Source of the DNA: an actinobacterium SCGC AAA027-J17
GTDB lineage: Bacteria; Actinomycetota; Actinomycetes; Nanopelagicales; Nanopelagicaceae
Direction of reading: 5' to 3'
Assembly (NCBI GenBank): GCA_000383815.1
Contig: KB912765.1
Location: 25,828 to 80,463, forward strand
Length of the DNA stretch: 54,636 bases
Each line of letters opens with the position of its first letter. The first letter of the stretch is position 1. The notes under the pieces are model-generated. The model saw only the letters and a program-made list of their open reading frames with translations, had not been told where the DNA came from and did no database searches. A program made the position numbers and the translations under genes. Positions 1 to 54,636 of this stretch are shown here, in pieces.

Positions 1-366
1 AGCAAATGGAACTACTAGCGGAACGCCATAAATTTGATATCCCAAACTTCCTGAATACTCATAGGAGCCAAAGGGCCAACCAGTTCTGCTACCAATTTGC
101 TCTACCAGTAGTGCGTAGGTAAAGGTGATGAACAAAAATTGCATGGCGTAAACAACTCCATAGGCCAACATGGCATGCAAAAACATTGCAGCAGCTGCCC
201 AGTAAACGGTAGCAATTGTTACAAGACGTAGTGGCTCACCCTCAATTAGGGGGTAGGAAATTTGTAATCCAATTGCAACTACTAAAGTTGCATACAAAAT
301 AAACAGCTTCCAACCCGCAACTTGCCTGCGCACATTTTTTCTTGGATAAAACTGGCGGAGCGACAT
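1..366 (-). CDS. Carotenoid biosynthesis protein, CruF/DUF422 family (partial, runs off window start)
   Basis: The reading frame opens with ATG at 366 on the minus strand and is still open at base 1, so only the N-terminal 122 residues are present. They show hydrophobic membrane segments and then the motif EQIGSRTGWPFGSYEYS followed by GVPLVVPFA, which is characteristic of the DUF422 membrane family that includes the CruF carotenoid 1',2'-hydratases. The gene starts 17 bases after the stop of the CrtA-like gene and is co-oriented with it, so the two are probably one carotenoid operon in the cell membrane. Membership of the family is clear; the exact reaction (hydratase or another step) cannot be decided from this fragment. 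Confidence 0.8.
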   Translation of the reverse strand, partial: MSLRQFYPRKNVRRQVAGWKLFILYATLVVAIGLQISYPLIEGEPLRLVTIATVYWAAAAMFLHAMLAYGVVYAMQFLFITFTYALLVEQIGSRTGWPFGSYEYSGSLGYQIYGVPLVVPFA

Positions 367-383
367 GGGTTAATTGTGCCTCA

Positions 384-1046
384 TCACTTGAGAACCCCTT
401 GCTCTTGGATAACGGCAAATCGCGCAAATAACTCCTCTGAGTACCATTTATTGGTTTGCGTAGCAGCAATGGCCTTCACATGAGCATCCCCTTTATAGGC
501 AAACTCTCTCAAGGTTGCAGCATTTTCCCAGATTGAAAAAGTTCCCTGTAGGCCGATCGGTGCTTCTCCAATACCAATTGCATTAAGTAAGCCTGGCGAG
601 CTATGCAAACTTTCAGTAACTGGTGGTACCGCTCTCCAAAACTGCAAATTCTTTCGCCAAACTATGCGAGCTCTAGTTACTGCAGCAATCTTTCCATGCC
701 ACTCAAACTTTTCAAGTAAAAATGGTTGTTTTCTAGACCATAAGCCATGGGAGGAGATAGGTCTAAGGAGTGCTCGATATTCATTTTTAGAAATCTTTCG
801 CCATACTTTTATTACAGGTGAGTTTTCCAGCTCTGAAAGCTGTGACTGATCGATTGTAATCAACAAACCCCATCGAAATTGATCGGCATCTTTGGGGGTA
901 AAACTCTCACCCTTACCCGTACCAAGCAACTTGATAAATGAGTTTCTAAACTTCACCCTGAGCAATAATTTGTTAACTGCCATATTGCAGATGGCGATCG
1001 GAAGAAATGCTTTTCTAATCCGCCAGAAGTAGACAACTGTGATCAT
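384..1046 (-). CDS. Spheroidene monooxygenase-like carotenoid oxygenase (CrtA family)
   Basis: A 220-residue protein with the CrtA family pattern along its length: LLGTGKGESFTP near residue 41, RARIVWRKNLQFWRAVPPV near 125-143, then GIGEAP, QGTFSIW and a C-terminal WYSEELFARF block. CrtA enzymes put keto groups on acyclic carotenoids, so a ketolase role is likely, but the substrate here is unknown. Its start overlaps the stop of the upstream alpha/beta hydrolase by four bases (ATGA), and the CruF-like gene follows 17 bases downstream, so all three look translationally coupled or at least cotranscribed. Family assignment is from conserved blocks; keto-carotenoid synthesis is inferred. Confidence 0.8.
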   Translation of the reverse strand: MITVVYFWRIRKAFLPIAICNMAVNKLLLRVKFRNSFIKLLGTGKGESFTPKDADQFRWGLLITIDQSQLSELENSPVIKVWRKISKNEYRALLRPISSHGLWSRKQPFLLEKFEWHGKIAAVTRARIVWRKNLQFWRAVPPVTESLHSSPGLLNAIGIGEAPIGLQGTFSIWENAATLREFAYKGDAHVKAIAATQTNKWYSEELFARFAVIQEQGVLK

Positions 1047-1831
1047 TTTATGAGGCTAACAGTTTGCATTATTTCAGCTACAACTTCGGTAGGACTATCC
1101 CACATCGGTGCATGACCAGTCTGTGGCAACACCACCCACTTGGCATGTGCTGGTGCAAGGCTTCTTTCTTGGCAGGTTTTTGCAGGCAAAGTGTGATCGC
1201 TATCGCCAAACACAATTGTCACGCAAACTTGTGAATCGATCTGTTTATCAAATCTCTTACCTAACAAAGCATCCCAAGCTGGAAAATAACCAGTTGATTT
1301 TGCCATGGCATTTGTGGCATCTAGACAGATCTCATAACTTAGTTCTTTCCACCGGGGAGAGACTGTTTCAAACCCAATCTTCTTCGCCCAGGTGTAATTT
1401 AAAAGAGAAGGTGCAAGTTTTTCAACTCCGCTTGCCATGGCTCTTAATGCCAATTCACCTGGGTATCGTGATGTAAAAGGGGTAAGCCAAAGGCCAGCAG
1501 GTGCTAGCGCGGTTATGGTTTTTACCGCAGTTGGTTTCAAAACTGCTATTTCAAAACTAATCCAACCACCAAGTGAATTACCAACTAAATGAAATTGGTC
1601 AATACCAATCTCTTTTAGATTTCTTATAACTAAATCAGCCAGGGAGGTTGGATCCATTTTCTGAATTGGTGAGTATGGGCTTCGACCATGTCCTGGCAGA
1701 TCTATCGTAATAACCTCAAATTGTTTGGCTAGCTCTGGAATGATGGGCTTCCAAGCAGTGGCAGCTGATCCCATGCCATGAATTAAAACTATGGCCTGAC
1801 CAGAACCATGAGTTTCCATCGCTAGTTTCAT
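1043..1831 (-). CDS. Alpha/beta hydrolase
   Basis: 262 residues with a standard alpha/beta hydrolase fold: the oxyanion-hole motif HGMG at 18-21, nucleophile elbow GNSLGG with Ser86, acid in FGDSD (Asp210 or Asp212) and His240 in QTGHAPM. No signal peptide is evident. It is the first gene of the presumed carotenoid operon and overlaps the CrtA-like gene by four bases. A -10 hexamer lies 7 bases upstream of the ATG, suggesting a leaderless mRNA that starts from the tiny divergent gap shared with the rhodanese gene. The substrate cannot be predicted; an ester or carotenoid-linked substrate would fit the context but is only a guess. Confidence 0.85.
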   Translation of the reverse strand: MKLAMETHGSGQAIVLIHGMGSAATAWKPIIPELAKQFEVITIDLPGHGRSPYSPIQKMDPTSLADLVIRNLKEIGIDQFHLVGNSLGGWISFEIAVLKPTAVKTITALAPAGLWLTPFTSRYPGELALRAMASGVEKLAPSLLNYTWAKKIGFETVSPRWKELSYEICLDATNAMAKSTGYFPAWDALLGKRFDKQIDSQVCVTIVFGDSDHTLPAKTCQERSLAPAHAKWVVLPQTGHAPMWDSPTEVVAEIMQTVSLIK

Positions 1832-1836
1832 GTAGA

Positions 1837-1844
1837 TAAGATTA
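1837..1844. promoter_or_regulatory. Overlapping divergent -10 hexamers (candidate bidirectional promoter)
   Basis: The 20-base gap between the hydrolase and rhodanese genes holds TAAGATTA. On plus this reads TAAGAT (1837-1842), 9 bases before the rhodanese ATG; on minus it reads TAATCT (1844-1839), 7 bases before the hydrolase ATG. Both fit TANNNT. There is no space for two separate promoters without entering coding sequence. Promoter activity is inferred from position and pattern. Confidence 0.5.
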
Positions 1845-1851
1845 CCTTCTG

Positions 1852-2163
1852 ATGATAAATCTGGATGTATCGCAGTTTGCCGAGAAGATCACTGATAAAA
1901 ATGTAATCGTGCTTGATGTTCGAACTCCAGAAGAGTTTGCGCAGGGCCGGATTGCCAACTCAATCAATATTGATGTCTTATCTGATTACTTTATGGCTGA
2001 TATTGCCGGCTTGGATAAAGATGCTCAGTATGCGATTTACTGCCGTTCAGGTAAGCGATCAGTAGATGCTGCTACTGCTATGGATGAGATAGGTTTTTCA
2101 ACGATTAATTTAACTGGTGGAATTATTGCCTGGCAGGAATCTAATAACGAGATTATTATTTAA
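1852..2163 (+). CDS. Single-domain rhodanese
   Basis: A 103-residue single rhodanese domain with LDVRTPEEFAQGRI near 21-34 and the active-site loop CRSGKRS starting at Cys64. Such proteins transfer sulfane sulfur from thiosulfate or persulfides to thiols or cyanide, here in the cytoplasm because no signal peptide is seen. Its 3' end overlaps the convergent arsenate reductase by eight bases. Nearby arsC, an aquaporin and a TauE/SafE permease suggest a small sulfur and arsenic redox island, though the rhodanese has its own divergent promoter. Confidence 0.9.
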   Translation: MINLDVSQFAEKITDKNVIVLDVRTPEEFAQGRIANSINIDVLSDYFMADIAGLDKDAQYAIYCRSGKRSVDAATAMDEIGFSTINLTGGIIAWQESNNEIII

Positions 2164-2554
2164 ATAAGGTAGGAATTAACTCCTCAATAAGTTTTTTAAT
2201 TTGATCCCTTATCGGACGAACATCAGCGACGCCTTGTCCTGCTGGATCTGATAATACCCAATCAAGATATCGCTTACCTGGGAAAAATGGACAGGCATCG
2301 CCACAACCCATCGTGATAACTACATCTGATTGTTCAACAGCTAAGGTAGTTAAGACCTTTGGTTGTTCATGGGAGATATCAATTCCCAACTCTTTCATCG
2401 CCTCTACTACTGCAGGATTTATCGAGTCTGCAGGTGCTGATCCAGCTGAGCGCACCTCAACACGATCACCAGCTAGATGTGTCAAAAAAGCTGCGGCCAT
2501 CTGCGATCGCCCCGCGTTGTGCACGCAGACAAAAATAACTGAAGGTTTAATCAT
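2156..2554 (-). CDS. arsC: Arsenate reductase, low-molecular-weight phosphatase fold
   Basis: 132 residues with the P-loop CVHNAGRS beginning at Cys10, with Arg16 for oxyanion binding, and the DP acid motif at Asp103. Further cysteines at 84 and 88 (MGCGDACP) are the likely redox relay. This is the thiol-dependent arsenate reductase class that reduces arsenate to arsenite; whether thioredoxin or a mycothiol/mycoredoxin system recycles it cannot be told here. The start overlaps the stop of the aquaporin gene by eight bases, so the pair is coupled. That pairing supports arsenite leaving through the channel. No ArsR-type regulator is visible next to it. Confidence 0.9.
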   Translation of the reverse strand: MIKPSVIFVCVHNAGRSQMAAAFLTHLAGDRVEVRSAGSAPADSINPAVVEAMKELGIDISHEQPKVLTTLAVEQSDVVITMGCGDACPFFPGKRYLDWVLSDPAGQGVADVRPIRDQIKKLIEELIPTLFK

Positions 2555-3212
2555 TGTTATCTTTACTTGAGTTAGTCAGATTCCTGGCAACTAGCATGCC
2601 AATCAAAGCACCAATTACCTGCGCTGTTATAAAGAGCAGTATTGAGGCTGGAGCAATACCAGTAATTGAATTAGTAAGAGTGCGTCCAATAGTTATTGCC
2701 GGGTTGGCAAAGGAGGTGCTGGAGGTGAGCAGGATGGCGCCAAAAATCCAAAGTGGAACATAAAGTGCGACTAGGTCATCACGTTTTGGAAATCTCAATA
2801 TGATCCAAAGTAGTACCGCAGTTGCTAAAACCTCAGAGACAAATAGGTTGGAACCATCGCGCTTAATCTGGGAAACTTCAAAAAAAGATTGTTCATATAT
2901 GAAGTTTGCAATGCCTACTCCAATAATTGCGCCGGTAATTTGAGATGCAATATAGAAAGCAGCAGTTTTTAGATCTACTTTCTTTAGGTAGAGCATTACC
3001 AGGGTGACAACTGGATTAAAGTGTGAACCGCTAACCTTCATACCAATTCGAATTACTACTGCCAAGCCGGTCGCACTAGCCAAGGCATTAATTAAAAGTC
3101 TTGTTCCCGCATCAGGAGCTAAGAGAGCGGCCATATGGCCAGAGCCCACCACAGCAATAGCTAAAATCATGGTTCCTAAAAACTCCATGGCAAATGCTTT
3201 TTGATTACGCAT
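2547..3212 (-). CDS. MIP-family aquaporin, probable arsenite channel (AqpS-like)
   Basis: 221 residues, mostly membrane helices, with the two half-membrane loops of the MIP family: NPV at 66-68 and NPA at 170-172, followed by the selectivity-filter Arg177. The first motif deviates from canonical NPA. A good ribosome binding site (AAGGAG) precedes the ATG. It is translationally coupled to arsC. In other bacteria an aquaglyceroporin replaces ArsB next to arsC and lets arsenite flow out down its gradient; that role is inferred here from context. Glycerol or water transport remains possible. Confidence 0.85.
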   Translation of the reverse strand: MRNQKAFAMEFLGTMILAIAVVGSGHMAALLAPDAGTRLLINALASATGLAVVIRIGMKVSGSHFNPVVTLVMLYLKKVDLKTAAFYIASQITGAIIGVGIANFIYEQSFFEVSQIKRDGSNLFVSEVLATAVLLWIILRFPKRDDLVALYVPLWIFGAILLTSSTSFANPAITIGRTLTNSITGIAPASILLFITAQVIGALIGMLVARNLTNSSKDNND

Positions 3213-3235
3213 CCAGGCTCCTTATGTTGAGATTT

Positions 3236-3985
3236 TCAAACTTGAGTCAAAATAGTAAAGCCAGCCAGGCCGATCAATAAAAAGGCAAAGCCACGTTTTA
3301 GGTGAACAGTTGGTGTCTTGGCTGCTTTCTTCGAGGCAAAACCGGCGACTAAAACGGCAGCCACTGAGATCAATAGTGGGTAACCCCAATCGATTTCAGA
3401 CCAGATTGCGAATTTAGCAGCAAGTGCGGTCAGACAGTTCAAGGCAATTATTAGCAGTGAAGTTCCTGCCGCTTTATTTTGGGGGGTGTGAAAAAACAGC
3501 ACCAAAACTGGAATAGATAAAAACCCGCCGCCAATGCCAAATAATCCGGTTAGGGATCCAATTAGTAGAGAAAGAGTAACTAATGCCCAAACCGACATTT
3601 TTCTTTCAGGTGAATCACTTATTGGCTTAACCAACATTGAATATGCAGCGCCAAGTAATACAACTGAAAAGCCAATCAAAATAACTGAATCTGGAATACG
3701 CTCAACTAGTAAACCAAAACCAATATTTGTAATTAAACCCAGCAGCCATATGGTCAGAGCCTCTTTTACAAGGACATCCCTAGATTTAAATTTTGGCCTT
3801 AAGCCGGCAACAGCAGCTAAGAAGACCACAGCAAGTGCTGCAGTTGTAGCAGCAGCTGGTGAGAAATCAAAAAGATAAAGCAGTATTGGCACTGAGACCA
3901 TCGCACCACCTGCGCCAATAAATCCTAAAACTGCGCCAATAAATCCACCACTTATTAACGCGGTAATAACTAGGCCGATCTCCAT
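3236..3985 (-). CDS. TauE/SafE family sulfite/sulfonate exporter-like permease
   Basis: 249 residues with two repeats of membrane helices carrying the family pattern, GFIGAGGAMVSVPILL near 22-37 and GLFGIGGGFLSIPVLVLFF in the second half. TauE/SafE proteins are implicated in anion export, such as sulfite or sulfoacetate. It lies 23 bases upstream of the aquaporin gene on the same strand and near a rhodanese, which fits sulfite or thiosulfate handling, but the substrate is not shown by the sequence. Confidence 0.85.
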   Translation of the reverse strand: MEIGLVITALISGGFIGAVLGFIGAGGAMVSVPILLYLFDFSPAAATTAALAVVFLAAVAGLRPKFKSRDVLVKEALTIWLLGLITNIGFGLLVERIPDSVILIGFSVVLLGAAYSMLVKPISDSPERKMSVWALVTLSLLIGSLTGLFGIGGGFLSIPVLVLFFHTPQNKAAGTSLLIIALNCLTALAAKFAIWSEIDWGYPLLISVAAVLVAGFASKKAAKTPTVHLKRGFAFLLIGLAGFTILTQV

Positions 3986-4020
3986 ATCCAGATACTCCCA
4001 TAGATTCTTTGCTTATCGGG

Positions 4021-4060
4021 GATTAAAAAACCGCCCAACGGCATTAGGCCGATGGGCGGT
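4021..4060 (-). terminator. Rho-independent terminator downstream of the DoxX gene
   Basis: On the minus strand an 8-bp stem (4060-4053 with 4037-4030), extended past one A-A mismatch by a 4-bp inner stem, is followed at once by TTTTTTAATC. It lies 18 bases after the DoxX stop and separates DoxX from the TauE/SafE gene. Confidence 0.9.
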
Positions 4061-4077
4061 AAATAGCTACTTCTAGA

Positions 4078-4494
4078 TTAACTAAAGAATAGAAGCGTTC
4101 CTACGTTGCTGCCAAAATCTGCACCACCGCGAAGGAGTGCAAAAATAATCATTGCGGCACCAGCCAAGGATAGATTTTTAAAAAATGAAATTGTCTCATT
4201 CTGCTTTGCAGTTGGATCTGTTTCTTTCCAGAAAGCATGCATAAGGAATGAGGTTGGGATTAAGAAAAGAGTTATCAATAGCGCACCAAGATCTGCATAG
4301 AAGCCAAGGACGATATAAACGCCACCAACTAGAATCATTAGACCACTTAGATAAACAGAGAATTTAGCCATTGGAACTTTTTTGAACTGGGCATAGCCAG
4401 TCATAGCTGAAGCCTTTGTAAAGTGAGAGATACCAGAGCTAATAAACAAAAGTGCAAAAAGCACTCGTCCAACGATCAATATGGTGTCAGTCAT
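4078..4494 (-). CDS. DoxX family membrane protein
   Basis: 138 residues with four predicted membrane helices and the DoxX signature near the N-terminus (GRVLFALLFISSGISHF). A purine-rich AAGGAAG lies upstream of the ATG. It is monocistronic: a strong terminator follows, and dinB is divergent upstream. DoxX proteins are associated with thiol and oxidative-stress responses in actinobacteria, but a reaction cannot be assigned. Confidence 0.85.
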   Translation of the reverse strand: MTDTILIVGRVLFALLFISSGISHFTKASAMTGYAQFKKVPMAKFSVYLSGLMILVGGVYIVLGFYADLGALLITLFLIPTSFLMHAFWKETDPTAKQNETISFFKNLSLAGAAMIIFALLRGGADFGSNVGTLLFFS

Positions 4495-4642
4495 TTGTAT
4501 TTTCTTCCTTACCGGTAATTAACTTGATTTCGCCCAACTGGGCCTTACCTATAACGGTAGGGGCTACTGTCAGGTATTTAAACTAAACTTGGGGTGTGTC
4601 CACAACTAAACTTTTTACTTTGCCAATTAGTAGTAGCAGGTC

Positions 4643-5827
4643 ATGAAAAATATCGAATCTGTTGCAACTATTTTGCATGTTGATATGGATGCCTTTTACG
4701 CATCTGTTGCAGAAAGAGATAATCCCAAATTAAAGGGCAAAGCATTAGTTGTTGGTGCTGGCAGAAGAGGGGTAGTTACATCTGCAAATTATGAAGCAAG
4801 AAAGTTTGGCATTAGAGCAGCGATGCCAGTTTATAAAGCAAAAGCACTAGCTCCACATGCCATCTTTGTTGCCCCAGATATGGCTAGATACTCAGAGGTT
4901 TCAAAAAATGTAATGCAGATATTTGATGAGGTAACGCCACTAGTTGAGCCAATATCTTTAGATGAGGCATTTTTAGATGTAACTGGTTCAAAGAGATTAT
5001 TTGGTACTGGCCGGCAAATCGCTGACTTTATTCGCGATCGAGTTCAGCAGCAGGAGGGGATTACCTGTTCAGTTGGGATATCCCACAATAAATTTATTGC
5101 AAAAATTGCTTCAAATCACTGCAAACCAAATGGGGTTTTAGAGATTAATCCAGAGAGGGTTCTGGAATTTTTACACCCACTTGCAGCAAAGGAGATATGG
5201 GGAGTAGGGCCAAAGACCAATGAGCACTTAATGAAGATGGGGTTGTTAACTGTTGGTGATATTGCAAATACACCACGGGGTACATTAATTAGAGTCTTAG
5301 GTGAGGCAGCAGGCAGCTCCTTATATGAATTGGCTTGGGGACGCGATTATCGAGATGTGGAGATTGAACACGTTGAAAAAAGCATTAGCGCAGCAGAGAC
5401 ATTTGATATTGATTTAGATGTGCAGGAAGAGATTTTAAAAGAGTTTTTACGATTAACTGAACGAAGTGTGGAACGGATGCGAGAGAGGAGTTTTGCAACC
5501 AACACAATTTCTATCAAGGTTAGATTTGCAGATTTTAAAACAATTTCCAGATCAAAAACAGTCGATCTGCCAATTACTGGCACCCAAGAAATTTTTGAGG
5601 TAGTAAAAAATCTATATTTGGGATTAAAACTAGATCGTGCCTTAATTAGGTTGGTTGGTGTTTCCTTAGATGGTTTAGTTGAGGATGAGCAGATAAAGCA
5701 GTTAGCGTTGGGAGAGAGAGCTTCCGGGTGGCAGCAAGCTGATCAGGCGGTGGATCGGATTAAGAGCAGATTTGGCCGAGGCAGTCTGCGGCCAGCCCGA
5801 CTAGTCCAAGATCACGAGGAGGAGTAG
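4643..5827 (+). CDS. dinB: DNA polymerase IV (Y family)
   Basis: 394 residues with the Y-family palm carboxylates: Asp14 and Asp16 in HVDMDAFYASV, and Asp107-Glu108 in SLDEAFLDV. Helix-hairpin-helix and little-finger regions follow (IWGVGPKT near residue 190). The C-terminus holds QLALG near residue 354, a degenerate match to the beta-clamp peptide. The enzyme performs translesion synthesis. I see no convincing SOS box in the upstream region, so LexA control is not shown. It precedes DUF3040 by 45 bases but that gene has its own promoter. Confidence 0.95.
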   Translation: MKNIESVATILHVDMDAFYASVAERDNPKLKGKALVVGAGRRGVVTSANYEARKFGIRAAMPVYKAKALAPHAIFVAPDMARYSEVSKNVMQIFDEVTPLVEPISLDEAFLDVTGSKRLFGTGRQIADFIRDRVQQQEGITCSVGISHNKFIAKIASNHCKPNGVLEINPERVLEFLHPLAAKEIWGVGPKTNEHLMKMGLLTVGDIANTPRGTLIRVLGEAAGSSLYELAWGRDYRDVEIEHVEKSISAAETFDIDLDVQEEILKEFLRLTERSVERMRERSFATNTISIKVRFADFKTISRSKTVDLPITGTQEIFEVVKNLYLGLKLDRALIRLVGVSLDGLVEDEQIKQLALGERASGWQQADQAVDRIKSRFGRGSLRPARLVQDHEEE

Positions 5828-5860
5828 AGGCTAGGGTTTCTAAAATGACTCTAAGTACTC

Positions 5861-5866
5861 TATATT
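5861..5866 (+). promoter_or_regulatory. -10 hexamer for a leaderless DUF3040 mRNA
   Basis: TATATT is followed by six bases and then the ATG at 5873, so transcription would begin at or next to the start codon. Confidence 0.6.
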
Positions 5867-5872
5867 TCGAAT

Positions 5873-6217
5873 ATGGCCCTTTCAGATCATGAAAAAAAGC
5901 TACTGGCTGAGATGGAGGCTGCCCTAGAGCAGGAGGATCCAAAACTTCTCTCCACTCTTACCGGCAAAGCCCGCACCCGCCAAAGCTCTCGTGCTCTATT
6001 GGGATTAAGTATTTTGGGAGTTGGGCTGTTGGTTTTAATTAGTGGCTTAATCGCCCAAGCAACCTTGGTGGGAGTAGTCGCATTTTTAATCTGCCTAGCA
6101 GGCGCACTTTTGATGATCACCAATATTTCATTTAATCCTGGCAGCAGGGGTGTGAAAAAGCCTGGCTGGAGCACCTCCCTTGAGGAGCGTTGGGATAGAC
6201 GAGGTAATGAGAGTTAA
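5873..6217 (+). CDS. DUF3040 membrane protein
   Basis: 114 residues: an N-terminal LSDHEKKLLAEME segment typical of DUF3040, then two closely spaced membrane helices around residues 42-84, and a short basic tail. This actinobacteria-specific family is usually found directly upstream of mraZ, as here, and its function is unknown. A strong terminator follows, separating it from the dcw cluster. Confidence 0.9.
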   Translation: MALSDHEKKLLAEMEAALEQEDPKLLSTLTGKARTRQSSRALLGLSILGVGLLVLISGLIAQATLVGVVAFLICLAGALLMITNISFNPGSRGVKKPGWSTSLEERWDRRGNES

Positions 6218-6236
6218 TTAGGCAAGAAAGCCCGCT

Positions 6237-6261
6237 ACCACCCATATTGGGTGGTTTTTTT
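6237..6261 (+). terminator. Rho-independent terminator after DUF3040
   Basis: Perfect 8-bp stem ACCACCCA / TGGGTGGT with a 3-base TAT loop, followed by a run of T to 6261. It insulates mraZ from upstream transcription. Confidence 0.95.
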
Positions 6262-6294
6262 ATGCCCTTTTTCAGTAGGGAGGGCAGGGGAGGC

Positions 6295-6354
6295 AAAGTG
6301 GGTGAGGAGGGTTGAAAGTGGGGAAAAAGGGAGTAAAGTGGTGACCTAGGGTCA
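6295..6354 (+). promoter_or_regulatory. Phased MraZ boxes and adjacent dyad upstream of mraZ
   Basis: AAAGTGGKG occurs at 6295, 6315 and 6335, each exactly 20 bases apart. The 10-base units in between (AGGAGGGTTG at 6305, AAAAGGGAGT at 6325) are degenerate versions, so the block behaves as a 10-base-period array. MraZ is known to bind tandem AAAGTG[T/G] or TGGG-type boxes upstream of its own operon. Directly after the third box is a perfect dyad, TGACC-TAG-GGTCA (6342-6354). Binding is inferred from repeat pattern and position. Confidence 0.75.
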
Positions 6355-6379
6355 ATTCTGAGCGTGGGGGGTCACAACG

Positions 6380-6811
6380 ATGTTTCTTGGCACCCATGAG
6401 CCAAAGCTGGATGAAAAGGGCAGATTAATTTTGCCAGCCAGATTTAGAGATGAATTAGCAGATGGTTTAGTAATTACTAAGGGTCAAGAGCATTGTTTAT
6501 ATGTATTTCCAGCTGCTGAGTTTGCATTAATAACTGAGAGATTGCGTCAAGCACCAGTTACCCAGAAAAATTCCCGTGATTATTTAAGAGTGATGTTTGC
6601 TGGCGCTCATGATGAGGTGCCAGATAATCAAGGTCGCGTAACAATTCCAACTGGACTTAGAACCTATGCCACCTTGGAAAAAAATTGTGTAGTCATTGGC
6701 GCAAATACCAGACTTGAAATTTGGGATGCCAACGCCTGGAGTAAGTATTTAACTGATCGAGAAAAAACCTTTGCTGATGTTTCAGAGGAGGTATTACCTG
6801 GATTGTTTTAA
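6380..6811 (+). CDS. mraZ: MraZ transcriptional regulator of the dcw cluster
   Basis: 143 residues with the two AbrB-like MraZ half-domains, each with a DxxxR motif: Asp11-Arg15 in [12 protein letters not shown] and Asp82-Arg86 in DNQGRVTIP. It is a nucleoid-associated DNA-binding protein that controls its own operon. It sits first in the dcw cluster, just downstream of its presumed binding boxes. The only ribosome binding feature is a run of G seven to twelve bases before the ATG. Confidence 0.97.
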
Positions 6812-6823
6812 ATCCAATCAAAT

Positions 6824-6925
6824 ATCTATTTAGGCCACCGCCACTCATAAAGATTCGCGGCGCCACTTCCCCGGTGCCGCGCGTTATTGAAGAAGATCCG
6901 TCGAGTGGCGGTGACCTAAGTAGAT
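6824..6925 (+). ncRNA. Structured leader between mraZ and rsmH (mraW RNA motif candidate)
   Basis: A 23-bp outer stem pairs 6824-6846 with 6903-6925, with one mismatch and one G-U pair. It encloses a second hairpin, CGCGGCGCC (6856-6864) with GGTGCCGCG (6873-6881), one wobble, with loop ACTTCCCC. The structure lies in the dcw transcript, 69 bases before rsmH. A conserved 'mraW RNA motif' has been described upstream of mraW/rsmH in actinobacteria; position and shape match it, but I recall that family from memory and could not align to it. It may act as a cis-regulator of the downstream genes. Confidence 0.75.
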
Positions 6926-6956
6926 AAGTGAAGCAGTAGGTCGAACAAGAAAAGAA

Positions 6957-6998
6957 ATGATGGGCAAGGAAAGCGAAAGCGGGGAAGGAGCAAGATGA
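6957..6998 (+). other. Possible 13-residue leader ORF overlapping the rsmH start
   Basis: ATG at 6957 opens a 13-codon frame (MMGKESESGEGAR) that stops with TGA at 6996-6998, overlapping the rsmH ATG at 6995 as ATGA. It carries the rsmH ribosome binding site inside it. It could couple rsmH translation to the upstream RNA element; it could also be chance in a purine-rich leader. Confidence 0.25.
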
Positions 6999-7948
6999 GT
7001 GCAGATTTAGCGCACATTCCAGTCGCACTTGATCAGTGCGTTGATTTGCTATCACCTGCTTTAGTAAACAAATCAAAACCATATTTAATTGATGCCACGT
7101 TAGGGCTAGCAGGTCATGCCAAAGTAATCTTGGAGCGGTTTCCTAATCTGCATCTTATTGGGATAGATCGTGATCAAGCAGCGATCAAAATAGCTCAATC
7201 TAATCTGGCACAGTATGCAGATCGAATCACAATTGTTCACGCCACCTTTGATCAGATCGATCTAGCTTTATCTGCAGCAGCAGTTGAAAAGGTTGATGGG
7301 ATTCTCTTTGATTTAGGCGTCTCCTCTATGCAGCTAGATCAAGCTGAGCGAGGCTTTTCCTACTCTCAAGCAGCTCCACTAGATATGCGTATGGATCAAA
7401 GCGCATCCCTTACCGCAGCGGCAGTACTTAACACCTACTCACATGGGGCCTTGGCAAAGATCATTCAAAATTATGGCGAAGAGAAGTTTGCTAGCAAGAT
7501 TGCAGAAAACATTGTTAAAGCAAGATCAGCGGGTGAGCTAAATACCACCAAGGATTTGGCTCAGATTGTTAAAGATTCAATTCCAGCCCCAGCCCGTCGC
7601 ACCGGTGGCAACCCAGCAAAGCGAACCTTCCAAGCAATTCGCATTGAGGTAAATCAAGAGCTGGCAACACTTGAGCGAGCAATTCCAGCAGCACTTGCTG
7701 CCTTAGCTATAGGCGGACGGCTTGTAGTTATGAGCTATCAATCACTTGAGGATCGAATTGTTAAAAACTTCTTTACTCAAGCAACAAAATCAATGACCCC
7801 ATTAGCTCTCCCAGTTGAACTACCAAACTCTGCGGCAAGTTATCGACTCCTATTTAATGGCAGTGCGGTGGCAGATGCCAAGGAGCAGGAAAGTAATCCG
7901 CGCTCGCAATCGATGCGTTTGCGTGCGATTGAACGGTTGAGTGCCTAA
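6995..7948 (+). CDS. rsmH: 16S rRNA m4C1402 methyltransferase RsmH (MraW)
   Basis: 317 residues with the SAM-binding motif DATLGLAGHA at 33-42 and GIDRD at 56-60, then FDLGVSSMQLDQAERGFSY and GGRLVVMSYQSLEDRIVK. It methylates C1402 of 16S rRNA. A strong ribosome binding site GAAGGAG lies six bases before the ATG. The stop overlaps the ftsL start (TAATG). Confidence 0.97.
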   Translation: MSADLAHIPVALDQCVDLLSPALVNKSKPYLIDATLGLAGHAKVILERFPNLHLIGIDRDQAAIKIAQSNLAQYADRITIVHATFDQIDLALSAAAVEKVDGILFDLGVSSMQLDQAERGFSYSQAAPLDMRMDQSASLTAAAVLNTYSHGALAKIIQNYGEEKFASKIAENIVKARSAGELNTTKDLAQIVKDSIPAPARRTGGNPAKRTFQAIRIEVNQELATLERAIPAALAALAIGGRLVVMSYQSLEDRIVKNFFTQATKSMTPLALPVELPNSAASYRLLFNGSAVADAKEQESNPRSQSMRLRAIERLSA

Positions 7949-8328
7949 TGGCGATTTTTGACTTAGCCCCGGCGATTAAAAATTCTCGACAGATTGTTCG
8001 AGCCCAGACCAATAAAGCTGTTCTGCGATTAGTGCCAGAGGTAAAAACTGGTCAGGTGGCTGGGAATAAAACCTTTGCAACCTTTCTTCTAGCCATATTT
8101 GTTGCCAGCTTAATTTCTTTACTAGTAATTAACACAGCATTAGCTAGGGATGCATTTTTGCTTGGACAGTTGAAACAAGAGGCGCAATTGCTAACCGATA
8201 AGCGAGAGGCAATTTTGCGTGATGTAGCGGCTAAATCATCTCCAGATAAGTTAGCCGAACGTGCTGCCCAACTTGGCATGGTGGCATCAACCAATCCAAG
8301 ATTTCTTGATATGTCAGTGGGTAAGTGA
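7948..8328 (+). CDS. ftsL: FtsL-like cell-division protein
   Basis: 126 residues: a basic cytoplasmic N-terminus, one membrane helix at about residues 38-58, and a short extracytoplasmic coiled coil ending with LAERAAQLGMV. This shape and its position between rsmH and ftsI are those of FtsL, a divisome scaffold. Sequence conservation in this family is low, so the assignment leans on topology and synteny. Its stop overlaps the ftsI start. Confidence 0.85.
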   Translation: MAIFDLAPAIKNSRQIVRAQTNKAVLRLVPEVKTGQVAGNKTFATFLLAIFVASLISLLVINTALARDAFLLGQLKQEAQLLTDKREAILRDVAAKSSPDKLAERAAQLGMVASTNPRFLDMSVGK

Positions 8329-10136
8329 TGAATCAACAATTATTGGTGCAAGATCGTATACGGAAAATAGTCGCAATCGCTTTGGTGATATTGATGCTCT
8401 TTGGGCTTCGCTTAATTGAGATTCAAGCAGTTCGAGCAAGTGGCTATGTTGAAAAGGCAAATAATGAGTTAAGTAAGTCAGCAACTTTGTTAGCTCCACG
8501 CGGGACTATTTATGACATCGACGGCATCGAATTGGCTAGAAGTATTTCAGCAATGAATATTGCAGTTGATCAAACTGTGGTCAATGACCCGACCGCAGCA
8601 GCTAATGTGGTTGCACCAATCCTGGGGATGAGTGCTGCAGATCTTCTGCCTGATTTAGTGGGTGAGCGCCGGTATGTATTAATTGCAAAAAACATTTCAC
8701 CAGAAAAGTGGCGCCAGGTCTATCAAGCAATTGGAGATTACAACAGTAAGGTGCTCAAAGAGGTTGGTGGCTTAAGTAAGCGAATTGGTGGCTTTGTTCC
8801 AGAGCGAAGTTATATAAGAGATTATCCAAGTGGAAAATTAACCTCATCTCTTGTTGGCATAATCAATGACCAAGGAGTGGGTGCTTCAGGTATTGAAAGC
8901 AGTTTAAATGGGCTACTAGCTGGGGTTAACGGTAAGTATGTTTATGCAAATGGCCGAGGAAATATTATTCCTGGATCTGAACGAGTTAGCGTTGAGGCAA
9001 AGAGCGGTACCGGTGTTCGATTAACAATTGATCGTGATGTTCAGTGGGTTGCTCAAAATGCGATTAATCAGGCGGTTGCCTCCTCACGTGCAGCATCGGG
9101 AACTGTAATTGTGATGGATCCAAAAACTGGCGCAATACTGGCCCAAGCTAGTGCGCCAACATTTGATCCAAATCTTTCAAGCTCAATTACCTTAGAAAAA
9201 CTTAGAAATCCAGCTGTTCAAGAGGTCTATGAACCAGGTTCAACTGGAAAAGTAATGACAGTTGCAGCAGCTTTGCAAGAGGGGTTAGTTGCACCAGAGA
9301 CAGTATTTACCATTCCTTACAAGATGAAGGTAGCTGATGAGTACTTCCATGATCATGAGAAGCACCCAACTCAACGTTTAACTACTACTGGATTACTAGC
9401 AGTTTCAAGTAACACTGGATCTATTCAGATCGGTCAAAAACTTGGCAAGGATGCTTTATATGATTACTTGCGTAAGTTTGGTATCGGCGAAAGTACCAAT
9501 TCGAAATTACCAGGTGAGTCAGCAGGAATTTTGCACCCAGTAAAGGATTGGTCTGGAACATCACTGCCAACAATTGCATTTGGCCAGGGATATGCAGTTA
9601 CTTCCATGCAAGCAACTTCAGTTTTTGCAACCATTGCAAATGATGGCGTGAGAGTTTCACCTTCAATTTTGGCTGGCGTGGTTGACGAAAGCGGTAAGTA
9701 CACTCCGGCAGAGCCTAATAAATCAGTTAGAGTACTTAGCTCTGAAACCGCAGCAACAATGCGAGCAATGATGGAGAGTGTGGTTTCAAGTAGTGGTACT
9801 GCGCCAACTGCTGCAATTGATGGCTATCGAATTGCTGGTAAGACTGGAACTGCAAATAGATTTAACTCTGCATGTAAGTGTTATAGCGGCTATACCGCCT
9901 CCTTTATTGGTTTTGCACCAGCTGATCAACCAAGGTATGTAATTAACGTGACAATTCAAGATCCAAAGGGAATGCACTGGGGTGGGGTACTAGCCGGTCC
10001 AGTGTTTAAAAAAGTTATGAGCTTTGTACTACAAAATGAGCGAATTCAGCCAACCAAGGCACCTAAAACCACCTTTAATTTAACCGAAGCAGCATTAAAA
10101 TCAGCAAGTAAGAAAACCGATAAGAGCGGTGCCTAG
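8325..10136 (+). CDS. ftsI: Peptidoglycan transpeptidase FtsI (PBP3-type, class B)
   Basis: 603 residues from a GTG at 8325; the ATG at 8328, overlapping the ftsL stop as TGATG, is the more likely start. There is one N-terminal membrane helix (about 13-31), a dimerisation region (APRGTIYD at 57-64), and a transpeptidase domain with SxxK at Ser306-Lys309, SSN at 361-363 and KTGT at 506-509. It cross-links septal peptidoglycan. No PASTA repeats are visible after the transpeptidase domain. It is followed two bases later by murE. Confidence 0.97.
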   Translation: MMNQQLLVQDRIRKIVAIALVILMLFGLRLIEIQAVRASGYVEKANNELSKSATLLAPRGTIYDIDGIELARSISAMNIAVDQTVVNDPTAAANVVAPILGMSAADLLPDLVGERRYVLIAKNISPEKWRQVYQAIGDYNSKVLKEVGGLSKRIGGFVPERSYIRDYPSGKLTSSLVGIINDQGVGASGIESSLNGLLAGVNGKYVYANGRGNIIPGSERVSVEAKSGTGVRLTIDRDVQWVAQNAINQAVASSRAASGTVIVMDPKTGAILAQASAPTFDPNLSSSITLEKLRNPAVQEVYEPGSTGKVMTVAAALQEGLVAPETVFTIPYKMKVADEYFHDHEKHPTQRLTTTGLLAVSSNTGSIQIGQKLGKDALYDYLRKFGIGESTNSKLPGESAGILHPVKDWSGTSLPTIAFGQGYAVTSMQATSVFATIANDGVRVSPSILAGVVDESGKYTPAEPNKSVRVLSSETAATMRAMMESVVSSSGTAPTAAIDGYRIAGKTGTANRFNSACKCYSGYTASFIGFAPADQPRYVINVTIQDPKGMHWGGVLAGPVFKKVMSFVLQNERIQPTKAPKTTFNLTEAALKSASKKTDKSGA

Positions 10137-10138
10137 TA

Positions 10139-11281
10139 ATGAAAATTAGACCTCAAGCGGTGTTTAACAAATCCCTTGCTGAGTTTGACTCAAAGATATT
10201 TGATAAAGCGGTAACAATTAGCGGTGTATCAATTAATGCTCAAAATGTTTCACCAGGAGATCTCTTCATTGCATTTGCCGGAGCTACAACTCATGGGATC
10301 TCATACTTAGAGCAGGCAATTGCAAATGGCGCTGTTGCAGTATTAAGTGACCAAACTGTTCAGACAACCATTCCTACTTTTATTCATCCACAGCCAAGAT
10401 CATTGATTGGGCCTATCTCCTCCTGGCTTTACGCAAAGCCATTTGAATCATTGACCGCACTTGGAGTAACTGGCACAAATGGCAAAACCACTACCGCTAA
10501 CTTAGTAAAGCAACTTTGGCAGCTCAACTCAATTAGCTCTGGATTGATTGGCACTTTAGGGGTGGAGATTTTAGATAAGCAGATGGTATTAAAACGAACC
10601 ACGCCAGAGGCAGATGAACTACAGGCAATAACAGCTGCAATGCTGGAGAAAAAGGTTTCACATCTAGTAATGGAAGTAAGTAGTCATGCTCTTGATCAAG
10701 GTCGAGTAATGGGTGCTAAATACAAAATCGCTGGATTTTCTAACCTAACCCAAGATCACCTGGATTATCACAAGAGCATGGATGAGTACTTTTTGGCTAA
10801 AGCAAAGTTGTTCACCAAGGAGTATGCCGATCTTGCAGTTATCAATATTGATGATCAATACGGTAAAAAATTAGCTGCCCAAGTCGAGATTCCACTAGTA
10901 ACTGTCTCTCGTAAAGATTCATCTGCCTCCTGGTACCTATCTAGTGCCAAAGCAAAAGGGAGTGGCTATCAGGTTGAGATTCAGTCATCATCTGGTGAAA
11001 AGATCAATGCTGAATTCGAATTGATCGGAGATTACAATCTTGATAATTTACTGCTGGCAATTGCGATGGTAAGTGCTGCAGGTATGCCGGCTAACCAAAT
11101 TTCAAGTGCAATAAGCAAGTTAAAAAGTGTGCCAGGCAGATTGGAGTCTGTATCTGCTGGCCAAAAGTTCACTGCGTTAGTTGATTACGCACACACACCC
11201 GATGCGGTAGAAAGAGCAATCGCTTCTGTGTCAAATTCATTCCGCGCATTAGTAACCTTTGAATCCTTATCTCTTCAGTAG
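10139..11281 (+). CDS. murE: UDP-MurNAc-tripeptide synthetase MurE, 5' part (cut at 11229)
   Basis: About 363 residues are genuine MurE: Mur ligase N-terminal domain, ATP-binding GVTGTNGKTTT at 109-119, and VMEVSSHALDQGR with SNLTQDHLDYH in the central domain, ending at DYAHTPDAVERAIASV. From base 11230 the frame reads antisense into coaE for 17 codons to a chance stop. The C-terminal domain is missing here and lies at 54153-54636 in the opposite orientation, with 108 bases duplicated. The enzyme adds the third amino acid to the peptidoglycan precursor. This is a junction effect and not a decaying pseudogene, because the two parts rejoin in frame. Confidence 0.95.
   Translation: MKIRPQAVFNKSLAEFDSKIFDKAVTISGVSINAQNVSPGDLFIAFAGATTHGISYLEQAIANGAVAVLSDQTVQTTIPTFIHPQPRSLIGPISSWLYAKPFESLTALGVTGTNGKTTTANLVKQLWQLNSISSGLIGTLGVEILDKQMVLKRTTPEADELQAITAAMLEKKVSHLVMEVSSHALDQGRVMGAKYKIAGFSNLTQDHLDYHKSMDEYFLAKAKLFTKEYADLAVINIDDQYGKKLAAQVEIPLVTVSRKDSSASWYLSSAKAKGSGYQVEIQSSSGEKINAEFELIGDYNLDNLLLAIAMVSAAGMPANQISSAISKLKSVPGRLESVSAGQKFTALVDYAHTPDAVERAIASVSNSFRALVTFESLSLQ
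11122..11229 (+). repeat. 108-base inverted repeat copy 1 (within murE)
   Basis: Read base by base, this stretch equals the reverse complement of 54529-54636, with no mismatch. Identity stops at 11229/11230, where this copy continues into coaE antisense and the other continues into the rest of murE. Confidence 0.97.
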
Positions 11282-11672
11282 CTGAGACAGTGATGACATG
11301 ATCGAATTTGTATTCGTGTTTTGATTCAACTAGTAATGGAATCTGATTGATCACTATTGAATCATTTTGAGCCGACTCAACTATTTCTGCAAATGCTCTT
11401 CTTATCAACGGATGAGTTATTTGCTCTAATTGCGTACGCTTAACGGGGTCTTTAAAGATTACTTCAGCTAAAGCAGCTCTATCCAAATCCCCATTTTTAA
11501 GCACCTCATCACCAAAAGCTGCAACAATTTGATCAAAACCAGTTGTGCCCCGTTCTACTACATTGCGGGCCAGCTGATCAGAGTCCGTAACTACGGCGCC
11601 TAAATCTTCGAATATTTGTCCAACAGTAGATTTTCCAGAACCGATTCCCCCGGTTAATGCAACGACTAACAT
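11169..11672 (-). CDS. coaE: Dephospho-CoA kinase, 3'-truncated at the junction
   Basis: The first 147 residues are CoaE: P-loop GGIGSGKST at 8-16, then DSDQLAR, HPLIRRAF and PLLVES. The protein should run to about 200 residues, but after MRGMNLT the frame passes base 11230 into the antisense of murE, giving a false 20-residue tail. CoaE phosphorylates dephospho-CoA in the last step of CoA synthesis. It follows rpsA, as in other actinobacteria, but a terminator lies between them. The break is at exactly the same base as the murE break. Confidence 0.93.
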   Translation of the reverse strand: MLVVALTGGIGSGKSTVGQIFEDLGAVVTDSDQLARNVVERGTTGFDQIVAAFGDEVLKNGDLDRAALAEVIFKDPVKRTQLEQITHPLIRRAFAEIVESAQNDSIVINQIPLLVESKHEYKFDHVITVSATEEIRIQRLLMRGMNLTQKRLLFLPHRVCVRNQLTQ

Positions 11673-11691
11673 GAGTTAAACCCTACACAAT

Positions 11692-11721
11692 AAAAAAATG
11701 GCCCCAGTTTCCTGAGGCCAT
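11692..11721 (-). terminator. Rho-independent terminator after rpsA
   Basis: On the minus strand a 10-bp stem (11721-11712 with 11707-11698, one G-T pair, GAAA tetraloop) is followed by seven T. It lies 13 bases after the rpsA stop. Confidence 0.95.
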
Positions 11722-11734
11722 ACTTAATAATCGC

Positions 11735-13069
11735 TTACTCGGCAGCAGGAGCGGCAGCATCAGCTGCTTTTGCCTCTGCCTTTTGCTTCTTATGAGCCAT
11801 AAATCGAGATTGGGCTTCAGCGTATTGCCTCTCCCATTCTTCGCGCTGGCTTTCATAACCAGGTTTCCATTCTTGGGTTTCAGGATCAAAACCTTCAGGA
11901 TAAATAAATTTGCCTTCTGCATCATAACGAGCTGGCATTCCGTATTGTGTTGGATCGAAAGCTTCAACCTCAACCTCTTGTCCTTCATTTGCTTGCTTCA
12001 AAGAAAGAGAGATTCGACGACGCTCTAAGTCGATGTCGATGATTTTAACAAATAGCTTATCTCCGACCTGAACTACCTGCTCTGGAATTTCTACATGGCG
12101 CTCTGCCAACTCTGAAATATGTACCAGTCCCTCAATGCCTTCAAAAACTTTTATAAATGCACCAAATGGAACTAACTTAGTAACTTCACCTGGGACTACT
12201 TGATTGATGGTGTGAGTTCGAGCAAAGGCTTGCCATGGATCTTCTTGCGTGGCCTTTAGAGATAACGAAACTCGCTCTCTTTCAAAATCAACTTCAAGAA
12301 CCTCAACGGTGACCTCATCGCCAACCTCAACAACCTCTGATGGATGATCAATGTGTTTCCATGAGAGCTCAGAAACGTGAACTAATCCGTCAACGCCACC
12401 TAAATCAACGAAAGCACCAAAGTTAACAATTGAAGAGATTACGCCAGATCTAACTTGGCCTTTAGTTAACTGGTTAAGGAAAGTTGTTCGAGATGCAGAT
12501 TGAGATTGCTCAAGGAATGCTCTACGAGAAAGCACTACGTTGTTTCGGTTTTTATCTAGCTCAATAATTCTGCACTCAACTTGCTGTCCAATATATGGTG
12601 TTAGATCTCTAACGCGACGCATCTCAACTAGTGATGCAGGCAAAAATCCGCGCAAACCAATATCAACAATCAAGCCACCCTTTACAACTTCAATTACAGT
12701 TCCGGTGACAACCTCATCACGTTCTTTCTTGCCCTCTACATCTCCCCATGCCTGCTCGTATTGAGCACGCTTTTTGGAAAGGATTAAACGACCTTCTTTG
12801 TCCTCTTTTTGCAAAACTAGAGCTTCAACCCGATCGCCAACTTTAACTAATTCACTTGGATCAACATCATGGCGAATTGATAATTCACGAGATGGAATAA
12901 CACCCTCTGTCTTATATCCAATATCTAGCAACACTTCTTCGCGATCGATTTGAACAACGATCCCTGAAACTAAATCTCCATCATTAAAATTTTTGATTGT
13001 GCCTTCGATAGCGGCTAAGAAATCTTCTGCGGTTCCAATGTCATTTACTGCAATTTGAGAAGGGGTCAT
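11735..13069 (-). CDS. rpsA: 30S ribosomal protein S1
   Basis: 444 residues with four S1 RNA-binding domains starting near residues 33, 120, 205 and 290 (for example GIVVQIDREEVLLDIGYKTEG and GVISSIVNFGAFVDLGG), then an acidic and Lys/Ala-rich tail. Four domains is the usual actinobacterial form; six is the enterobacterial form. It helps load structured or Shine-Dalgarno-rich mRNAs. It is preceded by its own promoter and followed by a terminator. Neighbours polA and coaE match conserved synteny. Confidence 0.97.
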   Translation of the reverse strand: MTPSQIAVNDIGTAEDFLAAIEGTIKNFNDGDLVSGIVVQIDREEVLLDIGYKTEGVIPSRELSIRHDVDPSELVKVGDRVEALVLQKEDKEGRLILSKKRAQYEQAWGDVEGKKERDEVVTGTVIEVVKGGLIVDIGLRGFLPASLVEMRRVRDLTPYIGQQVECRIIELDKNRNNVVLSRRAFLEQSQSASRTTFLNQLTKGQVRSGVISSIVNFGAFVDLGGVDGLVHVSELSWKHIDHPSEVVEVGDEVTVEVLEVDFERERVSLSLKATQEDPWQAFARTHTINQVVPGEVTKLVPFGAFIKVFEGIEGLVHISELAERHVEIPEQVVQVGDKLFVKIIDIDLERRRISLSLKQANEGQEVEVEAFDPTQYGMPARYDAEGKFIYPEGFDPETQEWKPGYESQREEWERQYAEAQSRFMAHKKQKAEAKAADAAAPAAE

Positions 13070-13120
13070 TAGGTGGGTGTGCTCCAGGGGTACTGCAACT
13101 AGTAGGGACAGGGACGGGCA

Positions 13121-13150
13121 AGGTTACTTTCGATCAGTAGCAAGGGTCAA
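13121..13150 (-). promoter_or_regulatory. rpsA promoter
   Basis: On the minus strand TTGACC (13150-13145) and TAACCT (13126-13121) are separated by 18 bases. The leader to the rpsA ATG at 13069 would be about 45 bases and lacks an obvious Shine-Dalgarno sequence. Confidence 0.6.
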
Positions 13151-13162
13151 ACTGAAGCAGTC

Positions 13163-13168
13163 TAGAAT
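13163..13168 (+). promoter_or_regulatory. -10 hexamer for a leaderless MFS-transporter mRNA
   Basis: TAGAAT is followed by six bases and the ATG at 13175. It shares the 105-base divergent region with the rpsA promoter. Confidence 0.6.
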
Positions 13169-13174
13169 GTACTA

Positions 13175-14401
13175 ATGAGCAGATACTCACAGGTTCTTAG
13201 CAATAAATCGGGACAATATCTGCTGATTAGCTCATTTCCGGCCCGTTTAGCCTATGGAATGATCTCATTGAGTATCTTTTTCAAAGTTCAACAAACAACA
13301 GGTTCTATTGCAATCGCTGGGTTGGCCACTGGAGTAAATGGCATAACTGGTGCTACTACCGCAGGTTTACGTGGAACAATAATTGATAAATTCGGAATGA
13401 AAATTCCACTTCGCATTCTCGCGCCTGGATATGCATTTTTAATATTACTTTTTGCCTCTGGCACAAATAAAACCGAATTAGTCGTATACGCAGCCATTCT
13501 TGGTTTCTCTGCACCACCAATAAATTTGTCTGTCCGCCCACTTTGGAAAGTTACGGTACCTCAAGATCAGATAAGAACTGCCTATGCCATCGACACAGCG
13601 GTGATGAATTCAGTTGGAGTATTTGGTCCTTTGATTGCAACCTCCGTTGCTCTAGGCAGCACCCCAGAGTTGGCGTTACAGATTTGTTCGGCACTGATTT
13701 TTATTGGCGGTGGAGCCTTATCCCTTTCACCTCAATTAAAGCGTTGGAAGCCAGAAAAAAAGACTTCAAATGATCTAGCTGTTTGGCGAACTCCGGCAAT
13801 GCGTTTGTTAATGCTAGAAGGTGTTTTTATTGGTTTAGGTTGGGGAGCTTTTGATATCGCAATGCCTGCTTTCACCGTACTAGAGAAGATTCCCCATCGC
13901 ACAGGGATTATCTTTGCGATTATGGCCGCAGGAACTGTAATTGGTGGGCTGGTGGCTGGGATGGTTTCACGGCGAACATCTTCATTGGCTGCTTTCAAAA
14001 AACTTTATCTATTCTGGTTTATTTTCTCCCTACCACTTGCTTTTACCTATCCAGATTGGTCAATGATGATAGTGACCGCTGCCATGAGTTTGATGGCTGG
14101 AGGATTACAAGTTTTTTACTTAGAAATTAGTGAAGCCGTTAGACCTAAAGGAACGGCAGTGGCTGCCCTTGGTTGGTTGTGGACTGTCGAAGGCACCTTT
14201 GCCGCTTTTGGAACTGCGATCGGTGGTTTTATTTCTGAGCATTACTCCCCTAGATACTGCCTAGCTCTGACCACAATCTGTGTTGGCATTGGATATCTAG
14301 TGATGCGAGGAGGCTCTGATTTATTGAAGGAGGCTGATCGTGTTCCAACCGAGGATGAAGACACTGAAGCTATGGAAGCAAATTTAGACACCAATAAGTA
14401 A
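13175..14401 (+). CDS. MFS transporter
   Basis: 408 residues, about twelve membrane helices, with the major-facilitator loop 2-3 motif in a loose form (GTIIDKFGMKIPLR near 67-80). The tail is short and acidic. No substrate can be inferred. It is divergent from rpsA and convergent with polA, from which it is separated by a single base with no terminator. Confidence 0.85.
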   Translation: MSRYSQVLSNKSGQYLLISSFPARLAYGMISLSIFFKVQQTTGSIAIAGLATGVNGITGATTAGLRGTIIDKFGMKIPLRILAPGYAFLILLFASGTNKTELVVYAAILGFSAPPINLSVRPLWKVTVPQDQIRTAYAIDTAVMNSVGVFGPLIATSVALGSTPELALQICSALIFIGGGALSLSPQLKRWKPEKKTSNDLAVWRTPAMRLLMLEGVFIGLGWGAFDIAMPAFTVLEKIPHRTGIIFAIMAAGTVIGGLVAGMVSRRTSSLAAFKKLYLFWFIFSLPLAFTYPDWSMMIVTAAMSLMAGGLQVFYLEISEAVRPKGTAVAALGWLWTVEGTFAAFGTAIGGFISEHYSPRYCLALTTICVGIGYLVMRGGSDLLKEADRVPTEDEDTEAMEANLDTNK

Positions 14402-14402
14402 A

Positions 14403-16976
14403 TTAGTGTGCAGCCAAATCCCAACTCTTTCCTACGCCAATATTCACATCAAGTGGAACATTTAGTTTGTAAGCACCAGACATTTGCTTCTTAACCAACT
14501 CAGTTAATCTCTCCTGTTCACCTGGAGCAACCTCTAGAATCAACTCATCATGAACTTGTAATAGCAATCGTGATTTCAGTTTTGCTAATTTCATTTGCTC
14601 ATCTACTTTGAGCATCGCAATCTTAATAATGTCAGCTGCAGAACCTTGGATCGGTGCATTAAGAGCTGCGCGCTCGGCGATCTCGCGACGTTGTCTATTT
14701 TCGTGGTTTAAATCCGGTAAGTATCTTCTTCTGCCCATGATCGTTTGCGTGTAACCATTTTTACGGGCCTTTACTACTACCGTTTTCAGATACTCACGAA
14801 TTCCGCCAAATCTTTCAAAGTATTTAGCCATTAGTTCACTAGCTGCTGCTGGATCAATATCTAATGTTTGAGATAGTCCAAATGAAGATAATCCATAAGC
14901 TAAACCATAAGACATTGCCTTAATTGTTCGCCGCATCTCCGCATCAACTTCTCCTGGCTTTACACCAAATACTTGCGAAGCAACTGTTGAATGCAAATCT
15001 TCACCTGATTCGAAGGCTTCTATTAATGCTTTATCGTCAGATAAATGGGCCATAATCCTCATCTCGATTTGGCTGTAATCCGCTGTCATGAGATCAAGGA
15101 AAGGTTTTTGGGCGACAAAACAATCACGAATTCTTCTACCCTCTTCAGTCCTAATCGGAATATTTTGTAAGTTCGGTTCAGTTGAAGATAACCTGCCAGT
15201 GGCTGCCACAGTTTGCTGGAAACTGGTGTGTATTCGGCCATCCTGTGCAACAGATGCAATTAATCCATCGATTGTGGTCATTAATTTAGAAGTTTCTCGA
15301 ATCCTCAGAAGGTGTTTAAGCAGCGGATGCTTAGTTTTAAGTGCCAACCATTCCAAACTCTCTGCATCAGTTGTATACCCCGTCTTAATCTTTTTAGTTT
15401 TAGGCAATTTCAATTCATCAAATAGCACCACCTGCAGTTGTTTTGGCGAACCAACATTAAATTCATGCCCAGCTTCTTGATATGCCATCTTTGTTTCTTC
15501 AGAGACAATTTTGGAGAAATGATCCGACAATTGTTTCAATTTCGGTTGATCAACAGCTATACCTAGCAATTCCATTTGGGCAAGTAATAACAGGGTTGGC
15601 TGCTCCAAATGAGTATACAAATCTGACATTCCTTTAGATTCAATCTCATTTGCCAGCTCCTTCTGCAATGAATATATCCATGCAGCAGATCGTGGATCGA
15701 ACTGTGAAAACAAATCACCACTTGAAGGAGCGATGCCTAACCTGCGCTCAACTAGATCATTGAGCTCTAGGTTTCGGCTCCCGGGGTTAACTAAATAAGC
15801 CAGGAGTTCAACATCTGCAACTAAGCCATTAATGGCGAGCTTTTTTATCAAACTTTTTGCTGAGTGAACAATTTTTGGCAGTTTTGAGTTACTAATCCAA
15901 TCTCCTATTTTTGATTCACGAACATAATAAATCTTGCTTTCATTTACTGCTACGGCATATCCCTGCAATGAGTTATCAATAAAATCAAATGAGATAGCAA
16001 TAGAATCAGTGTGATTCTTTAGTAAGGTGGTGACTTGTTCGGATGAACTATCAGAGACCACAATTTCAATCTCTGGAGTTGCTGAAACACTCGATTGCGG
16101 CAACGATTTCAATCTTTCTTTTAAAGCTCTTATTTCCATTTTGTCGAAGAAACTGCCCGTGCGATTCGAGTCAAAGCCGATCCAATTTAAATCAGAAACA
16201 TTGACATTCATTTCAAGGTCATCTAATAAATGGGTTAATTCACGATTTAATCTGACGGTAGACAAATTCTCTCGAAGCGATTGCCCAACCTTGCCAGCGA
16301 TCTCGCCTGCATTTTCTATGAGTTTTTCAAGGCTGCCGTAATCTGAAATCCATTTGGTTGCAGTTTTTTCACCCACTCCTGGAATGGAGGGTAGGTTGTC
16401 ACTGGGATCTCCCCGCAGCGCAGCAAAGTCTGGATATTGAGTCGGCGTCAGACCGTATTTCTCGAATACAGCATTCGGCGTCATACGTGACATTTCAGTA
16501 ACACCTTTTTTCGGGTATAAAACAGTTACATTCTCATTAACTAACTGAAACGAATCCCTATCCCCAGTACAGATTAGAACTTGAAAATTTTCTAACTGAG
16601 CTTTCTTCGCAAGGGATGCGATTATGTCATCAGCTTCATAGCCTTCTATTTCGAAGTGTTTAATTCCAAAACTTTCAATCATTTCATTTAAGTGCGACAT
16701 CTGAGAACGAAACTCATCAGGGGTACTGCTGCGGTTAGCTTTATACTCAGGAAATTTCTCAGTTCTAAAGGTTTTTCTCGATACATCAAATGCCACCGCT
16801 AAATGAGTCGGCTGTTCTTCTTTGATTAGATTTATAAGCATCGATGCAAATCCATATATCGCATTGGTGGGCTGGCCTGCGCTGGTTTTAAAGTTATCAA
16901 CTGGCAAAGCATAGAAAGCCCGATAAGCCATTGAATGACCATCTATGAGGAGTAAACGCTTTGAACTGGCACTCAT
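14403..16976 (-). CDS. polA: DNA polymerase I
   Basis: 857 residues: an N-terminal 5'-3' nuclease (LLLIDGHSMAYRAFYA at 9-24, GYEADDIIASL, CTGDRDSFQLV), a middle 3'-5' exonuclease-like domain and a C-terminal polymerase with motif A DYSQIEMRI near 631, RRTIKAMSYGLAYG, and motif C QVHDELILEV near 809. The exonuclease domain has FDFID near 329 in place of the FDTET-type metal-binding motif, so proofreading is probably lost, as in other actinobacterial PolA. It replaces RNA primers and fills repair gaps. A -10 hexamer TAGAAT lies six bases before the ATG. Confidence 0.97.
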   Translation of the reverse strand: MSASSKRLLLIDGHSMAYRAFYALPVDNFKTSAGQPTNAIYGFASMLINLIKEEQPTHLAVAFDVSRKTFRTEKFPEYKANRSSTPDEFRSQMSHLNEMIESFGIKHFEIEGYEADDIIASLAKKAQLENFQVLICTGDRDSFQLVNENVTVLYPKKGVTEMSRMTPNAVFEKYGLTPTQYPDFAALRGDPSDNLPSIPGVGEKTATKWISDYGSLEKLIENAGEIAGKVGQSLRENLSTVRLNRELTHLLDDLEMNVNVSDLNWIGFDSNRTGSFFDKMEIRALKERLKSLPQSSVSATPEIEIVVSDSSSEQVTTLLKNHTDSIAISFDFIDNSLQGYAVAVNESKIYYVRESKIGDWISNSKLPKIVHSAKSLIKKLAINGLVADVELLAYLVNPGSRNLELNDLVERRLGIAPSSGDLFSQFDPRSAAWIYSLQKELANEIESKGMSDLYTHLEQPTLLLLAQMELLGIAVDQPKLKQLSDHFSKIVSEETKMAYQEAGHEFNVGSPKQLQVVLFDELKLPKTKKIKTGYTTDAESLEWLALKTKHPLLKHLLRIRETSKLMTTIDGLIASVAQDGRIHTSFQQTVAATGRLSSTEPNLQNIPIRTEEGRRIRDCFVAQKPFLDLMTADYSQIEMRIMAHLSDDKALIEAFESGEDLHSTVASQVFGVKPGEVDAEMRRTIKAMSYGLAYGLSSFGLSQTLDIDPAAASELMAKYFERFGGIREYLKTVVVKARKNGYTQTIMGRRRYLPDLNHENRQRREIAERAALNAPIQGSAADIIKIAMLKVDEQMKLAKLKSRLLLQVHDELILEVAPGEQERLTELVKKQMSGAYKLNVPLDVNIGVGKSWDLAAH

Positions 16977-16982
16977 ATTGGG

Positions 16983-16988
16983 ATTCTA
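16983..16988 (-). promoter_or_regulatory. -10 hexamer for a leaderless polA mRNA
   Basis: On the minus strand TAGAAT is followed by CCCAAT and then the polA ATG at 16976. Confidence 0.6.
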
Positions 16989-17003
16989 ATTGCCATATCA
17001 GGT

Positions 17004-17009
17004 TAAACT
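17004..17009 (+). promoter_or_regulatory. -10 hexamer for a leaderless thioesterase mRNA
   Basis: TAAACT is followed by seven bases and the ATG at 17017. This supports 17017 as the start over the in-frame TTG at 16990. Confidence 0.6.
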
Positions 17010-17016
17010 TGTAGAC

Positions 17017-17421
17017 ATGAGCGATTATTTAGATGAGATTCGTAAGCGCGGTTCTGGTGCCCTAGACAGCAAGATGGGTATTGAGATTATTGAGGCTTCA
17101 CCGGAGAGATTAGTAGGCACTATGCCGGTGGCAGGTAACACTCAACCGATAGGACTTCTACATGGTGGCGCAAATGTAGTACTGGCAGAAAGTTTAGGTT
17201 CAATCGGAACACAATTACACGCTGGACCAAATAGAAAGATAGTTGGAGTAGATATAAATGCCACTCATCACAAATCTGCTCTTTCAGGAGTAGTCACCGC
17301 CGTTGCCACTGCAGTTTCTTTGGGAAAAACTCTTTGTTGTTATGAGGTAGAAATTACTAATGACAAGGGTGAACGAACCTGTAGCGCAAGAATTACTTGC
17401 TTAATACTCGCAGAAAGATAA
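17017..17421 (+). CDS. Hotdog-fold thioesterase (PaaI/YdiI-like)
   Basis: 134 residues from the ATG at 17017. The hotdog core motif GLLHGGANVVLAESLGS carries the conserved HGG and the Glu used for catalysis in PaaI/YdiI-type acyl-CoA thioesterases; DINATHHKSAL follows. The cytoplasmic substrate is probably an aryl- or acyl-CoA, possibly a menaquinone precursor as for MenI, but that is not shown. Upstream in-frame TTG at 16990 would add nine residues without family support. It ends exactly where the convergent pdtaR begins its stop codon, with no gap. Confidence 0.88.
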   Translation: MSDYLDEIRKRGSGALDSKMGIEIIEASPERLVGTMPVAGNTQPIGLLHGGANVVLAESLGSIGTQLHAGPNRKIVGVDINATHHKSALSGVVTAVATAVSLGKTLCCYEVEITNDKGERTCSARITCLILAER

Positions 17422-18009
17422 CTACCGATCTGGGGCAGATTCTGGGGAAATAACAGCTTGCGCCACTTGTTTCATAGAAATTCTTCGATCCATTGCTGTT
17501 TTTTGAATCCAAGCAAAACTTTCTGGCTCAGAAAGATTCATAGCTTTCATTAAAATTCCCTTAGCTCTATCAATTATCTTGCGTGTTTCTAGTCTTTCAT
17601 ACAGATCTGCAACTTCAGTCTCTAAAGATTTCATCTGAGTGTGTCGACTAATTGCAATTTCAATGGCAGGAACTAAGTCAGAAATAGAAAAAGGTTTGAC
17701 TACATAAGCCATAACGCCAGCATCCCTAGCTCGTTCAACTAAATCGCGTTGGCTAAATGCGGTTAACATCAATACCGGAGCCAGTGTAATTATCTGCTCC
17801 GCAGCGGTTATGCCATCCATCTCCGGCATTTTTACATCTAATATGGCTAGATCAGGTTTGTGTAATTTTGCGAGATCAACAGCAACTGCACCATTCTCTG
17901 CTTGAGCAACTACCTCATACCCAGCTTCAGTAAGCATCTCCACTAAATCTAGCCGAATGATAGTTTCATCTTCGGCAACAAGGATTCGAATCTTTTTTTC
18001 AGTAGTCAT
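17422..18009 (-). CDS. pdtaR: ANTAR-domain response regulator PdtaR
   Basis: 195 residues: a receiver domain with acidic pocket ED at 13-14, phosphoacceptor Asp58 in LAILDVKMPEMDG and Lys in VVKPF, then a coiled linker and a C-terminal ANTAR RNA-binding domain (RKIIDRAKGILMKAMNLSE). It matches the PdtaR regulator found near polA, rpsA and coaE in mycobacteria, which acts by binding RNA hairpins to prevent transcription termination. The partner kinase PdtaS is not in the window. The ATG lies one base after the 3' end of a tRNA gene, an unusual arrangement that may generate its mRNA 5' end. Confidence 0.92.
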   Translation of the reverse strand: MTTEKKIRILVAEDETIIRLDLVEMLTEAGYEVVAQAENGAVAVDLAKLHKPDLAILDVKMPEMDGITAAEQIITLAPVLMLTAFSQRDLVERARDAGVMAYVVKPFSISDLVPAIEIAISRHTQMKSLETEVADLYERLETRKIIDRAKGILMKAMNLSEPESFAWIQKTAMDRRISMKQVAQAVISPESAPDR

Positions 18010-18010
18010 G

Positions 18011-18083
18011 TGCCTCGAGTCGGATTCGAACCGACACTATACGGTTTTTGAGACCGTCCTCTCTACCGTTGGAGTACCGAGGC
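18011..18083 (-). tRNA. tRNA with anticodon CAA (Leu), short variable loop
   Basis: A complete 73-base cloverleaf on the minus strand. The acceptor GCCTCGG pairs with TCGAGGC (one G-T). The D arm is CTC/GAG with A14 and GG. The anticodon stem ACGGT/ACCGT carries loop CTCAAAA, giving anticodon CAA. The variable loop is only five bases (ATAGT). The T arm is GTCGG-TTCGAAT-CCGAC and the discriminator is A; no CCA is encoded. CAA reads the leucine codon UUG and A73 fits leucine, but bacterial leucine tRNAs normally have a long variable arm. The tRNA lies 43 bases after pyk and one base before pdtaR, so the three may be cotranscribed. Confidence 0.9.
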
Positions 18084-18126
18084 GAAATCGAAAGGTAGTT
18101 TATCGCCGATATCTTTGAATACTAAA

Positions 18127-19569
18127 TTACTTGCGATAAGCAGGCGCAACGCCACCTACAGCATCGCCAATTTTATGTACACGCATAGCATTTATTGAGC
18201 CGGGAATTCCAGGAGGTGATCCTGCAACTATTAAGACTAAATCGCCAAGGTTTACCCGTTTTGAATTAATCAAAATCGTATCTACCTGCATCACCATCTC
18301 GTCGGTGTGATTAACCACCGAAGTTAGCATTGATTCAATTCCCCATGACAGCGCCAAACGGTTGTAAGTTCCCACATCCGGCGTTAATGCCAACATTGGT
18401 ATCGGTGATCGCAATCTTGACATTCTTCTAGCTGAATCACCGCTTTGCGTGAATGCAACTAAGAATTTAGCTCCAACAGTTAGTCCTACTTCTGTGGCTG
18501 CTTTAGTTATCGCCCCACCTTTTGTTGCGGGTGAATGCTTCAACGGTGGTATCTGATCTAATGCAATCTCTTCAGTTCGCTCAATAATTCGAGACATAAT
18601 CTTTACAGATTCAATTGGGAACTCTCCAACACTTGTCTCCCCCGATAGCATTAAAGCATCTGCCCCATCTAAAACTGCATTGGCACAATCCGTTGCTTCA
18701 GCTCGTGTTGGTTGAGAGTTGTTGATCATTGAGTCCAGCATTTGTGTAGCAACTATTACCGGCTTAGCAGACTCCCTGGCCATAGTTATGCATTGCTTTT
18801 GAACCATCGGTACATCTTCTATTGGCAACTCCACGCCAAGATCTCCCCGTGCCACCATAATTCCGTCAAAGGCATCAACTATTTCTTGTAAGTTAGCTAC
18901 CGCTTGTGGTTTCTCAATTTTCGCAATTACTGGCACACGTATGCCAACCTCATCCATGATGCGGTGAACATCTTTCACGTCAGCTGCACTGCGCACAAAT
19001 GAGAGAGCAATAAAATCCGCACCCGCTTTAAGTCCCCACTTCAAATCTGCAATGTCTTTTTCTGATAACGCCGGGACTGAAACTGCAACCCCGGGAAGAT
19101 TCAACCCCTTGTTATTGCTTACGCTACCTGGATGAATAACTCTTGTGACGACATCGCTGCCTTTAACTTCAACAACCTCAACAGTTACTTTTCCATCATC
19201 AATCATGATCTTGTCACCAACACGACAATCTTTAGTTAGTCCAAGGTAGGTGGTACTGACTCTATCTTTAGTTCCATCTATTGCATCAGTTGTAATTGTA
19301 AATATCTCACCACGAACTAGATCATGAGGTCCATTTTTGAATTTTCCTAATCTGATTTTCGGGCCTTGAAGATCAACCAATACTGCGACAGCTTTTCCGG
19401 ATTCTTTTGCAACTTTCCTTACATTATCTAGTCTCATCTGATGTTCGGTATACCCTCCATGTGAGAGATTTAACCGAGCCATGTTCATGCCAGCAGCTAT
19501 TAGTTCAGTAATTTTCTCTACGGATTCAACCGCGGGACCGATAGTGCAAACGATTTTGGCTCTACGCAT
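18127..19569 (-). CDS. pyk: Pyruvate kinase
   Basis: 480 residues with the (beta/alpha)8 barrel N-terminus (RRAKIVCTIGPA at 2-13), KIEKPQAV, the MVARGDLGVELP catalytic segment, MLDSMI and a C-terminal regulatory domain ending in KIGDAVGG. It converts phosphoenolpyruvate and ADP to pyruvate and ATP. A -10 hexamer that begins with the gltD stop codon lies seven bases before the ATG, so it probably has its own leaderless transcript inside the minus-strand gene array. Confidence 0.97.
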   Translation of the reverse strand: MRRAKIVCTIGPAVESVEKITELIAAGMNMARLNLSHGGYTEHQMRLDNVRKVAKESGKAVAVLVDLQGPKIRLGKFKNGPHDLVRGEIFTITTDAIDGTKDRVSTTYLGLTKDCRVGDKIMIDDGKVTVEVVEVKGSDVVTRVIHPGSVSNNKGLNLPGVAVSVPALSEKDIADLKWGLKAGADFIALSFVRSAADVKDVHRIMDEVGIRVPVIAKIEKPQAVANLQEIVDAFDGIMVARGDLGVELPIEDVPMVQKQCITMARESAKPVIVATQMLDSMINNSQPTRAEATDCANAVLDGADALMLSGETSVGEFPIESVKIMSRIIERTEEIALDQIPPLKHSPATKGGAITKAATEVGLTVGAKFLVAFTQSGDSARRMSRLRSPIPMLALTPDVGTYNRLALSWGIESMLTSVVNHTDEMVMQVDTILINSKRVNLGDLVLIVAGSPPGIPGSINAMRVHKIGDAVGGVAPAYRK

Positions 19570-19576
19570 AGCAAAA

Positions 19577-19582
19577 ACCTTA
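19577..19582 (-). promoter_or_regulatory. -10 hexamer of pyk, sharing the gltD stop codon
   Basis: On minus, TAAGGT occupies 19582-19577. Its first three bases are the gltD TAA stop. Seven bases follow before the pyk ATG at 19569. Confidence 0.55.
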
Positions 19583-21037
19583 AACCATCATCGGGCGAGC
19601 AGTTGGTTCAATTGGGAATGGCAACTGCGTGTTCCCTGTTAAATATCGATCCACAGCAGATGCTGCGCTTCGTCCTTCTGCTATCGCCCAAACAATTAAT
19701 GATTGCCCTCGGCCGGCATCACCACAGACAAATACGCCATCAGCACTGGTTGCATAGTTGTCATCGCGGACAATGTTGCTGCGTTGATCTAATTCAACTT
19801 CGAGTTGGTTTAATAAATCACTCTTTTCCGGTCCAGAAAAACCCAATGCTAGAAACACTAAGTCAGCAGGAATGATTTTTTCACTTCCAGATACCTCTTG
19901 AAACTTGCCATTAACTAATGCAGTTTCAATCAGCTTTACGCCAGTTAAATTTCCGGCACTATCTTGGACAAACTCCTGTGTTGAAACTGAATACAATCGT
20001 TCACCTGCTTCTTCATGCGCGCTGCTAACTCGATAAATCATTGGATAAGTTGGCCAGGGTTGTTCACTAGGTCGCTCTGCTGCTGGCCTTGGTTGAATTT
20101 CCAACTGCGTTACTGATTTAGCACCTTGTCGTATTGCAGTGCCTAAACAATCAGCCCCTGTATCGCCTCCGCCTAAGATCACAACATTCTTTCCGTCAGC
20201 GTTAATCTCTGGTTCTGCATCTAACTCACCAAGTGCTTGTTTATTACCCCATGGCAAGTACTCCATTGCTTGGTAAACACCTTTAGCATCACGGCCAGGA
20301 ATTGATAACTCTCTCCAATTAGTTGCTCCAATTGCAACTACTACTGCGTCGTACCGACTTCTTAATGCTGAACCTAAGATATCTTTACCAACGGTCACAC
20401 CAGTTCTAAACCTGGTTCCCTCTTGTTCCATTTGGTAAAGCCTGCGATCAACTACTGCTTTTTCCATTTTAAATTCAGGGATGCCATATCGAAGCAGGCC
20501 GCCAATTTTGTCAGCTCTTTCATAAACTGCCACTGTATGTCCAGCTCTTGTTAATTGTTGTGCAGCTGCCAGCCCTGCTGGACCAGAGCCAATCACTGCA
20601 ACAGTTTTACCTGAAAGCCGGTCTGGGATTAACGGCACAACTCTTTTTTCTAAAAACGCCTCTTCGATTGTTCGTAATTCAACCTGTTTAATTGTTACCG
20701 CTTCATCATTAATCGCAACCACGCAAGCTGTTTCACAGGGTGCAGGGCATAACCTTCCAGTGAATTCTGGAAAATTATTTGTAGCATGAAGACGGTCAAT
20801 TGCTTCTGGCTTCTCACCTCGCCAAATTAAATCGTTCCACTCTGGAATTAAATTTCCGAGCGGACAACCTTGATGACAAAATGGAATGCCGCAATCCATA
20901 CAACGTCCAGCTTGTTTTTGTAGATGAGAAAACTCCTGATGTTGATAAACCTCTTTCCAATCTTGAATTCTCACATCAACAGGTCTGCGGTTTGGTAGCT
21001 CTCTACCAGTGTTTAGAAATCCCTTTGGATCAGCCAT
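19580..21037 (-). CDS. gltD: Glutamate synthase, small (beta) subunit
   Basis: 485 residues: an N-terminal iron-sulfur region ([17 protein letters not shown] and [11 protein letters not shown]), an FAD motif [13 protein letters not shown] and an NADPH motif GGGDTGADC. It passes electrons from NADPH to the large subunit in the GOGAT reaction. The start overlaps the gltB stop by eight bases, so the two subunits are translationally coupled. Confidence 0.97.
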
Positions 21038-24000
21038 TGACTACCTCCATGACGGCATTATCAACTGGCATTCCTTCACGCTGTGCCTTGGCCATTACCT
21101 CAAGAACTCTTGCGTAATCTCTAGGCATTACTAACGTAAATCTAGATTTACTTTTATCCCAGTCACTGAGCAAATCCTTTGCCACTGCAGATCCGCTCTC
21201 GACAAAAAAGTTAGACAAACTCGATTTAACAAAATCCTCATGAACAGCTGGGAGAGTTAATAAGTCAACCATTTCTGTATTTACCAAGGACTCCTCCAGG
21301 TCCAGCACAAAGGCCATGCCTCCTGACATTCCTGCTGCAAAATTTCTACCGATACTTCCCAAGATAACGACAGTTCCCCCGGTCATGTATTCACATCCGT
21401 GATCACCAACTCCTTCAACTATCGCATGTGCTCCTGAATTTCGAACACAAAATCTTTCACCAACTACACCAGAGATCATAATTTCACCCGATGTGGCGCC
21501 ATATCCGATGACATTCCCGGCGATCACATTGGCATTAGATTTAAATGTGGCACGTTCATCAGGTCTAATAATCACTCTTCCACCTGATAATCCCTTAGCT
21601 ACATAGTCATTGCTATCACCGTAGAGCCTCAGGGTTAAACCAGATGGAATGAAAGCACCGAATGATTGTCCAGCTGATCCGTGAAAAGTTATATCAATTG
21701 TGTTTGCTGGTAAACCGCTTCCTCCATATTTTCGAGTGATCTCACTTCCAAGCATTGTGCCAACCGTTCTGTTTACATTCCTGATTGGCATCTCTAATCG
21801 CAGGGATTTTTGACCCTCTAACGCTGGCTTAGCTAAAGAGATTAATTGGTTATCAAGAGCCGCTGTTAAACCATGATCTTGCTGTGAGGTATTGCTACGA
21901 ACAGCATTCGCTTTTGGTGGCACCAGTATTGGTGAAAGATCAAGACCGCTTGCTTTCCAATGCTCTGTTGCCGCTTTTGTATCAAGTACTTCAACTTGTC
22001 CAATCGCATCCTCAAGTTTTCTAAAGCCAAGTTGGGCCAATAACTCTCTTACCTCTTCAGCTATGTATTCAAAGAAAGTTTCTACAAACTCCGGTTTTCC
22101 GGTAAATTTCTTACGCAACTCTGGATTTTGAGTTGCTACTCCAACTGGACAAGTGTCTAAATGACACACACGCATCATTACGCAACCTGATACAACCAAT
22201 GGAGCAGTGGCAAAACCAAATTCCTCAGCTCCAAGTAGTGCTGCGATTAAAACATCTCGGCCAGTCTTCATCTGTCCATCTACTTGAACAACAATTCGAT
22301 CTCTCAAATCATTAAGAATTAAAGTCTGTTGCGCCTCAGCTAAGCCCAACTCCCATGGAGCGCCAGCATGTTTTAGTGATGTTAGAGGGGACGCACCAGT
22401 TCCACCATCATGGCCCGAAATTAAGACCACATCTGCATGTGCTTTGCTTACTCCGGCTGCGACCGTTCCTACTCCAACCTCTGCAACCAACTTAACATGG
22501 ATTCGAGCTTGGTTGTTCGCGTTTTTCAGATCATGAATTAATTGTGCTAAATCTTCAATTGAGTAAATGTCGTGATGTGGTGGTGGTGAAATTAGACCAA
22601 CACCAGGTGTTGAGTAACGCACCTTTGCAATCCACGGATAAACCTTGTTACCTGGTAATTGACCACCTTCACCTGGTTTAGCCCCCTGCGCCATCTTGAT
22701 CTGTATGTCATCTGCATTAACTAAATATTCACTCGTCACACCAAATCTGCCACTAGCTACTTGCTTGATTGCTGAGCGACGTAAATCTCCGTTCGCATCA
22801 GGTTTGTTTCGGGCTGGATCTTCTCCACCTTCACCAGTATTTGATTTACCACCGATTCGATTCATAGCAATTGCCAAGGTTTCATGGGCTTCTTGCGATA
22901 TGGAACCGTATGACATTGCTCCAGTTGCAAATCTTTTAAGAATTTCACTCGCTGGTTCAACTTGATCAATTGGTATTGGCTGTCTGATTCCCTCTTTAAA
23001 TTGAAATAGACCCCGAAGAGTCATCAATCTACGAGACTGCTCATCTACTCTATTTGTATAGCGTTTGAACACATCAAAACGTTTTGATCTTGTCGCATGC
23101 TGCAAGGTGAATACGGTCTCTGGATCAAACAAATGTGGTTCACCATCGCGACGCCACTGATACTCCCCGCCGATCTGTAGTTTCTTCGACCCTGGAATCT
23201 CACCACCAGGCGGATAAGCAACATGGTGGCGTTTAATTGTTTCTTGGGCGATGATGTCGATTCCAATTCCACCTAATCTTGAGGTAGCGCCGACGAAATA
23301 TTCATCAACCACCTCTTTTGATAGGCCAATCGCTTCAAAAACCTGTGCTCCGGTGTAGGAAGCAATTGTCGAAACACCCATTTTGGACATGACTTTTAAA
23401 ACACCTTTTCCAAGAGATTTAATTAAATTTCGAACTGCTTTCTCTGGTGTAATACCAGTAACAACACCCTGTCGAACTAAATCCTCCGCACTTTCCATTG
23501 CAAGGTAAGGATTTACTGCGGCTGCGCCAAATCCAATAAGAAGTGCCACATGGTGAACCTCTCTAACCTCACCACTTTCAACAACTAGACCCACTTTGGT
23601 CCGTGTTTTTTCTCTGATTAAGTGATGGTGGACGGCAGATGTAAGAAGTAGAGAAGGAATAGGAGCATTCTCAGCATCACCATCTCGATCAGATAAAACA
23701 ATTATTCTTGCTCCACTCTCTATCGCAGCTGAGACTTCCGCTCTTATCTCTTCAATTTTTGCAACTAATGATTTTCCACCGCCAGCGATCGGAAATAAAC
23801 CACGAACAACATGGGTTGCAAAACCTGGTTGATCTCCATCAGCATTAACGTGAATAATTTTTGCTAATTCATCATTATCTATTACTGGAAACTGCAAAGA
23901 GATCTGCCGACAAGATGCTGGTCCTGGGTCAAGCAAATTGTGCTCTGGGCCGATCGAACCTCCCAATGATGTAACTAATTCCTCGCGTATTGCATCTAGT

Positions 24001-25529
24001 GGAGGATTTGTAACCTGCGCGAAGAGTTGAGCGAAATAATCGAAGAGAAGTCTTGGCTTTTGCGATAGAGCAGCGATCGGAGTATCTGTGCCCATTGAAC
24101 CTAATGGTTCAGCACCGTTTTTTGCCATCGGAGTGATGATTAATCGAATTTCCTCCTCGGTGTATCCAAAAGCACGTTGCCGTCTAACCACAGATGAGTG
24201 CGGATAAACAATATGTTCACGGGCTGGTAAGTCACTTAATCTAACCAAGCCAGCATGAAGCCAATCTGAGTATGGAGAAGCATTAGCAAGATTTTCTTTA
24301 ATCTCATCATCTTCGATGATGCGTCCCTCTTCAATGTCTACTAAGAACATTTTTCCAGGCTGCAGTCGACCTTTTCTAATAATGGATTCTGGTTTGAAAT
24401 CCAAAACACCCACCTCACTTGCCAATACAACTAATCCATCATCTGTTACCCAGAATCTAGAAGGTCTCAAACCATTTCGATCCAGTACTGCACCAACCTG
24501 TTTTCCATCGGTAAAGGTCACGCAAGCTGGTCCATCCCATGGCTCCATAAGTGATGAATGAAAAGAGTAAAAATCTTTTCTTGCCTTCGACATAGTTCTA
24601 TGATTTTCCCAAGCCTCTGGAATCATCATTAAAACCGAATGGGGCAAGCTTCTGCCACCTAAATACAAGAGCTCTAGAACCTCATCGAATGAAGCGGAAT
24701 CGCTACCGGAATTTTCCACAATCGGAAACAGTCGCTTTAGATCGCCGGGAATTAAATCACTCTCCAGCAGAGTTTCTCTAGCTCTCATCCAATTTCGATT
24801 TCCCTTTACCGTATTAATCTCTCCGTTATGAGCTATATATCGATATGGATGTGCAAGTGGCCAGGAAGGAAATGTGTTGGTTGAAAATCTTGAATGCACA
24901 AGCGCCATTGCCGATTCAACCAACGGGTTTGATAAATCTGGGAAAAACTCCTCTAACTGACCTGTAGTTAGCATTCCCTTATAAACAATTGTGCGAGAAG
25001 AAAGTGAGGATATGTAAATTGGCATGGTGTGTTCAATTCTTTTTCGGAAGCAAAAAGCCATTCTTTCTAAGACAATATCTCTTTCATCATTTAAGCCAGT
25101 GAGAAAAACTTGCTTGAAATCTGGCATCACTGAAAGTGCAGTTTTACCAATAGAGCTTGAGTTAATAGGCATATCACGCCAGCCGATAATTGATAAACCC
25201 TCCTCAGCTGCAATCTGATTGATTTTCTCGTTATTTAAAGGATTATTTTTTTGAACAAAAAAGATTCCAGTTGCATAGCTGCCAACTTTAGGCAGTTCAA
25301 ATGAAACAACTGATCGATAAAATTTGTCCGGCACCTGAATGAGAATTCCAGCACCGTCACCACTATCTGGTTCAGCACCTGATGCGCCTCGATGCTCTAA
25401 ATTGCGAAGTGCAGTTAACGCCTTACTAACAATTTCATGTGATTGTATTTTGTTAAGTGTTGCCACCATAGCCACACCGCATGCATCATGCTCATTGGCA
25501 GGGTCATACAGGCCAAGAGCGCTTGGCAT
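21030..25529 (-). CDS. gltB: Glutamate synthase, large (alpha) subunit
   Basis: 1499 residues from the ATG at 25529. The first 16 residues form a propeptide cut before Cys17 (DACGVAM), the glutaminase nucleophile. Then follow the glutaminase domain ([21 protein letters not shown]), the FMN-binding synthase domain with [15 protein letters not shown], the 3Fe-4S cysteines in [15 protein letters not shown], and the C-terminal GXGXG repeat domain. It makes two glutamates from glutamine and 2-oxoglutarate. An upstream in-frame TTG at 25601 is possible but has no support; a -10 hexamer seven bases before 25529 favours the ATG. Confidence 0.96.
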
Positions 25530-25536
25530 GGCAGAA

Positions 25537-25542
25537 AAACTA
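25537..25542 (-). promoter_or_regulatory. -10 hexamer for a leaderless gltB mRNA
   Basis: On minus, TAGTTT is followed by TTCTGCC and the gltB ATG at 25529. Confidence 0.6.
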
Positions 25543-25638
25543 GATTGTGATTGCAATGAAATTAGTCGCTCCCAGTAAGGGTCGGGACGACAATGGCCCA
25601 ACTTTAAATAAACCTGCAGGCAAAGGGTAGCAGGAGAG

Positions 25639-26343
25639 TTAGACCCCGGTCAGTCCTACCAGCCATCCAATTCCAGCTGTAATTGCAACCCCCAAGGCCC
25701 CGCCAGCAAATATTCGAAGTATGGTTCTAGGCAATGGCGCAGCAGCAATCTTTGCCGATATATACCCGGCTGCAATCAAACCAAAAGCAGTGAAGACTAA
25801 AACAAAACTAACTTGATTTACAGAGGAAAGTAATGCGCCGATTAATGGCACTAATCCTCCGGCTGTAAATGCAATCGCAGATGCAATACCGGCTTGAACT
25901 GGTCTAGCCCTGGTGTGATCAAAATGTCCGAGTTCATCTCTAAGGTGAGCATCAAGTGCATCATGCTTATGCATAGCGGTAACAACTTGACGTGCTAGCT
26001 CCTCTGTTAATCCTCTCTTGATGTAGATATCCATCAATTCATCAAACTCGCCTTCAGGATCCATTTCTAACTGTTTGATTTCTATTTCACGATCAGATTT
26101 TTCAATATCATTTTGGGATTTAACTGACACATACTCTCCTACTGCCATAGACATTGAACCAGCAGCTATTCCTGCTAACCCGGCAGTAATTAAGAAATCG
26201 CCTTTATCTGCGGCGGCAAAACCAATCATCAAACTTGCCGTTGAAACCAAGCCATCATTTGATCCCAGCACTGCTGCACGAAGCCAGCCAGCCTTATTTG
26301 CTCGATGCTCTAAATTTCGAGCTTGAACCTCTTCTAAACCCAT
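25639..26343 (-). CDS. VIT1/CCC1-family iron/manganese transporter
   Basis: 234 residues with the family N-terminus ([19 protein letters not shown] near 20-38), [20 protein letters not shown], a cytosolic Glu-rich helical insert around 85-140 likely to bind metal, and three further membrane helices. Related proteins move Fe2+ or Mn2+ out of the cytoplasm. It is placed between lgt and gltB; its -10 hexamer begins with the lgt stop codon. Confidence 0.9.
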
Positions 26344-26349
26344 TCCTAA

Positions 26350-26355
26350 ATACTA
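26350..26355 (-). promoter_or_regulatory. -10 hexamer of the VIT gene, sharing the lgt stop codon
   Basis: On minus, TAGTAT occupies 26355-26350, and its TAG is the lgt stop. Six bases follow before the ATG at 26343. Confidence 0.55.
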
Positions 26356-27186
26356 ACTTGCTACCGTCTTTTCTTTAGCATTGCCACGGCCCTTACTTCT
26401 TACAAGGTAAGCAAATGAAGAGATAATTACAATCAAACTAACCCAAATATTCAAGCGAAGGCCTAGTATCAAGTTCGCCTCATCAATTCGGAGCGCTTCA
26501 ATCCATAATCTGCCAATGGTGTAACCCAGCACATATAGAGCAAATACATCGCCACTTCTTGAAGCAAATCTCTTCAACATGCCTGGCAACTTAATCAAAA
26601 GATAAGCCACCAAAACACACCAAATTAACTCGTATAAAAATGTTGGATGGAATGTTTCAAATGATTCGTATCCGACAGGTCGCTTGAGTGGGTCAATTTC
26701 TAAACCCCAAGGCAGGGAGGTTGGTCTGCCAAAAAGCTCTTGGTTGAAATAATTGCCAACTCTGCCAATTGCTTGTGCAAGAACAACGCCAGGAGCTAAA
26801 CAATCTAACAACTGGGCAAAGCTTAAAGAAGTTTTGTGAGTCTTAAAGTAAAGATAGGCACCGAATGCCCCAAATGAAATGGCACCCCAAATACCTAATC
26901 CACCCTCCCAAATTCGAAGTGCATCAACTGGATCTCCATTAGCGCCAAAATATTGCTCTGGTGATGTTAAAACGTGATAAATGCGGCCGCCAATAATTCC
27001 AAATGGCACAGCCCAAATTGCAACCTCTGAAACATCATCAGAATTTCCACCCAGACTTGCATAACGCCTTTGTCCTAACCAAATTGCAGTTGCTATACCA
27101 ATTAGTATGCACAAAGCATAGAAATAGATAGTTAACGGACCAACCGAAAATGAAGATTGGGTAGGGCTTGGAAGTAAAAGCTGCAT
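26353..27186 (-). CDS. lgt: Prolipoprotein diacylglyceryl transferase
   Basis: 277 residues, seven membrane helices, with GGRIYHVLTSPEQYF near 70-84 and the signature GRVGNYFNQELFGRP near 141-155. It attaches diacylglycerol to the lipobox cysteine of prelipoproteins in the membrane; lspA, which acts next, is also in this window. It is co-oriented with the trp genes, as in other actinobacteria, and the DsbA-like gene ends 15 bases upstream. Confidence 0.97.
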   Translation of the reverse strand: MQLLLPSPTQSSFSVGPLTIYFYALCILIGIATAIWLGQRRYASLGGNSDDVSEVAIWAVPFGIIGGRIYHVLTSPEQYFGANGDPVDALRIWEGGLGIWGAISFGAFGAYLYFKTHKTSLSFAQLLDCLAPGVVLAQAIGRVGNYFNQELFGRPTSLPWGLEIDPLKRPVGYESFETFHPTFLYELIWCVLVAYLLIKLPGMLKRFASRSGDVFALYVLGYTIGRLWIEALRIDEANLILGLRLNIWVSLIVIISSFAYLVRSKGRGNAKEKTVAS

Positions 27187-27201
27187 TAAATTATTACAAA
27201 A

Positions 27202-27879
27202 CTATTTAACGCCGCCAGCGGCAAGTGCGGCTCTAAATTTAGCCAAATCACCATACTCACCTGCTTCTCTATCCAAAGCTTTGCCATTTACAAACACTGT
27301 TGGCGTTGAATTCACATCTGCTTTTCCTGAGGCGGTGGCGACATTGCTGGTCCACCTAACATACTTACCCTCGTTAACGCAGGATTCAAAATTGGATGAG
27401 GTAATTCCAATTGACTTACCCAATTGAGCTAAATACTCCTTGGACCATTTGCCAGTATTACTCTGGTCAGCTTGGTTTTGGAATAAGGCTAGATTCATAT
27501 CAACAAACTCATTTTCATCAGCTGCGCACGCCACAGCATTAGCTGCAAGAACTGATTCTGGTCCAATGAAACTCAATGGATGAACTACTACCTTGGCTTT
27601 TTTCTGAGCAATGACCTCATTTAAATATCCACCGTTAATAATTTCGAAATATTTACAGGCTACGCATTGATAGTCGACATAAACATCTATTGTCGGAGTA
27701 CTTTCTGGGTTCAACACAATTCCATAACCATCTGCCTCTGAGACAGTTGCTGGCACGGCGGCGGTAGAACTAGATCTGTTGCTAATCAAAGAAAAAACAA
27801 CGCCCACTACAACGATGAAAGAAATCATTCCAATCACCAGATTGCGAGTTCCTTTATCACCAGAAGAATTCGATCCCAT
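27202..27879 (-). CDS. Membrane-anchored DsbA-like thiol:disulfide protein
   Basis: 225 residues from the ATG at 27879, chosen because AAGGAG lies five bases upstream; GTG codons just before are alternatives. One membrane helix at about 14-33 anchors a periplasm-side thioredoxin-fold domain with active site CVAC (Cys72-Cys75) and a cis-proline region STPTVFVNG. It resembles DsbA/thioredoxin_4 proteins that form or shuffle disulfides in exported proteins. It follows the MauE-like gene by nine bases, its likely electron partner. Confidence 0.88.
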   Translation of the reverse strand: MGSNSSGDKGTRNLVIGMISFIVVVGVVFSLISNRSSSTAAVPATVSEADGYGIVLNPESTPTIDVYVDYQCVACKYFEIINGGYLNEVIAQKKAKVVVHPLSFIGPESVLAANAVACAADENEFVDMNLALFQNQADQSNTGKWSKEYLAQLGKSIGITSSNFESCVNEGKYVRWTSNVATASGKADVNSTPTVFVNGKALDREAGEYGDLAKFRAALAAGGVK

Positions 27880-27888
27880 CACCACTCC

Positions 27889-28347
27889 TTATTTGTCTAA
27901 TCCAAATTTACCCTTTGGAAAATAATAAAGGTAAACACCCAATAACAGGAATCCTATATCTCTGAGTATGGTCGATAGATACTTAGTCTCTTCCGGAGCA
28001 ATTTCACCGCCACCACCGAAACACCCACAGTCAATACTCAGGCCTCGAGCCCAAGCCTGTGCAATTGCGACAACAAATGCCAGCATAGTTAATGCACCTA
28101 ACAAACCAACGATCGAAACAGCTACTCCAACAATTAGTAGTAAGCCCATTCCAATTTCAATCCATGGCAGGACAAAACCTAGAAAATTTGCTAAACCAAC
28201 TGGCAGCATTTCATAAGCCCGAACTGACATCGCAGATTTTTGTAAGTTACCAATCTTCAATCCACCAGCGGCCAGCAAAACACCGCCTAGACCCAGGCGC
28301 GCAAGTAAAGTCAACCAAGGTTGATAAAGTTTAAACTTATCTTGCAT
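27889..28347 (-). CDS. MauE/DoxX-like membrane protein
   Basis: 152 residues with four membrane helices and a conserved CGCF motif (Cys107, Cys109) at an exposed loop. MauE-type proteins handle electrons for periplasmic disulfide proteins. The ATG at 28347 lies inside the 3' end of trpA and has GAAGGAG upstream, so it is read from the trp transcript. With the next gene it forms a probable disulfide-forming pair; direction of electron flow is inferred. Confidence 0.85.
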   Translation of the reverse strand: MQDKFKLYQPWLTLLARLGLGGVLLAAGGLKIGNLQKSAMSVRAYEMLPVGLANFLGFVLPWIEIGMGLLLIVGVAVSIVGLLGALTMLAFVVAIAQAWARGLSIDCGCFGGGGEIAPEETKYLSTILRDIGFLLLGVYLYYFPKGKFGLDK

Positions 28348-29140
28348 CACGAACTCCTTCAGATAAAGATTTTGCTAATTGCTTAATCTTTTTCAAGCCA
28401 CTTCTACCAGAACCATGTTCTTGAACTATCTTAATAAAGGCAGAGCCAACAATAACTCCATCTGCATACTTTGCCACTTCTCGCGCTTGCTCCTTAGTAG
28501 AAACTCCCAAACCTACTGCAACTGGTGTATTACTAACTTTTCTAATGCGCTCAACAAGTGACTTAGCGTTTCCTGAGACTGCATCACGAGTTCCAGTAAC
28601 CCCCATCAAGCTTGCTGCGTAGATAAAGCCTGAACAGTTGGCAGTGACTTTGGACAACCGCTCATCAGTAGTACTGGGTGCTACAACATAAATACTGTCA
28701 ATAGAATTCTTGATTGACTCTCGATGCCAATCTGCTGATTCCTCCACCGTTAGATCAGGAGTAATGACGCCACTACCTCCCATTTTGGCAACCATTTGGG
28801 CAAAATTTGCACAACCGTATTTTTCGATCGGGCTCCAGTAACTCATAATCATTGCAGGCACCTTATGTTGCGCAGTAATTCGAAGCAGTTCAAAAACTTC
28901 TTTAGCTCCTGCTCCATTTTTTATTGCCTCTTCTGAAGCAGCCTGAATCACCGGGCCATCCATAACTGGATCTGAGTATGGGTAGCCAATTTCAATTGCA
29001 TCGACACCACCGTCGATCATGCTTTTTATAATTTTTACAGAACTCTTTTGGTCAGGATAACCTGCCGGGAGATAACCAATTAATGCTGCACGATTTTCTG
29101 TTTTAGCTTTTGCAAACATTTTTTCTAAGGTGGTACTCAT
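28337..29140 (-). CDS. trpA: Tryptophan synthase, alpha subunit
   Basis: 267 residues with catalytic Glu50 and Asp61 in IEIGYPYSDPVMDGP, GYLPAGYPD near 22-30 and GVTGTRDAVS in the phosphate-binding region. It cleaves indole-3-glycerol phosphate and channels indole to TrpB. The start overlaps the trpB stop by one base (TAATG). Confidence 0.97.
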   Translation of the reverse strand: MSTTLEKMFAKAKTENRAALIGYLPAGYPDQKSSVKIIKSMIDGGVDAIEIGYPYSDPVMDGPVIQAASEEAIKNGAGAKEVFELLRITAQHKVPAMIMSYWSPIEKYGCANFAQMVAKMGGSGVITPDLTVEESADWHRESIKNSIDSIYVVAPSTTDERLSKVTANCSGFIYAASLMGVTGTRDAVSGNAKSLVERIRKVSNTPVAVGLGVSTKEQAREVAKYADGVIVGSAFIKIVQEHGSGRSGLKKIKQLAKSLSEGVRDAR

Positions 29141-30354
29141 TAACTAGGTAGTCCAAAGTATTCAGCTGCTGTTTGCACATCCTTATCGCCACGACCCGAC
29201 AAGTTAATCAAAATTGTGGCTTCTTTTCCTAATTCATTACCTATTTCTAACGCTCCTGCCAACGCATGGGCAGTTTCAATTGCCGGAATGATTCCTTCTG
29301 ACTTGCATAACAAAGAGAAGGCATACATTGCTTGATCATCTGTTATAGAACGGTACTCGGCTCTACCAATGTCATTGAGATATGCGTGCTCAGGCCCTAC
29401 ACCGGGGTAATCCAAGCCAGCTGAGATTGAATGTGATTCAATCGTTTGTCCATCGGAATCTTGCAGAACATAAGAACGAGTACCGTGGAGAACGCCAGGC
29501 TTACCGCCAGAAATTGTTGACGCATGCAACCCTGTTTCTATTCCTTTACCGCCAGCTTCTAAACCAATTAATCGCACGGACTTGTCATCAATGAATGGGT
29601 GGAATATTCCAATTGCATTTGAACCGCCGCCAACGCAGGCTAAAACAGCATCAGGAAGTTTGCCGGTTAGGGCTAACACTTGCTCCCTAGCTTCTACGCC
29701 AATAATTCTTTGAAAATCCCTGACCATCGTTGGAAACGGATGCGGACCAGCGACAGTACCGAGTAAGTAATGAGTCGTTGAAACATTAGTAACCCAATCA
29801 CGCATTGCCTCGTTGATTGCATCTTTCAATGTTTTAGATCCTTGAGTAACAGGAACCACTGTTGCACCCAGAAGCTTCATTCTGGCAACATTTAAAGCTT
29901 GCCTTTTTGTATCAGCCTCTCCCATATAGACAACACACTCAAGACCAAATAATGCTGCTGCAGTTGCTGAGGCAACACCATGTTGGCCAGCGCCAGTTTC
30001 GGCAATGATTCGTTTTTTACCCATACGTTTTGTTAATAGAGCCTGCCCTAAAACGTTATTAATTTTATGACTACCCGTATGGTTTAGATCTTCACGTTTC
30101 AAAAGTATTCGTGCCCCACCTGCATACTCAGCAAATCTCTTAGCATCGGTCAAAATACTTGGACGACCGCTATAAGTTTTATGAAGCTCTGTTAACTCGG
30201 CTTGAAACTTTGGATCTGCCTGCGCTGATATATGAGCAGCTGATAACTCATCTAAGGCAGCAATTAATGCCTCGGGAACAAATCGGCCGCCGTAAGGACC
30301 AAAATGTCCAGTTACATTTGAATCTAAATCGTCAGTTTTTTTACCAGTTGCCAT
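29140..30354 (-). CDS. trpB: Tryptophan synthase, beta subunit
   Basis: 404 residues with the PLP lysine Lys97 in [17 protein letters not shown] and the phosphate loop [10 protein letters not shown]. It condenses indole and serine. Though inside the trp gene run, it has its own -10-like hexamer TAAACT six bases before the ATG, so an internal leaderless transcript is possible. Confidence 0.97.
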
Positions 30355-30360
30355 AGTTGT

Positions 30361-30366
30361 AGTTTA
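30361..30366 (-). promoter_or_regulatory. -10 hexamer for a possible leaderless trpB mRNA
   Basis: On minus, TAAACT is followed by ACAACT and the trpB ATG at 30354. It lies in the 20-base trpC-trpB gap. Confidence 0.5.
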
Positions 30367-30374
30367 TTGGCTCC

Positions 30375-31154
30375 CTACCGGTTTAGAAGTTCTTTAATCG
30401 TATGAACTGGATTACCTGCTTTTACTAAGCTCTCGCCAATCAAAACCGCATTTGCGCCTAATCTCTCAACTAATGCAACCTGCTTGCGAGTACTAATTCC
30501 AGATTCAGCTACTTTTATAAGATCTTTAGGCAATTCGGGGAGAATTGACTCAAAGACCTTCTCACTAACCTCTAATGTCTTAAGGTTTCTTGAATTAACG
30601 CCAATAATTCTCGCACCAATTTCTATGGCTTTTTCCGCTTCATCCATGTCATGGATTTCAACTAATACATCCATCCCTAACTCTGTTGATAGCTGGTAGA
30701 AATCTTTTAATTGAGAGTTTGAAAGACCAGCCACAATTAGCAGAATCAAATCAGCGCCCAAAATACGTGACTCAAAAACCTGAAATTCAGTAACTATAAA
30801 ATCCTTTCGTAATACTGGAAGGTCTATTGCAGATCTAACGGAGATCAAATCGGCAATACTTCCTTTAAATCTGCGCTCTTCAGTTAAAACACTTATCAGG
30901 TCTGCTCCTCCCTCTTGATACTTTTCCGCAAGCAACTGAGGATCAGGAATCGCAGCTAACTCCCCTTTACTAGGTGAAGATCGCTTTACCTCCGCTATCA
31001 ATCGCATCCCAGGCTGATTCAAAGATTTATAAGCTCCTCTTAATGGCGGTGCGTTTTCAATCTGTTCACGTAATTGGCTTATTGGCACAACTCTTTTTTC
31101 AACATCCTCTAGAACACCTTCAATAATTAATTTTAAAACATTTGAATCACTCAT
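30375..31154 (-). CDS. trpC: Indole-3-glycerol phosphate synthase
   Basis: 259 residues, single-domain TIM barrel without a TrpF fusion. Visible motifs are RLIAEVKRSSPSKG, VLRKDFIV, IIGVNSRNLKTLEV and AESGI. It closes the indole ring from the carboxyphenylamino deoxyribulose phosphate. Its start overlaps the stop of the small membrane protein by eight bases. Confidence 0.97.
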   Translation of the reverse strand: MSDSNVLKLIIEGVLEDVEKRVVPISQLREQIENAPPLRGAYKSLNQPGMRLIAEVKRSSPSKGELAAIPDPQLLAEKYQEGGADLISVLTEERRFKGSIADLISVRSAIDLPVLRKDFIVTEFQVFESRILGADLILLIVAGLSNSQLKDFYQLSTELGMDVLVEIHDMDEAEKAIEIGARIIGVNSRNLKTLEVSEKVFESILPELPKDLIKVAESGISTRKQVALVERLGANAVLIGESLVKAGNPVHTIKELLNR

Positions 31155-31302
31155 CAGTTGGGTCTACTCCCTCCGATAACGAGTTCCATTTACTCCGGGG
31201 TTTTTTATCATACTTATTCATCGCTCCTCGCTTACTTAAACGAAAAATCAAAAACCCAGCTACGACAATGATGATTAAACTTCCAACGACCGACTCTCTC
31301 AT
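31147..31302 (-). CDS. 51-residue Trp-associated membrane protein (short form)
   Basis: A small gene in the trpE-trpC gap. ATG at 31302 overlaps the trpE stop as ATGA, and its TGA at 31147-31149 lies inside the trpC start, so it is coupled on both sides. The product has one membrane helix (about residues 5-20), a basic stretch, and the tail WNSLSEGVDPTDE. Longer membrane proteins at this place in other actinobacterial trp operons end in a similar W-x-x-L-x-x-G-x-DPT tail (family recalled from memory). This would be a version with only the last helix and tail. Function unknown. Confidence 0.78.
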   Translation of the reverse strand: MRESVVGSLIIIVVAGFLIFRLSKRGAMNKYDKKPRSKWNSLSEGVDPTDE

Positions 31303-32798
31303 TTTGCACCAGCCATAGCATTTGCCGTAGCGATGGCTCCCAAGACTGCAGCAGCTTTATTAATACACTCTTGGTTTTCAGATGCTGGATCTGAATCGGC
31401 AACAATTCCAGCGCCGGCTTGTACATAAGCAATTCCATCTTTTATCACTGCAGTTCTAATTGCAATGCAGGCATCTATGTTTCCTGTGAAATCAAGGTAA
31501 CCAATTGTTCCCCCATAAACGCCACGTCTAGTTGGTTCATGCTCTTCAATTATTTCCATCGCTCTAGGTTTTGGGGCACCAGATAATGTGCCAGCTGGAA
31601 ATACTGAGAACAAAGCTTCAATCGGTGAGGTTTTTGGTAACAGTTTTCCTACAACTGTGGAAACAATATGCATTACATGAGAATACTTTTCAATCTGCAT
31701 AAATTGAGTTACTTCAACTGACCCTGGCTTACAAACTCTGCCCAAATCATTTCTGCCTAAATCAACTAACATCAAATGCTCAGCCCGTTCCTTAGGATCT
31801 TTTAGAAGTTCATCGGCGATGACCTGATCCTGCTGGCTATCTATTCCCCGCGCTCTAGTTCCTGCGATTGGATGAATTACTACATCATCACCGGTCACCT
31901 TAACCAAAGCCTCTGGGCTTGATCCCACAATTGATAAACCATCGTTGAACCGAAATAGATACATATATGGACTTGGGTTTTGTTCACGTAATACTCGATA
32001 TAGATCAAAGGGTTCAGCTAACGCTGGCATGGAAAATCGCTGTGACAAAACAACCTGGAACGCCTCGCCAGATTTGATCTCCTCTTTAATTAATTTAACC
32101 TTGGCGATGTAGCTCTCATCAGTTGTATTTCGATCAAACTCCGGTGACTTACGGCTTTGCAGATCTAAATACTGATCCTGGCTCGGCTTTGTTAAATCTT
32201 CCTCCATTTTATTTAATCGCTCTATAGCTGTTTGGTATGCCAAATCCACTCGCTCAGAACTGCCATCCCAATTTATGGCGTTTGCTATCAAAGTAATCTC
32301 ACCTAGATGATGATCAAAAACTGCTAAATCAGAGGTGAGCATCATCGCTATTTCCGGAATTGCAACATCTTTTTTAGAATGATTTGCCAACTTTTCAAGC
32401 CGGCGAACAATTTCATAACTTAAATAACCCACTAGCCCACCGGTAAGTGGCGGTAAACCCTCCATCTTTGGTGACTTTAAATGTGCAGTAGAAATTCTCA
32501 GCGCATCAAGAGGATAAATATCTGTTGGAGCTCCAGCTGGCATTACACCTACCCAAGTGGCCAATCCATTTGCTTCAGTTAAAGTGGCTTGGCTATTGAC
32601 GCCAATAAACGAGTATCGAGCCCATATACCTGACTCAGCTGATTCAAGTAAAAAAGTTCCAGATCTATGGTTTGTTAGTTTGCTATAGATAGATAATGGA
32701 GTTTGGTTTTTATCAATGATTTTCCTTGATACGGGGATTACATTAAAGTTGCGCGCATACTCGCGAAACTTATCCAATGATAAATCTGTCTCTTCCAC
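31299..32798 (-). CDS. trpE: Anthranilate synthase component I
   Basis: 499 residues from a GTG, with the chorismate-binding C-terminal domain: IAGTRARG, DLGRNDLGRV, GTLSGAPKPRAMEII and YVQAGAGIV. There is no fused glutaminase, so TrpG must come from elsewhere. It performs the first committed step of tryptophan synthesis. The 39-base gap from priA is too short for a trp attenuator with leader peptide. Confidence 0.96.
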   Translation of the reverse strand: MEETDLSLDKFREYARNFNVIPVSRKIIDKNQTPLSIYSKLTNHRSGTFLLESAESGIWARYSFIGVNSQATLTEANGLATWVGVMPAGAPTDIYPLDALRISTAHLKSPKMEGLPPLTGGLVGYLSYEIVRRLEKLANHSKKDVAIPEIAMMLTSDLAVFDHHLGEITLIANAINWDGSSERVDLAYQTAIERLNKMEEDLTKPSQDQYLDLQSRKSPEFDRNTTDESYIAKVKLIKEEIKSGEAFQVVLSQRFSMPALAEPFDLYRVLREQNPSPYMYLFRFNDGLSIVGSSPEALVKVTGDDVVIHPIAGTRARGIDSQQDQVIADELLKDPKERAEHLMLVDLGRNDLGRVCKPGSVEVTQFMQIEKYSHVMHIVSTVVGKLLPKTSPIEALFSVFPAGTLSGAPKPRAMEIIEEHEPTRRGVYGGTIGYLDFTGNIDACIAIRTAVIKDGIAYVQAGAGIVADSDPASENQECINKAAAVLGAIATANAMAGAK

Positions 32799-32837
32799 TT
32801 GCCTATTCTGCCGTAATTAGCCAGCAGCTGGCGCCGC

Positions 32838-33548
32838 TTACTTATAGCAAGTATCTAAGGCTTCAATGAGGTTGATTTGACCTGCGTATAACGCCTTTCC
32901 TACCACTACGCCATCGATTCCGATCTGACGCAACTTTGCTAAATCAGAGAGCGCTCCTACTCCACCACTTGAAACAATTGAGGATGAACTCTTCTGCTGG
33001 ATTTTTGCCAGTAAGTTAAAGTTTGGTCCAATCATTGTTCCATCACTTGTATTTTCCGTTACTACATACCTTTTGCATCCAGCAGCTTCCAATTTGCTTA
33101 AACTCTCCCAAAGATCCCCAACAACTACCCCACTTCCTCTTGCAGTTAACACCTCATCAGCAACATCTAGTGAGATACAAACCCGATTTGAGTGTGTTTC
33201 TAGAATTGATTCAACCCAATCCATATTCAATAGTGCTGATGTGGACAGATTGATCCATTTTGCACTCGTGGTCAAAGACAAATTAAGAATCTCTTGATTG
33301 GCTATTCCCCCTGATAATTGGGTATCTACCCCTGCTGAGTTAATCAAATTAGAGATCAGATCAAAATTACTTCCAGTGGAATAAGCTGCATCTAAATCAA
33401 CTAGATGAATCCATTTACATCCAGCTGAAGTAAATGACTCAATTACTTGCTGCGGCGAACCCTTGTAATAATTTTCAGCAATATCGATTGTTTGAGTTAT
33501 TTGGCCAGATTTAATATCTACAGCCGGTAAAAACTCAAGAGGCTTCAT
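32838..33548 (-). CDS. priA: PriA/HisA-family phosphoribosyl isomerase with altered substrate residues
   Basis: 236 residues, HisA-type barrel. Both catalytic aspartates are kept, Asp11 in PAVD and the Asp of TSDGT, as are LSGGI and SSGGV phosphate loops. Actinobacterial PriA serves both histidine (ProFAR) and tryptophan (PRA) isomerisation. By alignment from memory to mycobacterial PriA, Arg19 is Gln here, the preceding Arg of the GRAVR motif is Gln, and Trp145 of the RGW loop is Ser. It stands next to trpE and no trpF is in the window. Specificity is therefore uncertain: dual, HisA-only or TrpF-only. Confidence 0.85.
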   Translation of the reverse strand: MKPLEFLPAVDIKSGQITQTIDIAENYYKGSPQQVIESFTSAGCKWIHLVDLDAAYSTGSNFDLISNLINSAGVDTQLSGGIANQEILNLSLTTSAKWINLSTSALLNMDWVESILETHSNRVCISLDVADEVLTARGSGVVVGDLWESLSKLEAAGCKRYVVTENTSDGTMIGPNFNLLAKIQQKSSSSIVSSGGVGALSDLAKLRQIGIDGVVVGKALYAGQINLIEALDTCYK

Positions 33549-33555
33549 TTTACTT

Positions 33556-36500
33556 TCACACCACTAAGCAATCTGGTCCTAGAACTGTTTTTAGATCTGC
33601 ACTTAACCCTGGTGAAGATGTTACTTTTAAGGCCTCATCTAATTTTAGAATTGTTCTTTTCTCACCATCGATTAATCTCAAATGCACCTCTCTGGCTCCA
33701 GGATGTGATTTTAAAATCTCACTCATTCGATCGATTACTGGTGGCGTGCACCGTGAAGCCTCCATAGAAATAATCAATGGACCAGTTGGCACCTGCTTTA
33801 AATCTGGCAATGTTAAATCCAGAGCTGAAATTCTAGGTGGCTCTTCTCGTTTATCGACTCGACCCCGAATGGCAACAATACGATCTTCAAGCAGATTTAC
33901 GCCATGAGTTGCGTACGAGTTAGAGAAGAAGAGAACATCAACTGCTCCCTCTAAATCCTCCACCGTCACAATTGCCCAAGGCGTTCCTTGTTTAGAAACC
34001 TTTCGCTGAATCTGTGTTATCAATCCACCGATGTTAACTATTTGATCATGGGGTGCTTCAGATAACTGGCTAATTGAAAAGTCTGCAACAGATCTAAGAA
34101 TGTGTTCTACACCTAGTAGAGGATGGTCAGATACATACAAACCTAACATCTCTCTTTCATAAGTAAGTAGCATCATTTTTTCCCACTCGCTATTGGGAAT
34201 ATCAAGATCTACTCCGCTAACACTTGATCCTGAATTCTCTGAGCCAAATAAATCAAACTGCCCAATTGCCTCTGCACGTTTACTTTCAGTAACTGCATCC
34301 AAAGCCTCCAGGAAGACCATCATTAACCCGCGCCGGGTGTGGCTTAGCGAATCAAAAGCGCCAGCTTTAATCAGCGATTCGATTGTCTTCTTATTGCACA
34401 CATGAGAATCAACCTTTACTAAGAAATCGCCAAAGCTTAAATACTTACCCTTGCTCTTTCGATTTTCAATAATTGAGGCAACAACATTCTCTCCCACATT
34501 TCTAATTGCAGTCAGACCAAAACGGATATCGCTGCCCCGCGGGGTATAGCCAGAATCAGATTCATTCACATCTGGAGGTAAAACCTTAATTCCCATTCGA
34601 CGACACTCATTTAGGTACAGAGCGCTCTTATCCTTGTCATCTCGCACGCTAGTAAGCAGTGCCGCCATATATTCAGTTGGATAATTGGCTTTCAAATACG
34701 CAGTCCAAAATGAAAGGAGGCCATACCCAGCACTGTGTGCTCTATTAAATGCATAATCAGAAAATGGGATCAGGGTTTGCCAAAGTTTTTCAATTGCATC
34801 CTCTGAGAAACCATTAGTTTTCATGCCATCTTCAAAGTGAACTCTTTCTTTATCAAGAATCTTTTTATCCTTTTTACCCATCGCTTTTCGCAATAAATCA
34901 GCTCTACCAAGTGTGAAGCCGGCTACCTTACGTGCGATTGCCAGCACCTGTTCCTGGTAAACAATTAATCCATAGGTATCTTTTAGAATCTCATTTAACG
35001 GCTTATCTAACTCAGGATGAATAGCTACCGGTACCTTGCGACCATTTTTGTAATCTGCATACTTATTGTGTGAATCCTCCCCCATCGGTCCTGGTCGATA
35101 TAACGCAATAACTGCAGCAATATCTTCAAAACTATCTGGGGCCATAGATCTTAAGAGTGATCGAATTGGCGCACTATCTAATTGGAATACACCAAGAGTG
35201 TCTCCTTTTGACAATAGATCAAAGGTTTTTTGATCCTTCAATGGCAATGTTTCTAGTACAACAGTTTTGCCCAAATTTTTCTCAATATTAATCAAACAAT
35301 CATCGAGAACGGATAAATTTCGAAGTCCCAGAAAATCCATTTTAAGCAAACCGGTAGCCTCGCAAGCTCCCATATCAAACTGGGTGATAATTGCACCATC
35401 AGCCTCACGACGATGAATTGGTATTACATCCAGTAAAGGTTCCTTACTAAGAATCACTCCAGCAGCATGAACTCCCCACTGCCTTTTTAACCCTTCAATT
35501 CCTAGTGCGGTATCTACAATTCGCTTGGAATCTGGATCTGCTTCGTAGAGATTACGAAATTCAGAAGCTTCGCCATATCTCTCATCATCCATATTAAAAA
35601 TTCCACCTAAAGATATGTCCTTGCCCATTACTGAAGGCGGTAGTGATTTGGTTAAGCGCTCACCCAAGGCATAGGGAAAGCCCAATACCCGGGTGGAATC
35701 TTTAATCGCTTGCTTCGACTTAATAGTTCCGTAGGTAATGATCTGTGCTACTCGGTCATCACCATACTTACCAGTTGCATATGCGATCATTTCTGAGCGC
35801 CGTCTTTCATCAAAGTCTAAATCAATATCTGGCATTGAGATACGTTCTGGATTTAAGAATCTTTCAAACAATAATCCAAACTCAATTGGATCTAAACCGG
35901 TAATGCCCAATGCATAAGAGACTAAGGAACCTGCCGCTGATCCTCTACCTGGACCAACTCGAATGCCAACCTTGCGTGCATGATTACAAAGATCAGCCAC
36001 CACCAAGAAGTAGCCAGGAAATCCCATTTTTATCATTACCTCTAACTCAAAGTTAAGTCGCTCCTGGTATTCAGCACTTATCTGGCCATTTAACTTTTTA
36101 GCTAAACCTTTATTTGCTTCTTTAATCAACCAACTATCCTCACTCTCCCCAGCTGGAACTGGGAATTGAGGCAATAGATTCTCTCCTTCGCGCATTGTGG
36201 TCTCACAACGTTGAGCAATTAGAAGTGTGTTATCGCAGGCTTGTGGGAAATCCTTAAACAGTTGTCGCATCTGTTCGGCAGTTTTTAAGTAAAACTCAGA
36301 GTTATCAAATTTAAATCGTTTTGGATCAGCCAGGGTCGAGCCCGATTGTATGCACAGCATTACTTCATGTGCGGCTGCATCTTTATGGTGGGTGTAATGC
36401 AAGTCGTTAGTAGCCAGCATCGGTAAGTTAAGTTCCTTGCCAAGTTTTATCAGATCACTTAGCACCCGTTTTTCAATATCAATTGAGTGATCCATAATCT

Positions 36501-37083
36501 CAAGAAAATAGTTATCGACACCAAAAATATCCCTCATTTTCGATGCGGCATTTACCGCTTCTTTATAGGCACCCATTCGCAAGCGAGTTTGTATTTCACC
36601 CCCTGGGCAACCAGTGGTTGCGATAATTCCCTTCGAATACTTTGCTAGTAACTCTTGATCCATTCGCGGCTTGTAGTAAAAACCTTCTAGCGATGCCAAT
36701 GATGAGAGCTTGAATAGATTAGATAAGCCCTGATTATTCTCAGCCAGCAGAGTCATGTGGGTATATGCACCGCCACCAGAAACATCATCCTCCCCACCTT
36801 CAGCCCATTTGACTCTTCGTTTATCAAATCTGGACTCGGGTGCAACGTAAGCTTCAATTCCGATAATTGGTTTTACCCCAGCCGCCTTAGCTAATTTGTG
36901 AAATTCAAAAGCACCAAAGACATTTCCGTGATCTGTGATCGCAATTGCTGGCATCTCTTGCCTTGCAACCTCAGCGACTAACTCAGAAATTTTTGCAGCA
37001 CCATCGAGCATCGAGTATTCGGTGTGCACATGAAGATGCACGAAACTCTCGGTGGTTTTTGAGGCTTCGGTTGAATTAGGCAT
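33556..37083 (-). CDS. dnaE: DNA polymerase III alpha subunit DnaE1
   Basis: 1175 residues: N-terminal PHP domain with metal ligands visible (HLHVHTEYSMLDG at 17-29, ITDHGNVFG), polymerase palm with PDIDLDFD, fingers, tandem helix-hairpin-helix and a C-terminal OB domain (VNIGGLITQIQRK). In actinobacteria the PHP domain is the main proofreader, and its motifs look intact. It is the replicative polymerase. It follows the RluA-type gene by 30 bases. Confidence 0.97.
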   Translation of the reverse strand: MPNSTEASKTTESFVHLHVHTEYSMLDGAAKISELVAEVARQEMPAIAITDHGNVFGAFEFHKLAKAAGVKPIIGIEAYVAPESRFDKRRVKWAEGGEDDVSGGGAYTHMTLLAENNQGLSNLFKLSSLASLEGFYYKPRMDQELLAKYSKGIIATTGCPGGEIQTRLRMGAYKEAVNAASKMRDIFGVDNYFLEIMDHSIDIEKRVLSDLIKLGKELNLPMLATNDLHYTHHKDAAAHEVMLCIQSGSTLADPKRFKFDNSEFYLKTAEQMRQLFKDFPQACDNTLLIAQRCETTMREGENLLPQFPVPAGESEDSWLIKEANKGLAKKLNGQISAEYQERLNFELEVMIKMGFPGYFLVVADLCNHARKVGIRVGPGRGSAAGSLVSYALGITGLDPIEFGLLFERFLNPERISMPDIDLDFDERRRSEMIAYATGKYGDDRVAQIITYGTIKSKQAIKDSTRVLGFPYALGERLTKSLPPSVMGKDISLGGIFNMDDERYGEASEFRNLYEADPDSKRIVDTALGIEGLKRQWGVHAAGVILSKEPLLDVIPIHRREADGAIITQFDMGACEATGLLKMDFLGLRNLSVLDDCLINIEKNLGKTVVLETLPLKDQKTFDLLSKGDTLGVFQLDSAPIRSLLRSMAPDSFEDIAAVIALYRPGPMGEDSHNKYADYKNGRKVPVAIHPELDKPLNEILKDTYGLIVYQEQVLAIARKVAGFTLGRADLLRKAMGKKDKKILDKERVHFEDGMKTNGFSEDAIEKLWQTLIPFSDYAFNRAHSAGYGLLSFWTAYLKANYPTEYMAALLTSVRDDKDKSALYLNECRRMGIKVLPPDVNESDSGYTPRGSDIRFGLTAIRNVGENVVASIIENRKSKGKYLSFGDFLVKVDSHVCNKKTIESLIKAGAFDSLSHTRRGLMMVFLEALDAVTESKRAEAIGQFDLFGSENSGSSVSGVDLDIPNSEWEKMMLLTYEREMLGLYVSDHPLLGVEHILRSVADFSISQLSEAPHDQIVNIGGLITQIQRKVSKQGTPWAIVTVEDLEGAVDVLFFSNSYATHGVNLLEDRIVAIRGRVDKREEPPRISALDLTLPDLKQVPTGPLIISMEASRCTPPVIDRMSEILKSHPGAREVHLRLIDGEKRTILKLDEALKVTSSPGLSADLKTVLGPDCLVV

Positions 37084-37113
37084 GGGTGGCGAGATTACTA
37101 CTGAGCGATATTT

Positions 37114-38052
37114 CTAGCGGGAAATATCTGAAAGTACCTCTAATGAGCGTGTCAGATCGGCTGGGTACTCAGCGGTGAAGGAAAGACGCTGGCCATTTGC
37201 CGGGTGATCAAAACCAAGTTGTTTGGCATGCAGCCAAGGCCTTGAGATGTTCAAACGTTTTGCTAAGGCTGGATCTGAGCCGTAGGTGAGATCTCCGACT
37301 AGAGGATGATGCAGCGCAGAAAGATGAACTCTAATTTGATGTGTGCGGCCAGTTTCAAGTTCAATCTCCAGCAAGGTGACCGCTGGAAAAACCTCTAATG
37401 TTTTGTAGTGAGTAATACTTGGTTTTCCATCTGCTACAACTGCAAATCGATAATCTTCCCTTGGGTGACGATCTATCGGTGCATCAATTGTGCCAACAGT
37501 TGGATCTAAATGACCTTGAGCTAATGCGTGGTAAACCTTTGTGACGGTTCTATTTCTGAACTGATCCTTAAGATTTGCATATGCAATCTCATTTTTTGCA
37601 ACCACCATCAATCCTGAAGTTCCAACATCTAATCGGTGGACTACACCTTGGCGTTCAGCTGCGCCAGAGGTTGCCAGTTGATAACCAGCAGCAAAAATCG
37701 CACCAACCACTGTTGCACCTTGCCAGCCGGGGCTTGGATGCGCAGCAATTCCGACCGGCTTATCGATAACAATTAAGTACTCATCATCATAAACAACCTT
37801 TAACCCATCTACAGGGGTTGCAACCAATTTCGCTGCAGCTTTAGCTGCTGGAAGCAAAATCTCTAATTGATCATTAGAGCTAACTCGATCAGATTTTCCA
37901 ACTGGCTTGCCGCCCGTTGTTACTTCACCAGATTCAATCAAACCAACAATTACATTTCGAGAAAGCCCCAGCAGTCTAGAAAGAGCGGCATCTACCCGCT
38001 CTTGATTCAAACCCTCTGGAATAGAAATACTGCGAAGCTCGCGTTCGCTCAC
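37114..38052 (-). CDS. RluA-family 23S rRNA pseudouridine synthase (RluD-like)
   Basis: 312 residues: an N-terminal S4 RNA-binding domain, then the catalytic domain with Asp142 in VVHRLDVGTSGLMV and GRTHQIRVH further on. It follows lspA with a four-base ATGA overlap, the usual lspA-rluD pairing. The exact uridine target is not shown. Confidence 0.95.
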   Translation of the reverse strand: MSERELRSISIPEGLNQERVDAALSRLLGLSRNVIVGLIESGEVTTGGKPVGKSDRVSSNDQLEILLPAAKAAAKLVATPVDGLKVVYDDEYLIVIDKPVGIAAHPSPGWQGATVVGAIFAAGYQLATSGAAERQGVVHRLDVGTSGLMVVAKNEIAYANLKDQFRNRTVTKVYHALAQGHLDPTVGTIDAPIDRHPREDYRFAVVADGKPSITHYKTLEVFPAVTLLEIELETGRTHQIRVHLSALHHPLVGDLTYGSDPALAKRLNISRPWLHAKQLGFDHPANGQRLSFTAEYPADLTRSLEVLSDISR

Positions 38053-38510
38053 TTTGGATCCTTATTCTTACTAAATGGAATGTTTCGCCAACTAAGTAGT
38101 GCAACTAATATTGCAGCACTAACTACTGCCATATCGGCAACATTAAAGACTGGCCAGTTTGGAAGTTGGATCCAATCAACTACCTCACCTTGCAATGCCT
38201 CTGGATCTCTAAAGATACGATCAGTCAGATTTCCAAATATTCCCCCTAAAGCCAGGCCAAGTGCTACCGCCCACCCAGTTGAGGTAACTTTCCTTGCATA
38301 GTAGAAAATTGATGCCGCGACAATCATTGCAAAAGATGATAAAAATATTGTGCCACTACTGGCAATGCTAAAGGCAGCGCCTGAGTTGAATACCAGTTTT
38401 AATTGCAAGAATGTTCCTAAAATCTGTTTTGGCTGACTGGATAAGTACTCAAGAGCTAAAGTTTTAGTTACATAATCCAATGCAAATACAATTAAAGCGG
38501 TAACCGCCAA
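38049..38510 (-). CDS. lspA: Lipoprotein signal peptidase II
   Basis: 153 residues, four membrane helices, catalytic aspartates Asp97 in GNLTDRI and Asp126 in VFNVADMAV. It removes the signal peptide after Lgt modification. The start is uncertain: a TTG at 38510 is used here, the frame is open further upstream, and the nearby ATG is out of frame. Confidence 0.94.
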   Translation of the reverse strand: MAVTALIVFALDYVTKTLALEYLSSQPKQILGTFLQLKLVFNSGAAFSIASSGTIFLSSFAMIVAASIFYYARKVTSTGWAVALGLALGGIFGNLTDRIFRDPEALQGEVVDWIQLPNWPVFNVADMAVVSAAILVALLSWRNIPFSKNKDPK

Positions 38511-38530
38511 CCATTTACGCTGAATTAAGT

Positions 38531-39313
38531 TCAGCGTCGTTCCTCTTTCTGCTTACAGACCATACAAAGTGTTGCACGTGGAAATACTTGTAATCTCGCT
38601 TTGCCAACAAAATTGCCACACTCTTCACACTTGCCATAAGTCTTGTTTTCGATTCGATCCAATGCACGTTCAGTTTGTTGCACCATATCTCGCGCGTTAT
38701 AAACCAAAGACATTTCGTGTTCGCGTTCGAAGGTCTTAGCCCCGGCATCGGCTTGATCATCGCCTGCGCCAACACCTGCTGCCTCCACAAGATCTTCCAT
38801 TTCTGCTTCAGCAATTTCTAATTCTTTTCTTAAGCGAATCAAATCTTTCGAGAGTTCAACCTTTATAGTTTTAAGCTCAGCAGCACTCCAAGCATTCTCG
38901 CCAGATTGAACTATTAATGGTGCGGGCGCACTTTTAATTGGTTTTAAAGCCGCAGCTTTTTTTGATTTTAAAACTGGCTTTGGCGGTGGCAACATAACTA
39001 ATCGACGCTCTTCTACAACAGGCATCGCATTGGCATTGGGAATTGTTGAGGTAACTGAAATAGTTGTGGAAGAACCCGAAGTAGAGGTTTGAAGTTTTGC
39101 TGGAAATGGTTTTCCCGGGCCCTTTTTAAAACTAGTTTTTTTAGCTAAGGAGGGTTTTACAATGTTTGGCGAACGCTTGGCTGCTTTTTTCACCGCTTTT
39201 TTCGGCGCAACCTTTTTGGGTTGAGCTTTCTTTGCTACTTTTTTTAAAGCCTTCTTCACCGAAGATTTGACACTCTTACTAGATGATTTTTTTGATTTTT
39301 TCTTGATAGCCAC
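38531..39313 (-). CDS. DksA/TraR-type C4 zinc-finger protein with Lys/Ala-rich N-terminus
   Basis: 260 residues from a GTG at 39313, chosen because AGGGGG lies four bases upstream; a TTG at 39352 would add 13 residues. The first ~80 residues are Lys/Ala/Pro-rich like a histone H1 tail, then come a coiled coil and a C-terminal zinc finger CEEC...CMVC. Such proteins bind RNA polymerase or nucleic acid; the basic tail suggests DNA or RNA contact. It occupies the conserved place between ileS and lspA. Confidence 0.9.
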   Translation of the reverse strand: MAIKKKSKKSSSKSVKSSVKKALKKVAKKAQPKKVAPKKAVKKAAKRSPNIVKPSLAKKTSFKKGPGKPFPAKLQTSTSGSSTTISVTSTIPNANAMPVVEERRLVMLPPPKPVLKSKKAAALKPIKSAPAPLIVQSGENAWSAAELKTIKVELSKDLIRLRKELEIAEAEMEDLVEAAGVGAGDDQADAGAKTFEREHEMSLVYNARDMVQQTERALDRIENKTYGKCEECGNFVGKARLQVFPRATLCMVCKQKEERR

Positions 39314-39333
39314 AATACCCCCTGGAGGGGGAA

Positions 39334-39363
39334 AGGTTATGGCTTGGCTCAACTAATTACCAA
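39334..39363 (-). promoter_or_regulatory. Promoter of the DksA/TraR gene
   Basis: On minus, TTGGTA (39363-39358), an 18-base spacer and TAACCT (39339-39334). The short leader holds CCCCC-TCCA-GGGGG, whose second arm is the Shine-Dalgarno sequence. Confidence 0.45.
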
Positions 39364-39431
39364 CCGCCACCCCTGTGAGCAATAATCAGTCAAAGAAATG
39401 GTTTGATCCCGCGTTAGAATGCGGGGTGGAT

Positions 39432-42400
39432 ATGAATAAGAAGCGCATGATTAATACCTTATCTGCGCAAATCGATCTGCCTGCCATGGAGTTGGGCATT
39501 CTAGATTTTTGGACCCAAAATCAAATTTTTGAAAAATCAGTAGAGAATCGAAATGGCGCTCCACGGTGGAGTTTTTATGAAGGTCCGCCAACAGCAAATG
39601 GCAAACCTGGAACACATCACATTGAAGCTCGAGTATTCAAGGATCTGTTCCCAAGATTTCAAACCATGAAGGGTAAGCAGGTAATCCGTAAAGCCGGCTG
39701 GGATTGTCATGGTCTGCCAGTTGAAATTGCAGTTGAAAAGGAGCTGGGCTTTACCGGTAAAGCCGACATCGAAAAATTTGGGGTTGCTGCATTCAACGAT
39801 AAATGCCGCCAGTCAGTGCAACGACATGTTGATGAATTCACCGACATGACTAAGCGGATGGGTTTCTGGGTTGATTTTGATGAAGCTTATTGGACTATGT
39901 CACCTGAATATATCGAGAGTGTTTGGTGGTCACTGCAACAAATTTGGAAGAAAGGTCTACTTGTTCAAGATCACCGCGTAGCACCTTACTGTCCAAGATG
40001 TGGAACTGGCTTATCAGATCATGAGTTAGCACAAGGCTATGAAACTATAAAAGATCCATCGGTGTATGTAAGGTTTCCTGCCACCTCTGGCAAGTTAGCT
40101 GAACTAAAGGCTAGCTTGTTGGTTTGGACAACCACGCCATGGACATTAGTCTCCAATACTGCTGTTGCTGTGAATCCTAAGGTTGAGTACCAGGTTATTG
40201 AAGTTACGATCGATGAAAAAGTTGAGCGATTAGTTGTTGCCACTGAGTTGGCATCTGTCCTTGGTGAAGATCGTAAAGTTATTGCAAATTTCATAGGTAA
40301 GGATCTTGAGCATACGAAATACACTAGGCCTTTTGATTTTGTTGAAATCAATGATGCCCACTTTGTAGTCCTTGCCGATTATGTGACAGTTGAAGATGGC
40401 ACGGGTTTAGTACACCAATCCCCCGCATTTGGTGCTGACGATCTAGAGGTTTGTAGAAAATACAATCTGCCGGTAGTTAATCCAATTAATCCGGATGGAC
40501 ATTTTCAGAAAGAAGTGCCGCTAGTTGGAGGTGTCTTTTTCAAAGAAGCAGATAAGGCATTAATCAAGGATTTAAAGAGCCGCGGTTTAATGTTTAAGAG
40601 TTCACAATTTGAACACTCATACCCACACTGCTGGCGTTGCCATACCGCGTTGATGTATTACGCACAACCTTCTTGGTATGTAAAAACAACTTCAATTAAA
40701 CAGGAACTACTCAGAGAGAATTCAAAAACTAATTGGCATCCAGAGACGATTAAAACTGGCAGATTTGGTGATTGGCTGAATAATAATATTGATTGGGCTA
40801 TCTCTCGCAATCGTTATTGGGGAACTCCCTTGCCTATCTGGCGGTGCGAGAACAAACATGAAATTTGTATTGGCTCTCTTGCTGAATTAGGTAATTTGTC
40901 TGGTCAAGAGTTAAGCAATCTAGATCCACACCGACCATTTGTTGATGATATTAAATTTGCTTGCGCTGAATGTTCGCAGATGATGCAGAGAATTCCTGAG
41001 GTAATTGATTGCTGGTATGACTCTGGTGCGATGCCGTTTGCTCAGTGGGGATATCCTCATCAAGCTGGCTCAGTTGAACAGTTTAAAGCTGCATATCCGG
41101 CCGATTTTATCTGTGAGGCGATTGATCAAACTCGTGGTTGGTTTTACACCTTGATGACTATTGGAACATTAGTCTTTGATCAATCCTCTTATAAGACAGT
41201 CTTATGTCTTGGACACATTCTTGATAAAGATGGTCGCAAGATGAGTAAGCATTTAGGGAATGTATTAGAGCCGATGCCTTTGATGAATCAACATGGCGCA
41301 GATGCAGTCCGTTGGTACATGTTGGCAGCTGGCTCTCCTTGGAGTGCAAGGCGGGTAGGTCATGACGCGATCTCTGATGTAGTACGAAAAACACTTTTAA
41401 CCTATTGGAACACCATCTCATTTTTCACTTTATACGCCAACGCTGCTAACTTTTCAGTATCACAGCTCTCCAAAGATCTGACACTGATGGATAAATGGAT
41501 ACTTTCTGAGTTAAATAAACTAATTGTTGGAGTAGATGTTGCACTCGAGAGCTTTGATTCACAACAAGCAGGAGCATTACTCTCTTCCTTCATTGATGAT
41601 TTATCCAATTGGTACGTTCGCCGGTCACGTAGAAGATTTTGGGATGGCGATCAAGTAGCTCTTAACACTCTTTATATTTGTCTTAAAAATCTAACTTTAT
41701 TACTGGCCCCTCTAGTCCCTTTCATTTCAGAACATGTCTGGCAATCTTTAATCAAGGTAGCCGAACCCGATCAAGCTGAGTCTGTGCATTTGGCATCTTT
41801 CCCAGTTGCAGAAAAAGGTTTCATTGATGAGAAGTTATCAACTGCTGTAGCTCTCTCTCGGCGGTTAGTTGAATTAGGTAGATCAGCCCGTGCTGAATCT
41901 GGCGTAAAGATTCGCCAGCCATTAGCCCGCGCTTTAGTCTCAGCCCCAGGCTGGGAGCAGATCTCTGAAGAGATTAAAACTCACATCGCTGAAGAATTAA
42001 ACATTTTAAAGCTTGATGGGATTCATGTTGCCGAGGCAGATTTAGTAGATATCTCCGTGAAGGCAAACTTTAGAACTTTGGGCAACAAATTTGGCGCAGA
42101 TGTTCAAGCAATAGCGAAAGCAATATCCTCCGCAAATCATTCCCAAATGGTTAAGAATCTAAGAGAACACAAAGCCTTTGAATTACCAGTAAACCTTGCC
42201 AATGGTGCTAAATCTGTTGAGATTGATATAGATGATTTGGTGGTAACTGAAACTCCAAGAAGTGGCTGGTCTGTTGCCTCCCATGCTGGTGAGAGTTTGG
42301 CACTGGACTTGGCTTTAACCCCAGAGCTGATTGAATCTGGTTTGGTTCGTGAGGTTATTCGCGCAATTCAAGAGGAGCGCAAACGCATTGGCTTAGATGT

Positions 42401-42572
42401 TAGTGATCGAATCACGGTGAACTGGAATGCTCCAGAGCAAGTGGCAAAGGCAGTTGCCTCCGCGATGGAGGAGATTAGTGCTGAAGTGTTAGCTACTAAA
42501 TTTAATCACCAAACAGGTGAGAGTAATAGCGAAAACGAATTAGGGCTTTGGCTTAACCTAGTAAAAAACTAA
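39432..42572 (+). CDS. ileS: Isoleucyl-tRNA synthetase
   Basis: 1046 residues from the ATG at 39432. The family-typical start (AQIDLPAMELGILDFW) follows 12 residues later; a GTG at 39375 is possible but adds an atypical 19 residues. Class I motifs are PGTHHIEAR (HIGH-like, in the actinobacterial form) and KMSKH near residue 604; the editing domain has LVWTTTPWTLVSN; cysteine pairs PYCPRC and HCWRCH are visible. No T-box leader is seen. Unlike the usual actinobacterial order, it faces its neighbours, divergent from the DksA gene and overlapping yggT at the 3' end by four bases. Confidence 0.96.
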   Translation: MNKKRMINTLSAQIDLPAMELGILDFWTQNQIFEKSVENRNGAPRWSFYEGPPTANGKPGTHHIEARVFKDLFPRFQTMKGKQVIRKAGWDCHGLPVEIAVEKELGFTGKADIEKFGVAAFNDKCRQSVQRHVDEFTDMTKRMGFWVDFDEAYWTMSPEYIESVWWSLQQIWKKGLLVQDHRVAPYCPRCGTGLSDHELAQGYETIKDPSVYVRFPATSGKLAELKASLLVWTTTPWTLVSNTAVAVNPKVEYQVIEVTIDEKVERLVVATELASVLGEDRKVIANFIGKDLEHTKYTRPFDFVEINDAHFVVLADYVTVEDGTGLVHQSPAFGADDLEVCRKYNLPVVNPINPDGHFQKEVPLVGGVFFKEADKALIKDLKSRGLMFKSSQFEHSYPHCWRCHTALMYYAQPSWYVKTTSIKQELLRENSKTNWHPETIKTGRFGDWLNNNIDWAISRNRYWGTPLPIWRCENKHEICIGSLAELGNLSGQELSNLDPHRPFVDDIKFACAECSQMMQRIPEVIDCWYDSGAMPFAQWGYPHQAGSVEQFKAAYPADFICEAIDQTRGWFYTLMTIGTLVFDQSSYKTVLCLGHILDKDGRKMSKHLGNVLEPMPLMNQHGADAVRWYMLAAGSPWSARRVGHDAISDVVRKTLLTYWNTISFFTLYANAANFSVSQLSKDLTLMDKWILSELNKLIVGVDVALESFDSQQAGALLSSFIDDLSNWYVRRSRRRFWDGDQVALNTLYICLKNLTLLLAPLVPFISEHVWQSLIKVAEPDQAESVHLASFPVAEKGFIDEKLSTAVALSRRLVELGRSARAESGVKIRQPLARALVSAPGWEQISEEIKTHIAEELNILKLDGIHVAEADLVDISVKANFRTLGNKFGADVQAIAKAISSANHSQMVKNLREHKAFELPVNLANGAKSVEIDIDDLVVTETPRSGWSVASHAGESLALDLALTPELIESGLVREVIRAIQEERKRIGLDVSDRITVNWNAPEQVAKAVASAMEEISAEVLATKFNHQTGESNSENELGLWLNLVKN

Positions 42573-42853
42573 AGGACGATCACTAGTCGCATTAACAACT
42601 GAACTACAAAGAAAACCACGATAAAGGATAGATCTAGTGAAATTCCACCAAGTCTTAAAGGTGGTACAAATTGTCTTACATAACTAAGTGGCTTATCTGT
42701 TACTGAATAAATCAGTTCTGCCAGGGCAAGCACAACACCTCTTGGCCTAAAATCTGGTTTGAATATACGGATATAGTCGAGAATCAATCGACCAATCAGC
42801 GCAAGAAGAAAAAGGTTTAGTAGCCAGTAAATTGCGTTTTGTATTGAGGACAT
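42569..42853 (-). CDS. yggT: YggT family membrane protein
   Basis: 94 residues with two membrane helices around a loop with DKPLSYVRQFVPPLRLGGISLDLS, typical of YggT. It always lies close to sepF in actinobacteria and is suspected to help division or membrane organisation. A -10 hexamer TAGTCT lies seven bases before the ATG. divIVA, expected next, is absent. Confidence 0.93.
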   Translation of the reverse strand: MSSIQNAIYWLLNLFLLALIGRLILDYIRIFKPDFRPRGVVLALAELIYSVTDKPLSYVRQFVPPLRLGGISLDLSFIVVFFVVQLLMRLVIVL

Positions 42854-42860
42854 CAGATAA

Positions 42861-42866
42861 AGACTA
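42861..42866 (-). promoter_or_regulatory. -10 hexamer for a possible leaderless yggT mRNA
   Basis: On minus, TAGTCT is followed by TTATCTG and the ATG at 42853, within the short sepF-yggT gap. Confidence 0.5.
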
Positions 42867-42868
42867 AA

Positions 42869-43321
42869 TCAGCTTTGATTAAAGAAACTTGCCTGTGCTG
42901 CTGAGTTTTTGTCTTCAACACTGACAGAAACATTTGGTGGTGTCAGCAAAAATACTTTTGGAGTAACTCTTTCAATACTGCCATGGTGACCGAACACTAA
43001 GCCGGATGCAAAATCTACTAACCGCTTACGCTCACTCTCTTCCATGTCACTTAAATTCATAATTACAGGTTTACCTTGACGATAATGCTCACCAATTAAT
43101 CGAGCCTCACTATATGTTCGCGGAGTTAAAGAAATGATGTGATCCATAACTTTATTTGATTCAGCATGCGGCAAAAGTTCAACATTTGATTTAGCAACTG
43201 GTTTAGCAGTTGATCTAACCAAACGAGGTGCACGTTCCGTTAGTTGATTGTTGCCGTGATCTACCTCGTCCTCATCCATCAAACCAAGGTATCCAGCAAC
43301 CCGCTTAAATGCACTAGCCAT
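42869..43321 (-). CDS. sepF: SepF, FtsZ membrane anchor
   Basis: 150 residues: a short amphipathic N-terminus (ASAFKRVAGYLGLMDEDE), an acidic and polar linker, and the SepF fold with MNLSDMEESERKRLVDFASG and VFLLTPPNV. With no FtsA in actinobacteria, SepF is the main membrane tether for FtsZ. Its -10 hexamer begins with the yggS stop codon. Confidence 0.96.
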   Translation of the reverse strand: MASAFKRVAGYLGLMDEDEVDHGNNQLTERAPRLVRSTAKPVAKSNVELLPHAESNKVMDHIISLTPRTYSEARLIGEHYRQGKPVIMNLSDMEESERKRLVDFASGLVFGHHGSIERVTPKVFLLTPPNVSVSVEDKNSAAQASFFNQS

Positions 43322-43327
43322 GTCTTA

Positions 43328-43333
43328 AATCTA
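43328..43333 (-). promoter_or_regulatory. -10 hexamer of sepF, sharing the yggS stop codon
   Basis: On minus, TAGATT occupies 43333-43328 and its TAG is the yggS stop. TAAGAC follows, then the sepF ATG at 43321. Confidence 0.55.
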
Positions 43334-44017
43334 TTTGATCGGTGGGCGATTACCGAGTATTGAACTGCCTATTCGCAGATGTGTCGCACCATACGAAATG
43401 GCCATTTCATAGTCCCCACTCATGCCGGCTGAGAGATATTTGGCATCTTTATAGTAGGCGATAAAACTTTGGTGAATTTGCTGCAATTGGGCAAAGGCAG
43501 GCTCTGCTGGTTGATCAACTGGCGCAACAGCCATTACACCCATTATTGAAATATTTGGCAGGAGTGAGATTTGACCTGCAAGATCATTTAATTTCTCAGG
43601 GTCCACCCCTCCCCGAGATTCAACTGGCTTATCCAAGGAAACTTGTATAAATATCTTCATAGTTTTATTTAATGAGTACTCCGAGATTTTCTGGGCGTAT
43701 CGATATTGATCAACTGAGTGAATAACCGATGCCCATGAGCAGATTGATTTTAATTTATTGCTTTGTATCCCACCTTGAAAATGCCAATTGATATCACTTG
43801 GAAGTTGGGCTGCTTTTACCGATGCCTCTTGATCACGGTTCTCGCCAAACTCTCTGATTCCTAATGAGTAAAGCATCTCTAGATCTGTAGTTGGAAATGT
43901 CTTGGTTACTGCAATCAGGGTTAGTTGATCAAGATCTCGGCCACATCCTTTCGCAGCTACAGATATTTTCTCCTTAACTTGCAAGAAATTACTAGCAATC
44001 TCATCGGCTCGGTTCAT
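43331..44017 (-). CDS. yggS: PLP homeostasis protein YggS/PROSC
   Basis: 228 residues, alanine-racemase-like barrel with PLP lysine Lys39 in LIAVTKTFP, FGENRDQEA, WHFQGGIQSNK and the C-terminal LRIGSSILG. It buffers pyridoxal phosphate and has no known catalysis. It overlaps pgeF by four bases. Confidence 0.95.
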   Translation of the reverse strand: MNRADEIASNFLQVKEKISVAAKGCGRDLDQLTLIAVTKTFPTTDLEMLYSLGIREFGENRDQEASVKAAQLPSDINWHFQGGIQSNKLKSICSWASVIHSVDQYRYAQKISEYSLNKTMKIFIQVSLDKPVESRGGVDPEKLNDLAGQISLLPNISIMGVMAVAPVDQPAEPAFAQLQQIHQSFIAYYKDAKYLSAGMSGDYEMAISYGATHLRIGSSILGNRPPIK

Positions 44018-44616
44018 AAGCTAATCACACCGACCTGCCTACCAATTTCAGCATTACCTCGATATGAAAAGTAATCTGGTAATTCCTTTGTGCAAAGATT
44101 GAGATTGGTCAGGGCAATACCGGCTAATTGCTCAACTAACCCCGCATACAAATTTAAGTGATTAATTTTTGCCGCTGTTGCTGGGTGATCGGCGCTAACT
44201 TGTGCGTAGAGCTCTGGCCCCACCTCATAACAATCACCACAAATATGAGGACCTACTACACCTTGTATTTCTTCTGCGCCCAGTTTTCGCATCTGGTTTA
44301 CTGTATTTACAGCTATTTTATTGACCAAACCTTTTCTACCTACATGCACCGCAGCAACAACATTTTCTGAGTACATAAGCAAGGGCAAACAATCGGCAAC
44401 TCTGACTGCAAGTGCTATCTCTTTATTGCTTGTAACCAAGGCATCTGCAGTTGGAGTTTTTGTATTAGCATCAACTACGACTACCTGATCGCCATGCACT
44501 TGGTGCATTACTGCAACCGGTCTACTAATTAATTTGGATAAATCAGAGAACTTCTCATTCGGTAATGGATCAGCTAGAGAACCAAATTTTCTTGAGGTGA
44601 AAAGCAGTCGAGCCAT
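44014..44616 (-). CDS. pgeF: Peptidoglycan editing factor / multicopper polyphenol oxidase family (PgeF, YlmD)
   Basis: 200 residues with MHQVHGDQVV near 37-46, AVHVGRKGL and GPHICGDCYEVG, which carry the metal-binding His, Cys and His. The usual AxHAGWRG motif is changed to VHVGRKG. Family members remove L-Ser mis-inserted in peptidoglycan precursors or act as purine nucleoside hydrolases. It lies eight bases after ftsZ and overlaps yggS. Confidence 0.88.
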   Translation of the reverse strand: MARLLFTSRKFGSLADPLPNEKFSDLSKLISRPVAVMHQVHGDQVVVVDANTKTPTADALVTSNKEIALAVRVADCLPLLMYSENVVAAVHVGRKGLVNKIAVNTVNQMRKLGAEEIQGVVGPHICGDCYEVGPELYAQVSADHPATAAKINHLNLYAGLVEQLAGIALTNLNLCTKELPDYFSYRGNAEIGRQVGVISL

Positions 44617-44624
44617 AACGGCTA

Positions 44625-45764
44625 CTACCGCATGAAATCAGGGATATCGATCTCATCTTCTGCAACTAGATCTTCAAAAGTTACGCGCTTTCGGGGGCGC
44701 TCAGCCTCATTAACATTTAAATCAAGTGCCACAGCTAGCGGATCATTTGCAGCAATTGGATCTGCTTCACCACTTAAGGAGGCGGCATCAATTACTGGCA
44801 TCACCATTCGCTTAGGTTGTCCACCATCAAAACCGGCAGCAATTACAGTCACTCTGACCTCATCACCTAAGGCATCATCAATCACAGTTCCATAAATAAT
44901 GTTTGCATCAGGATGTGCTGATTTGGCTACCAACTCAGCTGCCTCTGAAATTTCAAACAATCCAAGATCTGATCCGCCGGCAATTGATAAGAGAACACCG
45001 TGTGCACCATCAATTGATGCCTCTAGCAATGGACTGGAGATTGCCAATTCAGCAGCACGAATAGATCGAGCCTCCCCGCGAGCTGATCCGATTCCCATTA
45101 ATGCTGACCCGGCACCTGCCATCACACTCTTTACATCGGCAAAATCTAAATTGATTAAACCAGGTGTAGTGATCAAATCGGTGATTCCTTGAACACCTGA
45201 TAGCAAAACCTGATCTGCTGTTTTAAATGCTTCTAGTGCTGAGATGGATCGATCTGAAATTGCTAACAAACGATCATTTGGAATTACAATTAAAGTGTCA
45301 ACTTCACTTCTTAAGTTTTCAATTCCTTCTTCAGCCTGGGCAGTTCTACGTTTTCCTTCAAAGGTAAATGGTTTAGTAACAACACCAACTGTAAGTGCAC
45401 CTAGATCTTTAGCTACTTTGGCAACAATTGGTGCGCCACCAGTACCAGTTCCGCCACCTTCACCTGCGGTAACAAAAACCATATCTGCGCCACGCAAAAC
45501 CTCTTCAATTTCATCAATATGATCTAAGGCTGCTTGACGACCAATTTCAGGAGCAGCACCTGCACCTAATCCTCTAGTTAATTTTCTACCAATATCTAAT
45601 TTCACATCTGCATCTGACATTAACAATGCTTGTGCATCGGTATTAATGGCAATGAACTCAACACCTTTTAAACCCACATCAATCATTCGGTTAACAGCAT
45701 TAACGCCGCCGCCGCCGATACCAACAACTTTGATAACAGCTAAGTAATTTTGCGGTGTTGCCAC
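44625..45764 (-). CDS. ftsZ: Cell-division GTPase FtsZ
   Basis: 379 residues from a GTG, with AAGAGG upstream. Tubulin signature GGGTGTGG at 103-110, nucleotide loop [13 protein letters not shown] at 15-27, and the C-terminal peptide EIDIPDFMR that binds SepF and other partners. It forms the Z ring. It is read from its own promoter in the 189-base gap after ftsQ. Confidence 0.98.
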
Positions 45765-45789
45765 TTTTTGCCTCTTCCCTAGCCCTAAA

Positions 45790-45859
45790 TCTCAAGTTGA
45801 GAGTTAAAGTTATGCTTTTCTGATTACGTAAAACTAGGCATTAGTGGCAAGGCAATCAA
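45790..45859 (-). promoter_or_regulatory. ftsZ promoter and leader dyad
   Basis: On minus, TTGATT (45859-45854), a 17-base spacer and TAGTTT (45836-45831) give a well-spaced promoter. The leader of about 60 bases holds a perfect 13-base dyad, TCTCAA-C-TTGAGA (45790-45802), about 25 bases before the GTG. The rest of the gap is AT-rich and shows nothing else. Confidence 0.6.
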
Positions 45860-45953
45860 ACACCGACACGACATTTAGTGCACCAAATATTGCAATCAAT
45901 TACATGCAAATAATCTGATTAAATCTATAAAACTCAATTTATTTTAAGGGGTT

Positions 45954-46685
45954 TTATTTCACAATTGGTGCATCTGGCTGTGATAAATCCACCTGCGAAA
46001 TTGCCTTATTTTCGGGCAATTTCAATAGGGCCAGCAGAACTACAAACTTCTGCTCAATCTGCTCAACTGTGCCCCAGTTAATCCGTACCGGTCGATTATT
46101 GATTGCTGAACTCATCAGAATATAGCCAGCTTTAGTGATTGAAATTTGGTCTAAGTCAGCAATCAAATACTCTAAATCAGCTGGGATTTGTTGCAATAAC
46201 AGAGCCACATCGGAAAGGTCCTGTTGGGCGTTGTTAGCACTTGAAATAAGGGGAAGTGCGGCCTGGTTTTTCTTTTGATTTATTGAGGTGGGGGTAAATA
46301 AAAAGCCAGAGCTATCAAAATTAACAATGCTGTTTTGATTAGTAAGAGCCCTAGCGATGGCCACCCGCTCACTGACCTTAATACTTATATTGCTTCTAAC
46401 CCAATTGCGAGAGACCTCTGCATTGTCTAACCAATCTAACTCTGAAAGAGCCCTCTCAATCGATCGAACATTAACCCGAGCTAATCGCTGTCCAACAGTT
46501 GGGGCTATCGATTGCTTATTTAGTGTGCCTATCAGGAGTGAGGTTTCACTACTGCCCTCGATCTTGACCTCTTTCACCATCAAAACCGATGACCAACCAA
46601 GCAGGTAGGCCAATGAGGAGGTTGCAACTAGAAATGTTAGTGCAATTGTTAAGCGCTTAAATCTTTTATTAAACTTACCTGACAT
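45954..46685 (-). CDS. ftsQ: Cell-division protein FtsQ
   Basis: 243 residues: a basic cytoplasmic start, one membrane helix at about 12-33, a POTRA domain (VKEVKIEGSSETS...LARVNVRSIERAL) and the beta domain with WLDNAEVSRNWVRSNISIKVSERVA. It links FtsZ to the septal synthase complex. It follows murC by eight bases. Confidence 0.94.
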   Translation of the reverse strand: MSGKFNKRFKRLTIALTFLVATSSLAYLLGWSSVLMVKEVKIEGSSETSLLIGTLNKQSIAPTVGQRLARVNVRSIERALSELDWLDNAEVSRNWVRSNISIKVSERVAIARALTNQNSIVNFDSSGFLFTPTSINQKKNQAALPLISSANNAQQDLSDVALLLQQIPADLEYLIADLDQISITKAGYILMSSAINNRPVRINWGTVEQIEQKFVVLLALLKLPENKAISQVDLSQPDAPIVK

Positions 46686-46693
46686 AAAGTTGA

Positions 46694-48097
46694 TTAACGA
46701 TTTGCTAAAGCTTGCAAAATAGGTTCACCCAAAGAGCTCACATCCCCAGCGCCTAGGGTCAAAATTACATCGCCAGATTTAGCCATAGCTACAACTTCAT
46801 TAACCACTTCAATCATAGAAGGCTCAAACTTAACCTGTTGAGGATTCATTGCCTTTGCGATTAATAGCGATGAAACACCAGGTAGCGGTTTTTCACTTGC
46901 AGCATAAACCTCTAATAAATATGTGAAATCTGCTAACGCCAGGGAGGTTGAAAATTGTGTGGCAAATGCAGCGGTACGAGAGTATCTATGAGGCTGGAAA
47001 ATAACGATTACCCGACCAGCTTGTGCTAAATTTTTAGCAGTTGTTAGAGTCACGTTGACCTCGGTTGGATGATGACCATAATCATCAATTACCTTAACTC
47101 CATCAACCTCACCCTTTAATTCAAACCTACGTTTTGTCCCGGTAAAGCTAGCTAGACCATCTAATACCTTTGTCTCTGCAGCTCCTAGCGCGCTTGCTGC
47201 GGCGAAAGCTGCTAACCCATTAAGCAGATTGTGTTCACCAGCTACCGCTAAATTCAACTCTCCTACCTTGCGGCCAGTGCTTGAAACTACAGATGATGAA
47301 CCTTTGGGTGCTAAGTGAATTTTATCGATTCTAAAATCATTACTGGTGCCCTTGCCATAGAGGTAAATCTGCAAATCAGTTCGCTTAATCCGCTTCAAAA
47401 GGTTGTTTACACCCGCATCATCACCACAGGCAACTAAAAATCCTCCCTGCTTTATTGAGCTGACAAATTGTTCAAAAACTGCGAAAACCGCATCCTCATT
47501 TGGAAAATGATCAACATGATCAAGTTCAATATTGGTGACAATCGCACCAGTTGGTTTATAAGCCAGAAAAGAACCATCGGACTCATCGGCCTCGGCCACA
47601 AATATTGTTCCAGTACCACTATGGGCATTAGTGCCTGCCGTGTTTATCGTTCCGCCAATTGCAAAAGAGGGATCTAAACCAGCCGATTGCAATGCAACGG
47701 TTAGCATCGCGGTGGTTGTAGTTTTTCCATGGGTGCCTGCTATTGCTACAGATGTTGATTCCGACATTAACCAAGCAAGTGCTGTGGCTCTAGCAATAAT
47801 TGGTAGACCCTTTGCTTTAGCAGCCAGCAACTCTGCATTACTCTCATTTATTGCCGAAGAGATAATCACCATTTGAGCATCCCCTAGATTTTGGGATGCA
47901 TGTCCAATAAATATCTCAGCCCCCAGTGCTTTTAAGGATGTAAGCATGGCGGACTCACTTTTATCGGAACCAGATATAGAAAAGCCTTTTGCCAGCATGA
48001 TTCGGGCAATGCCACTCATTCCTGCTCCACCGACTCCAATGAAGTGAATCTTTAACTTCGCAAGATCAGTTAAAGAGTAATTGGTTTGAGTGCTCAT
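46694..48097 (-). CDS. murC: UDP-MurNAc-L-alanine ligase
   Basis: 467 residues with FIGVGGAGMSGIA at 19-31, ATP loop GTHGKTTTT at 121-129, and DYGHHPTEV in the C-terminal domain. It adds L-Ala to UDP-MurNAc. It overlaps murG by four bases (ATGA). Confidence 0.97.
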   Translation of the reverse strand: MSTQTNYSLTDLAKLKIHFIGVGGAGMSGIARIMLAKGFSISGSDKSESAMLTSLKALGAEIFIGHASQNLGDAQMVIISSAINESNAELLAAKAKGLPIIARATALAWLMSESTSVAIAGTHGKTTTTAMLTVALQSAGLDPSFAIGGTINTAGTNAHSGTGTIFVAEADESDGSFLAYKPTGAIVTNIELDHVDHFPNEDAVFAVFEQFVSSIKQGGFLVACGDDAGVNNLLKRIKRTDLQIYLYGKGTSNDFRIDKIHLAPKGSSSVVSSTGRKVGELNLAVAGEHNLLNGLAAFAAASALGAAETKVLDGLASFTGTKRRFELKGEVDGVKVIDDYGHHPTEVNVTLTTAKNLAQAGRVIVIFQPHRYSRTAAFATQFSTSLALADFTYLLEVYAASEKPLPGVSSLLIAKAMNPQQVKFEPSMIEVVNEVVAMAKSGDVILTLGAGDVSSLGEPILQALANR

Positions 48098-49185
48098 TTA
48101 TTGTCCTCTACACAATCAATAATCATCTTTCCGATTATTTCACTTGCTGAAAACTCACCTTGATTAACAGGTTTAAAACTACTTGCCTTACGCCAAATTT
48201 CATCCCAATTGCTAATCAGCCAGTCAGCATTGAATTTGTTATCTGCCACCAGCTCCGCAGCTCCTGCTGCCTGCAGATCAAATGCATTGGCAGATTGTTC
48301 ACCATTTCCAATTGGCAATGGAATTAAAATTGCGAATTTGCCAACAGCCGCCAGCTCGGCACAAGTTAGCGCCCCACTTCTTGCAATAATTAAATCTGCA
48401 GCATGGTAGGCAGAGGACATATCATCGATATAGGAAAGTGGTAGGTAATTTTCAGTTGAAGTTGGAAGTGCATTACTTCGGCCAACTGAGTGAACAACCT
48501 GCACACCCTTCTCCGTAAAAGCCGATAGCGATTGTAAAATAGCTTCATTAATGTGTCGAGAGCCCTGTGACCCACCAAAAACAAGAATTGTTGGTTTAGT
48601 TTTGGAAAGATTCCATTTTTCCAACTGATCATTCTTGATTTGAGAGGACTGATCCGGGGATAAATTTGCCGCAGCAATAATCTCAGCTCTGATTGGCATG
48701 CCACTCAATTTCGCGCTGCGCCATCTTCCTAACTTCTTTTGAGTTCGGGTGAAGGCAATGAATATCTCTGAAGCAAAAACTGCTCCTAATCTGTTTGCCC
48801 AACCAGGAATCGCATTGGCTTCATGTATAAATATAGGTTTGCGCAATAGTGCTGCAGCCAAATAAATCGGCGGGCAGGCATACCCACCAAAACCAATTAC
48901 CAAATCAGCGTCACGGCAAACTTTTATTGCTTTTAAAGTAGCAAAAACAATTTTAACGGGCCAGATAAGAGTGGCAGGTGTAAATTGTCTTGGCATTAAA
49001 ACTTTGGGAATATGCCTTAATTCAAAACCTGCTTTAGGCACAAGCTGGTTCTCTAATCCATTCTTTGTGCCAACAAAGGTTAACTCCCAATTGGGTTTAG
49101 CGTTTTTTAACCAAGTTGCCACCGCAAGAGCTGGCTCAACATGTCCGGCAGTACCACCACCTGCAAATATTATTTTGGTGCTCAC
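48094..49185 (-). CDS. murG: UDP-GlcNAc:undecaprenyl-PP-MurNAc-pentapeptide transferase
   Basis: 363 residues, GT-B glycosyltransferase, with GGGTAGHVEPALA at 9-21, FIHEANAIPG and FGGSQGSRHINEA. It makes lipid II on the inner membrane face. Coupled by four-base overlaps to ftsW and murC. Confidence 0.97.
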   Translation of the reverse strand: MSTKIIFAGGGTAGHVEPALAVATWLKNAKPNWELTFVGTKNGLENQLVPKAGFELRHIPKVLMPRQFTPATLIWPVKIVFATLKAIKVCRDADLVIGFGGYACPPIYLAAALLRKPIFIHEANAIPGWANRLGAVFASEIFIAFTRTQKKLGRWRSAKLSGMPIRAEIIAAANLSPDQSSQIKNDQLEKWNLSKTKPTILVFGGSQGSRHINEAILQSLSAFTEKGVQVVHSVGRSNALPTSTENYLPLSYIDDMSSAYHAADLIIARSGALTCAELAAVGKFAILIPLPIGNGEQSANAFDLQAAGAAELVADNKFNADWLISNWDEIWRKASSFKPVNQGEFSASEIIGKMIIDCVEDNK

Positions 49186-50366
49186 TGGCTCACCTTTCGC
49201 ATCCGACTGGCCTTTATGCCTTCAGATATCTCTGGTGTCCGCCGTGCTACTCCCAACACATAACCCAGTGCAATTAAATTAGCGAGCAGGGAAGATCCAC
49301 CATAAGAAATAAGTGGCAAGGTCACACCTATTACCGGCAAGAGTGAGGTAACTGAACCGATGTTTATGGTGATCTGAGCAATAAACCAACAGGCAATTCC
49401 GGCACATGCATATCTTGAAAAGTTATCTTTGGTTTTTAAAGCAACTCTTAAGATCGAATAGATTAATGCAGCATAAAGTGTTAAAACCAATAGCGATCCA
49501 AGCAAACCTAGCTCTTCGCCAATTACTGAAAAAATAAAGTCAGTGTGTGCCTCTGCTAAATTTGCCCACTTTTGCTTGCTTGCACCAAGTCCACTTCCCC
49601 ATAGTCCACCACTAGCAAGACCCATAATGCTATGGGCTGGTTGCCAGCCGGCAAACTTATAAACCCTTTCATCAAAAGGATCAAATAGGGCCACAAATCG
49701 ATTCATTCGATAGGTACTAGTTAATACCAATGCACCGCCCACTATTAATCCGCATATACCTATACCAACAAAATATTTGAATGGTGCTCCAGATACAAAC
49801 AAAATACCGGTGAAAATGATGAAAAGCAAAAGAGCAGTTCCTAGATCTCGTTCAAGAATTATCAGTAATTCAACTAGAGCTAAACCGGGAAGAAGTAACT
49901 TCACCGATGATCCCTTACCAGCAACCTCACCCACGTTTCGTATTTGAAATGCACACCAAAGAATTAAGAGAAACTTTGCAATCTCTGATGGCTGTAATGT
50001 GAATCCTGCAATCTCAATCCAGCTTCGATTACCATTTATGTTCTTACCCAATCCAGGTATAAATGGCAGTAATAGAATTACGATAGAGATACTCAACCCG
50101 TAGCGAGCCATCTTTGGCCATACGCTGCCGTGAACTCGAAAAGCCCAGTAAAAGGCAAAGGATCCAAGACCGAGGAAACTTAACTGTCGAACAAATAATG
50201 TGTAAGCATTGCCATTCTCCTCCAATGAAGTAACGGTTGAAGAGGACAAAACCATAACTAGACCTAAAGCTGAGAGAAATACCGTGCTCCAAATAATTAA
50301 GTAATATGGCAGTTCTGGTCTGATCAAAAACCGTGAGCTTTTCTGGGCTGTTAAATTTCTGCTCAC
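49182..50366 (-). CDS. ftsW: Septal peptidoglycan glycosyltransferase FtsW (SEDS)
   Basis: 394 residues, about ten membrane helices, with GNRSWIEIAGFTLQPSE, FIFSVIGEELGL and the C-terminal VTLPLISYGGSSLLANL of SEDS proteins. It polymerises lipid II with FtsI at the septum. It follows murD by one base. Confidence 0.96.
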   Translation of the reverse strand: MSRNLTAQKSSRFLIRPELPYYLIIWSTVFLSALGLVMVLSSSTVTSLEENGNAYTLFVRQLSFLGLGSFAFYWAFRVHGSVWPKMARYGLSISIVILLLPFIPGLGKNINGNRSWIEIAGFTLQPSEIAKFLLILWCAFQIRNVGEVAGKGSSVKLLLPGLALVELLIILERDLGTALLLFIIFTGILFVSGAPFKYFVGIGICGLIVGGALVLTSTYRMNRFVALFDPFDERVYKFAGWQPAHSIMGLASGGLWGSGLGASKQKWANLAEAHTDFIFSVIGEELGLLGSLLVLTLYAALIYSILRVALKTKDNFSRYACAGIACWFIAQITINIGSVTSLLPVIGVTLPLISYGGSSLLANLIALGYVLGVARRTPEISEGIKASRMRKVSQ

Positions 50367-50367
50367 T

Positions 50368-51717
50368 TCACACCATCGCCTTCACAGCATCAGAAAATGA
50401 TTGTCCGCGATCAACATATGAATCAAATTGATCCATGGATGCACAAGCCGGCGCCAATAAAACTGTGTCCCCAGCTTTTGCCATCTGTTGTGCCTGCTTC
50501 ACGACATCAATCATCAACTGTTTTCCATCACTTTTCTGGTCGACCCGAATTATCTCGGTATTAGGTGAGTGCTTTTGGAACGCTTGGGCAATTAACTCTC
50601 GATCCTGTCCAATCAAAATTACCGATTTGATTCGGTTTGCGGCTCGAAGCACCAATTCATCCATACTCGCACCTTTAGCTAGCCCACCAGCAATCCAAAT
50701 AACATTAAAGTAAGAGAGCAAAGAGGCAATGGCTGCATGTGGATTTGTTGCCTTGGAATCATCAATCCAACTGATCTCATTTTTATGTAATACCAACTCC
50801 ATTCGGTGATGGTCTGTCGAAAAGTTCTTTAACCCATCTTTAATAGCGGAGTATGGAATATCTAAGGAGAGTGCAATAGCTGCTGCGGCCAGAGCATTTA
50901 AAACATTATGCGGCACTGTTGGCGTAACATCAACAAGTTCAGCGATCTCATGTGCCTGAGTCGAAGAGGGTGAAAAGGCCCGGTCTACTAATAGGTTTTC
51001 TACTACTCCAAGTTCACCAGGTAATGGAGTGTCAAGTGAAAACCAGGTGACAGAATTACCACTTACTCGCTTAAATAACTCTTTATCGGATTTGTTAACA
51101 ATTGATCTTTTACCATGGTTAAGTAACTTGAGTTTTGCGCTTGCGTAACTGTCGAAGCTTCCATGCCAATCAATGTGGTCTTCGGCAATATTCAAGATCG
51201 CTACCGACTCATATTTTGGTAAATCACTCCATTGGATTTGGAAAGATGAGAGCTCTAATGCCAGATACTCATATGGTTGATCACGGATTACTGACTCAAT
51301 AACAGTCTGTCCGACATTGCCACAGGCTGCTCCATTTATTTTGGCGCTTTTAAAAATTGACTCAACCATTTTTATGGTTGTGGTTTTACCATTCGTGCCA
51401 GTTAGTCCTACCCATCTCTGTTTGGGAGCAAGCACTTCTTTAATCTTCCAAGCAAAATCAACCTCACTGATCATCACTACTCCTGCTTGTTTTAACTTCA
51501 CAATCACTGGGTGATCCAAGCGCCAGCCTGGTGAGATCACCGCCATATCAATTAGATCAGGAATCTGATTAACCACATCTGAAACCAATTGAACTTTCTC
51601 GTCAAATAAAATAGGCAAGGCATCAAACTTTTTTAATGCTTTTTCTACTGCCCTACCGGTAACTCCAGCTCCTACTACTAAACATTTTTTCCCTGCTAAC
51701 TCTGATACATAGCTCAT
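50368..51717 (-). CDS. murD: UDP-MurNAc-L-Ala:D-Glu ligase
   Basis: 449 residues from the ATG at 51717 (MSYVSELAGKK), which fits the family and clears the mraY stop; an ATG at 51741 would overlap mraY by 23 bases. GAGVTGRAV near 17-25, ATP loop GLTGTNGKTTT at 104-114 and NIAEDHIDWHG in the central domain. It adds D-Glu to the precursor. Confidence 0.95.
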   Translation of the reverse strand: MSYVSELAGKKCLVVGAGVTGRAVEKALKKFDALPILFDEKVQLVSDVVNQIPDLIDMAVISPGWRLDHPVIVKLKQAGVVMISEVDFAWKIKEVLAPKQRWVGLTGTNGKTTTIKMVESIFKSAKINGAACGNVGQTVIESVIRDQPYEYLALELSSFQIQWSDLPKYESVAILNIAEDHIDWHGSFDSYASAKLKLLNHGKRSIVNKSDKELFKRVSGNSVTWFSLDTPLPGELGVVENLLVDRAFSPSSTQAHEIAELVDVTPTVPHNVLNALAAAAIALSLDIPYSAIKDGLKNFSTDHHRMELVLHKNEISWIDDSKATNPHAAIASLLSYFNVIWIAGGLAKGASMDELVLRAANRIKSVILIGQDRELIAQAFQKHSPNTEIIRVDQKSDGKQLMIDVVKQAQQMAKAGDTVLLAPACASMDQFDSYVDRGQSFSDAVKAMV

Positions 51718-51718
51718 A

Positions 51719-52777
51719 TCAAGAGGCAACCCATTGGGCATAGAACAAACCTAAGCCAGCTGCCACGCCAAGGCTTGCGATGATCCAGAATCGGATCACA
51801 ATGGTTACTTCACCCCAGCCCATTAATTCAAAGTGATGTTGCAATGGCGCCATCTTGAAAATACGTTTACCGCCTGAGATTTTGAAATAGGCAACCTGTA
51901 AAATTACTGATGCGGTAATCAGAACAAAGATAAACCCTAAAATTACCAGTAGCAATTGTGTTCTTAAGGTAATTGCGATTCCAGCTATTGCACCACCTAG
52001 CGCTAATGAACCAACATCTCCCATAAATATTTTTGCTGGTGAGGCGTTCCACCACAAGAAACCACCGCAAGCACCCGCAAGTGCCGCAGCAAGAACTGCA
52101 AGATCTAATGGATCTCTTACTTCGTAACACTTAAGACCCGGTGAAACCTCACAACTTTGACCAAATTCCCAAACACCAATCAAGATAAAGGATGTAAAGA
52201 CCATCACAGCAGCGCCAGTTGCTAATCCATCTAACCCATCAGTTAAATTCACGCCATTACTAGTGCCAAGTACCATCAAGATCACCCAAATAATTACTAA
52301 AACTAGACCCAATTTAATTGATGTGTCTCTAACAGTAGATAGGTTAAGTGAGATTGGGGTTAATCCACTCTTGTCAGGAAATTGCAAACCTGCGTAGGCA
52401 AATGATCCGGCCACAATCGCTTGTCCTAATAATTTTTGTTTGGCACTAAGACCCATTGATCTTTGTTTTGCAACCTTTAACCAATCATCTAAAAATCCAA
52501 CAAAGCCCAATCCCAAAATCAGAGCAATTACTAGAAGTGCTGAGGTAGTTGGTGGTACGCCAGTTATTAGATGACTAGAAAAATAACCAACAACTGCTGC
52601 TGCGATAAGTGATAATCCACCCATTGTTGGTGTGCCACGTTTAACTTGATGGGTTGTTGGGCCATCATCTCGAATTATTTGGCCATAACCTTTTCTGGCC
52701 AAGATCTTTATTAATGCCGGAGTAGCTAAAAAGGCAAACAGTGCTGAGATTGCGCCGGAAAGTAAAATACCTCTCAC
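51719..52777 (-). CDS. mraY: Phospho-MurNAc-pentapeptide transferase
   Basis: 352 residues, ten membrane helices, with RDDGPTTHQVKRGTPTMGG at 36-54, the DD pair at Asp97-Asp98, NGVNLTDGLDGL at 174-185 and HHFELMGW in the last loop. It makes lipid I. Overlaps murF by four bases. Confidence 0.97.
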   Translation of the reverse strand: MRGILLSGAISALFAFLATPALIKILARKGYGQIIRDDGPTTHQVKRGTPTMGGLSLIAAAVVGYFSSHLITGVPPTTSALLVIALILGLGFVGFLDDWLKVAKQRSMGLSAKQKLLGQAIVAGSFAYAGLQFPDKSGLTPISLNLSTVRDTSIKLGLVLVIIWVILMVLGTSNGVNLTDGLDGLATGAAVMVFTSFILIGVWEFGQSCEVSPGLKCYEVRDPLDLAVLAAALAGACGGFLWWNASPAKIFMGDVGSLALGGAIAGIAITLRTQLLLVILGFIFVLITASVILQVAYFKISGGKRIFKMAPLQHHFELMGWGEVTIVIRFWIIASLGVAAGLGLFYAQWVAS

Positions 52778-54153
52778 TTACTCACCCCATTCAGTTTGTC
52801 TTTGATCAAAATTGCTAACTCTTCAAACCTTTCAGATCGTGAGGCTTTTAACAAAATCACATCCCCAACCGAAACATTATTGACTAACTCTAAAACAGCC
52901 TGGGCATTTAAACAGTTATGTTGCTGCATATTTTCAGTAAAAGATTGATTCCCATCATCCTGATAGAGGTTGGTAGCAACTGCGACTAAGTGATCAACTC
53001 CAGCCTCTCGCGAGTACGAGGTCACGCCTTGATGCCCCTGCACCTCAAGAGCTCCCAATTCATGCATTTTTCCAAGAATTGCCCAGCTAGATCCGCCACT
53101 TTCCTGAGTTAGAAGCGTGAGAGTTTTTAGAGCCGCTTGCATGCTCTCTGGATTTGCATTGTAATAATCATGAATGATCTGCACGCCATTTACCTCTTCA
53201 ATTTGCATGCGCCATTTACTATCTAAGGTTGCAGTAATTAACCCCTCGGCAATAACTTCATTTGACACTCCTAGTGCATGTGCTGCAGCAGCTGCTGCTA
53301 ATGCATTTGGAATCTGATGTTCACCTAATACCTGCAAGCTAACTGCTGTTCTACCAGTTGGAGTTACCAAATCAAAGTGAGCAAATCCGCCATGGATCTC
53401 AACATCTGCTGCTCTAACTGCTTGATTTTCACCGAACAAAATCTTTTCTAACTCTAAGGAATCTGCCATCTTTGGGGTATAGCTGTCATAGGTGCCTAAA
53501 ACGGCCGTTGATTTTGCAGGCAAATTAGTGATCAACTCGGATTTGGTTTTAGCAATTGCTGCCACTGAACCAAATTCACCTAGATGCGCAGTACCTACAA
53601 CTAAGACCACGCCGACATTAGGTTTTGCAACTTTGGTCAGTCGAGCGATATCACCCATGTGGCGTGCTCCCATTTCCAAAACACAGTACTTGGTAGTTTC
53701 GTTAGATCGCAGCAAAGTTAATGGCACTCCGATATCAGTATTAAAATTTCCATCAGTTGCAATTGTTTGGCCATTTAGGGTTAAAATCGAATTTAAAAAC
53801 TCTTTAGTGGTAGTCTTCCCTTGGGAGCCAGTGATTCCTACAACCTTAAGGTCTGACAACTTGACTCGAAGGTAAATGGCTAGATCAGTTAAAGCTTGAC
53901 CTACATCAGCTACTAAAATATGAGGAGCGGAAACACTCTTACTCACCAAGGCAAATTTAGCGCCAAGTTCAATCGCCTCTTTCACATAATCATGACCATC
54001 AACTTGTGATCCAACAAAAGCGACAAAGAAATTATCTTTACTTGCTTTTTTTGAGTTAATAACAGGTGATTGGTTGATTATCATCTGCGAATCAATCTCA
54101 TGTAATGATCCAGAGACTACCTTTGCAAACTCACCAGCAGAGATTTTTATCAT
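52774..54153 (-). CDS. murF: UDP-MurNAc-tripeptide:D-Ala-D-Ala ligase
   Basis: 459 residues with ATP loop GITGSQGKTTTKE at 106-118, VLEMGARHMGDI in the central domain and YNANPESMQAAL in the C-terminal part. It adds D-Ala-D-Ala. Its start overlaps the murE stop by one base (TAATG), showing that the murE 3' part is in its normal place relative to murF. Confidence 0.97.
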   Translation of the reverse strand: MIKISAGEFAKVVSGSLHEIDSQMIINQSPVINSKKASKDNFFVAFVGSQVDGHDYVKEAIELGAKFALVSKSVSAPHILVADVGQALTDLAIYLRVKLSDLKVVGITGSQGKTTTKEFLNSILTLNGQTIATDGNFNTDIGVPLTLLRSNETTKYCVLEMGARHMGDIARLTKVAKPNVGVVLVVGTAHLGEFGSVAAIAKTKSELITNLPAKSTAVLGTYDSYTPKMADSLELEKILFGENQAVRAADVEIHGGFAHFDLVTPTGRTAVSLQVLGEHQIPNALAAAAAAHALGVSNEVIAEGLITATLDSKWRMQIEEVNGVQIIHDYYNANPESMQAALKTLTLLTQESGGSSWAILGKMHELGALEVQGHQGVTSYSREAGVDHLVAVATNLYQDDGNQSFTENMQQHNCLNAQAVLELVNNVSVGDVILLKASRSERFEELAILIKDKLNGVSK

Positions 54154-54636
54154 TAAACAACCAGCCTTTTAATTGATTCTGCTAACTCAGCCCGATCATC
54201 AAATGGTGTTATAACTCCATTTATCTCCTGCCCAACCTCATGACCTTTACCCATTAGCAAAATTACATCTGCTGGTTTAGCCATTTTCACTGCCAAATCA
54301 ATTGCTTGCTTTCGATCTGCTTCGATTACTCCAGCATCCTTTAATTGCAACCCTTCAGTCATCTGTTGCAAAATAACCGCTGCCGATTCACTTCGAGGAT
54401 TATCACTAGTAAATACTGCAAAATCACATCCTGCCAATAGCGCCTTACCCATCAAGGCTCGTTTGCTGCTATCTCGATCCCCACCGCATCCTAAAATGCC
54501 AATTAGCCTGCCGGTGGTAAAAGTTTTTACAGAAGCGATTGCTCTTTCTACCGCATCGGGTGTGTGTGCGTAATCAACTAACGCAGTGAACTTTTGGCCA
54601 GCAGATACAGACTCCAATCTGCCTGGCACACTTTTT
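54153..54636 (-). CDS. murE: MurE, 3' part (runs off window end)
   Basis: The last 161 residues of MurE. It starts inside the 108-base repeat and then continues TFTTGRLIGILGCGGDRD, the meso-diaminopimelate-binding DNPR motif (TSDNPRSE) and GKGHEVGQEI. DNPR indicates that the third peptide residue is meso-diaminopimelate. Joining this at base 54528 to the 5' part ending at 11229 gives 489 in-frame codons including the stop, the normal MurE length. Confidence 0.95.
   Translation of the reverse strand, partial: KSVPGRLESVSAGQKFTALVDYAHTPDAVERAIASVKTFTTGRLIGILGCGGDRDSSKRALMGKALLAGCDFAVFTSDNPRSESAAVILQQMTEGLQLKDAGVIEADRKQAIDLAVKMAKPADVILLMGKGHEVGQEINGVITPFDDRAELAESIKRLVV
54529..54636 (-). repeat. 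108-base inverted repeat copy 2 (window end, within murE)
   Basis: Exact reverse complement of 11122-11229. It ends flush with the last base of the window, as an assembly overlap would. Confidence 0.97.

Follow-up and report, generated by a model that had tools for sequence, protein, structure and literature searches.

Bacterial tRNA-Leu is a class II tRNA in textbooks. Two reviews of tRNA structure and identity (one of them PMC9976931) also treat it as class II and mention neither actinobacteria nor Streptomyces. In E. coli the leucine determinants are A73, the A15-U48 pair, G18G19 and A20a; the long arm is not crucial, and arm-less variants remain active (2023 review, PMC9976931). Human mitochondrial tRNA-Leu(UUR) has no long arm and is recognised via A73 and A14 (PMC9976931). 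Among actinobacteria, a short-loop tRNA-Leu(UAG) was reported as an oddity from Mycobacterium mucogenicum/phocaicum, where it sits in a tRNA cluster gained by horizontal transfer (PMC6582537). In M. tuberculosis, tRNA-Leu-2, -3 and -5 were named as long-variable-loop tRNAs (2024, PMC11541572); only these three were so named, implying that the other tRNA-Leu are short. That set fits two class I tRNA-Leu, and the paper is silent on the others and gives no anticodons. The text of a paper on tRNA modification in M. tuberculosis (PMC10531406) does not discuss tRNA-Leu. A search of the open-access literature turned up no account of actinobacterial class I tRNA-Leu, and one published elsewhere may have been missed.

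Structure and leucine determinants of the tRNA-Leu(CAA) gene

The window, meaning the whole stretch of 54,636 nt analysed here, contained a single tRNA gene according to ARAGORN, a tRNA-Leu(caa) on the minus strand. Rfam RF00005 covered 18083..18011 (-) with the whole model at 57.6 bits, against a cut-off of 29 (E 6.8e-10), so that the gene lies at 18011..18083 (-) with its 5' end at 18083 and discriminator A73 at 18011. CCA is not encoded at the 3' end. Read 5' to 3', its elements are GCCTCGG, TA, CTC, CAACGGTAGA, GAG, G, ACGGT, CTCAAAA, ACCGT, ATAGT, GTCGG, TTCGAAT, CCGAC, TCGAGGC and A. The CAA anticodon, assigned by both programs and expected to read UUG, is at 18048..18050 (-). The D arm (18059..18074, -) has the leucine-type layout, a 3-bp stem CTC/GAG closing the loop CAACGGTAGA with A14, A15, G18, G19 and A20a (determinants as in PMC9976931). 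The variable loop ATAGT (positions 44-48; 18036..18040, -) stands where class II tRNA-Leu has its long arm, and its U48 pairs with A15. With 5 bases it falls within the 4 or 5 that define class I, as it does in the relatives found, and well short of the at least 10 that define class II. The initial annotation had described the same CAA anticodon, 3-bp D stem, A14, ATAGT loop and discriminator A without giving a strand; each of these elements proved correct, and both programs place the gene on the minus strand. A point against a working tRNA-Leu is that the minimum-energy fold of the unmodified RNA is a non-cloverleaf, 2.4 kcal/mol below the cloverleaf.

The leucine determinants listed in PMC9976931 are all kept in this tRNA, both those of E. 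coli (A73, A15-U48, G18G19, A20a) and the mitochondrial A14. The bacterial class II tRNA-Leu, of E. coli type or of the Streptomyces bldA type with anticodon UAA, has the same features together with a leucine anticodon, a D stem of 3 bp, an identical layout of the D loop and presumably the same LeuRS. It differs in its long variable arm, and the class II examples compared have G9 where the window tRNA has A9. From A14 onward the D loop of one class I tRNA, CAATTGGCAGA, agrees with a class II counterpart, GAATTGGCAGA. The metazoan mitochondrial tRNA-Leu(UUR) is likewise class I for UUR and specified mainly by A73 and A14 (PMC9976931); however, it is organellar and floppy and has a separate synthetase, whereas the window tRNA forms a complete cloverleaf and belongs to a bacterium that has class II tRNAs for CUN. 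The UAG form of M. mucogenicum/phocaicum is also a short-loop tRNA-Leu of actinobacteria, but there it supplements a normal class II UAG tRNA as an additional copy carried in a mobile cluster.

The absence of the long arm could instead mean that the tRNA carries another amino acid despite its anticodon. There is a precedent in a misleading CAA anticodon reported on a class I body (PMC8450103), and a full-length comparison gave class II tRNA-Leu no higher identity to the window tRNA than other class I tRNAs of the genome (Lys, Phe, Arg, Met). A misleading anticodon would be betrayed by a nearest relative in the genome that belongs to another amino acid. However, the nearest other tRNA in both complete relatives, one of the same genus (G149) and one of the same family (G188), was the class I tRNA-Leu(UAA). 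A14, A15-U48 and A73 were common to all four leucine tRNAs of each of these genomes, although the A15-U48 pair is not specific to leucine and also occurs among other tRNAs (12 of the 38 tRNAs in G149). The kept determinants also speak against another amino acid, and the sequence suggests that the window tRNA is charged with leucine.

Leucine tRNA sets and the reading of UUA and UUG

The window's own assembly is 0.97 Mb long and 72% complete. Its leucine tRNAs were the class I CAA tRNA, a second class I tRNA with anticodon UAA (L020:1501-1573; G000:C55:54292-54364) and a class II UAG tRNA. Because this assembly is incomplete, the full tRNA sets of the complete relatives were examined. G149, with 38 tRNA genes, has a class I CAA tRNA-Leu identical to the window's, a class I UAA and class II GAG and UAG, and G188, with 40 tRNA genes, has the same four types. 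No class II tRNA-Leu with CAA or UAA was present in either full set, indicating that in these genomes UUA and UUG are read by the class I pair alone and that the window-type tRNA is their only UUG-specific tRNA. Other complements occur: in the complete genome G074, class I UAA and CAA are accompanied by class II GAG, CAG and UAG; in the Streptomyces-like G023, class I CAA is combined with class II UAA; and a class I UAG tRNA-Leu also exists (L152, L164, L169).

These sets bear on the idea that the window gene is superfluous or a pseudogene, with a class II tRNA-Leu(CAA) sitting in the missing 28% of the genome. The gaps of the 72% complete assembly, from which several tRNAs are missing, leave room for such a gene, and the initial annotation had proposed a class II CAA tRNA in the same genome as the finding that would count against its reading. 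Neither complete relative has one, which rules out a hidden class II CAA gene in those two genomes.

UUA (594) and UUG (350) make up 944 of the 1702 leucine codons (55%) in 42 genes of the window. When the window's proteins were aligned with those of GC-rich actinobacterial loci, a comparison resting mainly on four or five genes of one window, UUA sites were aligned with leucine in 64.0% of cases and UUG sites in 62.7%, versus 64 to 81% for CUU, CUC, CUA and CUG. UUG thus aligns with leucine at a frequency close to that of the CUN codons, with no sign of recoding, and the leucines aligned to the window's proteins are mostly encoded by CTG or CTC in the other genomes. Strongly conserved UUR sites had leucine in nine of ten cases and valine in one. 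Codon alignment and tRNA sets together led to the rejection of a recoding of UUG. That the tRNA carries some other amino acid is extremely improbable. Of the two options that the initial annotation had left standing, the shortened tRNA-Leu reading UUG was borne out; the tRNA for another amino acid was not, since UUG and UUA behave as leucine codons, one LeuRS is present and the determinants are kept.

We are thus highly confident that the window gene encodes a normal UUG-reading tRNA-Leu in class I form, very old in actinobacteria, with a LeuRS that serves both classes. One full LeuRS above the family cut-off was found in each complete genome searched. In the proposed scheme the CAA anticodon of the class I tRNA would read UUG, its sister class I tRNA-Leu(UAA) would read UUA and could wobble to UUG, and the CUN codons would be read by the class II tRNAs with GAG and UAG. 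A single leucyl-tRNA synthetase would charge both structural classes because recognition would bypass the long variable arm and use A73 and the elbow of the D and T arms (A14, A15-U48, G18G19, A20a). The class I tRNAs would read UUG and UUA as leucine, so the genetic code would be unchanged. The gene is real, ordinary for its lineage and without coding consequences; it is probably expressed and essential.

In this lineage, and often elsewhere among actinobacteria, class I tRNA-Leu would then be the only readers of two common codons, beside class II tRNAs for the other four, and such a split set with one LeuRS offers a natural test of the laboratory result that LeuRS needs no long arm. When such a tRNA of actinobacteria or of their phages has a short variable loop, this must accordingly not be taken for mis-annotation or recoding. 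The class I structural form of tRNA-Leu seems to have been little noticed. Judging from the open-access search, the chances are about even that the phylum-wide split (UUR by class I, CUN by class II, one LeuRS) and its spread in phages are undescribed.

Conservation, neighbourhood and phage copies

The gene was present in 58 of the 61 genomes of the family (blast, at least 91% identity over at least 67 of the 73 bases), and all 73 bases were identical in five other genomes of the family. With a covariance model built from eleven class I tRNA-Leu, at least 111 of the 396 genomes from the phylum scored 73 bits or higher; the threshold was set at a small score gap, the genomes were counted by hand, and the count is a lower bound with twelve candidates scored per genome. 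The suspicion in the initial annotation that the tRNA might be shared across actinobacteria was therefore right. A pattern scan of named genomes returned at least 119 stretches, and among the matches listed nearly all were actinobacterial, including Mycobacterium, Nocardia, Gordonia, Rhodococcus, Corynebacterium, Streptomyces, Bifidobacterium, Microbacterium, Nocardioides, Pseudonocardia and others. No E. coli genome matched the class I pattern. A few metagenome-assembled genomes (MAGs) of other phyla did so with good covariance-model scores (3 of 40 genomes in one such phylum).

Among 145 distinct non-viral sequences the stems were paired in 92 to 100% per pair, at least two Watson-Crick types occurred at most pairs, and compensatory changes were seen in all four stems; positions that the search pattern itself prescribes cannot vary in this set. 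A73, which lies outside the pattern, was found in 145 of 145 non-viral and 112 of 112 viral copies. Conservation across the family and covariation of the stems show that the match of the window tRNA is not due to chance, and they also rule out a pseudogene. With the five identical copies and the covariation across the phylum added to the tRNA sets of the complete relatives, a dispensable extra or pseudogene has next to no probability.

The neighbours of the gene are also shared. A pdtaR/ANTAR-type response regulator ORF (17422..18009, -) lies on its 3' side, with homologs beside the tRNA in many actinobacterial genera, and a pyruvate kinase ORF (18127..19569, -), conserved in synteny, lies 5' of it; both are named from sequence reading. 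The CAA gene adjoins the pdtaR-like gene, and often pyruvate kinase, in Streptomyces, Bifidobacterium, Nocardioides, Pseudonocardia, Salinispora and Planktophila loci, and a closely similar tRNA with the same neighbour gene was found in Candidatus Planktophila versatilis (L182), which makes a freshwater acI actinobacterium (Nanopelagicaceae) the probable source of the window. The same neighbourhood in such distant genera indicates that the locus is old.

A phage origin was also considered, class I tRNA-Leu being common in phages. At least 120 viral contigs matched the class I pattern, as did GenBank phages of Mycobacterium, Rhodococcus and Streptomyces, in which the matches are annotated simply as tRNA-Leu. 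However, the window's own CAA sequence had only one weak phage match, and in many distant genera the gene occupies the same site, next to pdtaR and often also to pyk. This shared locus is better explained by vertical inheritance of an old actinobacterial gene than by import by phage, and we regard a phage origin as very unlikely.

Several minor observations concern these and other tRNA genes. The viral class I tRNA-Leu(UAA/CAA) (L289-L368) had more varied acceptor stems than the chromosomal ones and always A73. G328 has a second class I tRNA-Leu(caa), which starts with C1, scores low with the model (L163:8429-8502) and is possibly phage-borne. Class I tRNA-Leu(UAA) was seen in MAGs named Christensenellaceae, Planctomycetota, Rokubacteria, Gemmobacter, Deltaproteobacteria and Flavobacteriaceae (L177, L186, L189, L192, L211, L230); these could be phage-borne, contamination or real. 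The ATG of the pdtaR-like gene begins one base past the tRNA 3' end in the window (18007-18011, -), and likewise in many of the Nanopelagicaceae loci examined; processing of the tRNA tail could thus leave a leaderless or nearly leaderless pdtaR-like mRNA. Elsewhere in the window's genome, a tRNA-Val(gac)-like gene (L028:1500-1574) has a mismatched anticodon stem and is possibly decayed or foreign, while a normal tRNA-Val(gac) is present in L017. G188 likewise had a second Val(gac) call (L122), which differs in sequence.
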